This document shows positions 1-64,000 of a stretch of DNA of 64,000 bases, in pieces (the stretch's first letter is position 1; the number at the start of each line of letters is the position of its first letter). The stretch spans positions 258,317 to 322,316 of the forward strand of contig BPGU01000004.1 in the NCBI GenBank assembly GCA_026003195.1, given 5' to 3'. Under the pieces are notes generated by a model that was not told the DNA's origin, did not search any database, and saw only the letters and a program-made list of their open reading frames with translations. The translations under genes and the position numbers were made by a program. The DNA comes from Armatimonadota bacterium. Its GTDB lineage: Bacteria > Armatimonadota > HRBIN16.

Positions 1-742
1 CCCACGAAGAGCGGTAACTGACGATGAGCCAGACGCAGAACCACAAGGAGCACACTATCTCGATAACGCCGAGCACTATCGACTTGAATCGGTGCTCTTG
101 CGGGATCGCCATTGCACGCAGGGTGGCAGGAAGATGCGCTACTGCCAGCAAGGGCTGAAGTGCCAGCGCCAGCACGGCAGGCATCACCAGCGCGTAAGCT
201 ACCGCCAGCGACTTCATCAGGCGGTTGCGTCGCTCACGGATGAGCGATTTCACATGCAACGCGGTGCCGAAGAAATACAGCAAGCATACCGCCCAGAGAA
301 GCCACGCTTCGGTGTCCCAGCGTCCTTGCCCTGCCACATAACCGGCAACCGCCGCCAGATTCAGCCCAGCCATCGCCACCAAGTCGTTGAGCAGGTTGCG
401 CTCATTGCGCCGCCAGGCGAACCATGCGTTCACAACGAAAGTGGCAAGAGCCAGTGGAACCAGCCAGAGCAGCTGCGGGCGCATTCCCAGCAGAGGAATG
501 CCAAAAAACGCGGCGACCACGCCATAGCCAGCTGCCCACCTCAGCCAGTAAAACTTCTGTTCAGGATGGCGCAGTGACTGCAACAGGGGGTAGGAAGCAA
601 GGTAAGCGAACAGCACTGCCCCTACCAGCGGCAGCTTGGAGGGGTGCCAGGGCGTCACCGCCAGACCTGTCGCCAGCGGTGCCAGCCACATCATCCACGC
701 ACCGTGCTCGTGCGTTATCACCAGTCGCCGCTGTGCTTTCAT
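1..742 (-). CDS. YwiC-like integral membrane protein, 3' end cut by the window edge
   Basis: Reading the minus strand from the ATG ending at 742 gives an open frame that runs off the left edge without a stop (about 247 codons). The N-terminus contains HEHGAWMMWLAPLATGLA, which matches the HGxW-rich opening of the YwiC-like family of bacterial membrane proteins. Most of the rest is hydrophobic helices separated by short basic loops such as WRRNERNLLND and IRERRNRLMK. Family members are multi-pass inner membrane proteins of unclear function, sometimes found near respiratory genes. There is no good ribosome site. A TATAAT (754-759, minus) lies only about 12 bases before the ATG, and the gene start overlaps the end of the upstream reading frame by about 180 bp. 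Family call fairly confident; function unknown. Confidence 0.7.
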   Translation of the reverse strand, partial: MKAQRRLVITHEHGAWMMWLAPLATGLAVTPWHPSKLPLVGAVLFAYLASYPLLQSLRHPEQKFYWLRWAAGYGVVAAFFGIPLLGMRPQLLWLVPLALATFVVNAWFAWRRNERNLLNDLVAMAGLNLAAVAGYVAGQGRWDTEAWLLWAVCLLYFFGTALHVKSLIRERRNRLMKSLAVAYALVMPAVLALALQPLLAVAHLPATLRAMAIPQEHRFKSIVLGVIEIVCSLWFCVWLIVSYRSSW

Positions 743-2801
743 TTCTACGATAATTATACCCGAATATCTTGTTTTGTATCACCTGTTGCAACAAGAGCAC
801 TGCCAGCTCTTGTTGCCCTTCAGGGGTGATCAGCACGAAGCGTACGGACTGAGTCAACCGGGTTCGCGTCAACCGCTGGCGCACCGGTTCAGGCTGGCGC
901 TGAAGCCATTCCTCAGGGGATTCGTGACGCAGGGAACGCAGCAAATCCTCCGAAAGGCGCGACATATCTGGCTCTTCCTGTACCGTCTCCTCGAAGCGTA
1001 CGGCGAAAGACCACTGTGCAGGGGTACTCTGCGCTGGGAACCAGCTTGCCCAGCGGATGGCGTACAGAAGATACCGTTGCGCCTGCGGCGTGAGCAGAGG
1101 GAGGGGTATGGGCGTTCCTTTCCACGCACTCTCTTTCTGAGCAGGTGACGCGCTGCCTAAGGCAAGCAAAACCGCTTGCAGGGCGGGGTTATGGGCGAGA
1201 CTGGTCAATGCAGTCAACTCTCTGCTCGCCTGAGGGAGGTTTTGTCTCTTGATTTCCACGCGCTCGATTTGTTCAGGCAGCAAGGCAGCGATTTCAAAGA
1301 AGTCGCTCACAGCGGGCACGCCCTGTCGTCCGGGTTGCAGGAACCACTTTCGAATGCTGGCTTCAGGGATTTCATAGTGCCGGCACAGAGCACGCAACTG
1401 CTGGGTAACCACCACCCAGCGCTCGGAGTCGCGAAGGAGGTAGCGGTTTTGACGCAGGTTTTTCTGCACCGTGTGCCAGTCCAGTGCGGTAGATAGTATC
1501 TTCACCGAGCCGAAAGTGACTTCGCCCGCCTCGAGGTCGCGCGACGGTGCGCTAAGACGCATGCCTTCTCCCATGCCGACAATGGGCAAAGTCTCCGTTC
1601 GGGCTTCTCCTGCATCACCTTCCTCGCGCGGCAGATACGGATACCACTCCGCCACCAGGTCTACCCCGTTTTCACGTGCATACAGGGCGAGCACATTGCC
1701 CGTGACATCCATCGCCGCCGAAGGTTCCAGCGGTACAGCACGAGGCGGCTTTGCCGACAGCCTTTTCACCAGACCCTCATCGTATGGCGGTAGAGAATCT
1801 CCGCCCGCAGGATAGTCGTGCAGTGCGCACGCTACTTCCCACAGTGGAGGTGTCACCCCCTTTCCTCCAGAGCTGAGAACCCTGTTGTCTGCAAACACCA
1901 CCGCAGAATAGTAGAGCCTGCCGGATACAGGATGCAAGGCAAAGCGAAGCAACGCCCTGTCCGCTGCACGGTATTGCTCTATCTGCTCCCGACGAAACCG
2001 TTCCGCCTCTTCACTGCTGAACATCTTCAGCTGCCGCTCAAACACCGCTTCGTGCTCACTTCGGAACAGGTGCAGCACTTCTGAGGGCAACGGAGCGTCG
2101 GCACGTCCCGTTTCCAGAACGAAGACTTCTCCCCGCTCGAGCGCACTCCACTGCTGGGGAGTGAAGCGAGCCAGCATATAGGCAACCGTCCATGTCGCCC
2201 ACGATTCGGTCAAGCGCTGCTGGGTTGCCATCCGCAACAGGCGCAGGGTTTCCCTTTCACCGCGTGGCTTCTGTGCCTCGCGATAGGTTTGAATGGCTTG
2301 CATTGCCACTGCGTTCATCTGTTCGCGGACGGCGTTCCGTTCGGTGATCTGCCGTTGTGACCATTCTCTCACTGATTCCCGGAGCAGGCGCAGAGCCGTT
2401 TGCCGAAGGCTTTGTACTTCTGCTTGCTGTTGCGCCATCACCTGCGCAGGCGGGAAGAGCATGTATTCTGGCGAAGTGCCCTTCTTCTCTATCTTGCGCC
2501 ACGTGTAGCCGAAAGCTTCCGCCAGCTTGTTCAGCGTTTCATGCAGGGGCTTATCGTGCGCCACCAGGATTGCCCGGTGCTGTGCTACCGAACGCTCCGC
2601 GCGTAGAGAGACGCCTGTCTGTTGAGAAATCTTCTGCAGCACGTCGCCCAGCGGGGCAGGCGGGAAGAAAAAGGTGCTCCTCTTCGCCAGACGAACATCC
2701 GCTTGAGGGTCTATGGGGTCGTTGGCGGCGGCGATGCATCCGCACAGCAAAAGGGTCAACCACGCCACCAGCAGGGAAAGCAGAAGCGGTTTTGCGTTCA
2801 T
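561..2801 (-). CDS. lipoprotein with N-terminal secretin/TonB short (STN-like) domain
   Basis: 746 codons. The N-terminus is a lipoprotein signal (LLLCGC, cysteine about residue 23). Residues about 45-100 (FFFPPAPLGDVLQKISQQTG ... LHETLNKLAEAFGYTW) have the pattern of an STN/secretin N0-like domain, found in secretins, TonB receptors and FecR-type systems. The remaining 600 residues are alpha-rich and I do not recognise them. The last 60 residues, after IFGYNYRRNE, look like out-of-frame translation of the YwiC-like gene: rich in A, G, R and D with no hydrophobic pattern. Either the true end is earlier and a frameshift has extended it, or the two genes really overlap by 182 bp. Role unknown; an outer-membrane-associated exported protein is likely. 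Confidence 0.65.
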   Translation of the reverse strand: MNAKPLLLSLLVAWLTLLLCGCIAAANDPIDPQADVRLAKRSTFFFPPAPLGDVLQKISQQTGVSLRAERSVAQHRAILVAHDKPLHETLNKLAEAFGYTWRKIEKKGTSPEYMLFPPAQVMAQQQAEVQSLRQTALRLLRESVREWSQRQITERNAVREQMNAVAMQAIQTYREAQKPRGERETLRLLRMATQQRLTESWATWTVAYMLARFTPQQWSALERGEVFVLETGRADAPLPSEVLHLFRSEHEAVFERQLKMFSSEEAERFRREQIEQYRAADRALLRFALHPVSGRLYYSAVVFADNRVLSSGGKGVTPPLWEVACALHDYPAGGDSLPPYDEGLVKRLSAKPPRAVPLEPSAAMDVTGNVLALYARENGVDLVAEWYPYLPREEGDAGEARTETLPIVGMGEGMRLSAPSRDLEAGEVTFGSVKILSTALDWHTVQKNLRQNRYLLRDSERWVVVTQQLRALCRHYEIPEASIRKWFLQPGRQGVPAVSDFFEIAALLPEQIERVEIKRQNLPQASRELTALTSLAHNPALQAVLLALGSASPAQKESAWKGTPIPLPLLTPQAQRYLLYAIRWASWFPAQSTPAQWSFAVRFEETVQEEPDMSRLSEDLLRSLRHESPEEWLQRQPEPVRQRLTRTRLTQSVRFVLITPEGQQELAVLLLQQVIQNKIFGYNYRRNESTAATGDNARARCVDDVAGTAGDRSGGDALAPLQAAAGRGSAVRLPCFLPPVAVTAPS

Positions 2802-2840
2802 ATCGGTTCCCTCTCGTGCGGCAAAAGTTGTTCTGGAAAC

Positions 2841-3257
2841 TCACTTCTTGTCTGCGGAGGTGGTTTTCTCCTTCTCCGTGGGGGCAGGGGTCAGCACCTC
2901 CACTTTACCTTTGGTCACATCGATTTCGTTGCGGTAGGTGGCGTAGGCGACGCGCTTCTCCACCGCGAACTTGCCCGTCACGCGCACCTTATCGCCGTTC
3001 TTCACCGTCGCTTTGCCGTAACCGAACACGCTAACCGTTTGCTTGCCCTCGCCTATCTTGAAGGTATAGTAGGGGTTGCCCTTCTTGCTCACCTTCTCCT
3101 TGATGTCGCGCACTGTTCCTACCAGCACCACCTGCTTGCCATCGTAATTCTTACCCTCGTTGAGCAGCGCCTGCACCGTCACCTGTTCCTGGGCGGCGAC
3201 CGTCGCCAGCAGCGCACACAGCAGAGCGACGGAGAGCATCGCTGAAACCGTTCGCAT
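2841..3257 (-). CDS. exported OB-fold protein
   Basis: 138 aa with a clear signal peptide ending near AQEQ (residues 1-22). The mature part matches the OB-fold pattern of the tRNA_anti-like/BOF type: a strand with DGKQVVLVGTVRDIKEK, then NPYYTFKIGEG, then a GDKVRVTGKF strand, and a Lys/Glu-rich tail. Such small exported OB domains bind nucleic acid, oligosaccharide or protein; the ligand here cannot be told. A strong ribosome site (AAAGGAGG) precedes the ATG. It lies 39 bp upstream of the STN lipoprotein gene on the same strand and is probably cotranscribed with it. Confidence 0.7.
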   Translation of the reverse strand: MRTVSAMLSVALLCALLATVAAQEQVTVQALLNEGKNYDGKQVVLVGTVRDIKEKVSKKGNPYYTFKIGEGKQTVSVFGYGKATVKNGDKVRVTGKFAVEKRVAYATYRNEIDVTKGKVEVLTPAPTEKEKTTSADKK

Positions 3258-3329
3258 GACAACAACCTCCTTTCCCTGGTGACGTGTTGCATCCTGATTT
3301 CGAAGACATTCTGTCGCTTTCCTGCAACC

Positions 3330-4019
3330 TTAAGGCTTTCTGAAGAGCGTCTCCGGCACAGGCGGGTTCACCTTTTGCTCCAAAAACTCGTAAGTGATTT
3401 CCATTTGTTCAGGCAGAGAGCCAGCCTGCGCCCCTGGCGGTTTGGGCGTTCTGTTCCGAATCGCTTTCATATCGTGCTTTTGGTGCATCCGCTGCAGAAG
3501 AAACTGGCTGGTGTCAATCCACACCGTCGTCTGCCCAATCGGCGACTCAAGGCTTATCTTGTAGCACTCCATACCCCGTACGCGCTGGCGCCCCAGCAGG
3601 CGAGGGGTGCCCGTAAGCGGATACCCCCACATCTGACCCATCAACAGCGCAGGCAACGTGGTCGGCGCACCCAGCCCTATACCGGTCACGGCAGCGATGT
3701 GCATGGAGACGTCGCTCGACTCCTCCACTTGCGGACGGAGGGAAGTTTTCAGCCAGCTCCTGTTGCCGTTGCTCACCACCAGAAAGGTGTTCTTTGGCGT
3801 GGCTGTTGTCGGCATGGCTGTCATCATGAAACCTTCCACGCGCAGCTTGCCCGGGCGCACGAAGGCGATGCGTGCCTCTGCAGACATCTGCACTTTCGGC
3901 GATCCCGGCATCGCCAAGACGGTGCTTACCTGAGTATGCCCGGTAAACGAACGCGCATTGCTGTAGGTCCGCGCGCAACGCTGGATAATCTCCTCAGCCG
4001 TCAACAGCTTCGGAGGCAT
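3330..4019 (-). CDS. LolA-like / DUF2092-type protein
   Basis: I place the start at the ATG ending at 4019 (MPPKLLTAEEIIQRC), giving 229 aa. An AGGAGG sits 8 bases before it, and a good promoter (4042-4070) would put the earlier in-frame start codons at or before the transcription start. The pattern TAEEIIQRCARTYSNARSF, then a strand-rich body with VRPGKLRVEGF and NTFLVVSNGNRSWL, and TTVWIDTSQFLLQRM near the C-terminus resembles the LolA/DUF2092 half-barrel fold that carries lipid or lipoprotein through the periplasm. No signal peptide is seen in this version, which is odd for the family; an upstream start does not add one. Fold fairly likely, role uncertain. Confidence 0.6.
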   Translation of the reverse strand: MPPKLLTAEEIIQRCARTYSNARSFTGHTQVSTVLAMPGSPKVQMSAEARIAFVRPGKLRVEGFMMTAMPTTATPKNTFLVVSNGNRSWLKTSLRPQVEESSDVSMHIAAVTGIGLGAPTTLPALLMGQMWGYPLTGTPRLLGRQRVRGMECYKISLESPIGQTTVWIDTSQFLLQRMHQKHDMKAIRNRTPKPPGAQAGSLPEQMEITYEFLEQKVNPPVPETLFRKP

Positions 4020-4041
4020 CGTGATCCCTCCTTTCCTGCCC

Positions 4042-4070
4042 ATTATAAACCATCTGTCTGCGCAGGTCAA
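4042..4070 (-). promoter_or_regulatory. sigma-70 type promoter of the LolA-like gene
   Basis: On the minus strand TTGACC (4070-4065) is followed by a 17-base spacer and a perfect TATAAT (4047-4042). The predicted transcription start lies about 15 bases before the AGGAGG. This supports the internal ATG at 4019 as the real start. Confidence 0.65.
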
Positions 4071-4137
4071 CAGGCTTGACAGCCGTGCTTTCTCTAGGGC
4101 ACACTATGGATAGTAAAGCAAAAGGTGAAACACTTCG

Positions 4138-4830
4138 GTGCGAGATAACCCTGTCGTCAGCATTATCATTCCGGCTTACAACGAAGCGGACTCCATCGTG
4201 CAGGCGATTGAGCGTGTGCGTGCGGTGCCCCTGCAGAAAGAGATTATCGTGGTGGACGACGGTTCCACCGACGAGACCCCTGCACTGCTGGCGCAACAGC
4301 CCGATGTGGTGGTGCTGCGTCACGAACGCAATATGGGCAAGGGCATGGCGATACGCACTGCCATCGCACACGCCACAGGCGACATCATCATCATTCAGGA
4401 CGCCGACCTCGAATACGACCCGATGGACATCCCCCGCGTGATTGCTCCTATCGCCGAAGGCAAGGCGCAGGTGGTGTACGGTTCGCGCTTTCTCACCGCC
4501 AAACGCCCCAAAGGGATGCGCCTGCCCAACTGGCTGGTGAACCGCCTGCTGGCAGCCATGGTGCGCTGGCTCTACTGGCATCCTCTCACCGACGAAGCCA
4601 CCTGCTACAAAGCCTTCCGCGCCGACCTGCTCAAGAGCGTGCCCCTTACCTGCCAGCGGTTCGAGTTCTGCCCTGAGGTGACCGCCAAAGTCATCCGACG
4701 CGGGGTGAAGATTCTGGAAGTGCCCATCTCCTACGAAGCACGCACCACCCTGCAGGGCAAGAAAATCCGCTGGTGGGACGGCGTGGAAGCAATCTGGACA
4801 CTGCTCAAATGGCGGTGGAAGCGGTTCTAA
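4138..4830 (+). CDS. GT2 family glycosyltransferase (dolichyl-phosphate-sugar synthase type)
   Basis: 230 aa, GTG start. The GT-A fold is plain: [15 protein letters not shown] at the N-terminus, [10 protein letters not shown] (residues 39-47), [13 protein letters not shown], and the metal-binding QDADLEYDP (87-94). The family transfers a sugar from a nucleotide-sugar to a lipid phosphate or growing glycan at the inner face of the membrane. There is no C-terminal membrane domain, as in short soluble GT2 enzymes of the dolichol-phosphate mannosyltransferase type. It stands alone with 87 bp before the next plus-strand gene. Substrate not predictable. Confidence 0.85.
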
Positions 4831-4917
4831 ATCATACCTTAACAATGGGCGGCAGGTAATCCCTCGCAGGGGACGAACTGTTTTCACCGATCTGATGTTC
4901 AGCGAGGAGGAGGATAC

Positions 4918-7632
4918 ATGCGTCTCATACTGACACTGGCACTACTGCTTGGCGTAGTGCCTGCGCTCATCGCCGCCCCAGCGCGGGTGGACCGCTTCAT
5001 GCTGCAGGCTCCCGCAGGCGAGCGTACCGCTCAAATCCGCCCAGAAGGAGTGACCGTCCTGCCCAACGGACGCCTGCTCACCCCGCGCGGCAAGCAGATT
5101 CGTGTCGCCCCACATCCTTACGGCATGACCCTCAGCGCGGATGGCAAGGTGCTGGTGACGGTCAACGGCGGCACGGCTCCGTTTTCGCTCAGCATTATCC
5201 GCAACCCCGATAGCGACAACCCGCAGGTATCGCAGATACCGCCTTCGGTGAACACCGAGAAGGAGATACTGCCCGCTACCTTCATCGGCGCGGCGGTGGA
5301 CACCACACGAGACCGCCTGTACGCCTCTGGAGGGAACGACGGCAGCGTCATCGTCTTTCGACTCAGCACCGGGCAGCGTCTGGAGCGCATCGGCCTGAGC
5401 ACCGAAGAGTATCCCGACGCCTTTACCACCGACGTTGCCCTGTCGCCCGATGGGCGCTGGCTGTACGTGCTGGACCTTGCCAATTATCGCCTCGTCGTGC
5501 TGGACACGAGCACGCTGAAGGCGGTGGCATCGGTCGGTGTGGGGCGCAACCCCTTCGCGCTGGCGCTGACGGCAGACGGCTCCCGGGCTTACGTCGCGAA
5601 TATCGGCACTTTCCAGTACTCGCTGATAGAGACCCGCCCGGGTGATGACCCGCGCGGTATCCCCTTTCCACCCTTCGGCTATCCCTCACGGGAGGCGAGA
5701 GAGGGCACGGTCGTAGACGGCAGGCGTGTGCCCGGACTCGGCGACCCCAACGTGCCCGAAGCCTGCTCGGTATGGGGGATAGACCTCTCGAACCCCACCC
5801 AGCCGCAGGTGGTGGTGAAGATGAAGACGGGTTTGCTGGTGGGAGAGTCCATCGGGGGCAGTGCGCCTGCTGCGCTGGCGGTATCGCGAGATACCGTTTA
5901 TGTCAGCAATTCTACGAACGACACGGTGGAGGCATACGATATTCGCACGCATCGTCGAAAGTGGCGCACTCTGCTGACGCCGGTACCGTTCCTGCGTCAT
6001 CTGCGCGGCGTTGCACCGTTCGGACTCGCGCTCTCGCCTGATGGTAAGCGTCTGTATGTCGCGGAATCGGGCATCAACGCAGTCGGTGTGCTGGACGCAC
6101 GCACAGGCAAGGTGCTGGGGCATATCCCTGTGTGCTGGTATCCGTCGCGGGTGTGCGTCTCTCCCGATGGGAAGCGATTGTACGTAGCGAACGCCAAAGG
6201 TTTTGGCGCGGGACCCAACGGCGGCGCCAACTTCACGCCTGGTCCTGAGGGACGCAGTATCGGCAGGCTGATGAAGGGCACTGTCTCGCTGATGGATGTA
6301 CCCACCGACCGTGAACTGCGTGCGCTGACCCGTCGCGTGGTGGAGAACAACGGATTCGTGCCCGTCAAAGTGTCTCGTCCGAAGGGGCACCCTGTACCTG
6401 CGGTAGCCGGAGTGCCTTCTGAGAAGATTCGGTATGTGGTCTTTATCGCGAAAGAGAACCGCACCTTCGATGAGGTGTTCGGCGACATGCCCGGCGTCAA
6501 CGGCGATCCCTCGCTGGCGCGGTTCGGGGTCAACCGCAAGGTGGGCGAGCATGAGGGCGTAAACGTGATGCCCAACCACCGCGCTCTGGCACAACGCTTC
6601 GCTACCAGCGACAACTTCTACGTGGATAGCGACCATTCGGCGGATGGACATCGCTGGCTGGTGGGGGTGTATCCCAACCACTGGGTGGAGACCATCACTT
6701 CCGCTGGCTATGGTGGCGGTGCCGACTTTCGACCGAGCAAGGCGCCCGGACGGCTTGCGTTTTTCCAGTCGAACTCTGCCCTGACACCGGAAGACTATCT
6801 GGAACACGGCTCCCTGTGGGAGCACCTGTACCGCAACGGCGTGACCTTCCGCAACTACGGCGAGGGTTTCGAGTTCGCCGGTAGCACAGCAGATGAGGAC
6901 ACCAAGCCCACAGGCATCCGCGAAATCGTCAATATCCCCATGCCTCAGGTGTTGTACGAGAACACCTGTCGGGAATATCCTGAATACAACACTAACATCC
7001 CCGACCAGTACCGCGCCGACCAGTTCCTGAAGGAGTTCCGCGAGAAGTACCTGTCGGGCAAGGAGCCGTTGCCGCGCTTCCTGTACATCTACCTGCCCAA
7101 CGACCACGGCGGGCGCATCCGTGCGGAGAAGGGCTATCCCTATCTGGAGTCCTACATGGCGGATAACGACCTTGCGCTGGGCAGGGTGGTCGAAGCGTTG
7201 TCACACAGCCCCTGGTGGAAGCAGATGGCCATTTTCATCACCGAGGACGACGCGCAGAGCGGCATTGACCATGTGGACGCACACCGCAGCATCCTGCTCG
7301 TGGTCAGCCCCTGGGCGAAGCGAGGCTACGTCTCACACCGGCAGAGCAGTATCGCCAGCATCATGAAGACCATGTACCTGATACTGGGCATCCCTTACCT
7401 GAACCTGTACGACGCCGCCGCCAACGACCTGGCGGACATGTTCACCACCGAGCCGGACTTCACGCCCTATAAAGCGCTGCCGGTAGACCCGCGCATCTTT
7501 GACCCGGAGAAGGCGAAAGACCCGAATGACCCGGACTATCGCAAGGCGCGTCTGGAGCCCTCGCCGGCACTGGACACGCTGGAAGAGTCCATCCGCCAGC
7601 AGCAAGAGTGGGAACGGGCTCAAGGCCATTGA
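4918..7632 (+). CDS. secreted YncE-type beta-propeller fused to phosphoesterase
   Basis: 904 aa with a signal peptide (residues 1-19) and a GAGGAGG ribosome site. Residues about 45-480 are YVTN/YncE propeller blades, with repeats such as LSPDGRWLYVLDLAN, LTADGSRAYVANIG and VSPDGKRLYVANAKG. From about residue 510 comes a phosphoesterase (PF04185) domain: VVFIAKENRTFDEVFGDMPG, then SDHSADGHRWLVG, FITEDDAQSGIDHVDAHRS and a C-terminal LGIPYLNLYDAAANDLAD. This bifunctional architecture is known in Acidobacteria, Planctomycetes and related groups. The enzyme domain belongs to the alkaline phosphatase/phospholipase C superfamily, so periplasmic or extracellular hydrolysis of a phosphoester is likely; the substrate is unknown. 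Confidence 0.85.
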   Translation: MRLILTLALLLGVVPALIAAPARVDRFMLQAPAGERTAQIRPEGVTVLPNGRLLTPRGKQIRVAPHPYGMTLSADGKVLVTVNGGTAPFSLSIIRNPDSDNPQVSQIPPSVNTEKEILPATFIGAAVDTTRDRLYASGGNDGSVIVFRLSTGQRLERIGLSTEEYPDAFTTDVALSPDGRWLYVLDLANYRLVVLDTSTLKAVASVGVGRNPFALALTADGSRAYVANIGTFQYSLIETRPGDDPRGIPFPPFGYPSREAREGTVVDGRRVPGLGDPNVPEACSVWGIDLSNPTQPQVVVKMKTGLLVGESIGGSAPAALAVSRDTVYVSNSTNDTVEAYDIRTHRRKWRTLLTPVPFLRHLRGVAPFGLALSPDGKRLYVAESGINAVGVLDARTGKVLGHIPVCWYPSRVCVSPDGKRLYVANAKGFGAGPNGGANFTPGPEGRSIGRLMKGTVSLMDVPTDRELRALTRRVVENNGFVPVKVSRPKGHPVPAVAGVPSEKIRYVVFIAKENRTFDEVFGDMPGVNGDPSLARFGVNRKVGEHEGVNVMPNHRALAQRFATSDNFYVDSDHSADGHRWLVGVYPNHWVETITSAGYGGGADFRPSKAPGRLAFFQSNSALTPEDYLEHGSLWEHLYRNGVTFRNYGEGFEFAGSTADEDTKPTGIREIVNIPMPQVLYENTCREYPEYNTNIPDQYRADQFLKEFREKYLSGKEPLPRFLYIYLPNDHGGRIRAEKGYPYLESYMADNDLALGRVVEALSHSPWWKQMAIFITEDDAQSGIDHVDAHRSILLVVSPWAKRGYVSHRQSSIASIMKTMYLILGIPYLNLYDAAANDLADMFTTEPDFTPYKALPVDPRIFDPEKAKDPNDPDYRKARLEPSPALDTLEESIRQQQEWERAQGH

Positions 7633-7648
7633 GGAGGGAACGGCTGTG

Positions 7649-7699
7649 GGGGGAGGGCAAAGCTCCTGCCGAGCTGTTTTTAGAGCTCGCCCTTCCCCC
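7649..7699. terminator. inverted repeat between convergent genes
   Basis: The arms 7649-7665 and 7683-7699 (starting GGGGGAGGGC and ending GCCCTTCCCCC) are complementary with one small bulge, around a loop containing TTTTTA. The element sits between two converging genes and could end transcription in either direction, though no long T-run follows. Confidence 0.4.
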
Positions 7700-7743
7700 T
7701 GAGAGGTTTGCCACCACAGAGGGGTACAGAGAACGCGAAGTTC

Positions 7744-9807
7744 TTACGGTAGTCTCTTCCGATAGGCGTCCCGGTATAACCCTATCTTCTCCACAGGTAT
7801 TGGCTGGAAGCCCATCTTGTAGGCGGGCGAGTCTTTGCGCAGGCGTACCCCTTTGGGAGTTATCTCCACTCCGGCATCGCCATCCACGATATTATCGCGG
7901 ATGGTAACGATTTGATCGGTCAGATTGTCGTACAGGTCAATCCACCGTCCCCCCACGCTGATGTTACGGATAACCTTGTTGCCTTTGGGCACGGCGGGGT
8001 CGTCGTTCAGGATGTTCACCAGCTCGGGGTAGCGTTCGCTCCAGGGAGGCTTTTGATAAGGAACCGCCTTCAGCCTGTCCATCAGCGTGCTATCGCGCCC
8101 GTCGAACCAGAAGCTTGCCCATCCCAAACCGCGTGCGTCTACATGCACCGACGGCTCGCAATCCACGAAGATGTTGTTCTCCACGGTGTTGTCGCGTCCT
8201 CCGCCGATCATCGCCGCTCGTCCGGCGCGCACGAAAAGGTTGCCAAAGATGGTGGTGCCGCAGGTGCAGTCGTCCAGATACACCGCCATCACGTCCACGA
8301 AGGTCTCCGCCTGCAGGGACTTGCCGAGGTCGTGGAAATAGTTATGGCGGATAACAGTACCGCGCTGGGTGAGGTCGCGCCCCATATAGAACGCGCCCGC
8401 ATCGCCTGTCTCCGTGCAAACGTGGTGTATCTCGTTGAACTCGATCAGATGGTCGTTACCTCCCAGCAAGATGGCGGTGTGAGGTGCATCGTACATCAGG
8501 TTGTGCGCCACACGCACGCCGACGCCACCCACCAGCACCGCCGGACGGTAGGTGCGGCTCCAGCGGTTGAAGCGGGTGAACAGGCAGTTCAACACCTCGT
8601 GTTTGCAGGGCGTGAGGGTGTTGCGGTCGCCACCGGACACCTGCACGCCTCCGTCGCCCAGGTCCATGAAATCGCAGGAGACTACCTTGTGCTCACTGCC
8701 ACCTTCGATGATAACGCCCACCGTGCCGATGTTGCGGAAAGTACATCCGGCGATGGTTACCTGACTACCACCCCGCACCTCCACACCTGTACCGCGGCAT
8801 ACCTCGAAAGTTATGCCCTGCCATTTCACGTGTGAGACATCCTGCAGGCTTACCAGAGGTGTCTCTGTCAGCGACACCATCGCCTCCCCTTTGCCCTCAT
8901 CAGGTGGATAGAAGTACAGGATGCCCGTATCGCGGTCGAGATACCATTCGCCCGGCGCGTCCAGCTCTTCCAGCAGGTTCAGCACGCGGAAGCGTTTGCC
9001 AGGGGTGTAGCCGTACACGCCGTGCGGTTCGGCGGTGACGATTTCGCCTTTGTCGGGGGCTATGGATACCACCTTCTCGTAGCTGTCCGCCCAGTCCCAC
9101 GTCCAGTAGCCGTGCACCCACACCTCTTTCGCCCCTGCCCAGCGCTTCAGGCGGGGGTCATCGCAGGTGAATCGCCCTCCCTGCTGTCCGGCAGGAGTAG
9201 CGGCGATTTTCAGCCAGCCTTCGTTGGGATAGCAGGCGAGGGGCATCGGTTTACCGTCGTAGAACAGCTCCAGCCCCGCGGGGACAGTAGCAGGCAGTCC
9301 GAACCCTCGTCGACGCATCTGTCCATAGTCGGTCATGCCCTGCGAGCGCAGGTCGATGTACACCACCTTGCCTCGCGCTTCTGGAGGCAGGCGACGTAGC
9401 ACCGCTTCATCGGTAACCGGTTTCCATCCGCTGACGCTTTTGCCTCCTACGAGGCACACCTTCTCGTTGCGGTACGCACTGTAGACGATGGGAGATGGCG
9501 CGCTGCCGCTGTCTTCGGCAGTCAGCGAGAAGGGGGTCTGGCGGAAGTAGGTTCCCCCGCGCAGCCACACGGTGACACCGCCCTGAGGCAGTTTGCCCTG
9601 CCGCTTCAGTTCGCGGATGGCGTCGCGCGCCCGTTCTAAGGTGGCAAAGGGACCGTCAGTGCGCCCCCGATTGGGACTGGGCAGCGTGCCCGACCACGAA
9701 TCGTTGCCTTTGGGGGAGACGTAAAGGTTCATCGGTTTCGCTCCTGCCTGTGAAAGGATAATCAGCAACAAAAGCCCAGCACTCACACACCGAAAGACAT
9801 TCCTCAC
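7744..9807 (-). CDS. secreted right-handed parallel beta-helix protein
   Basis: 687 aa, GTG start with AGGAGA nine bases upstream. The signal peptide ends near AGAKP. Just after it comes LYVSPKGNDSWSGTLPSPN and GPFATLERARDAIREL, the usual opening of DUF1565/beta-helix proteins. From about residue 330 short coils recur (VTIAGCTFRNIGTVGVIIEG, HKVVSCDFMDLGDGGVQVSG, VENNIFVDCEPSVHVDARG), the PbH1 pattern of polysaccharide lyases and related hydrolases. Catalytic residues cannot be assigned from the pattern alone. Probably an extracellular carbohydrate-active or carbohydrate-binding protein. It stands alone between a convergent gene and the Uma2 copies. Confidence 0.8.
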   Translation of the reverse strand: MRNVFRCVSAGLLLLIILSQAGAKPMNLYVSPKGNDSWSGTLPSPNRGRTDGPFATLERARDAIRELKRQGKLPQGGVTVWLRGGTYFRQTPFSLTAEDSGSAPSPIVYSAYRNEKVCLVGGKSVSGWKPVTDEAVLRRLPPEARGKVVYIDLRSQGMTDYGQMRRRGFGLPATVPAGLELFYDGKPMPLACYPNEGWLKIAATPAGQQGGRFTCDDPRLKRWAGAKEVWVHGYWTWDWADSYEKVVSIAPDKGEIVTAEPHGVYGYTPGKRFRVLNLLEELDAPGEWYLDRDTGILYFYPPDEGKGEAMVSLTETPLVSLQDVSHVKWQGITFEVCRGTGVEVRGGSQVTIAGCTFRNIGTVGVIIEGGSEHKVVSCDFMDLGDGGVQVSGGDRNTLTPCKHEVLNCLFTRFNRWSRTYRPAVLVGGVGVRVAHNLMYDAPHTAILLGGNDHLIEFNEIHHVCTETGDAGAFYMGRDLTQRGTVIRHNYFHDLGKSLQAETFVDVMAVYLDDCTCGTTIFGNLFVRAGRAAMIGGGRDNTVENNIFVDCEPSVHVDARGLGWASFWFDGRDSTLMDRLKAVPYQKPPWSERYPELVNILNDDPAVPKGNKVIRNISVGGRWIDLYDNLTDQIVTIRDNIVDGDAGVEITPKGVRLRKDSPAYKMGFQPIPVEKIGLYRDAYRKRLP

Positions 9808-9889
9808 CGCATCTGTTCTCCTTCAGGTTCTTTGGAGGTCTTTTTCGCAATGCGAGGCTAGGTGTCCTGTATCACCGAAGATGGTTTTG

Positions 9890-10492
9890 CTAGCCTGTTA
9901 GTTGCTCCACCTTGATGCTCACTTCGGGTGCAAAGAGGGGAGAGACGCTTTCCTGGGGAGAATACAGGCGCAGGCTCTTATACAAAGCGTTGAACGGTGT
10001 CTCCGGCTCCGGCGAGGAGGGCTCGCGGTATACCTCTAACCGCCTCTCTATCAGGTTCACAATCCAGTATTCCGGGATGCCCGCGCTCGCATACAGGCTC
10101 ATCTTGGTCGTGCGGTCATACTGCAGGGAGGTGTCCGCCACCTCTATCACCAGCAGGGCAGTGGTCGGATGCGCCTGCCGGTAGTCGTCGGGGCTGCCCG
10201 GCACCACCGCCACATCGGGAACAGGCTCGTGAGCTCCCAAAACAAGCGGGTCATCGATGCGAACATGCCGGTTCTCTCCTGAAAGATGCGATAACCACAT
10301 CAACACACGTGACTTCGCACTGCTATGTTCCGGTCCTGTGGGTGGCATACGCACAATCTCCCCGTCGATGAGCTCTACCCGCTCGTCCGCAAAGAAGCCT
10401 TGCCGGATGAGCCAGTGGTATTCCTCCAGCGTGAACTTCCGCCGGATGGTGGGAACTATCTCCTTCGGTTGGGCTAATGTTGCTTGAGACAT
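9890..10492 (-). CDS. Uma2 family (DUF820) endonuclease-fold protein, copy 1
   Basis: 200 aa, ATG ending at 10492. The sequence FTLEEYHWLIRQGFFADERVELIDGEIVRMPP, then LGAHEPVPDVAVVPGSPDDY, TALLVIEVADTSLQYDR and GIPEYWIVNLIERRLEVYR is the standard Uma2/DUF820 layout of the PD-(D/E)xK nuclease superfamily: E of VELIDG, D of PDVAV, ExAD of VIEVADTS. The families multiply in cyanobacteria and hot-spring bacteria; the biological role is not settled. It lies 47 bp downstream of a second copy and shares long, almost identical DNA blocks with it. Confidence 0.85.
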   Translation of the reverse strand: MSQATLAQPKEIVPTIRRKFTLEEYHWLIRQGFFADERVELIDGEIVRMPPTGPEHSSAKSRVLMWLSHLSGENRHVRIDDPLVLGAHEPVPDVAVVPGSPDDYRQAHPTTALLVIEVADTSLQYDRTTKMSLYASAGIPEYWIVNLIERRLEVYREPSSPEPETPFNALYKSLRLYSPQESVSPLFAPEVSIKVEQLTG

Positions 10493-10901
10493 AGCAGATT
10501 CACCATCCGTATTATACCACTTCGAGAAAGAGCCTTCGCTTACTGTATCAGTTGCTCCACCTTGATGCTCACTTCGGGTGCAAAGAGGGGAGAGACGCTC
10601 TCCTGGGGAGAATACAGGCGCAGGCTCTTATACAAAGCGTTGAACGGTGTCTCCGGCTCCGGCGAGGAGGGCTCGCGGTATACCTCTAACCGCCTCTCTA
10701 TCAGGTTCACAATCCAGTATTCCGGGATGCCCGCGCTCGCATACAGGCTCATCTTGGTCGTGCGGTCATACTGCAGGGAGGTGTCCGCCACCTCTATCAC
10801 CAGCAGGGCAGTGGTCGGATGCGCCTGCCGGTAGTCGTCGGGGCTGCCCGGCACCACCGCCACATCGGGAACAGGCTCGTGAGCTCCCAAGACAAGCGGG
10901 T
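9901..10901. repeat. direct repeat blocks shared by the two Uma2 genes
   Basis: Bases 9901-10251 and 10551-10901 align with two substitutions (9950 and 10241 in the first copy). The next roughly 70 bases are unrelated. Similarity resumes at 10323 and 10979 for about 105 bases, then decays toward the start codons. Confidence 0.9.
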
Positions 10902-11145
10902 TCTGCACACGCACGTAGTACGGCTTATTCGCTAACAGCAGAATCAGTAGGGAACTGATGCGGTCATTGCTGGTGCTATGTTCCGGTCCTGTGGGTGGCA
11001 TACGCACAATCTCCCCGTCGATGAGCTCTACCCGCTCGTCCGCAAAGAAGCCTTGCCGGATGAGCCAGTGGTATTCGTCCAGCGTAAACCTGCGCCGGAC
11101 GAGAGCGGTTTTCTCTTTCGGTTGTACCAGCGTCGCTTGAGACAT
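10540..11145 (-). CDS. Uma2 family (DUF820) endonuclease-fold protein, copy 2
   Basis: 201 aa from the ATG ending at 11145 (MSQATLVQPKE); a GTG six codons earlier lies inside the GGAGGG ribosome site and is less likely. Same domain and active-site pattern as its neighbour. The C-terminal 110 residues are essentially identical to copy 1, and residues about 20-55 are nearly identical too. A block of some 25 residues after GPEHS differs almost completely. The nucleotide pattern (two mismatches over about 350 bases, then an abrupt switch) suggests a recent duplication or gene conversion. Probably transcribed with copy 1. Confidence 0.85.
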   Translation of the reverse strand: MSQATLVQPKEKTALVRRRFTLDEYHWLIRQGFFADERVELIDGEIVRMPPTGPEHSTSNDRISSLLILLLANKPYYVRVQNPLVLGAHEPVPDVAVVPGSPDDYRQAHPTTALLVIEVADTSLQYDRTTKMSLYASAGIPEYWIVNLIERRLEVYREPSSPEPETPFNALYKSLRLYSPQESVSPLFAPEVSIKVEQLIQ

Positions 11146-11225
11146 GTCGGAGCCACCCTCCACATTATACCATCTCCAGAAGGGGAGGCAAAACAGCTCC
11201 TTCTGGAGAGCACCTCATCCCCATT

Positions 11226-13556
11226 CTATTCATCCCCTGCGAGTCCGAAATTGCGCATCAGTATCGCAAAGTCCAGCAGGTCTACCCTGTTATCGCGGTT
11301 CAGGTCGGCAGGGGAGGTGCCACCTGTCCACCCGAACCACCGTACCAGCTCGCCGAAGTCGAGCAGCGTCACCTCATTGTCGCCGTCGATATCGCCGTTA
11401 GGCAAGACCAGATGCGCTTGCCCATCGCGAGACAGGTCTACCTCCACCGCACGGCTCAGCCACGTGCCTGTCCGCACCGACAGGGTGAAACGGCTCCACC
11501 CCGCGGGCGGCACAAGGGTAAAACTGCCATCCGGGTTCACGCCCATCTGCACCTCCACCGTCTCGGCGTTGTGCAGAGAGCGCATACGCACCTCCGCCAC
11601 ATGTGGAGGTTCGCCGTCCAAACCGTCCAGCGTCAGGTTCACGCGCAGGGTGCGCGGCTGAGGAGGCGTCCAGGAGTAGACGGCGATGCTTCCCCATCCC
11701 TCGCTTAACGCAATGCGGTAATCTGTCGGCGAGAGTGCGAAGAGACTCAGTCCCGCAAAGGGAACCTCATCCACCAGCGCGCCGTCTTGCATGCGGAACA
11801 CAAACAGACTTCCTGAACCCTGCACCCACAGGTACGCTCCATCGTGTGAGAACTGGCACCGTCCCTGATTGGGGGTTGCCAAAAGGGTCATCACGCGCTC
11901 GCCTGTCGCCGTGTTCCAGAGGTGGATTGCCTCTGTCTGCACCGTCGCAAGCCACTTCCCGTCGGGAGAAAAAGCAAGCGCACGGATATCCCCGATCTCC
12001 TTCCTCCAGAGCAGAGCAGTGTCCGCCAGCAGATACATCTCTTCCGCGAGCGCTATGGCGGTCAAGCGACGGTAAACAGGCTGATGCTGCACTACAGTAG
12101 CGAACCCGAGCAAGGGCGAGGGGTCTTCCATCTGATACAGCAGGCTGGGCTCTCCCGTCCGGGCGTTCCAGACCTTGACAGCTCCCCCTTCACGGTAGAC
12201 CACCGTGTCGGGTTCTCGCGAGTCCGCCAATGCGACGCTATCAGACGCAGCGATTTCGTGTAGCACACTTCCGTCAGTTGCGCTCCGCAAGCGCAGGCGG
12301 TCTCGTGGATTATCCGGGTGCCAACGATGCCGCTCTTCCAGAGAGAGGATAGTCACATCTGGAGCAAACAGAGGGCGCACCTGGAGGGGCAGGTACTCCG
12401 TCTGCTCCAGATTCTGAGGCATATCCAGTGCAAGCAGACGATTGCCGTTACCGGCATCGTGCAGGATGATCTGTGCCACCGACGAAACTTCCGAACTGGC
12501 TGAGGCTATCCAGTTCCCGTCCGCAGAAAATTGCAGGCTGCTCACGACGCTATGATGCCCACTCCAGCGGCAAAGAGGCTCGCCTGTGGCCAGGCTGTAT
12601 TCCCAGATACCACGCGGTGAAGAGAGGAGTACCGTGCGACCATGACCAGGCACCTCCAGAGAACCTGCTTTCCCCAGGTAGCGCAGGTGCTGTACGTTTG
12701 TGCTCCACTCCACCGCACCGTCCTCTGCTCTGCGCTTGACCAGGTACAGGTTCATATCCTGATGCTCTTCCAGGCTTACAACAGACGCGCCGTCCACTGT
12801 GAATTGGGTATCCAGGATGGAGCGGATGCCGTCTGGGTTGCCCCTGTACCATACTATGGTGCCCTCCGGAAAGCGCAGAACCAGCAGGGCAACACCGCCT
12901 GCTACCACAAAACGACCGTCCGGCGAGAAGTCGGCTGAGTACAACTGCTCTTGAGGTTGAAGATACGCTACAGTACCCTGCTGTACATCGTGCACTCGCA
13001 GCTGTCCATCTGCGCTCAGCAGGAGGTTCGGATGGTGACGGGACACATCAGCGGAGCGTGGCAGGTAGTCTGTTTTTCGCGTCCAGCTATACACCGGGGT
13101 GCCGTCTGGCACACGCACTACTTTACCCTCCACACCGCCCATTGCGCTGGCCTGGCGCATCAGCACCAGATGCTGGTTGTCGCCAGTAAAGCTGATAAAC
13201 GCAGCGTCTGCCGAAAAAGCTGCTACCACACGCAGGTCGGGCAGGGAGCGCAGGGTAATGCGCTGTTGTTGGGAGTTACACGAAGCAAACCATTTGCCAT
13301 CGGGAGACAACGCAAAGGTCGCATCAACCACTGCAACCGTGACCGCTCGGGCTGTATCGGCGTCCCACACAGTAGCGGTGGAAAGACTGCTAGGTGTCGT
13401 CACATCTACCATCCACCGGCGCGCCTCCACGTTGGCGGGAGCCAACAGTCTGCCCGAGGCACCATCTCTCCACAGCAGCTGAACGTCACCCTGCACCTGA
13501 AGAGGCACAATAGCCAGGGCTACCATCACAAGTAGCAGATATAACCAGCGAGGCAT
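11226..13556 (-). CDS. secreted beta-propeller protein with C-terminal dockerin type I
   Basis: 776 aa from the ATG ending at 13556, chosen because AAGGAGAG precedes it and it opens a signal peptide (MPRWLYLLLVMVALAIVPLQ). Residues about 30-620 contain WD40/PQQ-like blades (LSPDGKWFASCNSQQQR, FSADGNWIASASSEVSS, FSPDGKWLATVQTEAIHLW). A beta-sandwich of about 80 residues follows. The last 60 residues are a dockerin: DIDGDNEVTLLDFGELVRWF and DLNRDNRVDLLDFAILMRNF, two calcium loops with D at positions 1, 3 and 5. Dockerins bind cohesins in cellulosomes, but lone dockerins are frequent in non-cellulosomal bacteria. No cohesin lies in the window. Likely cell-surface or extracellular; role unknown. 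Confidence 0.82.
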   Translation of the reverse strand: MPRWLYLLLVMVALAIVPLQVQGDVQLLWRDGASGRLLAPANVEARRWMVDVTTPSSLSTATVWDADTARAVTVAVVDATFALSPDGKWFASCNSQQQRITLRSLPDLRVVAAFSADAAFISFTGDNQHLVLMRQASAMGGVEGKVVRVPDGTPVYSWTRKTDYLPRSADVSRHHPNLLLSADGQLRVHDVQQGTVAYLQPQEQLYSADFSPDGRFVVAGGVALLVLRFPEGTIVWYRGNPDGIRSILDTQFTVDGASVVSLEEHQDMNLYLVKRRAEDGAVEWSTNVQHLRYLGKAGSLEVPGHGRTVLLSSPRGIWEYSLATGEPLCRWSGHHSVVSSLQFSADGNWIASASSEVSSVAQIILHDAGNGNRLLALDMPQNLEQTEYLPLQVRPLFAPDVTILSLEERHRWHPDNPRDRLRLRSATDGSVLHEIAASDSVALADSREPDTVVYREGGAVKVWNARTGEPSLLYQMEDPSPLLGFATVVQHQPVYRRLTAIALAEEMYLLADTALLWRKEIGDIRALAFSPDGKWLATVQTEAIHLWNTATGERVMTLLATPNQGRCQFSHDGAYLWVQGSGSLFVFRMQDGALVDEVPFAGLSLFALSPTDYRIALSEGWGSIAVYSWTPPQPRTLRVNLTLDGLDGEPPHVAEVRMRSLHNAETVEVQMGVNPDGSFTLVPPAGWSRFTLSVRTGTWLSRAVEVDLSRDGQAHLVLPNGDIDGDNEVTLLDFGELVRWFGWTGGTSPADLNRDNRVDLLDFAILMRNFGLAGDE

Positions 13557-13589
13557 GGCGTCTCTCTCCTTTCGAAGGGCTTCGAATCG

Positions 13590-13618
13590 AAGGTAGCATC
13601 TCAGGACAGCTTTGTCAA
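13590..13618 (-). promoter_or_regulatory. promoter of the dockerin protein gene
   Basis: Minus strand TTGACA (13618-13613), 17-base spacer, TACCTT (13595-13590). A small palindrome CTTCGAATCGAAG (13580-13592) overlaps the -10 region and start site and a further TTCGAA lies just downstream, so a repressor site is possible. Confidence 0.55.
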
Positions 13619-13678
13619 GCGGGATGGTTGCATCCGATGAAGGTCTGGCATCATGCATCCCGTCGCATGTAATAAGAT

Positions 13679-13704
13679 GAGGGTCACGATAATGCGTGAC
13701 CCTC
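13679..13704 (-). terminator. hairpin downstream of the isomerase operon
   Basis: A ten-base-pair perfect stem (GAGGGTCACG / CGTGACCCTC) with a six-base loop lies between the end of the isomerase gene and the dockerin gene promoter. No T-run is obvious, so termination strength is uncertain. Confidence 0.5.
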
Positions 13705-13751
13705 CAGACAGGAAGCCCTACCGCAAGGATGGTGGGTAAAGATGTTCTCTC

Positions 13752-14645
13752 CTACCACCCCATCCGCGCCGACATCTGCTCCAGGAACTGGCGCGACTCG
13801 ATGTATGCCTTCTCGATATCGGGTACGTTGCCGATGTCGATGGCGATGTAGCCGTCATAGCCGTGCTTCTGGAGCGCGGTGAACACCCCTTCCCAGTCTA
13901 TCGTGCCCTTGCCCAGCGCGAGGTGTTCGTTGGTGCGCCCGTCGTTATCCGAAACGTGCACGTAGAAGATGCGTTTGCCCAGCTTCTCCACCGACAGGGG
14001 CAGTATCTCCTTCTGCGCGTTCTGGTGTCCCGTATCCAGCACCATCCCGAAGTGGTCACTGCCCACATGCTCCCACAGGCGCAGGAAGGCGTCGGTGTTG
14101 CTGATGAGCTCGCCCACGCGCGGCTCCAGGCAGAACTTCAGCCCTGCGTCCTTCGCCCGCTCCGCACAGAAGCGGAAGCTATCCACCATCGCTGCCCACA
14201 GGTCGTCCCAGCGGAAGCTCGGGTCTATCTTGACCTTGAACTGCTTGCCAAACTGGATGGCTTCCTTGTAGGGGGCATCGCCCACGAACTCCAGCGGCGG
14301 GGTGAAGCTGTCGGTCTGAATGGTATCGCAGCCGAAGTAGTTCGCCAGCTCGATACCGATGAGATAAAGCTCCTTTGCCCTCTGGCGCCGGGATTCGTCC
14401 ATCGATACGATGTCCGGCAACACGGGACAGAAGTTGATCACTTTCAGCCCCAGGCTCTCGCAGTGTGCTTTCAGGTCGGCGCGATGGTGATACACCTCCA
14501 TCAGGTTCTCCTCGCGCACTCCTTCCAGCTCTACGAGGGTAAAGCCCATGTCGCGCATCTCACCCAGCACCTTGAAGGTGTCCTCCAGGCTGGGCGGATA
14601 GCCATACTTAGAGATGGCGTATAGCCAGCAACAGCTGATTTTCAT
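13752..14645 (-). CDS. sugar phosphate isomerase/epimerase family TIM barrel
   Basis: 297 aa of the xylose-isomerase-like/AP endonuclease 2 family. The pattern of a metal-binding barrel is visible: FTLVELEGV in strand 2, FCLEPRVGELI (about residue 160, metal Glu), GMVLDTGHQNAQ (Asp-x-x-His), FYVHVSDNDGR and a late Glu/Asp strand GYIAIDIGNV. Relatives isomerise or dehydrate sugars and inositols (IolE, IolI, hydroxypyruvate isomerase). It is the last gene of an operon with iolB and a PIG-L deacetylase (9 bp gap to the latter), which suggests work on a cyclitol or uronate-type sugar. Exact reaction not assignable. Confidence 0.8.
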   Translation of the reverse strand: MKISCCWLYAISKYGYPPSLEDTFKVLGEMRDMGFTLVELEGVREENLMEVYHHRADLKAHCESLGLKVINFCPVLPDIVSMDESRRQRAKELYLIGIELANYFGCDTIQTDSFTPPLEFVGDAPYKEAIQFGKQFKVKIDPSFRWDDLWAAMVDSFRFCAERAKDAGLKFCLEPRVGELISNTDAFLRLWEHVGSDHFGMVLDTGHQNAQKEILPLSVEKLGKRIFYVHVSDNDGRTNEHLALGKGTIDWEGVFTALQKHGYDGYIAIDIGNVPDIEKAYIESRQFLEQMSARMGW

Positions 14646-14654
14646 GCGTTCCTC

Positions 14655-15338
14655 CTATCCAAAGGTTGGCAACAGATTCGACCGCAAAAAGGCTTCCGCA
14701 TAGCGGGTTGCGCGAGCATAACCCCGCACCTTTGCCAGTCCCTCGATGTAGTCCATAATGCCCGGTAACACCGCGAACTGGCTTTGCTGCGTCTGCATCG
14801 CCTCCAGCTTTTTAGGGAACGTGTCGGTGATGTCTATTAGCACAGAGGGATGCGGGAACAGCTCCAGCACCTCATAATAGTAAAGCTCCGGCGTGTACCA
14901 CGGCTCACCGAAGTCCGCCAGCACGTTTTCGTAAGCCTTCCACCGTGCCTCGTCGGTGACCGCGGAGATGGCGCGGTGGTCGCGGTGCTTGTCCTCGTTC
15001 CAGTGGGTGAAGATAACGTCAGGACGATAGCGGCGAATCAGACGTACGCATTCCTGATACGTCTCGCGATCGTTCAACACCCCCTGCGTGGGCTTGCCCA
15101 GTATCACACGTTCGGTAATACCCAGCACCTTGTCGCAGGCATCTGCTTCCGCGCGACGCACCTGGGCGATTTTGTCCTTCATTTCGGGGGTGGTGTAGCT
15201 TGTTTCCCCAGCACAGAAAGTGACCACGAACACTTGCTTGCCCATCGCCGACAGACGGGCAATCATGCCACCACAACCGATAATCTCATCGTCGGGGTGG
15301 GCGGCGAACACCAGCACACGCTGCCAGTTTTCGATCAT
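14655..15338 (-). CDS. PIG-L family N-acetyl sugar deacetylase
   Basis: 227 aa from the ATG ending at 15338 (MIENWQRVLVFAAHPDDE), with GAGGAGG properly spaced; a longer in-frame start at 15371 would run into the upstream gene. The zinc motif AHPDDE (residues 13-18) and the later HWNEDKHRDHRA are diagnostic of LmbE/PIG-L zinc deacetylases, which remove acetyl from N-acetylglucosaminyl groups on lipids, thiols or other conjugates. Ten bases separate it from iolB. In this setting a role on an exotic carbohydrate is more likely than bacillithiol synthesis, but this is inference. Confidence 0.85.
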   Translation of the reverse strand: MIENWQRVLVFAAHPDDEIIGCGGMIARLSAMGKQVFVVTFCAGETSYTTPEMKDKIAQVRRAEADACDKVLGITERVILGKPTQGVLNDRETYQECVRLIRRYRPDVIFTHWNEDKHRDHRAISAVTDEARWKAYENVLADFGEPWYTPELYYYEVLELFPHPSVLIDITDTFPKKLEAMQTQQSQFAVLPGIMDYIEGLAKVRGYARATRYAEAFLRSNLLPTFG

Positions 15339-15348
15339 ATTGTCCTCC

Positions 15349-16161
15349 TCACCGATTTCTTTGCCACTCACGCAGTACTGCTTCCGTATCCTTCATCCAG
15401 CGGTAGTCGGGCGCATCGTTGGGAATGAGGTCGCGGCTTTCGCCCGCCAGCGTCCACAGATAGTACACGCGCGTGCCCGGTGCGGCGGCAATCGGATGGT
15501 AGCCCCGACGAATCAACAGCACCGAGTTCTCGCGGATGGGCAATACCTCATCCACATCTCCTTCCGCCGTATACAGTCGCGCCACCCCGAAGCTGTTTGC
15601 GGGTTGCACCTTGAAGAAGTACACTTCCTCCTGCTTGCTTTCGGAGGGTGGGTTGTGCACATCGTGCTTGTGGGGAGGCCAGCTGGACCAGTTACCCGGC
15701 GGGTTGATGGTCTCACCTACCACCAGACGCGAGGCTGGGGTGCGCTTGTCCACGATGTCTTTCACATCGCGCCGCCAGTTCCACACGCCTACATCACGCA
15801 CGTTCACCTCCTCGGGCTGGATCAGGCGCGGGGAGGCATCCGTTGCCACGTGCGTTTGGCTGAGTGCCACTTCCGCCTCGTCCAGCACCTCTATCTCCAC
15901 CTGCGTGTTATTCGGCGCATACAGGCTCCAGGCGTTGCCGTCGAACACGCTGCGCCGTCCGCCAACCACGCCGTAGTCTTCGCCGTTTACCTTCAGCCGA
16001 CACCTGCCCGAAAGGAAAACGAGCACCGCCTCGCAATCCTCGGTGTTCCACGCAAAGGTATCGCCAGCTTTCCCCTTGAAGACGCCGAACTCGATATACT
16101 GCATCTCGCCCTTTTCCACGAGCGAGTTGTAGCCGTACTGCAGGGTTACCTGTTTCACCAT
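15349..16161 (-). CDS. iolB: 5-deoxy-glucuronate isomerase family protein (IolB/KduI superfamily)
   Basis: 270 aa from the ATG ending at 16161, preceded by AGGAGAGGAAAGG. The double-cupin IolB pattern is clear: FAWNTEDCEAVLVFLSGRC in the N-terminal half, then VVGETINPPGNWSSWPPHKH, ESKQEEVYFFKVQP and LIRRGYHPIAAAPGTRVYYL, which carry the metal-binding His and Glu residues. IolB converts 5-deoxy-glucuronate to 5-dehydro-2-deoxy-gluconate in myo-inositol breakdown. No other iol genes are adjacent except a possible IolE/IolI-like barrel two genes downstream, so the substrate could differ. First gene of a three-gene operon. Confidence 0.85.
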   Translation of the reverse strand: MVKQVTLQYGYNSLVEKGEMQYIEFGVFKGKAGDTFAWNTEDCEAVLVFLSGRCRLKVNGEDYGVVGGRRSVFDGNAWSLYAPNNTQVEIEVLDEAEVALSQTHVATDASPRLIQPEEVNVRDVGVWNWRRDVKDIVDKRTPASRLVVGETINPPGNWSSWPPHKHDVHNPPSESKQEEVYFFKVQPANSFGVARLYTAEGDVDEVLPIRENSVLLIRRGYHPIAAAPGTRVYYLWTLAGESRDLIPNDAPDYRWMKDTEAVLREWQRNR

Positions 16162-16344
16162 CAGCCTTTCCTCTCCTGAGCACAGATCGGTGTTGTATGG
16201 ATTCGAACAGGCGAGGGCGATTCCTGCGAGAGGCCTCCCCCTGAAAGGCGATATTCCTGCCGTGCCGTTGCTGAGAAATCTCACCCGGAAGCACGAGGAG
16301 CACAAAGCATACCTCTCCTGCCTTCGCGTGCGCCCGCATCTCCT

Positions 16345-16881
16345 CTACTGAGCCATAATGGGCTTGGCAGGTTTCTCTAACGCGCGCTTCACCGCCCCCT
16401 CCAGTAACTTTTCGCTGCTCTGTGGGTCGTAACCATCCAGGCGCAGGACGATCACACCGTCTTTATCAATCACCACCAGCGTCGGCAGAGTGCGAAGATA
16501 GTAAGCCTGTTTGGCCTCTCCGCTGGTATCCGCCGCGATAGCGTAGGTGACGCCCGCCTCCTTTGCGAACTGCGTGACACGGTTATAGTCGTCAATATCC
16601 ACCGCCACTCCAATCACTGTCACGCCTTGTCCTTTGTATCGCTGGTAAAACTCCTCTATCCTCGGCATCGTGCGGCGACAAGGGGCACACGAGGTCGCCC
16701 AGAAGTCGAGCACCAGCACGTTACCGCGATAGGAGGAGAGGGAACGTTGTTCGCCACCCGTCGTGAATCGCAAAACCACGTCCGGCGCGGTCTGTCCTGT
16801 GCCGGGTGCGCTGGGCTGAAAAGCATAGAAGATGAGGGCAACCACTACTGCCCCAAGCACGTATGGGATTGCTCGGCGCAT
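16345..16881 (-). CDS. TlpA-like membrane-anchored thioredoxin
   Basis: 178 aa. A single N-terminal membrane anchor (IPYVLGAVVVALIFYAF) precedes a thioredoxin/AhpC-TSA fold with VLVLDFWATSCAPCRRTMP, active-site cysteines at residues 65 and 68, and the cis-proline strand YLRTLPTLVVIDKDG. Such TlpA/ResA-type proteins reduce disulfides outside the cytoplasmic membrane, for example in cytochrome c assembly, though no cytochrome maturation genes are near. It precedes the divergent GH116 gene by 160 bp and seems to be its own transcription unit. Confidence 0.88.
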   Translation of the reverse strand: MRRAIPYVLGAVVVALIFYAFQPSAPGTGQTAPDVVLRFTTGGEQRSLSSYRGNVLVLDFWATSCAPCRRTMPRIEEFYQRYKGQGVTVIGVAVDIDDYNRVTQFAKEAGVTYAIAADTSGEAKQAYYLRTLPTLVVIDKDGVIVLRLDGYDPQSSEKLLEGAVKRALEKPAKPIMAQ

Positions 16882-17041
16882 CGTTCACCCCCTTTGGAAC
16901 AGTATCATCCTCTGGATTCTTACGTTCAAGTGGTTCTCTGTGTGTTCCCCAGAAACCTTTGTACCACGAGCAGGAGCATAGAATTCATCCTGCGAAAAAC
17001 GGAACAAGTTGCATCCCAAGTACATGGGCAGGTGACAGGAG

Positions 17042-20000
17042 ATGAAGCGAGAGTGTGGTTGTTCCGGACATTGCGGTGTGGAGCTCCACCGCAGGGAGTT
17101 CCTGCAAATCATACTGGCAGGTGCAGCGGGGACGATACTGATGCATCCTGTTGAGGCGGAGGATGATCAGCAAAAGCCTGCGGTCTGGCAGGTGCGCAGA
17201 AGCGAACTACCTCCTGCTTCATCTCTCACCGCAGGTGCCGTGCAAACGCCTCGCACTTACCGGGGTCAGAACCTGGAGTATGTGTTGATGCCCATCGGTG
17301 GGATCGGCACGGGCACAGTGTGGCTGGACGGGCAGGGACGACTGGCGGTATGGCAGATATGGAATAACTTCACCGAAGAACGGTTGGAAAACGCCTTCTT
17401 TGCCCTGCGCATTGGGGACGATCTGCGTGTGCTGCAGACGGTGCCCGAGCAGGGCGTGCCTGCGCTGCCCTCGCTGACCTACGAGGGAGGGTATCCCATT
17501 GCTCGTCTGCAGTTTGACACTGGCGACCTGCCGGTGGACATCGTGCTGGAGGCGTTTAATCCGCTCATCCCTCTGGATGCGTTCCACTCTGCGCTGCCCT
17601 GTGCCATCTTCCGCTGGACAGTGCGCAACCGCAGCAAGAGCACACTCTCGCTCTCCCTGCTGGCAACCCTGCCCCAGTCCGCGCCGCAGGGGGATGTGCT
17701 TCTGTGCGCGCCGGGTTCGCCCGCCTACATGGCGCAGGGAGGATACCCACCGCCGGGAGGCTTGACGCTGAAACGTGTACAGGGAGAGGAGATCTCTTCC
17801 GAACCTCTCTTCTGGCTGCCCCGGCTGAGCAGCATCGCTTCCCTGTCGCAGTCGCGTCCCGAATTGCCGGGAATGCTGGTGGGTGTGCTGCAGACTCTGC
17901 GAGCAGGCGGTACCGTACTGATTACCGACCCTCGCCCCGACTTCTGGAGCGACGATACCGTTCCGTGGGAGGTCTTTGAGGACTTCGAAAAGGGCAGCTA
18001 CGAGGGATGGACGGTGGAAGGCACCGCCTTCGGCAACGCGCCACATACCGGAACCACCCCCGGACAGCAACCGGTCAGCGGCTTCTGGGGCAAGGGACTG
18101 GTGAACTCCTTCTTGCCCAATGATGAACCGCAGGGAACTCTCACCTCTCGCACGTTCACCATCAGCAGGCAATACATCGGTTTCCTCATCGGCGGTGGTG
18201 GTCACGCAGGCGAGACCTGCATCCACCTGCTGGTGGACGGTAAGGTAGCGCGTACCGCCACCGGGCGCAACAGCGAACGGCTGGAGCCCTACCAGTGGGA
18301 CGTTTCAGAGTTCATCGGCAAGCAGGCACAGATTCAGATTGTGGACAGGCATTCCGGCGGATGGGGACATATCAATATCGACCACATCGTGTTTTCGGAT
18401 GTGCCTCCTGCGCCTTTGTTCCACGCTGTGGAGAACCTGAAACCTCTGCGGGAGGTACTGTCGCTGCGCGCGGCTCGTATGCGCACCGAGAGCGGGCGGT
18501 TCTCCGTGCAATGGACGCCGGAAGGACAGCGGTTACTGCCCGGGCTGGATGCAACCGGGTGGCGGGTGCGCAACTACCTGCGACTGGAAGACTTTCAGCC
18601 AGATGGCTGGCAGGTGCTGGCGCAGACGGCAGATGGGATGCCCCTGTTGCTGATGCGTCAGGTGGAGAAGGGCAAAGTCATACTGTGTCTGGCAGGTAAC
18701 GTGCCGGCAGCATGGATGCCCAGGCTGTTGCTCGCAGCGTCCGGGCAGGATATCGCCGAGCCAGTGCAGCTCGTTTCAGCACATCCACGCTGGGGTGAGG
18801 TCGCGCTGGCAACTGACCAGCCAGAACCTCGTTTCCAGAGATGGCGTACTCTCGCCGACTTGAAGCGGGAAGCCACCTCGGTGGGGATCCACGGTGCCAT
18901 GGATGTACCATTGCGTCTGCGACCGGGGCAGTCGCGAACGGTGAGCTTTGTGCTGGGCTGGCGCTACCCCAACGTGGAACGCTTCGGACATAAGGGTAAT
19001 CTCTACGCCCGCTGGTTCCGCACCGCGTATGACGTGACCCGCTACGTGCTTCAGAATCTGGACACTCTGTGGGGCTGGACGCGCCTGTATCACCAGACCA
19101 TGTACGAGTCCAACCTGCCGCCGCTGATGCTGGATGCCATCACCTCGCAGGCGGTCATCCTGCGCGGTCCCACCTGTTTCTGGTCAGGCGATGGTTACTT
19201 CGGCGGTTTCGAGGGGAGCTACGGTTGCTGCCCGCTGAACTGCACGCACGTGTGGAACTATGCGCAAACGCACGCACGCCTCTTTCCCGAAATCGGACGC
19301 AACATGCGTGAGAGCGACCTGTTGGTGTATCTGCATCCCAACGGCGAAACCTCACACCGTCAGCACGCTCCGCACAACGCTTTCATCGACGGGCATTGTG
19401 CCACGATCTGCGCTGCCTATCGCGAACACCTCACCTCGCCGGACTCCGGGTTCCTGCGCCGGGTCTGGAGCCGCGTGAAGCTGGCGACCGACTGGCTGAT
19501 TTCCGCGATAGACGCCGATGAGGACGGCGTGCCCTCCGGTCACCAGTGGAACACCTACGACTGCGCGGTGTCGGGAGCGAACACCTTCATCGGCTCGCAG
19601 TATCTGTGTGCGCTGGCGGCGGCGGAACAGATGGCTCTGCGCATGGGCGATAACGTCTCTGCCCAGCGATACCGTCGCATCCGTCTGATGGGAACGCGCC
19701 ATCAGGATGCACAGCTGTGGAACGGCGAGTACTACATCCAGAAGCCCGGCACCCCTCCTGCGCATGACTACAACACCGGTTGCCACAGTGACCAGCTGCT
19801 GGGGCAGTGGTGGGCACATCAGCTGGGACTGGGATACCTGTACCCGCGCGAGAAGGTGCGCCAGGCTTTACGGTCGATATACCGCTATAACTTCCGCCGC
19901 AACATGCGCGGGCACAATCAGATACCCCGTCGCTATGTGCTGGACGATGAGGGCGGTTTGCTCATGTGTACCTGGCCCCACGGTGGACGCCCTAACCCCT

Positions 20001-20587
20001 TCATCATCTACGCCGACGAGGTCTGGACAGGCATCGAGTATGCTACTGCCGGACTCATGCTGTGGGAAGGCATGGTGCAGGAGGCGGTAGAGATAGTGAA
20101 CACCGCCCGCAGCCGCTACGATGGGCGACGACGCGACGGGCTGGACTCGGGTCCGGGAGGCAACCCGTTCAACGAGCTGGAGTGCGGCAAGTTCTACGCC
20201 CGCGCGATGAGTTCGTTTGGGCTGTTGCTCGCCGCGCAGGGGTTGATTCTGGACACACCTAACGGCGTGCTGGGTTTCGCCCCACGCTGGCAACCCGAGC
20301 ACCATCGCAGTTTCTTTATCACCGGCACGGGGTGGGGGCTGTTTGCCCAGAAGCGCGGGCGCAGCGAGCAGCGTGAGGAGATAGACCTGCGCTATGGTTC
20401 TCTGCGCTTGCGTGAGCTGGTGTTCCAGTTGCCGGAAGGCACTACCCTGCGCTCCGCCAGTGTGCAGATAAACGGGCGAACGATACAAACCTCTGTGTCA
20501 CAAGAGGATAACCGGGTCACCGCTCGCTTCTTGCAGGAGCAGAATGTGCGGGCTCCGGCGCGGATCACCGTGCACATCAGGTGGTAG
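17042..20587 (+). CDS. secreted GH116 family glycosidase with inserted levanase-type module
   Basis: 1181 aa. The N-terminus has a cysteine cluster, then a Tat-like signal (HRREFLQIILAGAAGTIL). The GH116/DUF608 N-terminal beta-sandwich starts at about residue 75 (LMPIGGIGTGTVWLDGQGR). Residues about 310-453 are a separate module (EDFEKGSYEGWTVEGTAFG ... WGHINIDHIVFSD) of the type attached to GH32 levanases. The catalytic (alpha/alpha)6 part runs from about 670 to 1130, with FEGSYGCCPLNCTHVWNYAQ, GHQWNTYDCAVSGANTFIGS and a C-terminal GKFYARAMSSFGLLLAAQG. Known GH116 enzymes are retaining beta-glucosidases/xylosidases or N-acetylglucosaminidases acting on glycolipids and oligosaccharides. Substrate not predictable. 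Confidence 0.85.
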   Translation: MKRECGCSGHCGVELHRREFLQIILAGAAGTILMHPVEAEDDQQKPAVWQVRRSELPPASSLTAGAVQTPRTYRGQNLEYVLMPIGGIGTGTVWLDGQGRLAVWQIWNNFTEERLENAFFALRIGDDLRVLQTVPEQGVPALPSLTYEGGYPIARLQFDTGDLPVDIVLEAFNPLIPLDAFHSALPCAIFRWTVRNRSKSTLSLSLLATLPQSAPQGDVLLCAPGSPAYMAQGGYPPPGGLTLKRVQGEEISSEPLFWLPRLSSIASLSQSRPELPGMLVGVLQTLRAGGTVLITDPRPDFWSDDTVPWEVFEDFEKGSYEGWTVEGTAFGNAPHTGTTPGQQPVSGFWGKGLVNSFLPNDEPQGTLTSRTFTISRQYIGFLIGGGGHAGETCIHLLVDGKVARTATGRNSERLEPYQWDVSEFIGKQAQIQIVDRHSGGWGHINIDHIVFSDVPPAPLFHAVENLKPLREVLSLRAARMRTESGRFSVQWTPEGQRLLPGLDATGWRVRNYLRLEDFQPDGWQVLAQTADGMPLLLMRQVEKGKVILCLAGNVPAAWMPRLLLAASGQDIAEPVQLVSAHPRWGEVALATDQPEPRFQRWRTLADLKREATSVGIHGAMDVPLRLRPGQSRTVSFVLGWRYPNVERFGHKGNLYARWFRTAYDVTRYVLQNLDTLWGWTRLYHQTMYESNLPPLMLDAITSQAVILRGPTCFWSGDGYFGGFEGSYGCCPLNCTHVWNYAQTHARLFPEIGRNMRESDLLVYLHPNGETSHRQHAPHNAFIDGHCATICAAYREHLTSPDSGFLRRVWSRVKLATDWLISAIDADEDGVPSGHQWNTYDCAVSGANTFIGSQYLCALAAAEQMALRMGDNVSAQRYRRIRLMGTRHQDAQLWNGEYYIQKPGTPPAHDYNTGCHSDQLLGQWWAHQLGLGYLYPREKVRQALRSIYRYNFRRNMRGHNQIPRRYVLDDEGGLLMCTWPHGGRPNPFIIYADEVWTGIEYATAGLMLWEGMVQEAVEIVNTARSRYDGRRRDGLDSGPGGNPFNELECGKFYARAMSSFGLLLAAQGLILDTPNGVLGFAPRWQPEHHRSFFITGTGWGLFAQKRGRSEQREEIDLRYGSLRLRELVFQLPEGTTLRSASVQINGRTIQTSVSQEDNRVTARFLQEQNVRAPARITVHIRW

Positions 20588-20663
20588 CCGATACGCACGC
20601 TTGTTGCTTCTGGAAACGCCTGTAGACTATGCGAACCCGTCCCTAGTCCAGCCAGAACGCCCA

Positions 20664-20759
20664 TCAACAGCCAAGCTGATACCGCAATACCCCAAACAGG
20701 TCAACCAGGTTGTTGCTGACCACTGATGCCGACATGTTCCTCATCACTTCCGCGATGCC
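20664..20759 (-). pseudogene. RHS/YD-repeat tip remnant
   Basis: The minus strand reads EVMRNMSASVVSNNLVDLFG followed by VLRYQLGC and a stop. The same segment occurs in two larger genes nearby as ITNGSASVISNNLYDLFGVL. Only some 30 codons survive and no start codon fits, so this is a decayed copy of the RHS tip. It is the third such copy in 3.2 kb. Confidence 0.65.
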
Positions 20760-20768
20760 TGGTTGGTC

Positions 20769-20859
20769 AACCTCTCCCCCGTCCCCTCTCCTGCGAGGAG
20801 AGGGGAGCCGCGCGTCGGACGCCCCCTTCCCTTGTAGGGAAGGGGGCAGGGGGGTTAGG
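20769..20859. repeat. double-hairpin dispersed repeat, copy A
   Basis: Two perfect hairpins lie side by side: arms 20783-20792/20796-20805 (CCCCTCTCCT) and 20821-20832/20836-20847 (GCCCCCTTCCCT) with loops GCG and TGT. Flanks are C-rich on the left and GGGGGGTTAGG on the right. Two further copies occur in the window. REP/MITE-like, no coding potential. With the RHS remnant this fills the 393-bp gap after the GH116 gene. Confidence 0.8.
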
Positions 20860-20980
20860 TTTCCTCCGTGCCCAGCGGATCGGAGCGAGGCCGCTCGTTC
20901 ATGTCGTTTTGTAGCCTCCTCCTGCCACCTCCACCGGGAAAGAGGAACATACCTTCTTACACCACACGGCTTCACTATCC

Positions 20981-21466
20981 CTATTCAATTTGTGGTATGT
21001 GGATTGAGAACGTGACGAGGTGCCCTACGGGGTCTTTCGCCAGAGCATCCAGCTGAGCTCGAAGTTCATCTGCCTCCACTAAGGCGTATATACTTGTCCA
21101 CTTCCCCTGCCTGCTGCCGATGTACTTGGAGGCGGCTTCCCCTTGCACCCCATCCGAGAATGTCAGCGTGGCAACGGTTTCCTTCGCCTTGCCGTTCGAA
21201 CGGCTCAAAATTACCGCAACGCTCTTGATCTTGCCTGTGCGTGGATGGTGCCAACGTACTTTTTCGTTGCGGTAGCGCTGTTGGTAGAACCTTTCAACCT
21301 CTTCCCATCTTGCTGGTACCACTGCGACATAGCCAATATAGTATTCCTCTTTCCCCATGTTTTTGTCAGCTAATATTTCTATTCCTACGACCTCTGTCCC
21401 TTGTGGGAAAAATAAAGGTGGTTCTAGCACCTTATTGCCTATCTTTCTTAGCACCATCGTCTTCAT
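20981..21466 (-). CDS. hypothetical protein following an RHS tip cassette
   Basis: 161 aa with no signal peptide. AAGGAGGGAG stands 7 bases before the ATG, so it is likely translated. The sequence (EVVGIEILADKNMGKEEYYI, RWEEVERFYQQRYRNEKVRW, VAVILSRSNGKAKETVATLT) is alternating strands and helices and resembles no family I can name with confidence. It sits 64 bp after a displaced RHS tip gene, the position where an immunity gene would be expected, but that is inference from position only. Base composition is lower in GC than most of the window. Confidence 0.5.
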   Translation of the reverse strand: MKTMVLRKIGNKVLEPPLFFPQGTEVVGIEILADKNMGKEEYYIGYVAVVPARWEEVERFYQQRYRNEKVRWHHPRTGKIKSVAVILSRSNGKAKETVATLTFSDGVQGEAASKYIGSRQGKWTSIYALVEADELRAQLDALAKDPVGHLVTFSIHIPQIE

Positions 21467-21530
21467 GTCTGTACTCCCTCCTTTTCGGCTCCTTTAAGGG
21501 ATGTTCAAGGACGCTGAATGGGGTGCGTGC

Positions 21531-22301
21531 CTAATTGCTATCCGGCTCTAGAGCAAGGACGCACCTTCTCCAACATATGGCTGGTCCTCCGCCTTCACCT
21601 GGGCAAAGTTTTTCGCAACAGTCACTGCACGTGGTGCTAGGGAGGTGAAGACAGGGTTTGTAGCATCCTCCGAAGTAATCGCGGTTGTTAATGTCTGCAC
21701 AAATCGCCTCGCAGCCAAGCTTCAAGACGCTCTCGCACAGCGAAGACCCCTGAGGTAGTGCCTTGCAATAGGCAGCGAAAGATTTGCAAATGGTCAAACA
21801 GCCTGCGTATGCTGGGTCGCTAGGATTTTTGGGAGGGCACTTCGGGTTGCCCTTACATCCAGGCCCAACACACAATCTACCGGGCCAGATCACCCAGCAC
21901 CAACTCTTCCATCCCACGCTCACCAGGAGACCCTCGTCGCTTATCCTGTCGGTCTTCCACCTCCACGGCGTCTGCGCACTGCCCTGTTGATACCGCAACA
22001 CCCCGAACAGGTCGTACAGGTTGTTGCTGATGACACTAGCAGAACCGTTCGTGATCACCCCCGCCGTGCCCAGCGGGTCAAAGTGATGCCACTCACTGTT
22101 TCGACGCACCAGAGAGATACCCTGCAGATACAGGGCACTCGTCGTCCAGCTGCCACCCTCCAGCGGCTTCTGCTGCTCTACCAGCTCACCCGCTCCGCAC
22201 AGATACCGCGTCCAGACCCCGTTCACGTAATCCTTGCGCCACCGACGACCACCCAACCCTGCCGAACGCAGAGCACGTCGGCGTCCTTCTAGACCTTCCA
22301 C
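21531..22301 (-). CDS. displaced RHS tip with cysteine-rich tail
   Basis: 256 codons, GTG at 22301 with no ribosome site visible. Residues about 20-110 match the end of an RHS/YD-repeat protein: WTTSALYLQGISLVRRNSEW, HHFDPLGTAGVITNGSASV, NNLYDLFGVLRYQQGSAQ. The tail of about 140 residues is unrelated to the neighbouring copy and holds about 20 cysteines (for example CTICKSFAAYC, CSDCCEKLC, CWRRCVLAL). RHS proteins carry variable C-terminal toxins after a conserved core; here only the last stretch of core is present, so this is an orphan module or pseudogene. Its shared part is about 90% identical in DNA to that at 23570-23850. Confidence 0.6.
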   Translation of the reverse strand: MEGLEGRRRALRSAGLGGRRWRKDYVNGVWTRYLCGAGELVEQQKPLEGGSWTTSALYLQGISLVRRNSEWHHFDPLGTAGVITNGSASVISNNLYDLFGVLRYQQGSAQTPWRWKTDRISDEGLLVSVGWKSWCWVIWPGRLCVGPGCKGNPKCPPKNPSDPAYAGCLTICKSFAAYCKALPQGSSLCESVLKLGCEAICADINNRDYFGGCYKPCLHLPSTTCSDCCEKLCPGEGGGPAICWRRCVLALEPDSN

Positions 22302-22327
22302 TGAACTGCTGTGCCGAAGAGGTGTCG

Positions 22328-23038
22328 TCAGTCCTTGCTCTGGCTGAGTTGGCTATTAACCATCTTGAACAGGTCCTCGCGACTACTAATAGTCACGAGG
22401 GCAATATCTTTATCCACGTTGAACAAGCTTGTACTGCTGGGAACTTCTTTTGCCTCGATCAGCCGCGCCTCGATGACCATCTTGTTTTCAATGCTGAGCC
22501 GAAGCCTTTGAAACCCGATGGGTATTGTCCCCTTCTCCCGAGGGACCCATATGGTCATGCGTCCCTTACTACCATTGCTCACTCCTATGAGAGGCCACAG
22601 AGTGTCGGTATCCCACACCGTACAGATGGAAGACCCTACCTCTTCAGAGCGTAATGCCTTCATAGGGAATGAAACCCTTTCTGTGACCAGGAAGCTGATC
22701 GGAAACGCAATCCCTCCCAATTGGGAGAGCACGAGACCATCAGGAAGTGAGGGGTAAACCCAACCTTTGCGTGCGTCGCGGTGAAAAAACACAGATGTCT
22801 CACCGTCGGTGAGCCATGTCTCCCCATGCTCTCCCACAACGCGACACTTCTCTCCTTGCCGGTATACTTCTACCACCGTTAGCACGAGTTGATCCATGCT
22901 TTGCTGCTGAGTGCCGACTGTGGCAACAGCTATCCGGTAATAGAAGCACTTCTCAGCAGGACGAACATCCTGTGCATGGCTCCCAGATGTAGCTAAGAGA
23001 ACCATCTCTATCGCTGCTACAAGAAAAGCTATACGCAC
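22328..23038 (-). CDS. exported protein of unknown function between RHS tip cassettes
   Basis: 236 aa, GTG start, with a signal peptide ending about SHAQD. The ribosome site is unusually good (AAGGAGGTGA, 6 bases from GTG) and it overlaps the stop codon of the upstream RHS tip gene, so the two are translationally coupled. The mature part is mostly beta strands (LVLTVVEVYRQGEKCRVVG, ETWLTDGETSVFFHRDARKG) in an order reminiscent of LolA-like half barrels, but I would not assign the family. Position suggests a partner or immunity protein of the upstream cassette; no direct evidence. Confidence 0.55.
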   Translation of the reverse strand: MRIAFLVAAIEMVLLATSGSHAQDVRPAEKCFYYRIAVATVGTQQQSMDQLVLTVVEVYRQGEKCRVVGEHGETWLTDGETSVFFHRDARKGWVYPSLPDGLVLSQLGGIAFPISFLVTERVSFPMKALRSEEVGSSICTVWDTDTLWPLIGVSNGSKGRMTIWVPREKGTIPIGFQRLRLSIENKMVIEARLIEAKEVPSSTSLFNVDKDIALVTISSREDLFKMVNSQLSQSKD

Positions 23039-23052
23039 TTTACGTCACCTCC

Positions 23053-23868
23053 TTAGTGGCACGCCGATGTCCCCGGTTCGGTCGCTGGCTTCTGTGGTTT
23101 GGGTTCACATTGTTTTGAGTCTGTCCCGATATATAGCGTACCGTCAGCCCGGCAGCAGGCATGCCATTTCTCAACGTCCTTATCGGGAATACATCGTCCC
23201 AGGGACCCGGCTGTACAGTTCACCTGTATCCAGTTCATGCCCTTAGGGCAGGGATTGTGCACCGGCGGTTGTACCGGTGGAGGGATACCAGGCGGCGACG
23301 GAGGAGGTGTTGGCGGCGTGGGCGTTGGCTGAGGCGGTTTGGGAACAGGGAAAAGCCAGTGGAAGAGCAAGCAAAATACCGCCGCCAACCTCTCACCCAT
23401 TATGGGTTTCATTCTTTTCATACATTCATCGTAGCTAGAGCCGCCTTGTTGTGAACTCTGCTGTACTTTGGCAAGGTACAGAACCCCGCCCGAATGGTAG
23501 AACAAGCTCAGGTCCTCGTCAGTGCCTGCTGCCGCGCTGGCGTGCCATGCCCTCCTCGGCGTCTGCGCACTGCCCTGCTGGTAGCGCAACACCCCGAACA
23601 GGTCATACAGGTTGTTGCTCACCACCTGTGCGCTCCCGTTCGTGATCACCCCCGCCGTGCCCAGCGGGTCAAAGTGATGCCACTCACTGTTTCGACGTAC
23701 CAGAGAGATACCCTGCAGATACAAGGCACTCGTCGTCCAGCTGCCACCTTCCAGCGGCTTCTGCTGCTCTACCAAATCACCCGCTCCACACGCCACACCA
23801 CAGGGATACCGTGTCCACACCCCGTTGATGTAATCCTTGCGCCACCGCCTGCCTGGGATTTTCGCCAC
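23053..23868 (-). CDS. displaced RHS tip with proline-rich, cysteine-containing tail
   Basis: 271 codons. The first 110 residues repeat the RHS end segment seen at 22.0-22.3 kb (WRKDYINGVWTRYPCG, LYLQGISLVRRNSEWHHFDP, NLYDLFGVLRYQQGSAQ). The rest is different: a short hydrophobic stretch (ERLAAVFCLLFHWLFPV), a proline-threonine linker of about 40 residues, and a C-terminal domain of 75 residues with seven cysteines. No signal peptide or convincing ribosome site precedes it, and most of the RHS cage is missing. It reads as a recombination-ready tip cassette or a relic of a larger RHS gene. First in the minus-strand order of the array. Confidence 0.6.
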   Translation of the reverse strand: MAKIPGRRWRKDYINGVWTRYPCGVACGAGDLVEQQKPLEGGSWTTSALYLQGISLVRRNSEWHHFDPLGTAGVITNGSAQVVSNNLYDLFGVLRYQQGSAQTPRRAWHASAAAGTDEDLSLFYHSGGVLYLAKVQQSSQQGGSSYDECMKRMKPIMGERLAAVFCLLFHWLFPVPKPPQPTPTPPTPPPSPPGIPPPVQPPVHNPCPKGMNWIQVNCTAGSLGRCIPDKDVEKWHACCRADGTLYIGTDSKQCEPKPQKPATEPGTSACH

Positions 23869-23967
23869 ACTGTGGGAGCTGCGCTACTAGTGACACAATA
23901 TCACATCCTTGCGTGGTTGTCAAGCATTTGGGCGGGGGAGCGGGGAAAGATTTTTCGGAAGATTCCA

Positions 23968-24052
23968 CCTCTTCCCCGTCCCTTCTCCTATGATGGGAGG
24001 GGGGTGTCGTAGTTCCCCCCTTCCCTTGTAGGGAAGGGGGTTGGGGGGTTCG
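23968..24052. repeat. double-hairpin dispersed repeat, copy B
   Basis: Same element as at 20769 and 43587. The second hairpin is perfect (24016-24026/24030-24040, CCCCCTTCCCT around TGT); the first is damaged (CCCTTCTCC / GGGAGGGG). It lies upstream of the RHS tip array, so copies A and B bracket the array. The rest of the 254-bp gap shows nothing I recognise. Confidence 0.75.
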
Positions 24053-24122
24053 GTTCAGACACCAACGGCTCGGCGGGAGTCTCGCCCTCCACAGGGTGAG
24101 AAAGAGGTGCACCTGATAGTCT

Positions 24123-24977
24123 TCACAGCTCCCTCTCAAAAAACGCGCCGCGTTCCAGCGAGAGCCAGAAGCGCAGTCCTACTGCAATCGCACCGACCAT
24201 CATGCCGAACCACATGCCCCGCACCGCCGCGGAGTTGGCGATATACAGTATCCACTGCGCCATCACAGGCAGCTGCAAGAAAGAGGGCAGCCCGTGCGTG
24301 AGCCACAGCCCAATCGGTATCTGTCCCAGCATCACGATAAACGCCGAGGTCATCATCAGCGCCGCTTCGCCGGACTTCACCCGAAAGGCGCGGTAGGAAG
24401 CGGTCGCCATGTGGAACGCCAGCAGTGAGAAGACCGTCGAGCTCATCGGGCGAAGCAGGTAGTTGAACACCACGTCGTTTGCCTCTTTCAGCCAGCCGCT
24501 TTGCATACCGTAGCCCAGCCCAGCCACGATGCCTCCACCTACTGCTAAAAAGAACAGCACACTGCCGTACCACTCCGGGCGACGACGGCGGATGTTGCTG
24601 GAATGCACCATCGCGAGGCTGATCAGTCCCATCCCCCAAGCCATCGCCCCCAGCACGATGAAGAAATTATTCACGGAGGTAATCCAGTCCGACAGGTAGG
24701 TGGTAGGACCCGCGCGGATACGGTCGCCCGGGCGCAGCAGCGAAGGCTCTACCTGTTCCGGCGCGCCGGTAGGACGTTCGCGATACACCTTCAAGGTCGG
24801 CTCTACGGGTACTTGCCGTTCCTGTCCGTCTACCCGCAGGGTGAGAACATCCGTGGTAACCGCCACTACCTCACCCCGCACAGTGCGCCAGGGCACAGTA
24901 GGCGGTACCACGAACTCCAGAAAATAATACAGTCCCGCCAGAAAGGTCACCAGCGCAATCAACCGACGTTTGGTCAT
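24123..24977 (-). CDS. multi-pass membrane protein, partner of the next gene
   Basis: 284 aa. One N-terminal membrane helix, then a small beta-rich domain (VRGEVVAVTTDVLTLRVDGQ ... LLRPGDRIRAG), then about six helices between residues 105 and 265 (WITSVNNFFIVLGAMAWGMG, VLFFLAVGGGIVAGLGYGM, MWFGMMVGAIAVGLRFWL). The two-base gap to the preceding membrane gene shows a tight operon. I associate the pair with uncharacterised DUF6754-linked membrane proteins of Chloroflexota and Armatimonadota, but the assignment is tentative. Function unknown. Confidence 0.6.
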   Translation of the reverse strand: MTKRRLIALVTFLAGLYYFLEFVVPPTVPWRTVRGEVVAVTTDVLTLRVDGQERQVPVEPTLKVYRERPTGAPEQVEPSLLRPGDRIRAGPTTYLSDWITSVNNFFIVLGAMAWGMGLISLAMVHSSNIRRRRPEWYGSVLFFLAVGGGIVAGLGYGMQSGWLKEANDVVFNYLLRPMSSTVFSLLAFHMATASYRAFRVKSGEAALMMTSAFIVMLGQIPIGLWLTHGLPSFLQLPVMAQWILYIANSAAVRGMWFGMMVGAIAVGLRFWLSLERGAFFEREL

Positions 24978-24979
24978 GG

Positions 24980-25756
24980 CTATCGGTACACCCCTATCAG
25001 TTGTACAAACAGGTTCTGGCTACCCAGTAGAGTAGTGCTCAGCGCGCCAAGCAGAATCACCGCCAGCACGATGATCTTGGCATAGTCCTGCCCGATGAGG
25101 CTGCCCAGCATGGTGGGGTCGCGCGTGAGGTACGCACTGGCAGCGTACAGCTCCTCGCCGATGACGGTGTAGTCGCAGCTGGCGATGAAAAAGGGAACCT
25201 GAAAGTACTGGTCGGTACCCGCTATCTGGATGGCTCCGGTGCGCTGTCCGGGTTCGGTGAGCAAGAGGGAGGTATAGTCGTACATACCGAAGAAGAAGTG
25301 CGCGGCGGTTTTTTCGCGCTCCATCACGTTGGCGGTCGCCAGCGCGAGCTGGTCGCCCGATGCTGCAAGGAAGCGGATATTTTCGGCGTTGAAGAGGTCG
25401 GGACGTCCCGCCTGCGTGTACGCCTGTTTGACGATATCTTCTGCCACCGGCACAATCACCGGTATCGCAGTGGTCACAATCACGCGCGAGCCCATCTGCG
25501 CCGCCTTGCGCGCCACATAGCCCAGCACGCCCAGCGCCGCCAGCGTGCCCACGTTCTGCACCTCGCCCACGCCCGGGTGGAAAATCATCGGGCGCCCCAT
25601 CTCGGTCGCCCGTCCAATCGCTTCGTCTATCTCGTTCAAGCCGGGGATACGGCGGATGAACCCCGCTTTGCCTCGTCGCGCGGTGAATATCTTCCACAGT
25701 ATCAACGTGGAGAAGAGCACTATCGCTACCAAAATCTGCAAGTTGGCATGTTCCAT
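24980..25756 (-). CDS. DUF6754-like membrane protein
   Basis: 258 aa with one helix at each end (residues 5-23 and about 225-245) around a soluble domain. That domain has conserved-looking blocks: IPGLNEIDEAIGRATEMGRP, MIFHPGVGEVQNVGTLAALG, LAASGDQLALATANVMERE, and FFFGMYDYTSLLLTEPGQR. I recall this combination from DUF6754 proteins, often beside a second membrane protein as here, so I name it with moderate confidence. No enzymatic motif stands out. It is the first gene of the pair. Confidence 0.65.
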   Translation of the reverse strand: MEHANLQILVAIVLFSTLILWKIFTARRGKAGFIRRIPGLNEIDEAIGRATEMGRPMIFHPGVGEVQNVGTLAALGVLGYVARKAAQMGSRVIVTTAIPVIVPVAEDIVKQAYTQAGRPDLFNAENIRFLAASGDQLALATANVMEREKTAAHFFFGMYDYTSLLLTEPGQRTGAIQIAGTDQYFQVPFFIASCDYTVIGEELYAASAYLTRDPTMLGSLIGQDYAKIIVLAVILLGALSTTLLGSQNLFVQLIGVYR

Positions 25757-25886
25757 CCGTTTGCCCCATTAACCCTGTTTGACACCGCAGGATGTTTCCG
25801 TGTGGAGGGGATGTTTTCCTGCCGACCAGTGGTGCACCGTGTCGTATTCTAGGCGCAGCGGAGCAAGCGGCTGCCCTTCTTGCACC

Positions 25887-26939
25887 TCATACCCCCACGC
25901 CGACTTTCACCACCTCCCCTGTCTGTGCGCTGCGCCAGACGGCTTCTGCCACCTGCAGGTCTTTCGCACCGTCCCACAGGGTGCTGCGAGGTGTCTCCAG
26001 CCCCAGGCAGCTCCGCGCGAAGTTCTGCAGCTCACCCGCATAGCCGAAACAGCCCACCGCATGTACCCTCAGGATTTCCGTCCAGTCAGGCTGCCACTCG
26101 ATCCACTGGTTCCTGCCGCCCACGTGTGGTTCGGCAATCGGCTCCCCGCGCGGGCGATAGCGCAGACGGAGCATATCCTCTACCTCCAGCCAGCAGTCCA
26201 CGCCCGTTAGAGCCATTCGCTCGTGAATCTTCCACGAGGGCGACTCCAGCGCGTTCAGGTTCAGGATACCTAACGCGCCCCCTGCAAACTGCAGGTTGAT
26301 GGCGTAGCCGAAGCGGTTCTCGCTCAGCACATGCAGGCGGGCATACACCTCCTCCACCTCGCCGCCGAAATAGCGTGCCAGGTTCAACAGGTGCACCGCC
26401 TGTCCGATGAGGAACGCCTGCGGTGCGCTGGGGATACCCCATATCGCAGGGTAAGGACCGTTAGAGAAGCGAATCTCCACCACCGTCACCTGCCCGAACT
26501 CTTCCTGCTTTTGGGCGATTTGCTTCGCCAGCTCATAGCCGACGGCAAACCGCTTCATGTAAGCCACCGCACCCCACAAGCCTTTGCGGTCAGCATGTTC
26601 CGCCAGCTCCTGCGCCAGCGCGGCAGAAAGGGCGGAAGGCTTCTCCACAAAGATGGGTAGCCCAGCATCCAGACATTGTTTGCCGACCTCGTAATGCATC
26701 TGCGGCGGTCCCACTACGACCACGCCGTGCAGTTCCTCTTTCGCCAGCATGGTGGAGACGTCAGTATACCAGCGCAGTGCACCGAACCAGCGTGCATTGC
26801 GTTGCGCCAGCTCCTCACGCAGGTCGCACACCGCTACCAGCTCCATCTCGGGGATCAGGTTTACAGCAGGGAAAAGCGAATGGGTGGCATGTCCTCCACA
26901 ACCCACAAAAGCAATACGCGCTTTCTTTACCTCTGGCAT
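25887..26939 (-). CDS. Gfo/Idh/MocA family oxidoreductase
   Basis: 350 aa. The N-terminal Rossmann fold shows RIAFVGCGGHATHSLFPAV with a slightly unusual glycine pattern (GCGGHA for GxGxxG), and VVVGPPQMHYEVGKQCLDAG followed by PIFVEKPSAL, the EKP motif with the catalytic-side lysine. The C-terminal half is the beta-sheet dimer domain of the family. Members oxidise or epimerise sugars and inositols with NAD(P), including inositol dehydrogenases. AGGAGAGG precedes the ATG. It appears to be a single-gene unit; substrate unknown. Confidence 0.85.
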   Translation of the reverse strand: MPEVKKARIAFVGCGGHATHSLFPAVNLIPEMELVAVCDLREELAQRNARWFGALRWYTDVSTMLAKEELHGVVVVGPPQMHYEVGKQCLDAGLPIFVEKPSALSAALAQELAEHADRKGLWGAVAYMKRFAVGYELAKQIAQKQEEFGQVTVVEIRFSNGPYPAIWGIPSAPQAFLIGQAVHLLNLARYFGGEVEEVYARLHVLSENRFGYAINLQFAGGALGILNLNALESPSWKIHERMALTGVDCWLEVEDMLRLRYRPRGEPIAEPHVGGRNQWIEWQPDWTEILRVHAVGCFGYAGELQNFARSCLGLETPRSTLWDGAKDLQVAEAVWRSAQTGEVVKVGVGV

Positions 26940-27056
26940 GGTTTTTCCTCTCCTTGTGATGCAGGATGTCTATCCTATCGTTCGCGAAATGCGCAGGGGA
27001 ATCCACCCGTTCCGCGCAGCGTTATGGTAAAATGCAAACCAACGGGAGGTGAAGGG

Positions 27057-27605
27057 ATGCTGCAAGACGCCATCGAGTTTGTAGTGGAGCGACACCGCGG
27101 GCAGGTGCGCAAGGGGACAAACATCCCCTACGTACTGCACCCCTTGAACGTGGGCTATCTGTTGTTGCAACATGGCTGTTCGGAAGAGGTAGCAACCGCA
27201 GGCTTTCTGCACGATACACTGGAGGATACCGACACCACTGTAGAGGAGCTGCGTATGCGGTTTGGTGATCGGGTAGCATGGCTGGTGAAACAGGTGACAG
27301 AAACCGACAGGTCACAACCCTGGCAGATACGGAAGCAACACACGATAGAACACCTTCAGCACGTAGAGGACAGGGACGTGCTACTGGTAGCCTGCGCGGA
27401 CAAACTGGACAACCTGCAGGCGATGCGCGAGGGCATGCGGGTATACGGCGTAGAGTGGTGGGAACGGTTCAAAGCGCCCATGCACGCTCAGCGCTGGTAC
27501 TATACTACCCTGGCACAGATTTTCCAGCAACGACTGACGACGGAACCTGGCGCTACCCTGACGGCGCGGATGGTAGAGACAGCTCGCCTGGTGTTTGCGG
27601 AGTAA
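27057..27605 (+). CDS. small alarmone hydrolase-like HD domain protein
   Basis: 182 aa from the ATG at 27057, chosen for GGGAGGTGAAGGG just upstream; the upstream extension is not protein-like. The HD signature of SpoT/MESH1 (p)ppGpp hydrolases is complete: HRGQVRKGTNIPYVLHPLNV, GFLHDTLEDTDTTVEELRMR and VACADKLDNLQAMREG (H..HD..D with the adjacent ED). There is no synthetase, TGS or ACT domain, so it is a single-domain hydrolase. It probably removes the 3' pyrophosphate from (p)ppGpp, manganese dependent. It stands alone on the plus strand. Confidence 0.82.
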   Translation: MLQDAIEFVVERHRGQVRKGTNIPYVLHPLNVGYLLLQHGCSEEVATAGFLHDTLEDTDTTVEELRMRFGDRVAWLVKQVTETDRSQPWQIRKQHTIEHLQHVEDRDVLLVACADKLDNLQAMREGMRVYGVEWWERFKAPMHAQRWYYTTLAQIFQQRLTTEPGATLTARMVETARLVFAE

Positions 27606-27753
27606 TCGCCTCAAAGAGAGGTTGCCCCTCACGAACCCGCAGGTAGTACGCCTCTATCACCAGGTTCGGATGTCGTTTCCGCAGGGTGCTGAAGCCATCC
27701 CCTTCGATAAGGATGCCAGCACAGGAAAAGCCGCCTCCATCGCGAATCGCTTG
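27553..27753 (-). pseudogene. possible gene fragment, no start codon
   Basis: Between two stops the minus strand reads a protein-like stretch (AGILIEGDGFSTLRKRHPNL, then VIEAYYLRVREGQPLFEAIT) that does not look like noise, overlapping the antisense end of the HD gene. No start codon or ribosome site is present. It may be the remnant of a deleted gene. Low confidence. Confidence 0.2.
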
Positions 27754-27786
27754 TCATGACAGAACGCTGGTACACAGGAGATAACC

Positions 27787-28797
27787 ATGACCTCTCGTGA
27801 ACGGGTGCTTGCTGCTATTGAGTTTCGCGGTCCTGACCGCGTACCCTTCCAGCACGCCGTGTTCCCCGGCGCGTTCTGGCGCCATGGGCAGAAGCTGGTG
27901 GACCTTCTGAACGCACGTCCGGACGACTTCGGGGCGCGAAACTTCTCCATCCCGCCGGAACCGCAGGTGGAAGGGGACATCGAGGAATACGTAGACCAGT
28001 GGGGTTGCCGCTGGCTGCGGCGTAAGGGCTACAGCGCAGGAGAGGTGAAAGAGGCGCCCCTCAAAAGCTGGGACCAGCTGCGCGACTACCAGTTTCCCCC
28101 CGTTCCCGACGATAGCATCTTCGAGGACATCGCCCGACGACTACAGTCGCCCGAGTGTGACTGGTTCCGTACGGGTGGAGGAGGCACGCTTTTTGAACAG
28201 ATGCAATGGCTGCGCACCAGCGAACAGCTGTTCCTCGACCTGGCGGAGGAGCCGGAGGCGCTGCATGAACTCGCCGATCGCCTCGTGCACTGGAACCTTC
28301 AGCATATCCACAAGTGGTTAAAGGCAGGCGTAGACGGTATCACCTTCGCCGATGACTGGGGCGCGCAGGATAGATTGCTGATCAGCCCGCGACAGTGGCG
28401 GTCGTTCTTCAAGCCGCGCTACGCCCGTATGTTTGAGCCGATTAAAAACGCGGGCAAGAAGATATTCTTCCATACCGACGGCTGGACGGTGGACATCTGG
28501 GACGACCTTATCGAGATAGGGGTGGACGTTCTCAATCCCCAGCATCCGCTGATGCCACGCCAGCTGCTGGAGGAGAAACTGGCAGGCAAGGTGTGTGTGC
28601 GCTCTGACCTGGACCGCCAGTACATTATCCCCTTCGGCACGCCCGAACAGGTGCGCCAGCATGTGAAGGAAACGGTGGAGCTGTTCGGCAGGTTCAACGG
28701 CGGACTGATTCTGCACGGCGAAATCGGTCCCGAAGTGTCCTGGCAGAACATCGTGGCGATGTACGAGGCTTTTGAAGAGTTCGGGAGGTATTACTGA
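27787..28797 (+). CDS. uroporphyrinogen decarboxylase (URO-D) family protein
   Basis: 336 aa. Opens with TSRERVLAAIEFRGPDRVPF, as in the URO-D relatives used as methyltransferases or of unknown role, not with the arginine-rich motif of true HemE. Further landmarks are the barrel blocks DGITFADDWGAQDRLLISP, FFKPRYARMFEPIKNAGKK, IFFHTDGWTVDIWDDLIEIG and LHGEIGPEVSWQNIV. True HemE function is unlikely because the substrate-binding arginines are missing and no other heme genes are near. Such paralogs are abundant in Armatimonadota and Planctomycetes. AGGAG precedes the ATG; its stop overlaps the convergent gene by 7 bp. Confidence 0.8.
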   Translation: MTSRERVLAAIEFRGPDRVPFQHAVFPGAFWRHGQKLVDLLNARPDDFGARNFSIPPEPQVEGDIEEYVDQWGCRWLRRKGYSAGEVKEAPLKSWDQLRDYQFPPVPDDSIFEDIARRLQSPECDWFRTGGGGTLFEQMQWLRTSEQLFLDLAEEPEALHELADRLVHWNLQHIHKWLKAGVDGITFADDWGAQDRLLISPRQWRSFFKPRYARMFEPIKNAGKKIFFHTDGWTVDIWDDLIEIGVDVLNPQHPLMPRQLLEEKLAGKVCVRSDLDRQYIIPFGTPEQVRQHVKETVELFGRFNGGLILHGEIGPEVSWQNIVAMYEAFEEFGRYY

Positions 28798-30047
28798 ATC
28801 TGTACCATCTGCCCACCGCCCGCCTGCAAGCGGAGGTGTACAGTATTGCCCTTTACAGAGCGTGCTCGCCTGCCGTCGTACAGGGTGACACGCTCCACCT
28901 CGCGGGCGAATCGAATTTCCACCTCGCGCGGCGGAAGGTCGTTCCAGCCTTTGCTGGTGCGGCAGTCTACCACCATCGCCAGCGAGGGCTTGCCCTTCTG
29001 AGCCAGAATACCCACCAGCAGGTCGTCGTCCATTGCCTGTACAATCTGCCCTTCTGTCGGACGCACAAACGGCGGGTTATCTGGGGGTAGCTGCTCCTGA
29101 CGGAAGGCGGTAGAGAACACACTGATGCATTCCCGTCCGATGACTTTCTCGCCCCACGCCGCGATGCGCTGGTTGGCTTCCTTGACCACCGGATACAGAG
29201 GGGTCAATGCCTTCCTCGCCTCCGTCGTGGTCTCGTACTGCCCGTAGTGCTGAAGGGCACCGCCGTTGTAGGTGAAGTACCAGATGCCCTGTGCACCATA
29301 CGCCAGCGCGAGGTATGCCGGAAAACGCACCAGCGAGTCGCTCGGCAGATAGCCGAACATATCCTTCTCCGTTTTGCCGTGGTCAGGGTGGGTGGTATTG
29401 AACATGGGCCAGAAGATAATCCCGTGCTGCCGACACTGTCGCCAGTGTGCAGCGTACGCATTGACGTAGCGCAAGGCGAGCTGCTCTGCGGACAACTGCC
29501 ACTCGTAGAGGGTGGGGTATATCTGTGGGTTGGCTATCGGGTTATTGTGGCGGGCGAGATTCTCGGGCGGAATCCATCCACACAACCAGGGCATGAGATG
29601 CGGTTTGGGCTGTTCAAACAGAAAGCGCGTGCACTGTGCCGAGCGAGGGGTGACTTCGCCCTGGTCGTCGCCAATCATGAAACCCAGCAAGGCAGGATGC
29701 TTGCCGATTCGCTCGTAAAGCCACTGCAGTTCTGCCAGGCTAGCGGGATGATGGGAAGGATGCTCATAAGGCTCTTCCGACCGCTTGCCGCCCCAGGGAT
29801 GGTCGTTCTTGGTGTAAGTGTCAAACATCACCCACAGGCGGTGTTTGCGTGCCAGATCGAGCTCGCGCACGCCCTTGTCGGCGTCGGCGTAGTCATCCAT
29901 CTGCATGTACCGTCCCGCCATCACCACGTTGAAGCCCGCCTCTCTATAAAGACGTAGTTCCGCATCGGTCGCCGACGGTCCCCACCACGCGCCGATGATG
30001 AAGCCGCGATACCGGAAATGCCATACATCCATCGGTTTGAAAGCCAT
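28791..30047 (-). CDS. glycosidase-like TIM barrel protein
   Basis: 418 aa, no signal peptide. The opening FIIGAWWGPSATDAELRLYR plus EAGFNVVMAGRYMQM and RKHRLWVMFDTYTKND are like barrels of GH42/DUF4434-type proteins. Later blocks are HPALLGFMIGDDQGEVTP (a candidate acid/base position, though D/D rather than E), GIIFWPMFNTTHPDHGKTEK and LAYGAQGIWYFTYNGGALQH. The C-terminal 90 residues form a beta-sandwich as in many glycosidases. I cannot name the family. A cytoplasmic role in oligosaccharide handling is plausible. Confidence 0.55.
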   Translation of the reverse strand: MAFKPMDVWHFRYRGFIIGAWWGPSATDAELRLYREAGFNVVMAGRYMQMDDYADADKGVRELDLARKHRLWVMFDTYTKNDHPWGGKRSEEPYEHPSHHPASLAELQWLYERIGKHPALLGFMIGDDQGEVTPRSAQCTRFLFEQPKPHLMPWLCGWIPPENLARHNNPIANPQIYPTLYEWQLSAEQLALRYVNAYAAHWRQCRQHGIIFWPMFNTTHPDHGKTEKDMFGYLPSDSLVRFPAYLALAYGAQGIWYFTYNGGALQHYGQYETTTEARKALTPLYPVVKEANQRIAAWGEKVIGRECISVFSTAFRQEQLPPDNPPFVRPTEGQIVQAMDDDLLVGILAQKGKPSLAMVVDCRTSKGWNDLPPREVEIRFAREVERVTLYDGRRARSVKGNTVHLRLQAGGGQMVQIQ

Positions 30048-30133
30048 CGTTGCCTCCCTCCACCAGTGCTGATACCTGTTTTTCCACGAGATGAGCGTGG
30101 CTTCCTCTGGGTAGAAGAGTTTTTACGAGTGCG

Positions 30134-30162
30134 TTGAAACCTGTCTCCTTTTAGGATACGAT
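30134..30162 (+). promoter_or_regulatory. promoter of the DNA methyltransferase gene
   Basis: TTGAAA (30134-30139), 17-base spacer, TACGAT (30157-30162), about 30 bases before the start codon. Confidence 0.5.
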
Positions 30163-30192
30163 AAAAGCAAACCGGCGTGATAGTGGAGGGGT

Positions 30193-30960
30193 GTGACGGT
30201 GGAACTCAACCGCATCTATCTGATGGATTGTCGTGAGGGGATGAAACAGATGCCTGCGGGTTGCGTAGACCTGATTGTGACCGACCCGCCGTTCGCTATT
30301 GATTTTCGCGCCAGGCGTTCCAACTACAACCGTACCCAGCAGCGCGTGCTGGAAGGTTACCACGAAATCCCTGCAGAGGAATACTACGGCTTTACCCTTT
30401 CGTGGATGCGGGAGGCGTATCGCGTGCTGAAGGATTCGGGCAGCATGTATGTCTTCTCCGGCTGGAACAACCTGCGTGATATTCTGAACGCGCTGGACGA
30501 GACAGGCTTCCTCACCGTCAACCATATCATCTGGAAGTACCAGTTTGGTGTGTACACAAAGCGCCGGTTCGTGACCTCGCACTATCATTGTTTGTATGTG
30601 TGCAAGAACGACCGACTGAGGAGATTCTACCCCGATTGCCGGTTTCCCGCCACGCGCACGAGGGACGGTAATCCCCGCTATCGCGATATGGAGGATGTAT
30701 GGGTGATACCTCGCGAGTACTGGAACGGCGACGTGAAAACGCCCACCAAGCTACCCGCGGAGCTGGTGCGCAAGATTCTGCAGTACTCCTCGGCGGAGGG
30801 GGATGTGGTGCTGGACCCCTTCCTCGGTTCGGGGCAGGTCGCCCTGGTTGCCAAAGAGATGGGCAGGCAGTACATCGGATTTGAGATTGTGCCGGAGTAT
30901 TACCAGCTCGCCCAGCAGCGTGTGGAGCAAGAGAGGTATCGGGTGAAAGCGAACGTTTAG
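30193..30960 (+). CDS. site-specific DNA methyltransferase (N4-C or N6-A, beta class)
   Basis: 255 aa. The catalytic motif IV TDPPF (residues 30-34) comes before the AdoMet-binding motif I DPFLGSGQ (208-215), which is the beta-class order. TDPPF/Y fits amino methylation of adenine or cytosine. The target recognition part lies between (about 95-180). Starts at GTG 30193 or GTG 30199; the GGAGG at 30185 fits the second better. No restriction endonuclease gene is adjacent, so this may be a solitary regulatory methyltransferase. A membrane protein gene follows at 18 bp on the same strand. Confidence 0.88.
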   Translation: MTVELNRIYLMDCREGMKQMPAGCVDLIVTDPPFAIDFRARRSNYNRTQQRVLEGYHEIPAEEYYGFTLSWMREAYRVLKDSGSMYVFSGWNNLRDILNALDETGFLTVNHIIWKYQFGVYTKRRFVTSHYHCLYVCKNDRLRRFYPDCRFPATRTRDGNPRYRDMEDVWVIPREYWNGDVKTPTKLPAELVRKILQYSSAEGDVVLDPFLGSGQVALVAKEMGRQYIGFEIVPEYYQLAQQRVEQERYRVKANV

Positions 30961-30978
30961 TGTTCAGAGTGAACGAAT

Positions 30979-32898
30979 ATGTCGCCACCGCAAACCGAGC
31001 TAAGGGAGCGTACTGTTGGAGACGAGACATCTCCAGGTCCTCTTACCTGCCAGCCAGCGTTGAGAGGGGCGCTGGTGCTTGCTCTGTTGTGCGAGATGCT
31101 GGTTGTCTTCTGGATTGTGGCTTCCGAGGTGCCCGGTAAGGTATTCATCAGCTCGTGGTCTATCGTGATGCCGGGCATTTTTCTGCTGGCTCTGCTGGCG
31201 ATGGTGAGGCGATGGTTTCCCCACTTTTACAACTCGCATGCGATGTTGCTGGTTTATGTTTGCCTGAGTGCCACGGCATGTCTTGTCGGTTACGGCGCGT
31301 TGCAGTTGATGTTTCCTGCGGTGTCGTGGATGCGCTACTACAGCACCTCTCCGAGCTGGTCGCGCATGATGGCACTTCTGCCCGACTGGGTTGCTCCTAA
31401 GGACCGTGATGTGCTACGAGGGCTGTTCTACGGCAATAGCGTACCGGACCTGTGGGTGTGGCTGCCCACGATGCTGGCATGGGGCGGGATGAGCTTTGTG
31501 TTTGCGGTGGTGATGATTGCGCTGGCTCTGCTGGTGAGCCGGTCATGGATCCGGGAGGAGAAGCTCACCTTTCCGATAGTCATGCTGCCTCTGGAGATGT
31601 GCCAGCCACGTACCCCGCTGTGGCGCAGCGGATTGTTCTGGTTTGGCTTTGCGGTGCCTGCGGTGCTGGAGAGCCTGCTCGCACTGAATTTCTATTTCCC
31701 TTCCGTGCCCGCCATCCAGCTAAAACACGTGGACTTCACCACCTTCCTCTTCCCCGACCGTCCCTGGAGTGCAGGCGCCCCGTGGCTGATTGGCTTCACG
31801 CCGTTCGTGATAGGGTTCGCGTTTCTGGCACCGGCGGACATCAGCTTCTCGGTATTTCTGTTCGGAATCGGCGATCGGCTGGCGCTGGTGCTCGCCGCGT
31901 ACCTGGGTTGGGACCTGCCCTCAGCGGGTTCGTACGCTCGTCGAATGCCCTACCTTGCCCAGCAGAACGTGGGTGCATTTATGGCGTTTGGGGGACTGGT
32001 GCTGTGGCGATGGGTGAGGCGTTATCGACAGCGTGCGCACGAGCGGTGGGAGGCGGGGGCTGTCGCGGTGGCGTTGGTGGGGGTGATGCTGCTGGCAGTG
32101 TTCTTTCGATTACTGGGGATGGCGTGGTGGACAGGCTTATTGCTTATCGGGACGATCCTAATGTATGCCATTGCGCTCAGCAGGGTGCGGGCGGAGTCGG
32201 GGGCGGCGTGGGCGTTTGGGTCGTTCGGCGGGGCGCACGGCAACATGGTCTCTCTGCTGGGCAGTGGTAGTTTCTCGCAACAGAGTATCGCCGCGCTGGG
32301 GGTTTCGCAGTGGTATGCAGCTGACCTGCGCTTTCTGCCCATGCCTTTTCATTTTGAAGCATTCAAGATGGCAGATAGCGCGGGCTGGAACCGCAGGCGC
32401 ACTGCTGGGGTGCTTGTGCTAGCTACCCTGCTGGGCATTGCAGTCGGTAGTGTGGTCATCCTGTACTGGTCGTACGCGCTGGGCTGGTCTACCGCAAAGG
32501 TGTACTATGCCATTACCGCCAGCTCTATCGGCTTATCGCGCCGCGCAGATGACTGGTTTCGCAACCCCATGCCGGTGGATACTGTGGGGTTGCAGTGGGC
32601 AGGCGTCGGCGCGCTGGTTGTGGTTGCACTGGCGTGGCTGCGTCAGCAGTTCCTGTGGTTTCCTCTGCATCCAGTGGGATACGTGCTGGCGCACACGGGG
32701 ACGGGGCTTTCTTTCTGGTCACACTACGGAATAGCATGGGTGCTGAAGGTGCTGGTGTTGCGCTTTGGGGGAATGCGGTTGTACCAGCGAACGTTGCCTC
32801 TGGTGTTCGGGGTCATTTTGGGAGACATTCTCACCCAGACGTTGTGGTCGGCGATGGCGGTTCTCCTGAACGTGCCCGTTTATCAGTTCGTGAGCTGA
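30979..32898 (+). CDS. DUF6785-like multi-pass membrane protein
   Basis: 639 aa with about fourteen membrane helices. Blocks such as KVFISSWSIVMPGIFLLALL, FPAVSWMRYYSTSPSWSRMM, LTFPIVMLPLEM and a late FRNPMPVDTVGLQWAG are like the large uncharacterised DUF6785/DUF6784 membrane proteins, which distantly resemble oligopeptide transporters. The charged N-terminus is cytoplasmic. Genes of this type occur in several copies in Armatimonadota and Planctomycetes. Transport is a guess. Confidence 0.65.
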   Translation: MSPPQTELRERTVGDETSPGPLTCQPALRGALVLALLCEMLVVFWIVASEVPGKVFISSWSIVMPGIFLLALLAMVRRWFPHFYNSHAMLLVYVCLSATACLVGYGALQLMFPAVSWMRYYSTSPSWSRMMALLPDWVAPKDRDVLRGLFYGNSVPDLWVWLPTMLAWGGMSFVFAVVMIALALLVSRSWIREEKLTFPIVMLPLEMCQPRTPLWRSGLFWFGFAVPAVLESLLALNFYFPSVPAIQLKHVDFTTFLFPDRPWSAGAPWLIGFTPFVIGFAFLAPADISFSVFLFGIGDRLALVLAAYLGWDLPSAGSYARRMPYLAQQNVGAFMAFGGLVLWRWVRRYRQRAHERWEAGAVAVALVGVMLLAVFFRLLGMAWWTGLLLIGTILMYAIALSRVRAESGAAWAFGSFGGAHGNMVSLLGSGSFSQQSIAALGVSQWYAADLRFLPMPFHFEAFKMADSAGWNRRRTAGVLVLATLLGIAVGSVVILYWSYALGWSTAKVYYAITASSIGLSRRADDWFRNPMPVDTVGLQWAGVGALVVVALAWLRQQFLWFPLHPVGYVLAHTGTGLSFWSHYGIAWVLKVLVLRFGGMRLYQRTLPLVFGVILGDILTQTLWSAMAVLLNVPVYQFVS

Positions 32899-32967
32899 GT
32901 TGCGCGAACAGGAGAAGAGCCTGCTGGTGCGCAATAGAGCTTCATATATGCGTTATGGGAGCAGGGG

Positions 32968-34335
32968 ATGATGCAGAACGAAAAACGCGCGGTGTTGATT
33001 GCTGCCAGCCTGTCTTCTTTCTTAACTCCCTTTATGGGTAGCGCGCTCAACGTGGCTATTCCCGTCATTGGCAAGCAGATGCACGCTACCGCTGTGATGG
33101 TCAGCTGGGTGGTGTCGGTCTATCTGATCGCTTCGGCGGTGTTTCTGTTGCCGTTTGGACGGCTGGCGGATATGCTGGGCAGAAAGAGAGTGTTTCTCAC
33201 AGGCGTCGCGTTCTTCAGCGTGTTCTCGGTGTTGTGCGCCATCAGTCCGTCCATTTTCGCGCTGATTGCGTCACGCGCGGCGCAGGGGATTGCCGCAGCA
33301 ATGGTGTTTGGCACGGCAGTGTCCCTCATCACGTCCGCAATCCCTCCCGGGGAGCGCGGCAAAGCGCTGGGGTACAACACCGCGACGGTGTATATCGGAT
33401 TGTCGGTGGGTCCCGTTATCGGCGGTTTCCTCACGCAAACGGTGAGCTGGCGAGCGATATTCCTGATAGTCGCGGTGCTTGCAGGGGTCACGTGGCTATT
33501 CGCTCGGCGTATCCACAGCGAGTGGTCGCCCGCAAAGGGGGAGCCGTTTGACACCACAGGCGCGCTGCTCTACTGCCTGGCGCTCACATTGCTCCTGAGC
33601 GCGGTGAGCCTCAAACAGGCAGGGGCTGTGCTGGTTGGCGCGGCGGTTCTTTTGCTGGTTATCTGGGGGGTACGGGCGGGACGAGAAGCGCATCCCCTGC
33701 TGGACCTGCGGCTGTTTCGCGAAAGCACGGTGTTCACATTCTCCACTCTCGCCGCGCTGTTGAACTACGGCGCAACCTTCAGCGTCGGCTACCTGATGTC
33801 GCTGTACCTGCAGACGGTACGTGGGTTTACGCCACAGTCGGCAGGCACGCTGTTGCTGGTGCAACCAGTGGTGCAGGCAGCTTTTTCACCGCTGGCGGGG
33901 GCGCTTTCGGACAAGCGGGAGCCTCGCATCGTCGCATCGGCAGGGATGTTGTTGACCACCTTCTGTCTGCTGGCTTACGCGCTCATGCCGTATCGGGCGA
34001 GCATCCCGTTTCTCGTGGCGGTGCTGGCAACGTCGGGGCTGGGGTTCGCCCTCTTCTCCTCACCCAACGTGAACGCCATCATGAGCGCAGTGCCCAGCGC
34101 GCGCTATGGCGTAGCGTCCTCTGTGGTCAGCACGGCGCGGATGCTGGGGCAGAGCTTCGGCATGGCGATGATATTGCTCATCTTTTCGGTCATGATGCCG
34201 GGAATGCCGCTCTCCCCGGAGCATGGCGCAGAACTGTTTCGCAGTATGCGTGTCGCGTTTGGCATCTCCACCGTGCTCAGCCTGCTGGGCGTGTTCGCTT
34301 CGCTGGCACGGGGCAGGATTCACGTCCGTCAATGA
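32968..34335 (+). CDS. MFS transporter, DHA2 (EmrB/QacA-like) type
   Basis: 455 aa with 12-14 membrane helices. Motif A GRLADMLGRKRVF lies between helices 2 and 3, with ALNVAIPVIGKQMHATAVMV in helix 1 and GPVIGGFLTQTVSWRAIFLI as the antiporter motif C with the usual W-R-x-I-F. These features fit drug:proton antiporters of the DHA2 group. No HlyD-type adaptor is next door. The stop overlaps the convergent ATPase gene by 7 bp. Confidence 0.88.
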   Translation: MMQNEKRAVLIAASLSSFLTPFMGSALNVAIPVIGKQMHATAVMVSWVVSVYLIASAVFLLPFGRLADMLGRKRVFLTGVAFFSVFSVLCAISPSIFALIASRAAQGIAAAMVFGTAVSLITSAIPPGERGKALGYNTATVYIGLSVGPVIGGFLTQTVSWRAIFLIVAVLAGVTWLFARRIHSEWSPAKGEPFDTTGALLYCLALTLLLSAVSLKQAGAVLVGAAVLLLVIWGVRAGREAHPLLDLRLFRESTVFTFSTLAALLNYGATFSVGYLMSLYLQTVRGFTPQSAGTLLLVQPVVQAAFSPLAGALSDKREPRIVASAGMLLTTFCLLAYALMPYRASIPFLVAVLATSGLGFALFSSPNVNAIMSAVPSARYGVASSVVSTARMLGQSFGMAMILLIFSVMMPGMPLSPEHGAELFRSMRVAFGISTVLSLLGVFASLARGRIHVRQ

Positions 34336-35141
34336 TGATGCTCGTGCCCGTGTAGATGGGAGTGCACCGTATCGCCGTGCGCGTGCAGGTGTTCGTGGAG
34401 CAGTCCTGCCTGGACGAGCCGTTGTGTGTCCTGCAGCGCGTCTGGCAGGGGCATGTCCGCCAGCAGGGTATGCTCTTCGGAAAGGATAATCGCTCTGTCC
34501 CCAATCTGCGGCAGCAGGTGCAGGTTATGGGTGGCGATCAGCAGTGTCTTACCCGCCTCGTGCAAAAGCTGCAGTGTGTTGACCAGCCAAACCTGCATGC
34601 GCGGGTCTAATCCGGCGATAGGCTCATCCATCAGCAACACTTCGGGGTTCATGCTGAGCACGCAGGCGATAGCCACCTTACGTTTTTCACCACCGCTCAG
34701 GCGGAAGGGGGCACGCTCCGCCAGGTGGGCGATGCCCAGCAGATTCAGCGTATCGGTCACGCGGGTGCGTACCGTCTCTTCAGGCAAGCCCATCTGGCGC
34801 GGGGCGAAGGCAACCTCGTCCCACACGGTGGCGTTGAACAGCTGTGCATCTGCATCCTGAAACACGAAGCCCACACGCTGACGAAAGGTTCTGCCAAAAG
34901 AGGAGTTCTGCAGGTTGCGCTCGGTCAGTGGTGTGCCCATGAATCGTATTTCGCCGCGCGTTGGCTCCATCAGTCCGTCTAGCAGGCGCAGGAGGGTAGA
35001 CTTACCGCTACCGTTCACGCCCAGAATCGCCACACGGTCGCCCCGCCAGACCCGGAACGACACCTCCGAGAGCGCGGGCGTGCCGTCAGGATACACAAAA
35101 TGCACCTTCTCACACTCGTATATCAGTTCCTTTGCCGACAT
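34329..35141 (-). CDS. cbiO: cobalt/nickel ECF transporter ATPase with histidine-rich tail
   Basis: 270 aa ABC ATPase. Walker A GVNGSGKSTLL (about residue 40), Q-loop FVFQDADAQLF, signature LSGGEKRKVAIA, Walker B EVLLMDEPIAGLDP and switch His in IATHNL. The sequence closely follows CbiO/NikO. The last 22 residues contain eleven histidines (ending HGHEHHH), likely a metal-storing or sensing tail for Ni or Co. It begins one base after the fused CbiM-CbiQ gene ends and powers metal uptake with it. Cobalt and nickel cannot be told apart from sequence alone. Confidence 0.88.
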   Translation of the reverse strand: MSAKELIYECEKVHFVYPDGTPALSEVSFRVWRGDRVAILGVNGSGKSTLLRLLDGLMEPTRGEIRFMGTPLTERNLQNSSFGRTFRQRVGFVFQDADAQLFNATVWDEVAFAPRQMGLPEETVRTRVTDTLNLLGIAHLAERAPFRLSGGEKRKVAIACVLSMNPEVLLMDEPIAGLDPRMQVWLVNTLQLLHEAGKTLLIATHNLHLLPQIGDRAIILSEEHTLLADMPLPDALQDTQRLVQAGLLHEHLHAHGDTVHSHLHGHEHHH

Positions 35142-35142
35142 G

Positions 35143-37053
35143 TCATCCTCCTATCCAGTTCGCTCCCACCAGCCATAGCGCGGCCAGCAACAGCCACAGG
35201 GTATCGCCCCAAGCCCAGCGTCGCGGATACGCCCCGCGCAGGTCGCCGTCGAAGCCGCGCGAGCGCATCGCACGGTACACCTCCTCCTGCAGACTCAGGC
35301 TCTTCGCCAGCAGCACCGCTGCGCTCACCCCGGCATAAGCTCGCGCCTGTTGTGCCGTCACCGCGCCCACCTGTCGACTACGCCGAGCCAGAACCATCTC
35401 CGCCAGTGTATCCACCAGCGTGAAGAGGTAGCGGTAGGTGAGCGCAAGCCCGGTCACCATCCAGCGGGGCACGCGCAGACTGCGCAGGCTATGCAGCAGA
35501 AGATGCCATCGGGTCGTCAGGCTCCAGAGCAGGGTGAGGGTGACCGCCGAGCCAATGCGCAATAGCAGCATCAGCGCGGAGAGAAGCCCCCTGTCGCTGA
35601 CGGCAGCTGTGTGCCAGCCAAAAGGTTCCCAGAGCACACGCCCGGGGGTCACCGCATGGAATACCAGAGGCAGAGCCAGCACCGCGCCGAAGAGCAACAC
35701 GGGTGCCAGGGCGCGTGCGAACAGGCTGCGCAACGGCAGGTGTGATACGACTGCCAGAAAGATGCTACCCATCAGCACGGCAAAAGGTACCGCAGGGGAG
35801 CGCGAGAGGGACACCGCCAGCAGCGCCGCCAGCAGAGCCAGCGTTTTTGCCAGGGGGTGCAGCCGTTGCAGATAGCCGGGCTGACGTGCCCACTCCTCCG
35901 CCGCAACCGCGTTCGCCACCGCTTCGCGCAGATGCAGCAGGGTGCGTTCCAGCCACCGCCTGCGCGAGACCGGTGAGACAGAAGGGGGTAACTGCTCCTC
36001 CCGCAGCATCCATGCGGGTAACGTGCTGGCAGGGGAGCTACGGGCAGTCACCTCCACCGGAACCGGCGATGGTTTGCGCACCAGCGCACGGGCAATCCAT
36101 GCCGCGATGGTCGCCCCCACAGCCGCCGAGAAGATATAACTCACCACTTCCCAGAACCTGCCTTCGCGTCCGGGCAGGGTGTAGTCGGGAATGAGCGGCT
36201 TCAGCACGCCCTCCCCGAAGCGCAGAATGCCCACCGGCACGTAGCCCACCAGTTTTTGCAGCGTCTCCTCGTCCCACTCGCCCCATGCGGAGCCAGTCGC
36301 AATCAGCCCTAGAGGCGTCAGCAGCAGCACCAGCGCAAACACTATCCACAGGCGCATCGGCTTATCTGCCCGAACCACCCGACGCTGGCTGACCAGTTCG
36401 GGGAAGTTGCGCCACAGGTACGCCAGCGCAGCCATAGTAACTATCGCCTCTACGGGCGCAGCCACCAGCAAGTGGATATGCACCATTGCAGGCACGGAGA
36501 CGTTCATCCCGAAGGGGAAGTACAGGGCGCGTCCTGCCTCATCGTGCGCAATCAGCGGCTGGATGCCCAGAACGACCCCTGTGCTGGCAGCGGAAAGCAC
36601 CGACCCCACAAACGCGCCCGCTCCTGCTGCCATCAACGCACGTCTGCTACCCGGCTCCCCGTTGCCCGCCAGCAGGCGGTACACCCCGTATCCGCTGAAA
36701 GCGGCGACGAAGCCCATGTTGAAAGAGTTCGCACCCAGCGCCAGCACGCCCCCATCGCCGAAAAATATCGCCTGAATGCCCAGTGTGAGCGTCACCGCCA
36801 GCAACGCCGTCCAGGGTCCCAGCAGTATCGCCAGCAGAGTGGCTCCGACCGCGTGCGCCGTCGTGCCACCCACAGCGGGCACATTGAACATCTGGATGGC
36901 AAAGCAGAACGCCGCCCCCAGCGACAGCAGCGGAACCTGCTGAGCGGACAGATGGCGTGCAGTGCGTCGCGCTGCCACCGCCCATAGAGGCATCATGACT
37001 CCAGCGGCTGCGGCATGCGTAACGGGACTGAGATAGGCATCCGGGATGTGCAT
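35143..37053 (-). CDS. fused cobalt/nickel transporter CbiM-PDGLE-CbiQ
   Basis: 636 aa. Residues 1-220 are CbiM/NikM: MHIPDAYLSP with the metal-binding His2, and FNVPAVGGTTAHAVGATLL. Residues about 230-330 contain one helix at each end and the pair GILRFGEGVLKPLIPDY, like the PDGLE/NikL small subunit. Residues about 390-636 are CbiQ, the T component (LHPLAKTLALLAALLAVSLS, ARRSRQVGAVTAQQARAYAG, EVYRAMRSRGFDGDLRG with the coupling A-R-S/G motif). Normally these are two or three proteins. With the adjacent ATPase it forms a complete group I ECF importer. It starts 12 bp after a PIN-domain gene. Confidence 0.85.
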   Translation of the reverse strand: MHIPDAYLSPVTHAAAAGVMMPLWAVAARRTARHLSAQQVPLLSLGAAFCFAIQMFNVPAVGGTTAHAVGATLLAILLGPWTALLAVTLTLGIQAIFFGDGGVLALGANSFNMGFVAAFSGYGVYRLLAGNGEPGSRRALMAAGAGAFVGSVLSAASTGVVLGIQPLIAHDEAGRALYFPFGMNVSVPAMVHIHLLVAAPVEAIVTMAALAYLWRNFPELVSQRRVVRADKPMRLWIVFALVLLLTPLGLIATGSAWGEWDEETLQKLVGYVPVGILRFGEGVLKPLIPDYTLPGREGRFWEVVSYIFSAAVGATIAAWIARALVRKPSPVPVEVTARSSPASTLPAWMLREEQLPPSVSPVSRRRWLERTLLHLREAVANAVAAEEWARQPGYLQRLHPLAKTLALLAALLAVSLSRSPAVPFAVLMGSIFLAVVSHLPLRSLFARALAPVLLFGAVLALPLVFHAVTPGRVLWEPFGWHTAAVSDRGLLSALMLLLRIGSAVTLTLLWSLTTRWHLLLHSLRSLRVPRWMVTGLALTYRYLFTLVDTLAEMVLARRSRQVGAVTAQQARAYAGVSAAVLLAKSLSLQEEVYRAMRSRGFDGDLRGAYPRRWAWGDTLWLLLAALWLVGANWIGG

Positions 37054-37065
37054 GGTCCCTACCTC

Positions 37066-37461
37066 TCACGGCTTAAGAAGCCGCACGAAACCTTCCTGCT
37101 CGAAGTGAGCGTCCGTAGTCGGCGATTCCAACACACCTCGACTACGCATGAGAAGAAAGCTCACTGCGTCACATAGAGAGTAACCCTTGTCGAGCCTGGT
37201 TAGTAAGAATGCCATAGCATGGCGATGCAGGGTCTCGTCTACCCATACGACCTCGATATCCGGATTGTCCAGCAAGTCAATGGCGAAACTCAGAACAGGT
37301 TCTTGTGGTAAAAGACGCGTCTGTGATAAGGCGACGAACTCGGCAAGGACGTAACTATGGGTTACTTTTCTTGTCGCAGTATAGTAAAGTCTTTTAGCAT
37401 ACTCGTGTTGTGGCTCGTCACGGTGGTGTAGACAAAGTAGCCCTGATGTATCCAGCAGCAT
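37066..37461 (-). CDS. vapC: PIN-domain toxin, VapC type
   Basis: 131 aa. Acidic residues expected of a PIN nuclease are present: D4 (MLLDTSG), E41 (VLAEFVAL), D98 (YSLCDAVSF) and D117 (TTDAHF). VapC toxins cut tRNA or other RNA when freed from their antitoxin. The start overlaps the stop of the antitoxin gene as TAATG, a typical coupled pair. The ECF transporter gene follows at 12 bp, so it may share the transcript. Confidence 0.85.
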   Translation of the reverse strand: MLLDTSGLLCLHHRDEPQHEYAKRLYYTATRKVTHSYVLAEFVALSQTRLLPQEPVLSFAIDLLDNPDIEVVWVDETLHRHAMAFLLTRLDKGYSLCDAVSFLLMRSRGVLESPTTDAHFEQEGFVRLLKP

Positions 37462-37748
37462 TACGGATTCTCCTCATGCGAACTACTGTATTCCCTTGCG
37501 AGGTCGGCGTCGATACTTTCGTTGTCTGCTCCGGTAGCATATCCCAGACTAATCTCGCCGAAGTGTCGCTCGAAACGCGCTCGCGCTTCATTTACTTCCT
37601 CCTGGCTTTTGTAGTGGCGAGAACGCGGGGCTGTTTTCGAGAAGAAGTCCAGAGCAACCTCTTCTATCCGTTTCCCCGAGGCACTCGCTATCATAGTGAA
37701 GACCTCGTACAGGTCATCAGGGATGTCGATTGTGATGGTCTTGCCCAT
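37461..37748 (-). CDS. VapB-like antitoxin
   Basis: 95 aa from the ATG ending at 37748 (MGKTITIDIPDDLYEVFT), with AGGGTGG upstream; the longer upstream frame reads a dispersed repeat. Residues 1-45 look like a ribbon-helix-helix DNA-binding domain (TITIDIPDDLYEVF ... GKRIEEVALDFF) and the acidic C-terminal half would embrace the PIN toxin. Cognate to the PIN gene by overlap (TAATG). Likely autorepressor of the pair. Confidence 0.75.
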   Translation of the reverse strand: MGKTITIDIPDDLYEVFTMIASASGKRIEEVALDFFSKTAPRSRHYKSQEEVNEARARFERHFGEISLGYATGADNESIDADLAREYSSSHEENP

Positions 37749-37795
37749 ATTTACCACCCTGCCACATGCGAGTATCTGAAAATGACCGCCCTTCC

Positions 37796-37884
37796 TTGTC
37801 ATGCTGAAGAATCTGGAAGATGCTTCACCCTGTTCAGCATGACAGAGGAGACGAAATGCTTCGCTAAAGCTCAGCATGACAAAC
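37796..37884. repeat. TGTCATGCTGAA dispersed repeat
   Basis: TTGTCATGCTGAA (from 37797) and TTCAGCATGACA (to about 37842) form an inverted repeat around a GCTTCACCCTG loop; a further CTCAGCATGACAA follows at about 37869. This resembles the short palindromic repeat with the same core seen in many bacterial genomes. It lies just upstream of the VapB gene. Confidence 0.6.
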
Positions 37885-37928
37885 CAGTGTAGAAAAGCAC
37901 TACCATTATACCCAAACTGCCGAGAGCG

Positions 37929-38846
37929 TTACACCTCCTGCGTCTGCGCCAGCAGAGGCGTTAGCGCCTCATCTATCTGCTCATCGCTTTCGCCCACCGA
38001 GACGCCGCGCCACAGGTACCAGTGCTCCTCGTGCGTGACCGATTCGCCCGGCTCCAGCGTCACCAGCCCACCCAGGCTCTCCACCTCCAGCATACGGTTG
38101 TTGGTGAAGAATTCGCAGTTGCAGCCGAAATCGGGATACTGCGCTTTGGGGTCGTACGGAAATCGCTTGAGGAACACGCGGTCGCCGTTCACGTACGCCG
38201 CCCAGCCCAGCGTGTTCAACGCGCCGAACTTCTGCGGATACTGCGCACCGCTATCCTGCCTGAGCTGCACATACCGCCTGCCCCATCGCCAGCGCGGGTC
38301 GCTCATGTCAGTATAGCCCCACAGCACCAGAGGACGCACCGGCAGCAAGAAGTCGGGGTGTGGACGATACGGTTCCTGGGGCACCATCACCCGTCCGCCC
38401 GGTGCCATCACCGTGAGTGCCCACGGTGCCAGCGTGACGGGCCATACGTTATGGTTGGTGATCTGGTGAATCACATGCACATGGTTGCGCTGGGGGTTCA
38501 GCCAGAGGCGCAGAGACTTCTGGATGCCCGTACCCTTTTCCACAGGGGCGGTGACGCGCAGCCCCTCGCCCTCCTGCGCCCACTCGACAGGCAGGTTATC
38601 GGGGTGTTTGGTGCGCTCCACCACCTCGGGCGCAATCCACAGCCGATGACCGCCATAGGCGCGGTACTCGTCGCCGCCGGTCAAGCCCATCTGTTCGGGG
38701 TACTCCACGAACTCGTTCACACCGCCCAGAAAGCCGAAGCGTATCACACGCGGTCCTACTTCCGCTGTGACGACCAGCTCTACCTCATCATTCGCCATGC
38801 GCAGACACTGTTGCCATCCGCCGTAGGAGATAACCTCTGCCTTCAT
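37929..38846 (-). CDS. DUF4380 / aldose-1-epimerase-like protein
   Basis: 305 aa, no signal peptide. The start VISYGGWQQCLRMANDEVEL is followed by VVTAEVGPRVIRFGFLGGVN, GGHRLWIAPEVVER and LAPWALTVMAPGGRVMVPQE. This is the DUF4380 pattern: a galactose-mutarotase-like beta-sandwich, with a conserved E, GPR and GGHRLW(h)APE. It probably binds a sugar; enzymatic activity unproved. It lies 96 bp downstream of the 48-aa DUF104 gene on the same strand. Confidence 0.78.
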   Translation of the reverse strand: MKAEVISYGGWQQCLRMANDEVELVVTAEVGPRVIRFGFLGGVNEFVEYPEQMGLTGGDEYRAYGGHRLWIAPEVVERTKHPDNLPVEWAQEGEGLRVTAPVEKGTGIQKSLRLWLNPQRNHVHVIHQITNHNVWPVTLAPWALTVMAPGGRVMVPQEPYRPHPDFLLPVRPLVLWGYTDMSDPRWRWGRRYVQLRQDSGAQYPQKFGALNTLGWAAYVNGDRVFLKRFPYDPKAQYPDFGCNCEFFTNNRMLEVESLGGLVTLEPGESVTHEEHWYLWRGVSVGESDEQIDEALTPLLAQTQEV

Positions 38847-38942
38847 AGCAAACCTCTCGTTTTGTGTAATCTTCAGTCCTGTACTTTTTCACCCGGACGG
38901 CGAAGCTCCTGCCCAGCCGGCACACATCACCATAGTATCCTG

Positions 38943-39089
38943 TCAAACCTTAATCTTGTCAACGGTCTTTGTCTGTATCCAGACGGGCGTGTAGAGCAAC
39001 ACCTCCACTTCCTGTCCGTCGGTGACGTGTATATCCCGCAACGGACGGAGCACGCCACCTTCTACTCTGGCTCTGAGCACGGTAATCAT
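38943..39089 (-). CDS. DUF104 (AF2212-like) small antitoxin-type protein
   Basis: 48 aa, below usual length cut-offs: MITVLRARVEGGVLRPLRDI then HVTDGQEVEVLLYTP and a basic tail. It fits the DUF104/AF2212-PG0164 family (I-x-V-x-A-x-Y/V-E-G-G-V-L-x-P-L ... L-x-x-G-x-x-V). AGGAGG stands 9 bases before the ATG and a TGATATAAT extended -10 lies upstream, so it is a real gene. Family members usually precede a PIN toxin; none follows here (the next gene is DUF4380), so it is an orphan antitoxin-like gene. Confidence 0.7.
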   Translation of the reverse strand: MITVLRARVEGGVLRPLRDIHVTDGQEVEVLLYTPVWIQTKTVDKIKV

Positions 39090-39112
39090 TGTTCTATTCC
39101 TCCTGCAGCTCC

Positions 39113-39140
39113 ATTATATCACAGGCAAACCGTCAGGCAA
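39113..39140 (-). promoter_or_regulatory. promoter of the DUF104 gene
   Basis: Minus strand TTGCCT (39140-39135), 16-base spacer, TATAAT (39118-39113) with TG one base before it (extended -10). Its -35 lies 6 bases from the -35 of the divergent HTH gene. Confidence 0.6.
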
Positions 39141-39146
39141 TTACTC

Positions 39147-39175
39147 TTGACAACCTGTATACCTTGTTTTATGAT
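39147..39175 (+). promoter_or_regulatory. strong promoter of the HTH gene
   Basis: TTGACA (39147-39152), 17-base spacer, TATGAT (39170-39175), some 33 bases before the ATG at 39209. Close to consensus. Confidence 0.7.
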
Positions 39176-39208
39176 ATTGCCAGCATTCTACCGCAAGAGG
39201 TATCCTGT

Positions 39209-40093
39209 ATGCCTACCGTATGGCTGATCTGTCCGGATGCAGTGTTACGCGCACGTCTGTTGCGGTACTTGCGTGATGGGGAGCAAGTGACCGTATGCGT
39301 GAAGCCGTGCGTTGCGGATGCGGTGGTGGTAGTGCCTCCTGTGTTCACACAGGCTCAGGTGGAGACATTGCAGGCATATGTGGACACGGGCAGTGTACGT
39401 GAGGCGGCGAAGCGCAGGGGTTGTTCGGAGCAGACGGTTCGTCGTCATCTGGCGGCGGCGCGAGCGCGGGTGGGTGCGGAGAACGTGGCGCAGTTAGTGT
39501 ATATCGCGTGCGCGCTGGGTTTATTAAACGCTCTATCTAGTACCAATTGGGTACAAAAATGGCAAAATTTAGGTATTGACACGGGGGGGGGACAGAGTAG
39601 AATAGAGATAGAAAACAACCTCTCTGCTTGGAGGGTCCTTACCACCCATGAACCGGAGACCGTCTCGCCGTCTGCCTGTGGTGCTGGCGTGCTTGGGGGC
39701 AGGGTGGATGATTCTGGTTGCCCTGGCGGAGTACGCCTTACCTGGCGAACGGGTATGGTTGGTTGGAGAGCAGTACGACGCTGGTCAGGTAAGAGCGGGC
39801 ACGCGGATACGGCACCATGTTTGGCTGATGAACCCCAGTTTGCGTTGCCTGCAGGTGGAGGTACAACCCACATGTGGATGCACTGCCGCGGGGTTGCGGG
39901 AGGGAGTTCTACCTCCGCTGGGTATCCGCGAGGTGCAGTTGCAGGTAGATACGGAAGGCAGGATGCCCGGTACGCAGCAGGAGGCGGTGGACATCATCCT
40001 GCGCACGGGAGATGCCTCATGGCGCGAGCGGTTGACGGTGCGGTTTACGGTGGTAGGGCCTCAAGGGCAGCAGGGGAGATCGTGAGGAGGTAG
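39209..40093 (+). CDS. LuxR/GerE-type HTH protein; true 3' end uncertain at a run of nine G
   Basis: ATG at 39209 with AGAGG upstream and a near-consensus promoter. Residues 1-45 (VWLICPDAVLRARLLRYLRD) look like a shrunken receiver-like domain. Residues 46-106 are a GerE-type helix-turn-helix (TGSVREAAKRRGCSEQTVRR then HLAAARARVGAENVAQLVYI). Protein-like sequence stops near residue 127, where the DNA has nine G (39583-39591). As read, the frame stays open to 40093 across the whole DUF1573 gene in a wrong frame. With eight or ten G it would stop within a few codons (after about 130 aa), a normal size. So either the tract length is miscalled or it varies. Target genes unknown; the divergent DUF104 gene and the downstream cluster are candidates. 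Confidence 0.6.
   Translation: MPTVWLICPDAVLRARLLRYLRDGEQVTVCVKPCVADAVVVVPPVFTQAQVETLQAYVDTGSVREAAKRRGCSEQTVRRHLAAARARVGAENVAQLVYIACALGLLNALSSTNWVQKWQNLGIDTGGGQSRIEIENNLSAWRVLTTHEPETVSPSACGAGVLGGRVDDSGCPGGVRLTWRTGMVGWRAVRRWSGKSGHADTAPCLADEPQFALPAGGGTTHMWMHCRGVAGGSSTSAGYPRGAVAGRYGRQDARYAAGGGGHHPAHGRCLMARAVDGAVYGGRASRAAGEIVRR
39576..39603 (+). promoter_or_regulatory. promoter with a nine-G tract as spacer, upstream of the DUF1573 gene
   Basis: TTGACA (39576-39581) and TAGAAT (39598-39603) are 16 bases apart, and nine of the 16 spacer bases are an uninterrupted G run (39583-39591). Ten G would give the optimal 17. G tracts between -35 and -10 are the known basis of phase-variable promoters such as porA of Neisseria. 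The DUF1573 start codon is 45 bases downstream with GGAGGG between. Confidence 0.55.
39648..40085 (+). CDS. exported or membrane-anchored DUF1573 protein
   Basis: 145 aa. Twin-arginine-like charged start (MNRRPSRRLP) and one hydrophobic helix (residues 10-30). Then the ASH/Ig-like strand pattern of DUF1573: VGEQYDAGQVRAGTRIRHHV then LQVEVQPTCGCTAAGL (C76, C78) and VDIILRTGDASWRERLTVRF. The CGC(T) motif is the hallmark of the family. Function unknown; in several phyla such proteins are near vitamin K epoxide reductase or peptide genes. GGAGGG lies upstream. Expression probably depends on the G-tract promoter. A possible small peptide gene follows at 12 bp. Confidence 0.75.
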   Translation: MNRRPSRRLPVVLACLGAGWMILVALAEYALPGERVWLVGEQYDAGQVRAGTRIRHHVWLMNPSLRCLQVEVQPTCGCTAAGLREGVLPPLGIREVQLQVDTEGRMPGTQQEAVDIILRTGDASWRERLTVRFTVVGPQGQQGRS

Positions 40094-40097
40094 AGGT

Positions 40098-40226
40098 ATG
40101 CAGCACATGAAAGGAACAAGGTACGTACGGACGAACCTGCGTAGGAGGGCCTGTGGGGGGAGGCACATAGGCTATTTCTCACCCCAACGGGCTGGGTGTT
40201 TGCCCAGCCCGTTCTGCTGGTTCTAG
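40098..40226 (+). CDS. possible 42-aa peptide
   Basis: The frame begins ATG CAG CAC ATG and encodes 42 residues, starting MQHMKGTRYVRTNLRRRACG and ending SPFCWF, basic with three cysteines. GAGGAGGTAGAGGT just before it is a very good ribosome site and has no other gene to serve. It ends before the TTG start of the next gene. No family known to me. It may be a secreted or leader peptide, or a chance frame. Confidence 0.35.
   Translation: MQHMKGTRYVRTNLRRRACGGRHIGYFSPQRAGCLPSPFCWF
40186..40213. other. eleven-base-pair hairpin within the small peptide frame
   Basis: AACGGGCTGGG (40186-40196) pairs perfectly with CCCAGCCCGTT (40203-40213) around TGTTTG. No T-run follows, so it is more likely an RNA stabilising or attenuating structure between DUF1573 and the next gene than an intrinsic terminator. 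Confidence 0.5.
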
Positions 40227-40264
40227 AACTTGGATGGATAATGTCAGGAGGAGGAAAAGCGACA

Positions 40265-41485
40265 TTGAAAGGCTTCGTAACTGTGCTGGTCGTGCTTGGC
40301 TTGGTTGCATATGTTGGTGCACAACCCGTGTACCAAAACAGTGAGGTAGGCCGCTTAGCCAAATTGGCTCAGCAGTGGGAGGATCGCTCCGGAGACCTTC
40401 TTTGGAAGTGGACATACGACGTGTATGTGTGGTTTACAGAACGTTCTACTTCTGAACGGGATGTGCATGCACCTCCTAAAGGCGCGGCTTACCGAAAGGG
40501 GCTCAGGGTAGAAATATGCAAGCGCGGTCAGCAAGTGGTTGTTTCGGGGGAGTTTCCTACTTTTGGATTGCCACCTAGCTTGGCGAGCCTTTTGGCTAAA
40601 AATTATAGCCAGCGATTCGGTGCAAAGCGAGTGCATCTCTCTACGGAGCCTATCGGCGGGACGGTGGATACCCTGTGTGTATTTACGGACAAACTTGCTA
40701 TTGAGTACAGCGTCCCGCGTTCTACACCACCTCCTGTCCCCCAATCTGGCGACGCAGTGCCGCCTCCGCCATTGCTGCCTGTGCAAATCTGGAGTAGCTC
40801 TACGGAATGCCGGAGGCAGAGAAATCTTTCAGGCGTCGGCGAGCAAACTCTTTTTATGACAGTGTTGTCATTGGACAACCCACTACGGATGTATACCAGT
40901 GAGTGGCAAGTGGAGACCACAACACCTCAGACGGTAATTTTAAGGTCTACTTCTCCACCCGGCTGGGCGAATTCAACCATTCGAATGGTAATCCAAAGAG
41001 ACAGTGGGCGTCTGCTCCGCTACGAAATTCTTTCGGGGACGCCTGTGATGCCGGACGTATGGCAGATACAGCGCTTCACAACCTATTCTGGCATGGTGGT
41101 TCCTTCTTATGTTACACGAAAACGGGTCGTCCCCTTTGACAACCTCTGGATGCATATCCTATATCGGTTTTCTTTAAAATCTGTATCCAAGGCAGCTGGC
41201 TGTGACTTTCATCTGCCATTGGGAAATACCGTTGTGGACTACCGCCTGATTGACAACGTCACCTTCGAAAACCACGTTGAACCCAACGTTCAACAACATG
41301 CCGTACAATATCGTTGGTCTGGCTCAGTTCCCGAAGAAGCTGCCCTTAAGCGCATGGCATATGAGCAAGGCAAGCTCCCTTCCGCAGGTAAAGGTTTGCG
41401 GGCGACGTGGGCACTCTTTGTTCCCGGTGTGCTCTTACTGGTTCTGGCTATCTACTTCTACCGAAGGATGCGACAGACCATGTGA
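40265..41485 (+). CDS. exported protein with C-terminal membrane anchor, unknown family
   Basis: 406 aa from the TTG at 40265. I choose this over the ATG at 40241 because AGGAGGAGG lies between them, 11 bases before the TTG, and the TTG opens a clean signal peptide (MKGFVTVLVVLGLVAYVGAQ). The mature part is beta-rich with a proline-rich insert near residue 160 (PRSTPPPVPQSGD). The C-terminus has one membrane helix and a basic end (FVPGVLLLVLAIYFYRRMRQ). The architecture is that of a surface- or periplasm-facing anchored protein. GC content is lower than in neighbouring genes. No recognisable domain. Confidence 0.6.
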   Translation: MKGFVTVLVVLGLVAYVGAQPVYQNSEVGRLAKLAQQWEDRSGDLLWKWTYDVYVWFTERSTSERDVHAPPKGAAYRKGLRVEICKRGQQVVVSGEFPTFGLPPSLASLLAKNYSQRFGAKRVHLSTEPIGGTVDTLCVFTDKLAIEYSVPRSTPPPVPQSGDAVPPPPLLPVQIWSSSTECRRQRNLSGVGEQTLFMTVLSLDNPLRMYTSEWQVETTTPQTVILRSTSPPGWANSTIRMVIQRDSGRLLRYEILSGTPVMPDVWQIQRFTTYSGMVVPSYVTRKRVVPFDNLWMHILYRFSLKSVSKAAGCDFHLPLGNTVVDYRLIDNVTFENHVEPNVQQHAVQYRWSGSVPEEAALKRMAYEQGKLPSAGKGLRATWALFVPGVLLLVLAIYFYRRMRQTM

Positions 41486-41523
41486 ACGTCATCTCTAGGA
41501 CCAACAGAGCCTCGGTGCGGTGC

Positions 41524-43584
41524 ATGACTCTTCCTTCAGCAGGGGAGGTGGTATTGCTTGCCTTCCTGTGGTGGCATCTTGTTCCCAATACTCTCCTCGC
41601 CGAACCTCTGCAATGGGTGCTGTTTCGCACGCTGGACTTCCTCCTTTGGGTTGGCTTGCTGCAACCCCTCTATGCCTTGCTCGGTTACCACCCGCTGGTC
41701 TACCTGACGGGTATGAGCCTTGCGCTCACCTTGCTGGTATGCTGGCTGGTGGCGCGCTCCACCCTGTCGGTGTGGGCACAATCGGCTGACCGTGTAGTCA
41801 CCGCAGTCGTGTTGTGGAGCCTTCCCTACCTCACCGACTGGTTGCACTCTGCTCCCACCCCCTATCAGTATGACGGCACGTGGTGGCTGGGCTATGGCTG
41901 GGTGGTCTTCCTGCTGGTTATCCTGCTGCCACCTACCCGTGCTCCCGTTCTGCTCAGCAAAGGCATTGCCGTCGCTATCGGCGCACAGGCAGTATATGCC
42001 ATCGCCTACCACCTGCTGGACATCCGGCAGTTTCACACCCCGCACTTCGGTGCACGTACCGGGGGCACGCTGGGCACACCTAATCAACTCTACCCTGTAG
42101 CGATGATGGGCGTCCCTCTGGGTTTGGCACTCGCCCTGGGCGCGTCGCGGGTTTGGGAACGGGCACTATGGTTCTGCGCTGCAGCACTGTCATTGCTTGC
42201 TCTCTGGTTCACCTACACCCGCACGGGATGGATTGCGCTGGCGCTGACCCTGCCTCTGCTCACCGTTGGACAGGATGCGCTGATACACCAACGCTGGGCA
42301 AAGCGAGCGGTTTACACGCTATCCGCTGCTCTGCTCATAGCGACCGCCCTCGTCCGCACCGGTGGAGAGTGGGTGGGTAACCCTAACGACCGCTCCTTCT
42401 GGGGACGCTTCGCGATATGGCAGGTAGCGCTGGCAGTGGTAGCTGAGCACCCCTTTATCGGCGGCGGGGTGGGGACCTATCCTGAGCGCCAGCGGGCACA
42501 CATGACTGAGCATCTGTTGCGTTTTGACCCCATGAACACCGAACCGAAGAACCTGTATCTGCTGATTGCCTCCGATGTGGGGCTGTTGGGGTTGGCGTTG
42601 TTCGCGCTGATGGTGTGGCGGTATGTGCAACTTTACCGTCAGGGGATGCCTCGTCTGGCAGGGCACTTTGCCTCTCGTGCTCTGGTAACGGGTTGTACTT
42701 TGGGACTGCTCTGCCTGCTGATAGCAGGGTTAGGCGATTCACCGGTGCTGGAGTTCGGTCGCACGCCTTCCACCTTTTTGGCGATGGCGGTATTGGGCAT
42801 CGCGGTGCGCCAGTTGGACGCAGCGTTAGAGCATCCTCGTCTCACGCGTGAGGAGATTGGTCGCAGGGAGAGGCGTTTCTTGCTCCGTGCTGGTCTGGTG
42901 TTGCTGGCTCTGTTCCTGCTGGCGTCGGTTCCTGTGGCGTCGGGGCTGTGGAGGTTTTACCAAGCCAGACCACAGATAGACGCCTACCGCACCCTTACAC
43001 CTGCCCGTGCGTCATTCACCCCGCTGGCGGAGATCGCCGAGCCGATGCGCTATGCCCTCATCGCCTCCGAGGATGGCAACTTCTACCGGCATCACGGCGT
43101 GGACTGGCAAGCCCTGCACCGCGCCCTGCGCGTCAACATCCGACACTTAAGCTTCAAACAGGGTGGCTCCACCATCACCATGCAGACCGCACGCTATCTG
43201 TTCGTGGGCAGAGAAAAGAGCCTCTCGCGCAAACTCGCCGAAATCCTGCTGGCTCTGGAGATGGAGAAGCGGCTTTCCAAAGAGCGCATCCTGGAGTTGT
43301 ATCTGAACAGTGCGCGTTTCGGGCTGGGTGCGGAGGACATCGGCACGGCGTGTCGGGTGTATTTCGGCAAGCGTCCGAAGGATTTGACGTTGGCGGAGTC
43401 GGCGTTTTTGGCAGGGGTATTGCCGGAGCCGCCGAAGCGTCGTGAGGAGTTGACCCCTGCGAAGGTGGAGCGTTGCAAGCGGAGGGCTTTAGAGCGGTTG
43501 GGTTATTTCTTCGCGCGGCGTTATTCGTCCGAGCAGATAGAGCGGGCGATGCGGGAGAAGATAGTGTTCGTGTGGGAGAGGTGA
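41524..43584 (+). CDS. O-antigen-ligase-like membrane domain fused to GT51 peptidoglycan transglycosylase
   Basis: 686 aa from ATG 41524 (a TTG at 41554 behind GGGGAGG is an alternative). Residues 1-440 have about twelve membrane helices and the Wzy_C signature: FTYTRTGWIALALTL, then GRFAIWQVALAVVAEHPFIG and GGVGTY, PKNLYLLIASDVGLLGLAL. After one more helix (about 460-480), residues about 495-680 are a complete GT51 domain: ALIASEDGNFYRHHGVDW with the catalytic Glu (about 516), FKQGGSTITMQTARYLF, KRLSKERILELYLNSARFG. GT51 makes glycan strands from lipid II; WaaL/Wzy enzymes join lipid-linked sugars. No transpeptidase domain. I know of no standard family with this order. Confidence 0.8.
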   Translation: MTLPSAGEVVLLAFLWWHLVPNTLLAEPLQWVLFRTLDFLLWVGLLQPLYALLGYHPLVYLTGMSLALTLLVCWLVARSTLSVWAQSADRVVTAVVLWSLPYLTDWLHSAPTPYQYDGTWWLGYGWVVFLLVILLPPTRAPVLLSKGIAVAIGAQAVYAIAYHLLDIRQFHTPHFGARTGGTLGTPNQLYPVAMMGVPLGLALALGASRVWERALWFCAAALSLLALWFTYTRTGWIALALTLPLLTVGQDALIHQRWAKRAVYTLSAALLIATALVRTGGEWVGNPNDRSFWGRFAIWQVALAVVAEHPFIGGGVGTYPERQRAHMTEHLLRFDPMNTEPKNLYLLIASDVGLLGLALFALMVWRYVQLYRQGMPRLAGHFASRALVTGCTLGLLCLLIAGLGDSPVLEFGRTPSTFLAMAVLGIAVRQLDAALEHPRLTREEIGRRERRFLLRAGLVLLALFLLASVPVASGLWRFYQARPQIDAYRTLTPARASFTPLAEIAEPMRYALIASEDGNFYRHHGVDWQALHRALRVNIRHLSFKQGGSTITMQTARYLFVGREKSLSRKLAEILLALEMEKRLSKERILELYLNSARFGLGAEDIGTACRVYFGKRPKDLTLAESAFLAGVLPEPPKRREELTPAKVERCKRRALERLGYFFARRYSSEQIERAMREKIVFVWER

Positions 43585-43586
43585 AC

Positions 43587-43673
43587 CTCACCCCCATCCC
43601 CTCTCCTACAAGGAGAGGGGTGCCTGCTGACGCTTCCCCCTTCCCTTGTAGGGAAGGGGCAAACGGGGTCAGG
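43587..43673. repeat. double-hairpin dispersed repeat, copy C
   Basis: Hairpin arms 43598-43607/43611-43620 (CCCCTCTCCT around ACA) and 43637-43646/43650-43659 (CCCCTTCCCT around TGT). Same layout as copies A and B. Between the fusion gene and the prepilin-like gene. Confidence 0.8.
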
Positions 43674-43698
43674 TCAACCAGGAAAAGGAGGTTCTACC

Positions 43699-44424
43699 AT
43701 GTGCCGAAAAGGCTTTACCCTGATGGAACTGCTGGTGGTCATTGCGATTATCGCCTTACTGGCGGCGTTGATTTTCCCCGTCTTCTTCCGCGCCCGCGAG
43801 GCAGGACGCAAGACCACCTGCGCTTCCAACGTGCGCCAGCTGGCGCAGGCGTGGGTGATGTACGCGCAGGACTGGGATGAATGCACCCCCGGAGGTGCGT
43901 ACACCCGCTTCGCCGACAAATACACGGGCAGAAGTCCCGACGGCAAACGCTACACCGCGCTGTGGGCGTTGTTGCCGTATATCCGCAGCGAGAAGATATT
44001 CGTCTGCCCCACGCAGTTGGGCTGGGACTTCAGCACCACCAACCCGGCGCTGGACACACACCGTCCCCGTCAGGGCAGCTACACCTCTAACTACGAGGTG
44101 ATGGACATCCCCCTGTCGGCAATAGAGCGGGTATCAGAGCTCATCGTGTTTGCGGACAGTTACAACCCGTGGATGGACTGCATCCATGACTGCAGCAACT
44201 GCACGGGCGGGTGTAGCAGTTTCGTGTGGGACCGGATAGGCAGGGGCTGTTATCAGGGGGATTGCACGAAGCGAACGGACTGGCATGGTGGTGGCATCAA
44301 CATGGTGTTTGCGGACGGTCATGCGCGCTGGGCGCCGCTGGGCGGGATATATTATCGCAACTGGAAGCGTGACCTGCCGGAGCGGGACCCCCACTGGAAC
44401 AAGCCCATCACGCAGGACTGGTAG
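43699..44424 (+). CDS. type II secretion/type IV pilin-like protein, H-X9-DG family
   Basis: 241 aa. The prepilin leader is [20 protein letters not shown], with the G-F-T-L-x-E processing site and the hydrophobic N1 helix. Later residues ([19 protein letters not shown], and [18 protein letters not shown], the H-x9-DG motif) identify the abundant family of Armatimonadota and Planctomycetes (DUF1559-type). Six cysteines cluster at about 160-195. AAAAGGAGG precedes the ATG. Such proteins are thought to form pseudopili or surface structures; which machine assembles this one is unknown, though a pil operon lies 10 kb away. Confidence 0.85.
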
Positions 44425-44454
44425 AGGTGGGTTTCCTCTGCCATTTGGGGCGAG

Positions 44455-44514
44455 TATAATATGCAAGGGCTAAGTCAGCTCGACAGGAGCTTCGCCCTTG
44501 CCCAGAGAAAGGGC
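44455..44514 (+). promoter_or_regulatory. promoter -10 and structured leader of purB
   Basis: A perfect TATAAT (44455-44460) is followed by GCAAGGGC (44463-44470), which can pair with GCCCTTGC (44494-44501), with an inner AGCTC/GAGCT stem. The same GCCCTT (44494-44499) can instead pair with AAGGGC (44509-44514). The -35 is poor (TTTCCT). Alternative pairings hint at attenuation, but the left arm straddles the expected start site. Confidence 0.35.
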
Positions 44515-44545
44515 ACAACGGAGCACTGGCAAACGGAGTGGACAC

Positions 44546-45838
44546 ATGATTGAACGCTATACCCGCCCTGAAATGGCGAAAATCTGGGATATCGAACACC
44601 GCACACAGAAATGGCTGGAAGTGGAGCTGGCGGTGTGCGACGGGCTGGCGGAGTACGGCTACATCCCGCGCGAAGCTGCCCAGACCATCCGTGAACGCGC
44701 CCGCTTTGACCTGCAGCGCATGGCGGAGCTGGAGAAGGAAACCCGTCATGACGTGATGGCGTTTGTGCGCAACGTGGAGGAGAACGTCGGCGAGGAGGGG
44801 CGCTATGTGCACTACGGCATCACCTCCTACGACGTGGTGGATACCGCGCTGGCGTTGTTGCTGCGTGACTCCTGCGACCAGCTGATTGCGCGTAGCCAGC
44901 GACTGGCAGAGGTGATTGCTCGCCTGGCGAAGGAGCACAAGCACACGCCGATGATCGGGCGCACACACGGCATCCACGCCGAACCCATCACCTTCGGCTT
45001 CAAGCTGGCAGGCTGGTACGACGAGATGCAGCGCAACCTGCAGCGGTTGCAGTTCGCCCGCGAGATGGTGAGCATGGGCAAGATATCGGGTGCGGTGGGC
45101 ATCCACGCCAACGTAGACCCGCGCGTGGAGGAGTATGTGTGCGCCCGATTGGGTTTGAAGCCTGCGCCCGCTTCCACGCAGATTATTTCGCGCGACGTGC
45201 ACGCCACCTACCTGAGCACGCTGAGCGTCCTCGCTGCCTCACTGGAGCGGTTCGCCACCGAGCTGCGCAATCTGCAGCGTACGGAGATTCTGGAGGTACA
45301 GGAGTACTTCGCGCCCGGGCAAACAGGCTCTTCCGCCATGCCCCACAAGCGCAACCCGTGGAACTGCGAGACGGTCTCCGGGCTGGCGCGCGTGGTGCGG
45401 GGGTACCTCATCCCTGCTTTGGAGAATATCGCCACCTGGCACGAGCGCGACCTGTCCAACTCCAGCGTGGAGCGCATCATCCTGCCCGACGCCAGCATTC
45501 TGGTGGACTGGATGCTGTGGAAACTCACCGACATTCTGGAACACCTCGCCGTTTTCCCCGACAACATGATGCGCAACCTGCAAAAGTTCGGTGGGCTGGT
45601 GTTCAGCGAGCATGTGATGCTGGCGCTGGTGAGCAAGGGGCTGTCGCGCGAGCAGGCGTATAAACTGGTGCAGCGCAACGCCGCAAAGGCATGGGAAGGA
45701 GCGGACTTCCAGCAGAGCCTGAAAGAGGACGAGGAGGTGCGCCGCGTGCTGAGCGAGGAGGAGATTGACCGCTGCTTTGACCTGCAACACCACCTGCGCT
45801 ACGTGGACGTGACCTTCCGGCGATTGGGGCTGGAGTGA
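44546..45838 (+). CDS. purB: adenylosuccinate lyase
   Basis: 430 aa from ATG 44546 (MIERYTRPEMAKIWD), GGAG upstream. Fumarase/aspartase superfamily signature GSSAMPHKRNPWNCE at about residue 260 with the flexible catalytic Ser, IGRTHGIHAEPITFG with the catalytic His, and EKETRHDVMAFV early. The size and motifs match the PurB subgroup of Bacillus and Thermotoga. It cleaves SAICAR and adenylosuccinate in purine synthesis, in the cytoplasm. It is followed at 4 bp by a small gene, though no purine genes are adjacent. Confidence 0.95.
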   Translation: MIERYTRPEMAKIWDIEHRTQKWLEVELAVCDGLAEYGYIPREAAQTIRERARFDLQRMAELEKETRHDVMAFVRNVEENVGEEGRYVHYGITSYDVVDTALALLLRDSCDQLIARSQRLAEVIARLAKEHKHTPMIGRTHGIHAEPITFGFKLAGWYDEMQRNLQRLQFAREMVSMGKISGAVGIHANVDPRVEEYVCARLGLKPAPASTQIISRDVHATYLSTLSVLAASLERFATELRNLQRTEILEVQEYFAPGQTGSSAMPHKRNPWNCETVSGLARVVRGYLIPALENIATWHERDLSNSSVERIILPDASILVDWMLWKLTDILEHLAVFPDNMMRNLQKFGGLVFSEHVMLALVSKGLSREQAYKLVQRNAAKAWEGADFQQSLKEDEEVRRVLSEEEIDRCFDLQHHLRYVDVTFRRLGLE

Positions 45839-45842
45839 GGCG

Positions 45843-46097
45843 ATGGGGCGTCTGTTTGAGGATACAGACCCGCGTGTGGAGGAGATTCTGGTGCAGATGA
45901 TGCGCCAGACCCCTCCCTGGCGCAAGATGCAGATGGTAGCGGAGTTGAACGCTACCGTGAAGGTGATGTTGCTCAGTGGTCTGCGCCAGCGCTATCCGAA
46001 CGCCAGCGAAGCCGAACTGCGCCGGCGACTGGCAGGTTTACTGCTGGGTGAGGAACTGGCAAGCAAGGTGTACGGAGAACTCCCTGATGATACCTGA
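45843..46097 (+). CDS. small helical protein paired with a nucleotidyltransferase-fold gene
   Basis: 84 aa, helical: DPRVEEILVQMMRQTPPWRK, MQMVAELNATVKVMLLSGLR, ASEAELRRRLAGLLLGEELA. Small proteins of this type are often encoded ahead of a nucleotidyltransferase gene, as here, where the two frames overlap by 11 bp. The pair may be a toxin-antitoxin or a transferase with an accessory subunit. No catalytic motif. Translation may be coupled to purB (4 bp gap). Confidence 0.6.
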   Translation: MGRLFEDTDPRVEEILVQMMRQTPPWRKMQMVAELNATVKVMLLSGLRQRYPNASEAELRRRLAGLLLGEELASKVYGELPDDT

Positions 46098-46665
46098 ACC
46101 TGTAGCCGTTACGCTGCGGGTAACCTCTGTGCTGGAGTCGCTTGGGGTGCCCTACGCGATTTCGGGTTCGCTGGCGAGCGCACTGTACGGCGTCGCCCGC
46201 GCTACCCAGGACGTTGATATTATCGCTGACCTCCAACCTGCGCATGTGCGTTCCTTGGTAGACAGGCTCACCGGGGAGTTTGACATCGATGATGAGGTAG
46301 CTGCACGAGAGGTGACACGCCGGGGAAGTTTTAACCTGATTCACCGCGAGTCCATGTTCAAGGTGGACATCTTCGTCGCACGCGAACATCCGCTGGACAA
46401 AGCAGTACTTGCCAGAGCCAGACGGCAGGTGCTTCACAATGAGCCGGAGGTTTCGGCTTCGCTCATTAGCCCGGAAGATGCTATTGTTGCCAGGTTGATC
46501 TGCTACAGACAGGAGCGACAGGTTTCCGATAAACAGTGGCGGGATGTCGTTGGAATGCTGCGCGTATTGGGGGACACACTGGACAGAACGTATCTGGAAC
46601 AGTTTGCGCAGCAGATGGGCGTGCAGGACCTGCTTCGGCAGGCAATGGCAGAGGCAACTCAGTGA
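46087..46665 (+). CDS. nucleotidyltransferase-fold protein (MNT/AbiEii-like)
   Basis: 192 aa from the ATG at 46087, which lies inside the 3' end of the preceding gene. The polymerase-beta fold signature is clear: LGVPYAISGSLASALYGVAR followed by DVDIIADL (G-S ... D-x-D) and later VDIFVAREHPLD with the third acidic residue. Relatives include MNT antitoxins, AbiEii toxins and aminoglycoside-like transferases. The overlap with the small helical gene supports a two-gene module. Which, if either, is toxic cannot be read from the sequence. Confidence 0.72.
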   Translation: MIPEPVAVTLRVTSVLESLGVPYAISGSLASALYGVARATQDVDIIADLQPAHVRSLVDRLTGEFDIDDEVAAREVTRRGSFNLIHRESMFKVDIFVAREHPLDKAVLARARRQVLHNEPEVSASLISPEDAIVARLICYRQERQVSDKQWRDVVGMLRVLGDTLDRTYLEQFAQQMGVQDLLRQAMAEATQ

Positions 46666-46761
46666 CCAAAATGAAATTGCACCATGAAATCCCGTTTTCC
46701 TTCACAGGAGCTTTTCCCTTTCGGCACGAACCTCTAATGCGACAAAGGAGGGAAACGGAGG

Positions 46762-49257
46762 ATGCTTGCGATGTTTTGCGCTATCGCCACATTAGGGATG
46801 GTTCAGCAACCCGTGACGCTGGAACTCGCCAGAGGGGGCAAAAGCGATTATGCTATTGTGATACCGCACAACGCTTCGCCGTCTCAGCGACGCGCGGCAG
46901 AAGAGTTACAACGCTTCCTGCAGCAAATCACCGATGCCCTGCTGCCTATTGTCACCGATGAGCCTGCCTCGCTGGCGCAGGTGCGCAAAGCCATCGCGCT
47001 GGGCGACAACCGTCTTCTGCGCGAAAGCGGGGTGCAGGTGGACTGGAAAGCACTTAGTGAGGAAGGCTTTGCCATCATCCCCCAGCCGCCGCACCTGTTT
47101 ATCGCAGGGGGTGCCAAACGCGGCACGATGTACGGCGTGTACAGCTTTCTGGAGGATGACCTCGGCTGCCGGTGGTACTCCTCGAAGGTCAGCTTCATCC
47201 CGAAGAAGCGCAACCTCACGCTGAAGATGGCGCCGCGTACCGAAGTGCCAGCCTTTGAGTACCGCGAACCCTATTTTACCGACGCCTGGGACAAAGACTG
47301 GGCAGCGCGCAACCGCGTGAACGGCACTTTCCCCCGACTGGATGAGAGCACCGGCGGCAAGGTCTCCTATGGACCGTTCGTGCATACCTTCTACGCACTG
47401 GTGCCGCCGGAGCAGTACGCAAAAGAGCACCCGGAATACTACTCGCTGGTGAAAGGCGTGCGCGACACGCAGCGTGGACAACTGTGTTTGACCAACCCTG
47501 ATGTGCTGCGCATCGCCACCGAGACCGTCAAACGCTGGATACGTGAGCAGCCGCAGGCGACCATCTTCTCCGTTTCCCAGAACGACTGGACGAACCCGTG
47601 CGAGTGCGAGAACTGTCGGCGTGTTGTGGAAGAAGAGGGTTCTGAATCGGGTCCTGTGCTGCGCTTCGTGAACGCACTGGCAGAGGAGATTGAGAAGGAG
47701 TATCCCGATAAGCTGATAGACACCCTCGCTTACTGGTATACCGAAGACCCGCCGAAGTATGTTCGCCCTCGGCGCAATGTGCGGGTGCGTCTGGCTCCTA
47801 TCGGTGCGTGTTTTGCCCATCCGTTCGGCACCTGCAAGCAGAACAGGAAGCAGTTCCAGAACCTGCAGGCGTGGGCGCGCATCACCGACCAGCTGTATAT
47901 CTGGCACTACACCACCAACTTCGCACACTACCTGATGCCCTTCCCCAACTTCGATGAGCTGGAACGCAGCCTTGCCATCTACCGCGAGAATGGGGTGAAA
48001 GGGGTGTTCTATCAGGGCAACTACTCTCCCGGTGGAGGGGGAGAGTTCAACGAGCTGCGCGCCTGGGTGCTCGCCAAGCTGATGTGGAACCCCGACAGGG
48101 ACTTCTGGGCGCTGGTGGACGATTTCCTGCGCGGTTACTACGGCAAGGCGGCGCCGCACATCCGCCGCTACATCGACCTGATGCACCAGCCCGTGCGGGA
48201 GGGCAAGACCGATTCGGAGGACCGGCGCGCTCACGTGCGCATTTTCGACCCGCCCACCGCACCGTACCTGCGTCCGGAGCTGCTGCAGCAGGCGCAGAAA
48301 CTGTTCGACTCGGCGGAGAAGGCGGTACGCAACGAGCCGGAGGTACTGGCTCGCGTGCAGCACGCCCGCCTGTGGGTGGAGTACACCCAGCTGGCACAGC
48401 GCATCGGCAAGTGGCAGGTGGTGGGCGACCAGTACGTGGCGGGGCGGGACCCCGAAACGCTGCGCCTGCGAGACATTGTGCTGGAGAAAACCCAGCGATT
48501 CGGCATCACCAACGTGGAGGAATGGAACCCTGTCCAGAAGTTCATCGAGCGCATCACCGCTCAGGACAAGCAGTCTTACCCGGTGGTGACGCTGCAAAAC
48601 GCCTCTTTGCGCGTGGATATCGTGCCTGCGCTGGGCGGGCGCATTGTGCGCATCGTGCAAACAGGTAAGGAGCGCAACCTGCTGACCGATTCAGGCAGTA
48701 CCCCCGAAGCCCCTGCGGACGGTGGGTATGAAGAGTACGCCACTCGGGAATACCGCAGCACCGGCTGGCGCGATGCGTTCACCGTGAAGGCAGCTTCGCC
48801 CTCGCAGGTGTTGCTGGAGCTGAAGCTGCCCAATGGGCTGGAGATACTGCGCACCATCAGCCTGATCGGCGATGCCCCGCAGCTGGTCGTAGAAAGCACC
48901 TATCGCAACGGTGGACAATCACCGCTCCGCGTCAGCCCGCGCGCTCATCCTGAGTTCGCCTACGGAGAAGGGGCGCGTTACACCTGGCGAAGCGTGGGCG
49001 GTGCAAAGGGCGAGCAGGCGGTGGCGGATTTCGGGTACATGGAACTGAAGGGGGAAAACCTGCCCGATGGGGAGATAGCCCTGCAAGCACGCGGGATGCC
49101 CACACTGCGTCTGCGCTTCCCCCGCGAGCAGGTGGAGCAGGTGTATCTGAACTGGCACGCCCCCGCTCGTCGCGCCAACATCGAGCTGTTCTTACCAGAG
49201 AAGGAGCTGAAGCCGGGAGAGAGCGTCACATTGCGGTGGGAAGTCAACGTGCAGTAG
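46762..49257 (+). CDS. DUF4838 domain protein (alpha-glucuronidase-like)
   Basis: 831 aa. Residues about 20-130 are the glycosidase N-terminal domain (VIPHNASPSQRRAAEELQRF, LFIAGGAKRGTMYGVYSFLE). The DUF4838 barrel follows (FEYREPYFTDAWDKDWAARN, FSVSQNDWTNPCECENCRRV, PDKLIDTLAYWYTEDPPKY). The C-terminal 230 residues are beta-sandwich (VVTLQNASLRVDIVPALGG), resembling mutarotase-like domains. Family members resemble GH67/GH115 and are linked to uronic-acid-containing glycans. The first residues (MLAMFCAIATLGMVQQP) could be a short signal. Good GGAGG spacing. Cofactor and substrate unknown. Confidence 0.8.
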   Translation: MLAMFCAIATLGMVQQPVTLELARGGKSDYAIVIPHNASPSQRRAAEELQRFLQQITDALLPIVTDEPASLAQVRKAIALGDNRLLRESGVQVDWKALSEEGFAIIPQPPHLFIAGGAKRGTMYGVYSFLEDDLGCRWYSSKVSFIPKKRNLTLKMAPRTEVPAFEYREPYFTDAWDKDWAARNRVNGTFPRLDESTGGKVSYGPFVHTFYALVPPEQYAKEHPEYYSLVKGVRDTQRGQLCLTNPDVLRIATETVKRWIREQPQATIFSVSQNDWTNPCECENCRRVVEEEGSESGPVLRFVNALAEEIEKEYPDKLIDTLAYWYTEDPPKYVRPRRNVRVRLAPIGACFAHPFGTCKQNRKQFQNLQAWARITDQLYIWHYTTNFAHYLMPFPNFDELERSLAIYRENGVKGVFYQGNYSPGGGGEFNELRAWVLAKLMWNPDRDFWALVDDFLRGYYGKAAPHIRRYIDLMHQPVREGKTDSEDRRAHVRIFDPPTAPYLRPELLQQAQKLFDSAEKAVRNEPEVLARVQHARLWVEYTQLAQRIGKWQVVGDQYVAGRDPETLRLRDIVLEKTQRFGITNVEEWNPVQKFIERITAQDKQSYPVVTLQNASLRVDIVPALGGRIVRIVQTGKERNLLTDSGSTPEAPADGGYEEYATREYRSTGWRDAFTVKAASPSQVLLELKLPNGLEILRTISLIGDAPQLVVESTYRNGGQSPLRVSPRAHPEFAYGEGARYTWRSVGGAKGEQAVADFGYMELKGENLPDGEIALQARGMPTLRLRFPREQVEQVYLNWHAPARRANIELFLPEKELKPGESVTLRWEVNVQ

Positions 49258-49266
49258 CGATTGACG

Positions 49267-49320
49267 TCATCATCTCGTGTCCTTGCGAGGCACGCAGTGC
49301 CGAAGCAATCTGCTGGCTAA
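49267..49320. repeat. short dispersed repeat with GTCCTTGCGAGG core
   Basis: GTCCTTGCGAGGCACGCAG then TGCCGAAGCAATCTGC resembles the widely seen intergenic repeat with the core GTCATTGCGAGG ... CGAAGCAATCT. Non-coding, between DUF4838 and the YbaK gene. Confidence 0.55.
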
Positions 49321-49329
49321 CAGGACTTG

Positions 49330-49358
49330 TTGACAATCTTCGTTTTTCGTATTACTAT
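49330..49358 (+). promoter_or_regulatory. promoter of the YbaK-family gene
   Basis: TTGACA (49330-49335), 17-base spacer, TACTAT (49353-49358), about 38 bases before the ATG at 49397. Confidence 0.6.
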
Positions 49359-49396
49359 ACTGTTGCCTACATTCACGGCACAAGGGGGTGCACGTC

Positions 49397-49861
49397 ATGC
49401 CTGCGCGCAAATTGAAGGAGTTCCTCGACAGCCACAACGTGAAGTACGTCAGCATCACCCACTCACGCGCCTACACCTCTCAGGAAGTCGCTGCATCCGC
49501 ACACATCCGGGGTAAGGAGTTTGCCAAGACGGTGATGGTGAAGCTGGACGGTAAGATGGCGATGGCGGTGTTGCCCGCGACACGCAGGGTGGACCTGGAT
49601 GCACTGAAGCAGGCTGCGGGTGCACAACGCGCCGAACTTGCCACCGAACAGGAGTTCCAGTATATGTTCCCGGAATGCGAAACGGGCGCGATGCCGCCCT
49701 TCGGCAACCTGTATGGGATGGAGGTGTACGCGGACGCCAGCCTCGCCGAAGATGAGGAAATCGCCTTTAACGCCGGTTCGCACGTCGAGGTCATTCGGAT
49801 GGCTTATAAGAACTTCGAACGGCTGGTGCAACCGAAGATAGCGAACATCGCGAGAGTGTAA
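49397..49861 (+). CDS. YbaK/EbsC-type aminoacyl-tRNA deacylase
   Basis: 154 aa; ATG 49397 is 9 bases from AAGGGGG, better than the GTG at 49388. The YbaK/ProXp fold shows KLKEFLDSHNVKYVSITHS, KEFAKTVMVKLDGKMAMAVL (with the conserved catalytic Lys), and GAMPPFGNLYGMEVYADASL. This family hydrolyses mischarged Cys-tRNA(Pro), Ala-tRNA(Pro) or related species, so a translation-fidelity role is likely. Own promoter upstream. Subfamily not determined. Confidence 0.82.
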   Translation: MPARKLKEFLDSHNVKYVSITHSRAYTSQEVAASAHIRGKEFAKTVMVKLDGKMAMAVLPATRRVDLDALKQAAGAQRAELATEQEFQYMFPECETGAMPPFGNLYGMEVYADASLAEDEEIAFNAGSHVEVIRMAYKNFERLVQPKIANIARV

Positions 49862-49940
49862 AGGGTGTCTCAGGCGGAGCGTCACCTGTCCACTCGCACG
49901 AGCCTGGATAGGTGTGCTCCGCCATTTGCGATCTCTCCTG

Positions 49941-50258
49941 CTATCTCAGCAGCACCAGCAGCATTACCACAGGCGTCTTCGCTACCACGCTGTGTGGCAG
50001 ATTGGGGGTCATGTACACCCATGTGCCTGCGGTAGCGGTGTGCCGTTCTGCCCCAAGCGTCAGGTCTGCCTCACCCTGCACGAAATGAAGCAAGGCAGGC
50101 ATAGAGGCGGTGTGCTCGGAAAGGTCCTGACCCGTGTCAAAACCGAAGAGTACCACCTTCACGTGTTCATCCTGATAGAGCGTGCGGCTCAGGATGCCAT
50201 CGCGCGGGATTTCCACCTGCTGCTCCAGTTCGGTCAGGTAAAGGTATGGTTTGTCCAT
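49941..50258 (-). CDS. small cupin protein in the nitric oxide reductase operon
   Basis: 105 aa. One cupin fold: VKVVLFGFDTGQDLSEHTAS (motif 1, with His about 48) and GTWVYMTPNLPHSVVAKTPV (motif 2). Metal ligands are partly kept (EHTAS ... PHS). It starts 3 bp after the nitric oxide reductase gene ends, so it is in the same operon. Small cupins beside NO or nitrosative stress genes are seen in other bacteria, but their job is unsettled. Confidence 0.75.
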   Translation of the reverse strand: MDKPYLYLTELEQQVEIPRDGILSRTLYQDEHVKVVLFGFDTGQDLSEHTASMPALLHFVQGEADLTLGAERHTATAGTWVYMTPNLPHSVVAKTPVVMLLVLLR

Positions 50259-50261
50259 CGT

Positions 50262-52577
50262 CTATCTCCTCACAACAGGCTGGTTCGCTGACTTGCCATG
50301 CACCATTTCGGTTTCGCGTTCGGGGATACGCTCTTCTACAGGCTGGAGGGACCATCCTGTTTGCAGACCCGCTACAAACCACGCCAATGCGAGCGCACCC
50401 AGTGTGAAGATACCGTCGCCAATGACACGCATCCAGCGCAGAGTCTGCAAGAGCGGTTGTTGCAAGAACTCTGCCGAGCGGGCGTACCACAGTCCCTGGT
50501 CAATACTCGCTGCTGCCTGCAAAAGCCCCAACGGCAACAGGCTCAACAGCACCATGAGCGCCAGGCCGATGTTCATCGCCCAGAAGCTGAAACGCAGCGA
50601 TCGCGTGTCCCACTGTCGGTGCATGGTGAACGCCCTCAGGCAGAAGAGCATCAGCCCCAAGCCCAGCAAGCCGTACACCCCGAACAGGGCGGTATGTCCA
50701 TGCACAGGGGTGGTGTTCAGTCCCTGCATATAGTACAGGGCGATGGGCGGGTTAATCAGAAAACCGAACAGCCCCGCTCCTACCATGTTCCAGAAGGCAA
50801 CGCCTACAAAGAACAGGATGGGTAGTCGGAACTCCTGCACCCACGGGCGTACCGTGCTCAGTTTCAGGTTCTCGTAGGCTTCAAACCCCACGAGCACCAG
50901 AGGCACAATCTCCAGTGCACTGAATGTCGCTCCCCATGCCAGAACAGCGGTAGGTGTGCCGGTGAAGTACAGGTGGTGCATCGTACCGATGATGCCTCCC
51001 GTCAGGTAGATGGTCGCAGTGAACAGAGCAGCACTGGTTGCTGTGGATACCTTCACCAGCCCCATCCGACTAAACAGGAAGGCGATCACTGCGGTGGCAA
51101 AGACCTCGAAGAACCCTTCCACCCACAGGTGCACCACCCACCAGCGCCAGTACTCTGCCATCGCCAGGTGGGTATGCCGTCCCCACATCAGCCCTGCACC
51201 GTAGAACGAACCGATAGCGACAGCAGAGAGCAGGAACAACGCCAGCAGGCTACGGCTGTCGGAGCGGGTGCGTAACGCGGGCCATAGTGCCCTGCCGACC
51301 ATGCCCAGCCACAGGAACAAGCCAACAAGCAACAGTATCTGCCAGAAGCGACCGAGGTCCACGTACTCGTACCCCTGGTGCCCGAACCAAAAGCTGGTTC
51401 CTAATCCCATCTTCTGCTGGATGGAAAACCATTGTCCCGCCATTGAACCCACAACGATGAACAGCAGGGCAATGTACAGCAGGTTGACGCCCAGCTTCTG
51501 CCACTTCGGTTCGTAGCCCGATACCGCAGGCGCAACGAACAGACCCGTCGCGAGCCAGGCAGTGGCAATCCAGAAGATACCCAGCTGCACATGCCACGTG
51601 CGTACTACCGCATAGGGCAGATACTGTGCCAGTGGGATGCCGAAGAACCCCCATCCTTCCACACTATAGTGGGCGGTAAGAATGCCGAAGAGTACCTGCG
51701 CGAGCAACAGCGCCACGACTGTCCAGAAATACTTTAGCGTCGCGCGCATAGAAGGGGTCAGCTTCAGACCGCTCAGAGGGTTCTCTTCTGGAGCAACCTC
51801 CTCTTGCTCTTCGTGCCGGCGGGCGGCGAAATACCACACCATGCCCCCTACACCTGCCAGTAACGCGATCACGCTGATGACCGACCACAACACGATCGCG
51901 CTGGTAGGCCGGTTGTCAATCAGCGGTTCGTGGGGCCAGTTGTTGGTGTAGGTCACGTTGCTGCCTGGGCGGTTCGTGCCACATGCCCACGCCGCCCAGA
52001 AGAAGAAGGCGTTCAACGCCTTAAGGCGGGCTGGGTCTCGCACGCTATTGGGAGGAATAGCATAAGCCTGTCGCAGAGAATCCATCTCAGGGTCGCTGCC
52101 GAAAAGCGCGGCGTAGTGTGCCCCGACCGCCCATATCGCTTGCGCCCGGAGCGGCGAAACCACCAGATCACCCGTTTGCGGGTCGTAGGTATTGGTACGT
52201 ATCTCACGCTGAACCCGTTCGCGCAGAGGAGCCTGCTGCTCAGGGGAGAGCGAAGCGTAGGCGACCCCGTAACGCTCCTTCGCCAGAGTATCCAGCATCC
52301 ATACTGCCTCGCGGTGTAGCCAGTCTGCCGACCAGTCCGGCGCCACATAGGCACCGTGACCCCAGATAGAGCCAACCTCCTGTCCCCCCATCGATTGCCA
52401 CACGTTCTGTCCTTCCTGAATCTGCTGGCGCGTGAAGAGCACCCGCCCGTCAGAGGTGACTACGCGCTGAGGGATGGGAGGTGCCTGTTGATATATCTCA
52501 AAGCCATAGTAACCCAGTACTGCAAACGAGGCAAGCAGTACTGCTGCTAAAGCAAGCCACAGTCTGGTGTATCGCAT
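50262..52577 (-). CDS. norZ: quinol-dependent nitric oxide reductase
   Basis: 771 aa from the ATG ending at 52577, 8 bases after AGGAGG. The N-terminal 220 residues are the periplasmic extension typical of qNOR (RVLFTRQQIQEGQNVWQSMG, GSIWGHGAYVAPDWSADW). The catalytic heme-copper-oxidase-like core follows with heme/FeB histidines in VRTWHVQLGIFWIATAW, GGIIGTMHHLYFTGTP and TTPVHGHTALFGVYGLLGLG. No cytochrome c subunit gene is near, in agreement with a quinol enzyme. It reduces 2 NO to N2O at the inner membrane, for detoxification or denitrification. Expression is probably under the divergent Rrf2 regulator. Confidence 0.93.
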   Translation of the reverse strand: MRYTRLWLALAAVLLASFAVLGYYGFEIYQQAPPIPQRVVTSDGRVLFTRQQIQEGQNVWQSMGGQEVGSIWGHGAYVAPDWSADWLHREAVWMLDTLAKERYGVAYASLSPEQQAPLRERVQREIRTNTYDPQTGDLVVSPLRAQAIWAVGAHYAALFGSDPEMDSLRQAYAIPPNSVRDPARLKALNAFFFWAAWACGTNRPGSNVTYTNNWPHEPLIDNRPTSAIVLWSVISVIALLAGVGGMVWYFAARRHEEQEEVAPEENPLSGLKLTPSMRATLKYFWTVVALLLAQVLFGILTAHYSVEGWGFFGIPLAQYLPYAVVRTWHVQLGIFWIATAWLATGLFVAPAVSGYEPKWQKLGVNLLYIALLFIVVGSMAGQWFSIQQKMGLGTSFWFGHQGYEYVDLGRFWQILLLVGLFLWLGMVGRALWPALRTRSDSRSLLALFLLSAVAIGSFYGAGLMWGRHTHLAMAEYWRWWVVHLWVEGFFEVFATAVIAFLFSRMGLVKVSTATSAALFTATIYLTGGIIGTMHHLYFTGTPTAVLAWGATFSALEIVPLVLVGFEAYENLKLSTVRPWVQEFRLPILFFVGVAFWNMVGAGLFGFLINPPIALYYMQGLNTTPVHGHTALFGVYGLLGLGLMLFCLRAFTMHRQWDTRSLRFSFWAMNIGLALMVLLSLLPLGLLQAAASIDQGLWYARSAEFLQQPLLQTLRWMRVIGDGIFTLGALALAWFVAGLQTGWSLQPVEERIPERETEMVHGKSANQPVVRR

Positions 52578-52602
52578 GGTAGTTACCCTCCTCAAGATAT
52601 TT

Positions 52603-52624
52603 GGATAAGAATATATTCTTATCC
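52603..52624. promoter_or_regulatory. 22-bp perfect palindrome, probable Rrf2/NsrR-type operator
   Basis: Half-site GGATAAGAATA followed directly by its complement TATTCTTATCC. It lies just downstream of the predicted norZ start site (about +5 to +26) and upstream of the regulator promoter, the place expected for repression. AT-rich dyads are usual for NsrR/IscR-family repressors. Confidence 0.65.
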
Positions 52625-52627
52625 TGT

Positions 52628-52656
52628 TTGATTTTATTATACCGCTGTGATAAAAT
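52628..52656 (+). promoter_or_regulatory. promoter of the Rrf2 gene
   Basis: TTGATT (52628-52633), 17-base spacer, TAAAAT (52651-52656). Overlaps the divergent norZ promoter on the other strand. Confidence 0.6.
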
Positions 52657-52665
52657 AGATGTCAA
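52636..52665 (-). promoter_or_regulatory. promoter of norZ
   Basis: Minus strand TTGACA (52665-52660), 18-base spacer, TATAAT (52641-52636), both consensus hexamers. The palindrome at 52603-52624 follows the start point. Confidence 0.7.
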
Positions 52666-52690
52666 GGTCTTGCATACAGGGAGAAGAAAA

Positions 52691-53116
52691 ATGATTTCGC
52701 AGACCGCAGAGTACGCTTTGAGGGCAATGGTTTATCTGGCGCAGTACCCCGAGCAATCGCACACCAATCAGCAGATTGCGCGGGTGACGCGCGTGCCTAC
52801 GGGATATTTGGCGAAAGTGCTGCAGAATCTGAGCCGTGCCGGTTTAATCACCTCACGGCGTGGGCTGGGGGGAGGGTTCGCCCTGGCAAAGCCTCCGGGT
52901 GAGATTACCGTTTATGAGATTGTGCAGGCGGTAGACCCCATCCCCCGTATCACCTCGTGCCCTTTGAAGCTGAAGGCACATCGGGACAAGCTGTGTCCGC
53001 TGCACCAGCGGCTGGATAACGCCTGGGATCTGGTAGAACAGTCTTTCCGCAGCACCACGCTCGGCGACATTATCGACGAAGCGGGCGAAGAAGGAGTGCT
53101 GTGCGAAGAGGAGTAA
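52691..53116 (+). CDS. Rrf2 family transcriptional regulator, NsrR-like
   Basis: 141 aa from ATG 52691 (MISQTAEYALRAMVYLA), the family's opening. Winged helix residues about 10-65 (QIARVTRVPTGYLAKVLQNL, then RRGLGGGFALAK). Cysteines 90 and 102 lie where NsrR and IscR bind a cluster (ITSCPLKLKAHRDKLCPLH), but the third usual Cys is missing there and another lies at 138. So an Fe-S sensor is possible but not certain. Divergent from norZ with a shared palindrome, so it probably represses norZ and itself until NO damages the cluster. Confidence 0.85.
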   Translation: MISQTAEYALRAMVYLAQYPEQSHTNQQIARVTRVPTGYLAKVLQNLSRAGLITSRRGLGGGFALAKPPGEITVYEIVQAVDPIPRITSCPLKLKAHRDKLCPLHQRLDNAWDLVEQSFRSTTLGDIIDEAGEEGVLCEEE

Positions 53117-53157
53117 TCCCCGCCGAGGGTGCTTCTCTCACAAGGCCCCCCACCAAG

Positions 53158-53183
53158 ACGCAGAGGGTGTTGACCCTCTGCGT
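53158..53183. terminator. hairpin between rrf2 and the pil operon
   Basis: ACGCAGAGGGT (53158-53168) pairs perfectly with ACCCTCTGCGT around GTTG. It lies between convergent genes (rrf2 ends 53116, pilC ends 53208) and may end transcription from both sides, although no T-run follows. Confidence 0.55.
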
Positions 53184-53207
53184 GCAGGGAGAGGTGCATT
53201 CTGCTGA

Positions 53208-54425
53208 CTAGTTGATATTGCTGACCAGTGTGAAGATGGGCGTCATCACAGAGATGGCGATAAAGCCCACGATCACTCCCAGGAAGATGATGAGCATCGG
53301 CTCAATCATTGAGGTCAGCCCTTTGACGGTGGCGTCTACCTCTTTCTCGTAGAAGTCGGAAACCTTCACCAGCATATCGCTCAGGCGACCCGTCTCTTCG
53401 CCCACGTCAATCATGTGGGTGACCATCGTGGGAAAAAGCCCACTGGCGCCGAGTGGTGTGCTGAGCTTCTGCCCTTCGCGCACGCCGTTTCGCGCGCTGT
53501 CGATAGCGGTCGCCAGCACGCTGTTGCCTGCGGTCTCCGCCACAATCTCCAGCGATCGCATCATGGAGACGCCGCTGGCAATGAGCACGCCAAACGTGCG
53601 GGCGAAGCGCGAGATACTCATCTTCAGCACCAGGTCGCCGATGATAGGCAACCGCAGCTTCACGAGGTCAATCTGGTATCGCCCTTTTGGGTTCTTACCG
53701 TACTGCTTGAGGAACACAAACGCCCCAATCAGCAGTGCAGGTGGTACATACCAGTAAGCCACCGCATAGTCGCTGAGGCTGAACAGAAACTGGGTGGCAG
53801 GGGGCATTTTCACGTTCATGCTGGCGAAAATCTCCTTAAAGCGCGGCAACACGAACGTGAACAGCGCGAACACCATCACCATCGAGAAGATAAGCACCAG
53901 CACCGGATACATCATCGCCGACTTAATCTTCTGGCGGATTTCCAGCTCCTTCTCCAGGAACTGTGCCAGGCGGTCCAGTATCTGGTCTAGAATACCGCCC
54001 ACTTCCGCGGCACGCACCATGTTGACGTACAGTTTGGAGAACACCTGCGGGTGCTTGCTCAGTGCGTCGGCGAGAGACATCCCTCCCTTGACGTCCTGAC
54101 GCACTGCGCCGATGACTTCACGCAGAGCGGGGTTCTTCGTCTGTGTTTCCAGTGCGTCCAGGCTCTTCAGGATGGGAATGCCTGCGTCAATCATGGTGGC
54201 GAACTGCCGGCTGAACATGACCAGCTCCAGCAGTTTCACCTTTTTGGAACGGTTCAGCTCCTTCAGCGCAGCCAGGCTGAAACCGCCGCGTTTCGGTTGC
54301 ACGCTCAGTACGTGGTAGTGCTGTTCGTGCAGCCAAGCCAGAACCAAGCGCTCGTCGTCGGCTTCCATGATTCCGCGCAGGGTGCGCCCGGACGGGTCTA
54401 CCGCATTATATACAAACTGTGGCAT
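53208..54425 (-). CDS. pilC: type IV pilus inner membrane platform protein
   Basis: 405 aa from the ATG ending at 54425 (MPQFVYNAVDPSG). Two T2SSF domains, each with LVMFSRQFATMIDAGIPILKSL / FARTFGVLIASGVSMMRSL and following membrane helices (about residues 170-200 and 220-240, plus 375-400). PilC/GspF organises the pilus motor at the inner membrane. Last gene of the pil operon, 18 bp after pilT. Confidence 0.92.
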   Translation of the reverse strand: MPQFVYNAVDPSGRTLRGIMEADDERLVLAWLHEQHYHVLSVQPKRGGFSLAALKELNRSKKVKLLELVMFSRQFATMIDAGIPILKSLDALETQTKNPALREVIGAVRQDVKGGMSLADALSKHPQVFSKLYVNMVRAAEVGGILDQILDRLAQFLEKELEIRQKIKSAMMYPVLVLIFSMVMVFALFTFVLPRFKEIFASMNVKMPPATQFLFSLSDYAVAYWYVPPALLIGAFVFLKQYGKNPKGRYQIDLVKLRLPIIGDLVLKMSISRFARTFGVLIASGVSMMRSLEIVAETAGNSVLATAIDSARNGVREGQKLSTPLGASGLFPTMVTHMIDVGEETGRLSDMLVKVSDFYEKEVDATVKGLTSMIEPMLIIFLGVIVGFIAISVMTPIFTLVSNIN

Positions 54426-54443
54426 AGCGATCACTCTCCTCGT

Positions 54444-55664
54444 TTACCGCGCCTGAATAAACCGCATGAAGTTCTCGCGGTCGATGCAGCGCAATACCGC
54501 TTCCTCAAACGAGACCAACCCGCTCAGGTGCAGGTCTGCCAGAGCGCGGTCCATCGTCTGCATACCCTGCTGGGAGCTGGTCTCCATAATGGAGTAAATC
54601 TGGTGTACCTTGCCTTCCCGGATCAGGTTGCGGATGGCAGGGGTGGCAATCATAATCTCCACTGCCGCCACTCGCCCGCCGCCCAGCATGGGAAGCAGTT
54701 GCTGGGCAATCACCGACTCCAGCGTGTTTGCCAGCTGGATGCGGATTTGCTCCTGCTGTTCCGGCGGGAACACGTCCACCACGCGGTCGATAGTCTGGGG
54801 CGCGTTGCGCGTATGCAAGGTGGCGAAGACGAGGTGTCCCGTTTCCGCCAGGGTAAGCGCGGCGCGGATGGTTTCGAGGTCGCGCATTTCGCCCACCAGA
54901 ATCACGTCGGGGTCTTCGCGCAACACCGCACGCAGCGCGTTGTGGAACGAATCGGTGTCTGTGCCCAGCTCGCGCTGGTTGACCATGCTGTTCTTATGCG
55001 AGTGAAGGTACTCAATAGGGTCCTCGATGGTCATGATGTGGCAGTTCCGCTCGGTATTGATGACATCGATCATGGACGCGATGGTGGTGGACTTTCCAGA
55101 GCCGGTGGGACCGGTGACCAGAATCAGTCCACTATGGCGTCGGGTCAACTCGCGCAGGATAGCGGGCAAACGCAGTTGCTCCAGTGAAGGTATCGCGGAG
55201 GGGATAGCGCGCATGGCACATCCCACAGACCCGCGCTGCCGATAGACGTTGAAACGGAACCTGCCCACGTCTTTGACGCCGTACGAGAAGTCCAGCTCCT
55301 TCGTTTTCTCGAACTTCTGTATCTGATCTCCGGTCAGAACGTCGTATACCAGCCGCTGGATGTCGCGTGGGTTCAGGGGGTCGAAGGGCAACGGATGCAG
55401 ACGTCCATCTACACGCACCATCGGTGGCAAACCGACGGACAGGTGCAGGTCCGAAGCTCCCTTCTCCACCGTCATCCGCAACAGGTCGTCGATATGCACG
55501 TCGTCTATGGAGAGTGCTTCCGTGTCGGTGGAGGAGCTGTCCTCCCTCTCCATGACTCCTGATGCCAGCTTACTGGAGGAGGCAGGGAAAACGTCCCCCT
55601 CCAGCGGCATCAGATCTTCCAGGTCTTCCAGACCAGTATGCTGCTGAGCATAGCCTGCTTCCAT
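54444..55664 (-). CDS. pilT: twitching motility ATPase PilT
   Basis: 406 aa. Walker A GPTGSGKST (about residue 185), Asp box, Walker B DVILVGEMRDLETIRAAL and the His box GHLVFATLHTRNAPQTIDR, all PilT-like; the AIRNLIREGKVHQIYSIMET motif (retraction, AIRNLIRE) is present. The first 50 residues are an extra acidic, Ser/Thr-rich extension (DLEDLMPLEGDVF ... DSSSTDTEALS) not found in typical PilT. The motor retracts pili, giving twitching and DNA uptake. Confidence 0.93.
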   Translation of the reverse strand: MEAGYAQQHTGLEDLEDLMPLEGDVFPASSSKLASGVMEREDSSSTDTEALSIDDVHIDDLLRMTVEKGASDLHLSVGLPPMVRVDGRLHPLPFDPLNPRDIQRLVYDVLTGDQIQKFEKTKELDFSYGVKDVGRFRFNVYRQRGSVGCAMRAIPSAIPSLEQLRLPAILRELTRRHSGLILVTGPTGSGKSTTIASMIDVINTERNCHIMTIEDPIEYLHSHKNSMVNQRELGTDTDSFHNALRAVLREDPDVILVGEMRDLETIRAALTLAETGHLVFATLHTRNAPQTIDRVVDVFPPEQQEQIRIQLANTLESVIAQQLLPMLGGGRVAAVEIMIATPAIRNLIREGKVHQIYSIMETSSQQGMQTMDRALADLHLSGLVSFEEAVLRCIDRENFMRFIQAR

Positions 55665-55683
55665 GCGAAATCACCTCTTCTCA

Positions 55684-56559
55684 TCACGCCGCCATGCTGT
55701 GTAACCCCATGCTGCGTTCCACCTCCACCCGACAGCCTTGCAGCAAGGCTTCCATCTGGTCCGAGGAGATACCCAGTGTTTTCAACGCCTCCTCGTTGAT
55801 GTAAGCCATCGCCTGCTCATCGTCCATCCCTTCTTCCAGCAGGTTGGAGATGTCGCTGGCGATAGCCACCACCGCTACCAGTCTGGGTGCTGTGGTCGCC
55901 GCAGAGACGCAGTGGTGGTAGCCCAGAGATTCTGCCAGAGCAGTGGGTAGATTCCAGTGGATAGCGAGCGCCAGTCCCACGTCAGCGTGGTTGAAGCCGA
56001 GAATCTGCTCCTCCGCCTCGTGGTGGCGGATGCCGAGCCTCTCTGCCGTTTGCACCACCCGCATCATCGCCTGGGGGTAGTATTGCTCCAGCACTGTTTT
56101 GCCGATGTCATGCAGCAAGCCTGCGGCAAAAGCCTCATCGGGCACCACATCGGGGGCATAGGCGCATACCAGGCGCGTGAGCAGCGAGGTATCCACCGAA
56201 TGCTTCCAGATACGTCGTTTCAGCAGGCTCTGGCTGTCGGATTTACCGATGAACATGTTATAGCAGGACGCGGTCATGGCGATATTGCGTACCGCGCGGA
56301 AGCCTAAGAACATCACCGCCTCACGCAGTGAGCTCACCCGTCTGGGCAGCCCATAGTAGGACGAGTTTGCCAGAGTCAGCACCTTGCTGGTCAACCCCTG
56401 GTCCTGCCCGATGACATCTTCCAGCTCTTGGGTCGTTGCTCGGGTACTGCTGGTCATATCCAGCACTCTCATCACGACCTGCGGAAGCATGGCGATTTCG
56501 CCGACGCTTTGTACCACTTCCTGGGGTGACTTGGGAAACACCCCGATATTGGGAGCCAT
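55684..56559 (-). CDS. HDOD domain protein
   Basis: 291 aa. The HDOD pattern is LPQVVMRVLDMTSSTRATTQ, ELEDVIGQDQGLTSKVLTLA then NSSYYGLPRRVSSLREAVMF, with LLHDIGKTVLEQYYP and GFNHADVGLALAIHWNLP. The HD motif (LLHDIGK) looks complete, unlike many HDOD proteins, so hydrolase activity cannot be excluded. It lies between pilB and pilT (30 and 19 bp gaps), so it is likely in pilus control. HDOD proteins often link second-messenger signals to motility. Confidence 0.88.
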   Translation of the reverse strand: MAPNIGVFPKSPQEVVQSVGEIAMLPQVVMRVLDMTSSTRATTQELEDVIGQDQGLTSKVLTLANSSYYGLPRRVSSLREAVMFLGFRAVRNIAMTASCYNMFIGKSDSQSLLKRRIWKHSVDTSLLTRLVCAYAPDVVPDEAFAAGLLHDIGKTVLEQYYPQAMMRVVQTAERLGIRHHEAEEQILGFNHADVGLALAIHWNLPTALAESLGYHHCVSAATTAPRLVAVVAIASDISNLLEEGMDDEQAMAYINEEALKTLGISSDQMEALLQGCRVEVERSMGLHSMAA

Positions 56560-56589
56560 CTGTTCTACCTCCGATGCGTCTTGTCTGTA

Positions 56590-58314
56590 TTAGCCAGAGT
56601 AGATGACACGCAACGATTCCTCCAGTGTCGTGATACCCAGCAGGATTTTCTGCATGGCATCCTCGCGCAGGGTGCGCATTCCTGCTTCGATAGCCGCCTC
56701 CCGAATAGCGTAGGAGGAGGCTCGAGCCAGAATGAGCTCGCGCACCTTATCGGTCACCGGCATCAGTTCATAGATGCCGGTACGTCCTTTGTAACCAGTG
56801 CCTTTGCACACTTCACAGCCACGCCCACGATAGAAAGTGATGTTGGACTGTCCCTCGATGTTCATCCCCAGTCTCTGCATCGCATCGCGTGGCGGCACGT
56901 AGGGCTCTTTGCATTTCGAGCATATCGTGCGCAACAGTCGCTGAGCCAGCACGCCTACCAGCGAGGAGGCTATCAGGAACGGTTCTACCCCCATATCCAG
57001 CAACCGCGCCACCGCGCCCGGTGCATCGTTGGTGTGCAGGGTAGACAGCACTAGGTGTCCCGTCAACGCCGCTTCGATGGCGATGATGGCGGTCTCCGCG
57101 TCACGAATCTCGCCGACCATGATGATGTCCGGGTCCTGGCGCAGCATCGCGCGCAACCCTGCTGCAAAGGTCATACCTGCCTTGGGGTTGACGTTCACCT
57201 GTGTCAACCCCTGCAGCTCGTATTCCACCGGGTCCTCGATGGTCAAGATGTTCTTCTCGCCCGAGTTCAGCTTGGACAGTACCGAATAGAGCGTCGTCGA
57301 TTTTCCCGAACCGGTCGGTCCCGTCACCAGAATTATTCCATAAGTGCGCGCAATCATCGCTTCAAACATTTCCAGCGTGTAAGGCAACATGCCCAGTTTG
57401 TGAAAGTCCACGGTGATGCTGCTGCGGTCCAGCACGCGCATCACCACCTTTTCGCCGTGCACCGAGGGCAGGGTGGAGACGCGAAAGTCGTATGTTTTAC
57501 CGTCTATCACGGCTGAGATGCGGTTATCCTGTGGGACGCGCTTCTCCGCGATGTCCATATCCGCCATGATCTTGAAACGGCTAATCAGCGAAGCCTGTAC
57601 CCGCTTGGGCAGCACCATCGCGTCCTGCATGATGCCATCGATGCGATAACGCACCTTAACAAACTCTTTGGAAGGCTCGATGTGGATGTCGCTGGCTTTG
57701 TCCTGAATGGCTTTGGTGATAATCAGGTTCGCCAGGCGCACTACGGGCGCGTCTTCACTCAGCTCGCGCAGCTGCTCCACGCTCAGGTGTTCTTCCTCAT
57801 CCTGTTTCGTGGCGGTTTGCACGTCTATCTGAGCGGAGTCTATCTCCCGCACCACCTGGCTGAGCACATCGGTGACCGCTGCCTCTTGACGGTACGCGCT
57901 GTTGAGCGCGTTCAGCACGTCCTCTTCCGTGGCGATGACCGGCTCCACATCCTTGCCGGTGATGAGGCGGATTTCGTCGATGGCGAAGATATCCAGGGGG
58001 TTGACCATCGCCACCGTCAGGCGCCCGTTGTGGAGGCTGACGGGGATCGCCTTGAATCGGCGTGCGATATCCTGCGCAAGCAGTTTGACCGCTTCGGGCT
58101 CGGGCGGTTGTTGCGCCAGGTCTACGTAGGCGACACCCCAGTGTTCGCCCATACACCGAACGCGGTCGCGTTCGGTAATCAACCCCATATCCACCAGCAA
58201 CTCGCCGATATTTTCATGCGATTGCAGCTGTTTCTGTTTCTCTATTGCAGTGGCAAGCTGCTCGCGGGTAATGAGGCCCGCCTGTACAAATATCTCACCT
58301 GTTGTGGACGCCAT
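56590..58314 (-). CDS. pilB: type IV pilus assembly ATPase PilB
   Basis: 574 aa. An N-terminal MshEN-type domain (residues about 10-140, ITREQLATAIEKQKQ, GELLVDMGLITERDRVRCMG), possibly binding c-di-GMP, then the GspE/PilB motor: Walker A GPTGSGKST at about 325, Walker B DIIMVGEIRDAETAIIAI, and His box. A zinc site with four cysteines (CSKCKEPY and CEVCKGTGYKG) is at about 470-510. It extends pili. First of the pilB-HDOD-pilT-pilC group after pilQ. Confidence 0.93.
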   Translation of the reverse strand: MASTTGEIFVQAGLITREQLATAIEKQKQLQSHENIGELLVDMGLITERDRVRCMGEHWGVAYVDLAQQPPEPEAVKLLAQDIARRFKAIPVSLHNGRLTVAMVNPLDIFAIDEIRLITGKDVEPVIATEEDVLNALNSAYRQEAAVTDVLSQVVREIDSAQIDVQTATKQDEEEHLSVEQLRELSEDAPVVRLANLIITKAIQDKASDIHIEPSKEFVKVRYRIDGIMQDAMVLPKRVQASLISRFKIMADMDIAEKRVPQDNRISAVIDGKTYDFRVSTLPSVHGEKVVMRVLDRSSITVDFHKLGMLPYTLEMFEAMIARTYGIILVTGPTGSGKSTTLYSVLSKLNSGEKNILTIEDPVEYELQGLTQVNVNPKAGMTFAAGLRAMLRQDPDIIMVGEIRDAETAIIAIEAALTGHLVLSTLHTNDAPGAVARLLDMGVEPFLIASSLVGVLAQRLLRTICSKCKEPYVPPRDAMQRLGMNIEGQSNITFYRGRGCEVCKGTGYKGRTGIYELMPVTDKVRELILARASSYAIREAAIEAGMRTLREDAMQKILLGITTLEESLRVIYSG

Positions 58315-58433
58315 GGCTACCGTGTACTCCCTGGCGGGCTATGTTGCCCATTCCTTTCGCAAAGAAGGAGGCACAGAGGGTGAGGGCGATAGTGACATCG
58401 CAGATCACCCTCCGTCTCACGAATACCTCCACT

Positions 58434-60734
58434 CTATTCTTTCCACAGAGAGGCGGTCAGGAAGACCATAATCTCCGAGTTGCTGCGCTTGGTGTTCGTC
58501 TGTTTGAACAGGTAGCCCAGTATCGGCAGGTCTCCCAGCAGAGGCACTTTCTGCACCAGTTTCAGGTCGCGCTGGGAGATAAGCCCGCCGATAACCAGCG
58601 TCTCACCACTGCGCAGGCGCACCGCGCTGTCGGCGAAACGTCGGGACACCTGTGGTATCTCTCCACCGACGGGCGTCTTCAGAAAGCCGGTGATGAGACT
58701 CACTTCGGGGTGAATCTGCAGGGTGATGTCGCCCTCCGGGTTGGTCTTGGCGACGACGTTGAGCTGGATGCCTACGTTCACTTTGCCGGTGGTCACGCTA
58801 ACGCCGTTCTGCGTGGACTGCACGCTCTCGATGTAGCGCACCTCGTCGCCAATGAATATCTGCGCCTGCTTGGCGTTGAGCACCAGCAGTTTGGGGTTCG
58901 CCAGTAAGCGTGCTTTGTTGTCTTTGAACAGGGCATCCAGCTTCGCACTGATGCCGATGGCGTCGCGTGTTAACCTCCCGAATACGATAGTGCCAAAGTT
59001 GCCACGGTCTGGCGGATTTGGGGTGTCCAGGGTGAAGTTGGCTTTGGTGCCACTGAAATCCCACAGCACACCCAGCGTGTTGTCCGCGTCAGTGCTCACC
59101 TCCACGACCTTCGCCTCAATCAACACCTGTGGTGGGGCGATGTCGATGCGTGCCAGTGCCTCTTTAGCGCGGTCTACTGCAGCGCGCGGTCCCATCAGGA
59201 TTAGCGTGTTGACCCGCTCGTCTACCAATGGGTCGTTACCGGTTCCTCCCTGTTGTTGACCGCCGCCCTGTTGACCACCGCCCGAGCCTCCGCCGCTCTG
59301 CAGCGCCTGGTCCACACCCTTTTCGCCAACCGTTCTGCCCGCCGAGTCGCCCAGTGGCGCGGGAGCAAGCAGGTTGAAGCCGGGGCGTGGTCCCAGGATA
59401 ATGGTGACCTCTGGCACCAGCTCCGAGACGATGGTGCGCAGGTCGGTCGGAGAGGCATGTTTCACGGTGTAGGTGTCCACCACCATGTCCTGATGGGACT
59501 GGCTGAGGGTGCTATCCACCGTCTCGATCAGCTCGGTGGCGGTGCGCACTTCGGTTTCCGTTCCCGAAACCAGGGCGACCTTAGTGCCGGTTCCCTTGGT
59601 GGACTGTGCACTGGTCAGATTCCATGAGATCTGCACTCCGGGCGCCTGTTCCTGGATCACCTTGCTCAGGCTGTTGGGGTCGGCATAGCGGTAAGCCACT
59701 ATCTGGGTAATCCGTGTCTGAGGAGCAGAGGTTTGTGTATCGCTGAGCAGATTCTGCAGCCCCTGCGGAGTGGCCACCACATAGGTAGTGCCCACCTTAG
59801 CGTAGCGGTAACCGCTCAGCCGCGTGATCAGTTCCAGCGCTTCCTCCACGCCCACGCCAGCGAGGCTGACGGTGACCGTACCCTTCACCTCTGGGCTGGT
59901 GACGATGTTGGTTTGCGTTTGCAAGGAAAGCGCCTTCAACACATCAGCGATTTCCGCCCCCACGAAGTCCACCGTCACGCGCGGGGCAGGGCGCGGTGGA
60001 GCAGAAGCGATGCGCGTTTCCGCAGCAGGCCGCTGGGGTAGCACCGGCTTCGCTTCAGGCAGCTGGGCTACCTGCACGCCCCCTTCAGGCTTCTGCGCCT
60101 GCTGTATCTCTGGTTGAGGCGATTGCGCAGGCGCAGGTGGTTCCTCGGTCGTCGGCTGCTGGACCTCGGGCTTCGTTTCGGTAGAGGTAGGCTTGGCTGG
60201 TGCTTCATCCTCCGCCGCCTGCGCCCGAGCCACTACCGGTTTGGGGGTCTCCCGCGCTGAGACGTTCTGGACATTCGTCGTAGAGGGTGCAGCCGGTGTC
60301 TCTGTCTGCACGGGGTCGGTGTCGGGCGAGTGCCCCTGCTTCCACACCGTCAGCACCAGCGTCTGTCCGTTATTCTGCCTCGTCAACTGCGCGGGGCGCC
60401 TCTCGGTGGTGACTACCCAGATGCGTGTGATGGGTGGACGAGCCCGGTACCAGCCGTAGCGTGCCCACAGAATACCTCCCCGGCGCACGCGCTCGATCTT
60501 CGCTTTGCCTATCAAACCGGCGGGCACATCTACATATACCCAGCCTTTCTTCCCGTAGAACTGGATGCCTGGTGGGTTGATGGGCGCGCTCAGTTGCATA
60601 ACCACCTGGAAGTAGGCGTCATTCTGAACGAATTGCACCCGTACGCTCTTCGCACTGGGGGCAGCATGGGCGGCGAGGAGTGCGCCCAGCACGAACAGCA
60701 GAGTGAACAACGAAAGGGAATATCTACTTCGCAT
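58434..60734 (-). CDS. pilQ: type IV pilus secretin PilQ
   Basis: 766 aa with signal peptide (to about residue 24). Residues about 28-130 are an AMIN domain (VRVQFVQNDAYFQVVMQLSA, peptidoglycan binding). A Pro/Gln/Thr-rich linker of about 100 residues follows. Then STN (PRVTVDFVGAEIADVLKALS), two or more N domains and the secretin channel (QVLIEAKVVEVSTDADNTLG, SRRFADSAVRLRSGETLVIG, GLISQRDLKLVQKVPLLGDL). A glycine/glutamine-rich insert (GGGSGGGQQGGGQQQGG) lies near residue 495. Forms the outer membrane ring for the pilus. Confidence 0.92.
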   Translation of the reverse strand: MRSRYSLSLFTLLFVLGALLAAHAAPSAKSVRVQFVQNDAYFQVVMQLSAPINPPGIQFYGKKGWVYVDVPAGLIGKAKIERVRRGGILWARYGWYRARPPITRIWVVTTERRPAQLTRQNNGQTLVLTVWKQGHSPDTDPVQTETPAAPSTTNVQNVSARETPKPVVARAQAAEDEAPAKPTSTETKPEVQQPTTEEPPAPAQSPQPEIQQAQKPEGGVQVAQLPEAKPVLPQRPAAETRIASAPPRPAPRVTVDFVGAEIADVLKALSLQTQTNIVTSPEVKGTVTVSLAGVGVEEALELITRLSGYRYAKVGTTYVVATPQGLQNLLSDTQTSAPQTRITQIVAYRYADPNSLSKVIQEQAPGVQISWNLTSAQSTKGTGTKVALVSGTETEVRTATELIETVDSTLSQSHQDMVVDTYTVKHASPTDLRTIVSELVPEVTIILGPRPGFNLLAPAPLGDSAGRTVGEKGVDQALQSGGGSGGGQQGGGQQQGGTGNDPLVDERVNTLILMGPRAAVDRAKEALARIDIAPPQVLIEAKVVEVSTDADNTLGVLWDFSGTKANFTLDTPNPPDRGNFGTIVFGRLTRDAIGISAKLDALFKDNKARLLANPKLLVLNAKQAQIFIGDEVRYIESVQSTQNGVSVTTGKVNVGIQLNVVAKTNPEGDITLQIHPEVSLITGFLKTPVGGEIPQVSRRFADSAVRLRSGETLVIGGLISQRDLKLVQKVPLLGDLPILGYLFKQTNTKRSNSEIMVFLTASLWKE

Positions 60735-61347
60735 TCGGATTACCTCCCGGACGCAGTGTTACGGTTTTGCCGTCCTTTTCCAAAACGACTCCGTCGCGTG
60801 ACACCGTGCGCAGCAGGTAGCCGCCTTCCAGCTGGTGCCCCGGTTGCACGATGCGCTGGTTACCGCCTTCCGAGCGCAATATCGCTACCGGACGCTCGCC
60901 GACCACAACGCCGGTGACCGTGATGTTCGGCTGAGTTTCCTGCTGAGGTGTGGACGGAGCAGGGGTGTCCACAGGCGACGTCGAGCTGCCGGATGCACTT
61001 GAAACAGGCGTCACCGGCATGGGGGGGAGTGTGCCCACCGAGGGCACAGAAGCCACCCGCGGCGCCTGGCGAGGGGTTTGCACCTGATTCTGCTTCAGGT
61101 TGTCGAACTGGGGCGGGATGACAAAGGGGTCCCGCATAGGCTCGGACGAACTGAGCCAGGGTGGGGCAGTGGTCTGAGGTTCTGCCTCCTTTGCCTGTTG
61201 CTCCGACGTGGTTGTGGTTGCCCCTTTGGTATTGGCGCTGGTGGAACCGGTAAAGAACAGCTGATACGCAGCATAGCCCATCGCCGCCAGGAACAGGACG
61301 CCCAGCACGATGACCTGCTGCATCTGCTTGCGATCCATCTTCTTCAT
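60724..61347 (-). CDS. PilP-like pilus alignment protein
   Basis: 207 aa. Membrane helix at residues 10-30, long Ser/Thr/Pro-rich linker, motif RDPFVIPP (as in PilP), and a C-terminal small beta domain (NITVTGVVVGERPVAILRSE, GHQLEGGYLLRTVSRDGVVL). The layout and its place between pilO and pilQ identify it as the PilP equivalent that links the inner membrane complex to the secretin, although a lipobox is missing. It overlaps pilQ by 11 bp and pilO by 4 bp. Confidence 0.75.
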   Translation of the reverse strand: MKKMDRKQMQQVIVLGVLFLAAMGYAAYQLFFTGSTSANTKGATTTTSEQQAKEAEPQTTAPPWLSSSEPMRDPFVIPPQFDNLKQNQVQTPRQAPRVASVPSVGTLPPMPVTPVSSASGSSTSPVDTPAPSTPQQETQPNITVTGVVVGERPVAILRSEGGNQRIVQPGHQLEGGYLLRTVSRDGVVLEKDGKTVTLRPGGNPNAK

Positions 61348-61985
61348 TGCTGCGCGCCTCCTTCCGCACTACGAAAGATGAAGGCAGCCAGTGTGAACTG
61401 TGCCTCCACCTCAAAGGGGTCTGTGGGTTCTTTGCGCTGGCGCGGTCGGAACTGCACGCGCTCTACTGCCAGAATCTTGGGGAAGCGAGTGAGCCCCTCC
61501 GTGAAGCGCATCACGTTCCCAAACTTCCCCTGCACGGAGACATCGATAATCTGCTTCTCGTAAGGCTCTGCAGGTTTCTTCTTCTCCTCGTCCTTCTTCT
61601 CGTCGTTGCCCTCCTGCTGAGCCTTGGGGGCGGGCTGTGCATTCGACGGGCGCACCGAGAGCACTGTCAGCTGGTAAGATTTCGCACTGGACTCGAGTTG
61701 CTTCAGCAGCGTCGGGATATACGCGCGTTCGCTCACCGACAGCTCCAGGTGTTGTAACTGCTGGAGAGCGGTGTGATAGCGCTGCTGTACCTGCTCCAGT
61801 CGCTGGGCGATGGTTCTGCCCTCTTCCACCTGCTTCTCCGCTGCCTGCACACGCCCTTGCAGGTCGGTATAGCCGGTGTATTGCCAGTAGATAGCCCCTG
61901 CACCCACCAGAAGAACGACGATGCAGAGGGTGATCATACTGCGCAACAGCACGGTACCGTTTGCATCACGAACTGCCAGCTTCAT
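61344..61985 (-). CDS. pilO: pilus assembly protein PilO
   Basis: 213 aa. One membrane helix (about 14-35), a coiled coil (QGRVQAAEKQVEEGRTIAQR), then a ferredoxin-like domain (SERAYIPTLLKQLESSAKSY, GKFGNVMRFTEGLTRFPKIL). An acidic/lysine-rich insert (KAQQEGNDEKKDEEKKKPAE) sits near residue 125-145. PilO pairs with PilN in the inner membrane alignment complex. Overlaps pilN by 20 bp. Confidence 0.85.
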   Translation of the reverse strand: MKLAVRDANGTVLLRSMITLCIVVLLVGAGAIYWQYTGYTDLQGRVQAAEKQVEEGRTIAQRLEQVQQRYHTALQQLQHLELSVSERAYIPTLLKQLESSAKSYQLTVLSVRPSNAQPAPKAQQEGNDEKKDEEKKKPAEPYEKQIIDVSVQGKFGNVMRFTEGLTRFPKILAVERVQFRPRQRKEPTDPFEVEAQFTLAAFIFRSAEGGAQQ

Positions 61986-62571
61986 CCTTGCCCTCCTCTC
62001 GCTCGGGCGTCTGTACCTGTGCCGCCACCTCGAAGTCCACCGTCTCGAAGTTGTTGTAGCTGCGCTGCTGCGTGAAGTGCAACTCCACTTTTTCGAAGGT
62101 GGGAATGGTATTCAGGCGCAACATCATCTCTCCCACTTGCTGCTGGGTCAAGGTAGAACCGGTGAGGGTGATGACCGTGCTCTGTTGCTTCTTGTCACCA
62201 TCCTGCTTCTGCGAGCTGGTGATGCTGGTGAGCCACACATCGGCAGGCAAGCATCGGGCGATGCCGTTGATGGTAGCATACCAGCGCTGGGTATGCTGTT
62301 GTGCCTCGGTGAGGGTGCGCAGTTTAGGCATCAACGCCTGGGTGTCGCGCTCGGTCTTGGCAACCAGCTCTAAGGTCGGCTGGATCTTCTGGATCTCCTG
62401 CTGGGCGCGGTTCAAGCGCGCCTGCAGAGACAGGTTGCTCATGCCCAGGAAAGAGAATACTCCTGCCAGCACTCCCACCTCTGCCAGCAGGACGGTGAGC
62501 AACTGCCTGCGACGGCGTATCTGGAGCGCCTGCTGCTCTCTGCGCTCCGAGATCATGTTGATAAACGGCAT
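61966..62571 (-). CDS. pilN: pilus assembly protein PilN
   Basis: 201 aa. Short cytoplasmic start MPFINMISERREQQALQIRR, as in the PilN segment that binds PilM. Then one membrane helix (about 24-45), coiled coil, and ferredoxin-like C-terminal half (CLPADVWLTSITSSQKQDG). Acts with PilO. Gap of 26 bp after pilM. Confidence 0.85.
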   Translation of the reverse strand: MPFINMISERREQQALQIRRRRQLLTVLLAEVGVLAGVFSFLGMSNLSLQARLNRAQQEIQKIQPTLELVAKTERDTQALMPKLRTLTEAQQHTQRWYATINGIARCLPADVWLTSITSSQKQDGDKKQQSTVITLTGSTLTQQQVGEMMLRLNTIPTFEKVELHFTQQRSYNNFETVDFEVAAQVQTPEREEGKDEAGSS

Positions 62572-62597
62572 ACCGGTACCTCCTCTCCCTGTGCCGT

Positions 62598-63815
62598 TCA
62601 GGCGGCGTGAAGCTGCCGTTCGGCAAACGCCTCACGCACTGCCAGCCCTACCGCAATCCCCAACACAGGGGTGAACATTTGTAACGCTTCGGCGGAGATA
62701 TGTGCGGTGTCAAAATCGGGATTATTGAACGGGTCGCCTGGCTCGACCTCCAAGCCCAACCGTGCCGAGGCATACTCCGCAAAACCGCCGAGGCGAGAAC
62801 TGCCTCCGGTGAGAATGAGACCACTGACCTGCCCCTGAGGACTGCCCTCTGGAAATTGGGATTGATAGTAGTGTAGCGAACGGCGTACCTCGCGCAGCAG
62901 CTCGTCCACATGCCCCTGAAGAGCCTTGAGCACCGATTCGTCCTGGTGGTTGCTCGCGCTCTCCGCAACGCCTTCGCCCTCCTCCACAGAGGCAGCAGTG
63001 CGCGAGCGATTGCTCCGACGCTTCAGTAACTGTCGGAAGTCTACAGTGTGCTTGAACTTCTCCGCTTCCGACCAGCTGCAGTGCAACGTTGCCTGCACAG
63101 TCTGAGTGAAGGCGTCGCCTGCGATGGGGATAGTACGGGTCAGGAAGAAGCCCTCGTTCGAGACGATGTACAGGTTGGTGCACGAGGCACCAATATCCAC
63201 CAGAGCAACGGGGTGCTCCTGCAGCTTCGCCATTGCCACGCGATTGATTTCGAACAGGGCACGGAAGAGTGCGAACGCCTCCACTTCTACCGCCAGCGCT
63301 TCCAGTCCCGCCAGTTCTACCGTGCGAACCTGTGCGTCCACCATCTCGCGAGGAGCCACGACCAGCAGCACCTGCATCTGTTTTTCCGCCTTCTGTTCGC
63401 CTTCTGCCGGAGCCGACTCCACATCTCCAAGAATCTCGAAGCCCACGTAGCTGTCCTCAATGGAGGTGGAGACATATTTGCTGGCTTCGTAGCGAATGGT
63501 TTTACGCAGCATGGCTTCGGTCATCTTGGGCAAGGTGACCTGTCTGACGATGACCGGCGCGCCGGCAATGGCGGTAACGGCTGCAGAGGCGCGGAAAGTG
63601 TTTTCGCGCAGGAGCCGTTTGATAGCGTCCGCGACCTCCTGCGGTTGCACGATGACGCCGTCACGGATGGCGTCGGCTGGGGTAGGACACTGTGCGATTT
63701 GCAACAACCTCCACCCGGTGCGGGTAGGTTCCACCTGCACCGCCTTCATCGTGTAGCTGCCTAGGTCCAGTCCAACGACGCCCTGTTTGTGGAAAACTCC
63801 CTTCCAACGAGCCAT
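62598..63815 (-). CDS. pilM: pilus assembly actin-like protein PilM
   Basis: 405 aa from the ATG ending at 63815 (MARWKGVFHKQGVVGLDLGS), with AAGAGGTGG just before; the longer frame does not fit. Actin-like ATPase landmarks: VVGLDLGSYTMKAVQ, VALVDIGASCTNLYIVSNEG and GLILTGGSSRLGGFAEYAS. A linker of 30 residues (SNRSRTAASVEEGEGVAESA) is inserted near 300. Cytoplasmic, binds the PilN tail. First gene of the operon pilMNOPQ-pilB-HDOD-pilT-pilC. No clear promoter was found in 63816-64000. Confidence 0.92.
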   Translation of the reverse strand: MARWKGVFHKQGVVGLDLGSYTMKAVQVEPTRTGWRLLQIAQCPTPADAIRDGVIVQPQEVADAIKRLLRENTFRASAAVTAIAGAPVIVRQVTLPKMTEAMLRKTIRYEASKYVSTSIEDSYVGFEILGDVESAPAEGEQKAEKQMQVLLVVAPREMVDAQVRTVELAGLEALAVEVEAFALFRALFEINRVAMAKLQEHPVALVDIGASCTNLYIVSNEGFFLTRTIPIAGDAFTQTVQATLHCSWSEAEKFKHTVDFRQLLKRRSNRSRTAASVEEGEGVAESASNHQDESVLKALQGHVDELLREVRRSLHYYQSQFPEGSPQGQVSGLILTGGSSRLGGFAEYASARLGLEVEPGDPFNNPDFDTAHISAEALQMFTPVLGIAVGLAVREAFAERQLHAA

Positions 63816-64000
63816 TAGCTGCCACCTCTTGTGCTCCCGGGCAACAGCCCGAGCAGGTGTGAGGAATCCTTCCACACTCGCGCGGGTGGACAGGATGTCC
63901 CTCATGCTGAATTATCGTGAAACTGGTAAAAAAACTGGAGAGTAAGGAGAAACATTGCAGCATGTTGCAGGTATACTTTGTGTGTCGGGGAACGGCTTGA

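Follow-up and report, generated by a model that had tools for sequence, protein, structure and literature searches.

In Neisseria meningitidis porA, a poly-G tract lies between the two promoter hexamers, and changes of a single base in its length shift the hexamer spacing around 17 nt (PMC3899988, PMC7864442). The promoter of Treponema pallidum tp0126, an OmpW homologue with an outer-membrane product, has its poly-G tract between the -35 and -10 elements with an optimum of 17 nt (PMC7864442). A repeat-length switch is joined with a DNA-binding regulator in the nadA/NadR system of N. meningitidis; the TAAA repeat of nadA lies outside the core promoter with repressor operators on both sides (PMC2791445).

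We analysed a 64,000-nt stretch of Armatimonadota DNA (the window), in which the original prediction had placed TTGACA and TAGAAT around a 16-base spacer with nine G. The same letters, TTGACA-C-G9-ACAGAG-TAGAAT, were read directly at 39576-39603 on the plus strand. The -35 hexamer TTGACA (39576..39581), which is TTGACG in several relatives, was also recovered by the consensus scan, and the -10 hexamer TAGAAT (39598..39603) by both the scan and the alignment of copies; the nine-G tract (39583..39591) is the length-variable portion of the 16-nt spacer (39582-39597). In the consensus scan of the window the site matched at 11 of 12 positions. A run of nine G is by itself unremarkable, with a mean of 0.89 per shuffled window. 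Promoter-like sites in the window were picked by a simple rule (n=18, including the poly-G promoter), and none of the other 17 had a spacer G/C run above 4. A Shine-Dalgarno sequence, GGAGGG, follows on the same strand (39630..39635), and a DUF1573 gene begins with ATG at 39648, 44 nt 3' of the promoter. We consider it probable, at about 0.8, that this is a spacer-type phase-variable promoter.

The promoter belongs to a family. Searching the 10 genomes of one Armatimonadota genus with the pattern TTGACNN-G7+-TANNAT gave 17 matches, against 0 for the reversed pattern used as control, and an 18th copy, in G008, has an interrupted tract whose spacer begins with CGC followed by seven G. These 18 copies occur in six of the 10 genomes, and the window's genome holds four of them with 9, 10, 7 and 10 G. 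Because some are related through recent duplication, the 18 copies do not represent 18 independent events. Most form the 3' end of a repeated gene for a LuxR/GerE-type helix-turn-helix (HTH) protein. Outside the genus, a search of 291 genomes of the phylum found seven scattered matches, none of them with this module in the adjoining sequence. A protein scan of genome contigs gave no match, and a pattern scan of the contigs returned those of two relatives only.

All 18 copies carry the homopolymer (G7-G11) inside the spacer, and sigma-70-type TTGACA or TTGACG and TAGAAT elements stand 14-18 nt apart, near the optimal distance, as in promoters of the porA/tp0126 kind. The original prediction was at odds with a single G count among relatives, and the copies had 7 (two copies), 8 (four), 9 (seven), 10 (four) or 11 G (one). 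The spacer was correspondingly 14 (one copy), 15 (four), 16 (eight), 17 (four) or 18 nt (one) long, its non-G part being constant in length except in the G008 copy. The aligned copies kept AAAATGGCAAAA..TATTGAC, the tract and TAGAAT, while the six bases 3' of the tract had drifted (ACAGAG, ACGATG, ACGCTG, TGGCAG).

We infer that within the population slipped-strand mispairing at replication would add or remove single G's in the spacer, moving it across 14-18 nt and thereby setting promoter strength. Promoter knowledge and the examples of porA and tp0126 suggest that 10 G (17 nt) would be the strongest state and 7-8 G weak or off, with the nine-G copy of the window of intermediate strength. The predicted targets are the DUF1573 operon in the window and other exported-protein genes at the other loci, the promoter having presumably travelled through the genus with the HTH module, whose 3' end it forms.

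Tract length was compared at matched loci, where the original prediction again fared well, since the counts were mostly unequal. Two loci of G000 and G006 (C4:508 and C2:944) that are 94.9% identical over 5.7 kb have 10 and 11 G respectively; the DUF1573 locus has 9 G in the window and 8 in both G009 and G003; and G002 C15 has 9 G where the matching G006 C2:688 has 8. The exception is a closer pair, G000 C1:920 and G006 C2:230, with 99.1% identity over 5.8 kb and 10 G in both. At matched loci the length of the tract thus mostly differs between close relatives, as would be expected of promoters of the porA/tp0126 kind.

Homopolymers are sometimes miscalled by one base in metagenome assemblies, and the genomes are drafts in which matched loci differ by one base, so that the length differences might be sequencing or assembly errors. 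Errors would hardly produce a range of 7 to 11 over several independent assemblies, however, nor the same count in the two assemblies of the 99.1% pair, and we consider this explanation very improbable. A real promoter might alternatively have a spacer of fixed length in each strain, the differences reflecting slow evolutionary drift with no switching. Although the equal tracts of the 99.1% pair and the 9 G in both tandem copies of G006 would suit such a promoter, as would a G9-spacer promoter before an RNase P RNA gene in a distant family (see below), drift does not readily explain why the tract varies in length while the adjoining spacer bases keep their number, why five lengths occur within one genus, why the 94.9% pair is unequal, or why other tracts at classic translational switch positions are also unequal between species. 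We regard a strain-fixed spacer as unlikely, and the comparisons support the phase-variable reading of the poly-G promoter.

The position of the tract at the end of the HTH gene raises another explanation. In the window this small GerE/LuxR-type gene (39209..39580, plus strand) comprises 124 codons as far as the poly-G tract; with 9 G its frame stays open to 40093, and with 7 or 10 G it would stop at the TAG of TAGAAT. Slippage could therefore alter the frame and the C-terminal tail of the HTH protein (TE-stop, DRVE-stop or a long extension) with no promoter involved, as the HTH frame of full-length copies does enter the tract and the three frames have different ends. However, at least six copies have an intact promoter although stops, frameshifts or deletions disrupt or truncate their HTH gene (A508, C252, G006 C2:230, C2:688 and C2:944, and G009 C23). 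Tract and hexamers are kept where the gene is truncated, deleted or stopped upstream, as in C252, G009 C23 and G003 C1, the HTH frame of the last ending 5' of the tract, and they are also kept at G003 C8, where a protein search reported no HTH gene. We rejected the tract as a tuner of the HTH tail, since it outlasts the HTH gene, and give this explanation hardly any credence. Moreover, in the overlap of promoter and HTH gene the third codon positions are the most conserved, with a conservation of 0.92 compared with 0.79 in the body of the gene, which argues that the DNA itself is under constraint there.

The C-terminal half of the HTH protein gave weak but consistent matches to GerE, EsrB and RhlR chains, and its Pfam GerE match (E=2e-4) fell below the cut-off. 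A structural model of moderate confidence (pLDDT 74) has a confident helical HTH region and a poorly defined N-terminus. The HTH domain thus resembles those of GerE, EsrB and RhlR, whereas this protein has only ~45 residues before the HTH and lacks a complete receiver domain, and its gene is often a pseudogene. A near-palindrome within the gene, GTACCAATTGGGTAC (39540..39554, direct reading), is a possible operator and is not conserved in G002. Another promoter-like site, P1 (TTGACA-17-TATGAT, 39147..39175, plus strand), lies 5' of the HTH gene, matches at 11 of 12 positions and is conserved in the repeat copies; readthrough from P1 could blunt the poly-G switch. Further upstream, at ~38980-39088 on the minus strand, a short divergent frame (MITVLRARVEGGVLRPLRDIHVTDGQEVEV...) resembles by eye the start of an AF2212/DUF104-type antitoxin, and this frame is common to the window and the C4:508 copy.

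We also analysed the genes behind the promoter. In the window, all on the plus strand, these are the gene for the DUF1573 protein (39648..40085), exported or membrane-anchored, whose orthologues in G009 and G003 likewise follow a copy of this promoter; a second membrane-anchored protein (40265..41485) with a hydrophobic N-terminus and no Pfam match; and an O-antigen ligase (Wzy_C) fused to a transglycosylase (41407..43584), followed in the operon by a type IV prepilin-like protein. An exported or membrane product had been predicted for the window. Across the family, the N-terminus of the first product resembles a signal peptide on visual inspection at no fewer than 16 of the 18 copies. The products fall into five unrelated groups, namely DUF1573, an exported protein of 510-550 aa and three families of small, cysteine-rich exported proteins, none of which matches Pfam. 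A start codon with a Shine-Dalgarno sequence lies 25-45 nt 3' of the -10 hexamer; at G003 C68 the automatic start choice was a later one, though a nearer ATG is present, and the G003 C8 copy is followed by an interrupted reading frame. The conserved distance of Shine-Dalgarno and start codon from the -10 before five unrelated families points to transcription starting from the poly-G promoter.

Repeats are present at both ends of several promoter loci, which stand in tandem in G006 C3. The 3' part of the Wzy_C/transglycosylase gene (window 43056-43584) recurs at the ends of six other loci (L061, L063, L067, L068, L073 and L074), at the 3' ends of the cassettes there, and the cassettes are therefore repeat-flanked. 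Several draft contigs of the relatives end inside these flanking repeats.

Tracts at the start of a signal peptide are the usual layout of translational phase variation, and the genus also has candidates for this type of switch. The window's genome had 20 further regions with G/C tracts of at least 9, of which ~10-13 lay, by eye, where a signal-peptide-like sequence starts or ends. The tract of an exported TPR-protein gene is a candidate translational switch: the gene is in frame in G000 and G006, where the tract has 9 G, and out of frame in G001, where it has 10, the 60 residues 3' of the tract being identical between the two versions. Tracts near the signal-peptide end of TPR genes were seen at L101, L112, L114 and L118 in the window's own genome, L151 in G001 and L152 in G006. 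RHS/dockerin-type genes have 8-11 C between the ATG and the signal peptide and are mostly out of frame as assembled (L102, L103, L107, L110, L122, L131 and L141), and within the genus a pattern of Shine-Dalgarno, ATG and C8+ was found at 12 distinct places, compared with 1 for the control. An 18-G tract right behind a short signal-peptide-like sequence was also noted (L116, G000:C3:903867-903884). The signal-peptide tracts add to the plausibility of switching by slippage in this lineage, although the large number that are out of frame could also reflect gene decay or wrongly placed starts.

A caution comes from G048, of a different Armatimonadota family, which has the sequence TTGACG-A-G9-AGTGAGG-TAGAAT with a 17-nt spacer 7 nt 5' of an RNase P RNA gene (L091, minus strand, promoter 1529-1501, RNA from 1493). 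It is plausible from this example that the architecture with a G tract as spacer makes a working promoter in this phylum. The RNase P RNA gene is an unlikely target of switching, and because the G048 promoter precedes it, a poly-G spacer alone is no proof of switching.

Taken together, these results lead us to lean slightly towards a phasome in this genus, in which a dispersible cassette of HTH gene and poly-G promoter would switch unrelated exported-protein genes, while RHS/dockerin-type and TPR proteins would have translational poly-G/C switches at their signal peptides. Simple-repeat phase variation is known mainly in host-adapted bacteria, for which immune escape is the usual explanation; if the proposal is true, multi-locus switches in an uncultured Armatimonadota genus would need another driver, such as phage, predation or biofilm life. 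One promoter with 7-11 G before different genes is also a natural series in which the spacer-length rule is directly testable. In the literature library searched, no paper linked Armatimonadetes or Armatimonadota to phase variation, and searches there on Chthonomonadetes, environmental bacteria and thermophiles found nothing relevant.

By analogy, the poly-G promoter is predicted to work as those of porA and tp0126 do. As in porA, the Armatimonadota copies have a poly-G spacer that places the hexamers around the 17-nt optimum. Unlike porA, a single gene of a host-adapted pathogen, the putative Armatimonadota switch is multi-copy and dispersed and overlaps an HTH gene. The tp0126 promoter also differs in being a single locus, and we know of no repeated HTH module there. 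In contrast with nadA, the Armatimonadota repeat is the spacer itself, and the HTH protein is only a candidate regulator. As far as we have found, what is new with respect to porA and tp0126 is that such promoters would form a dispersed family, and that they occur in this phylum.
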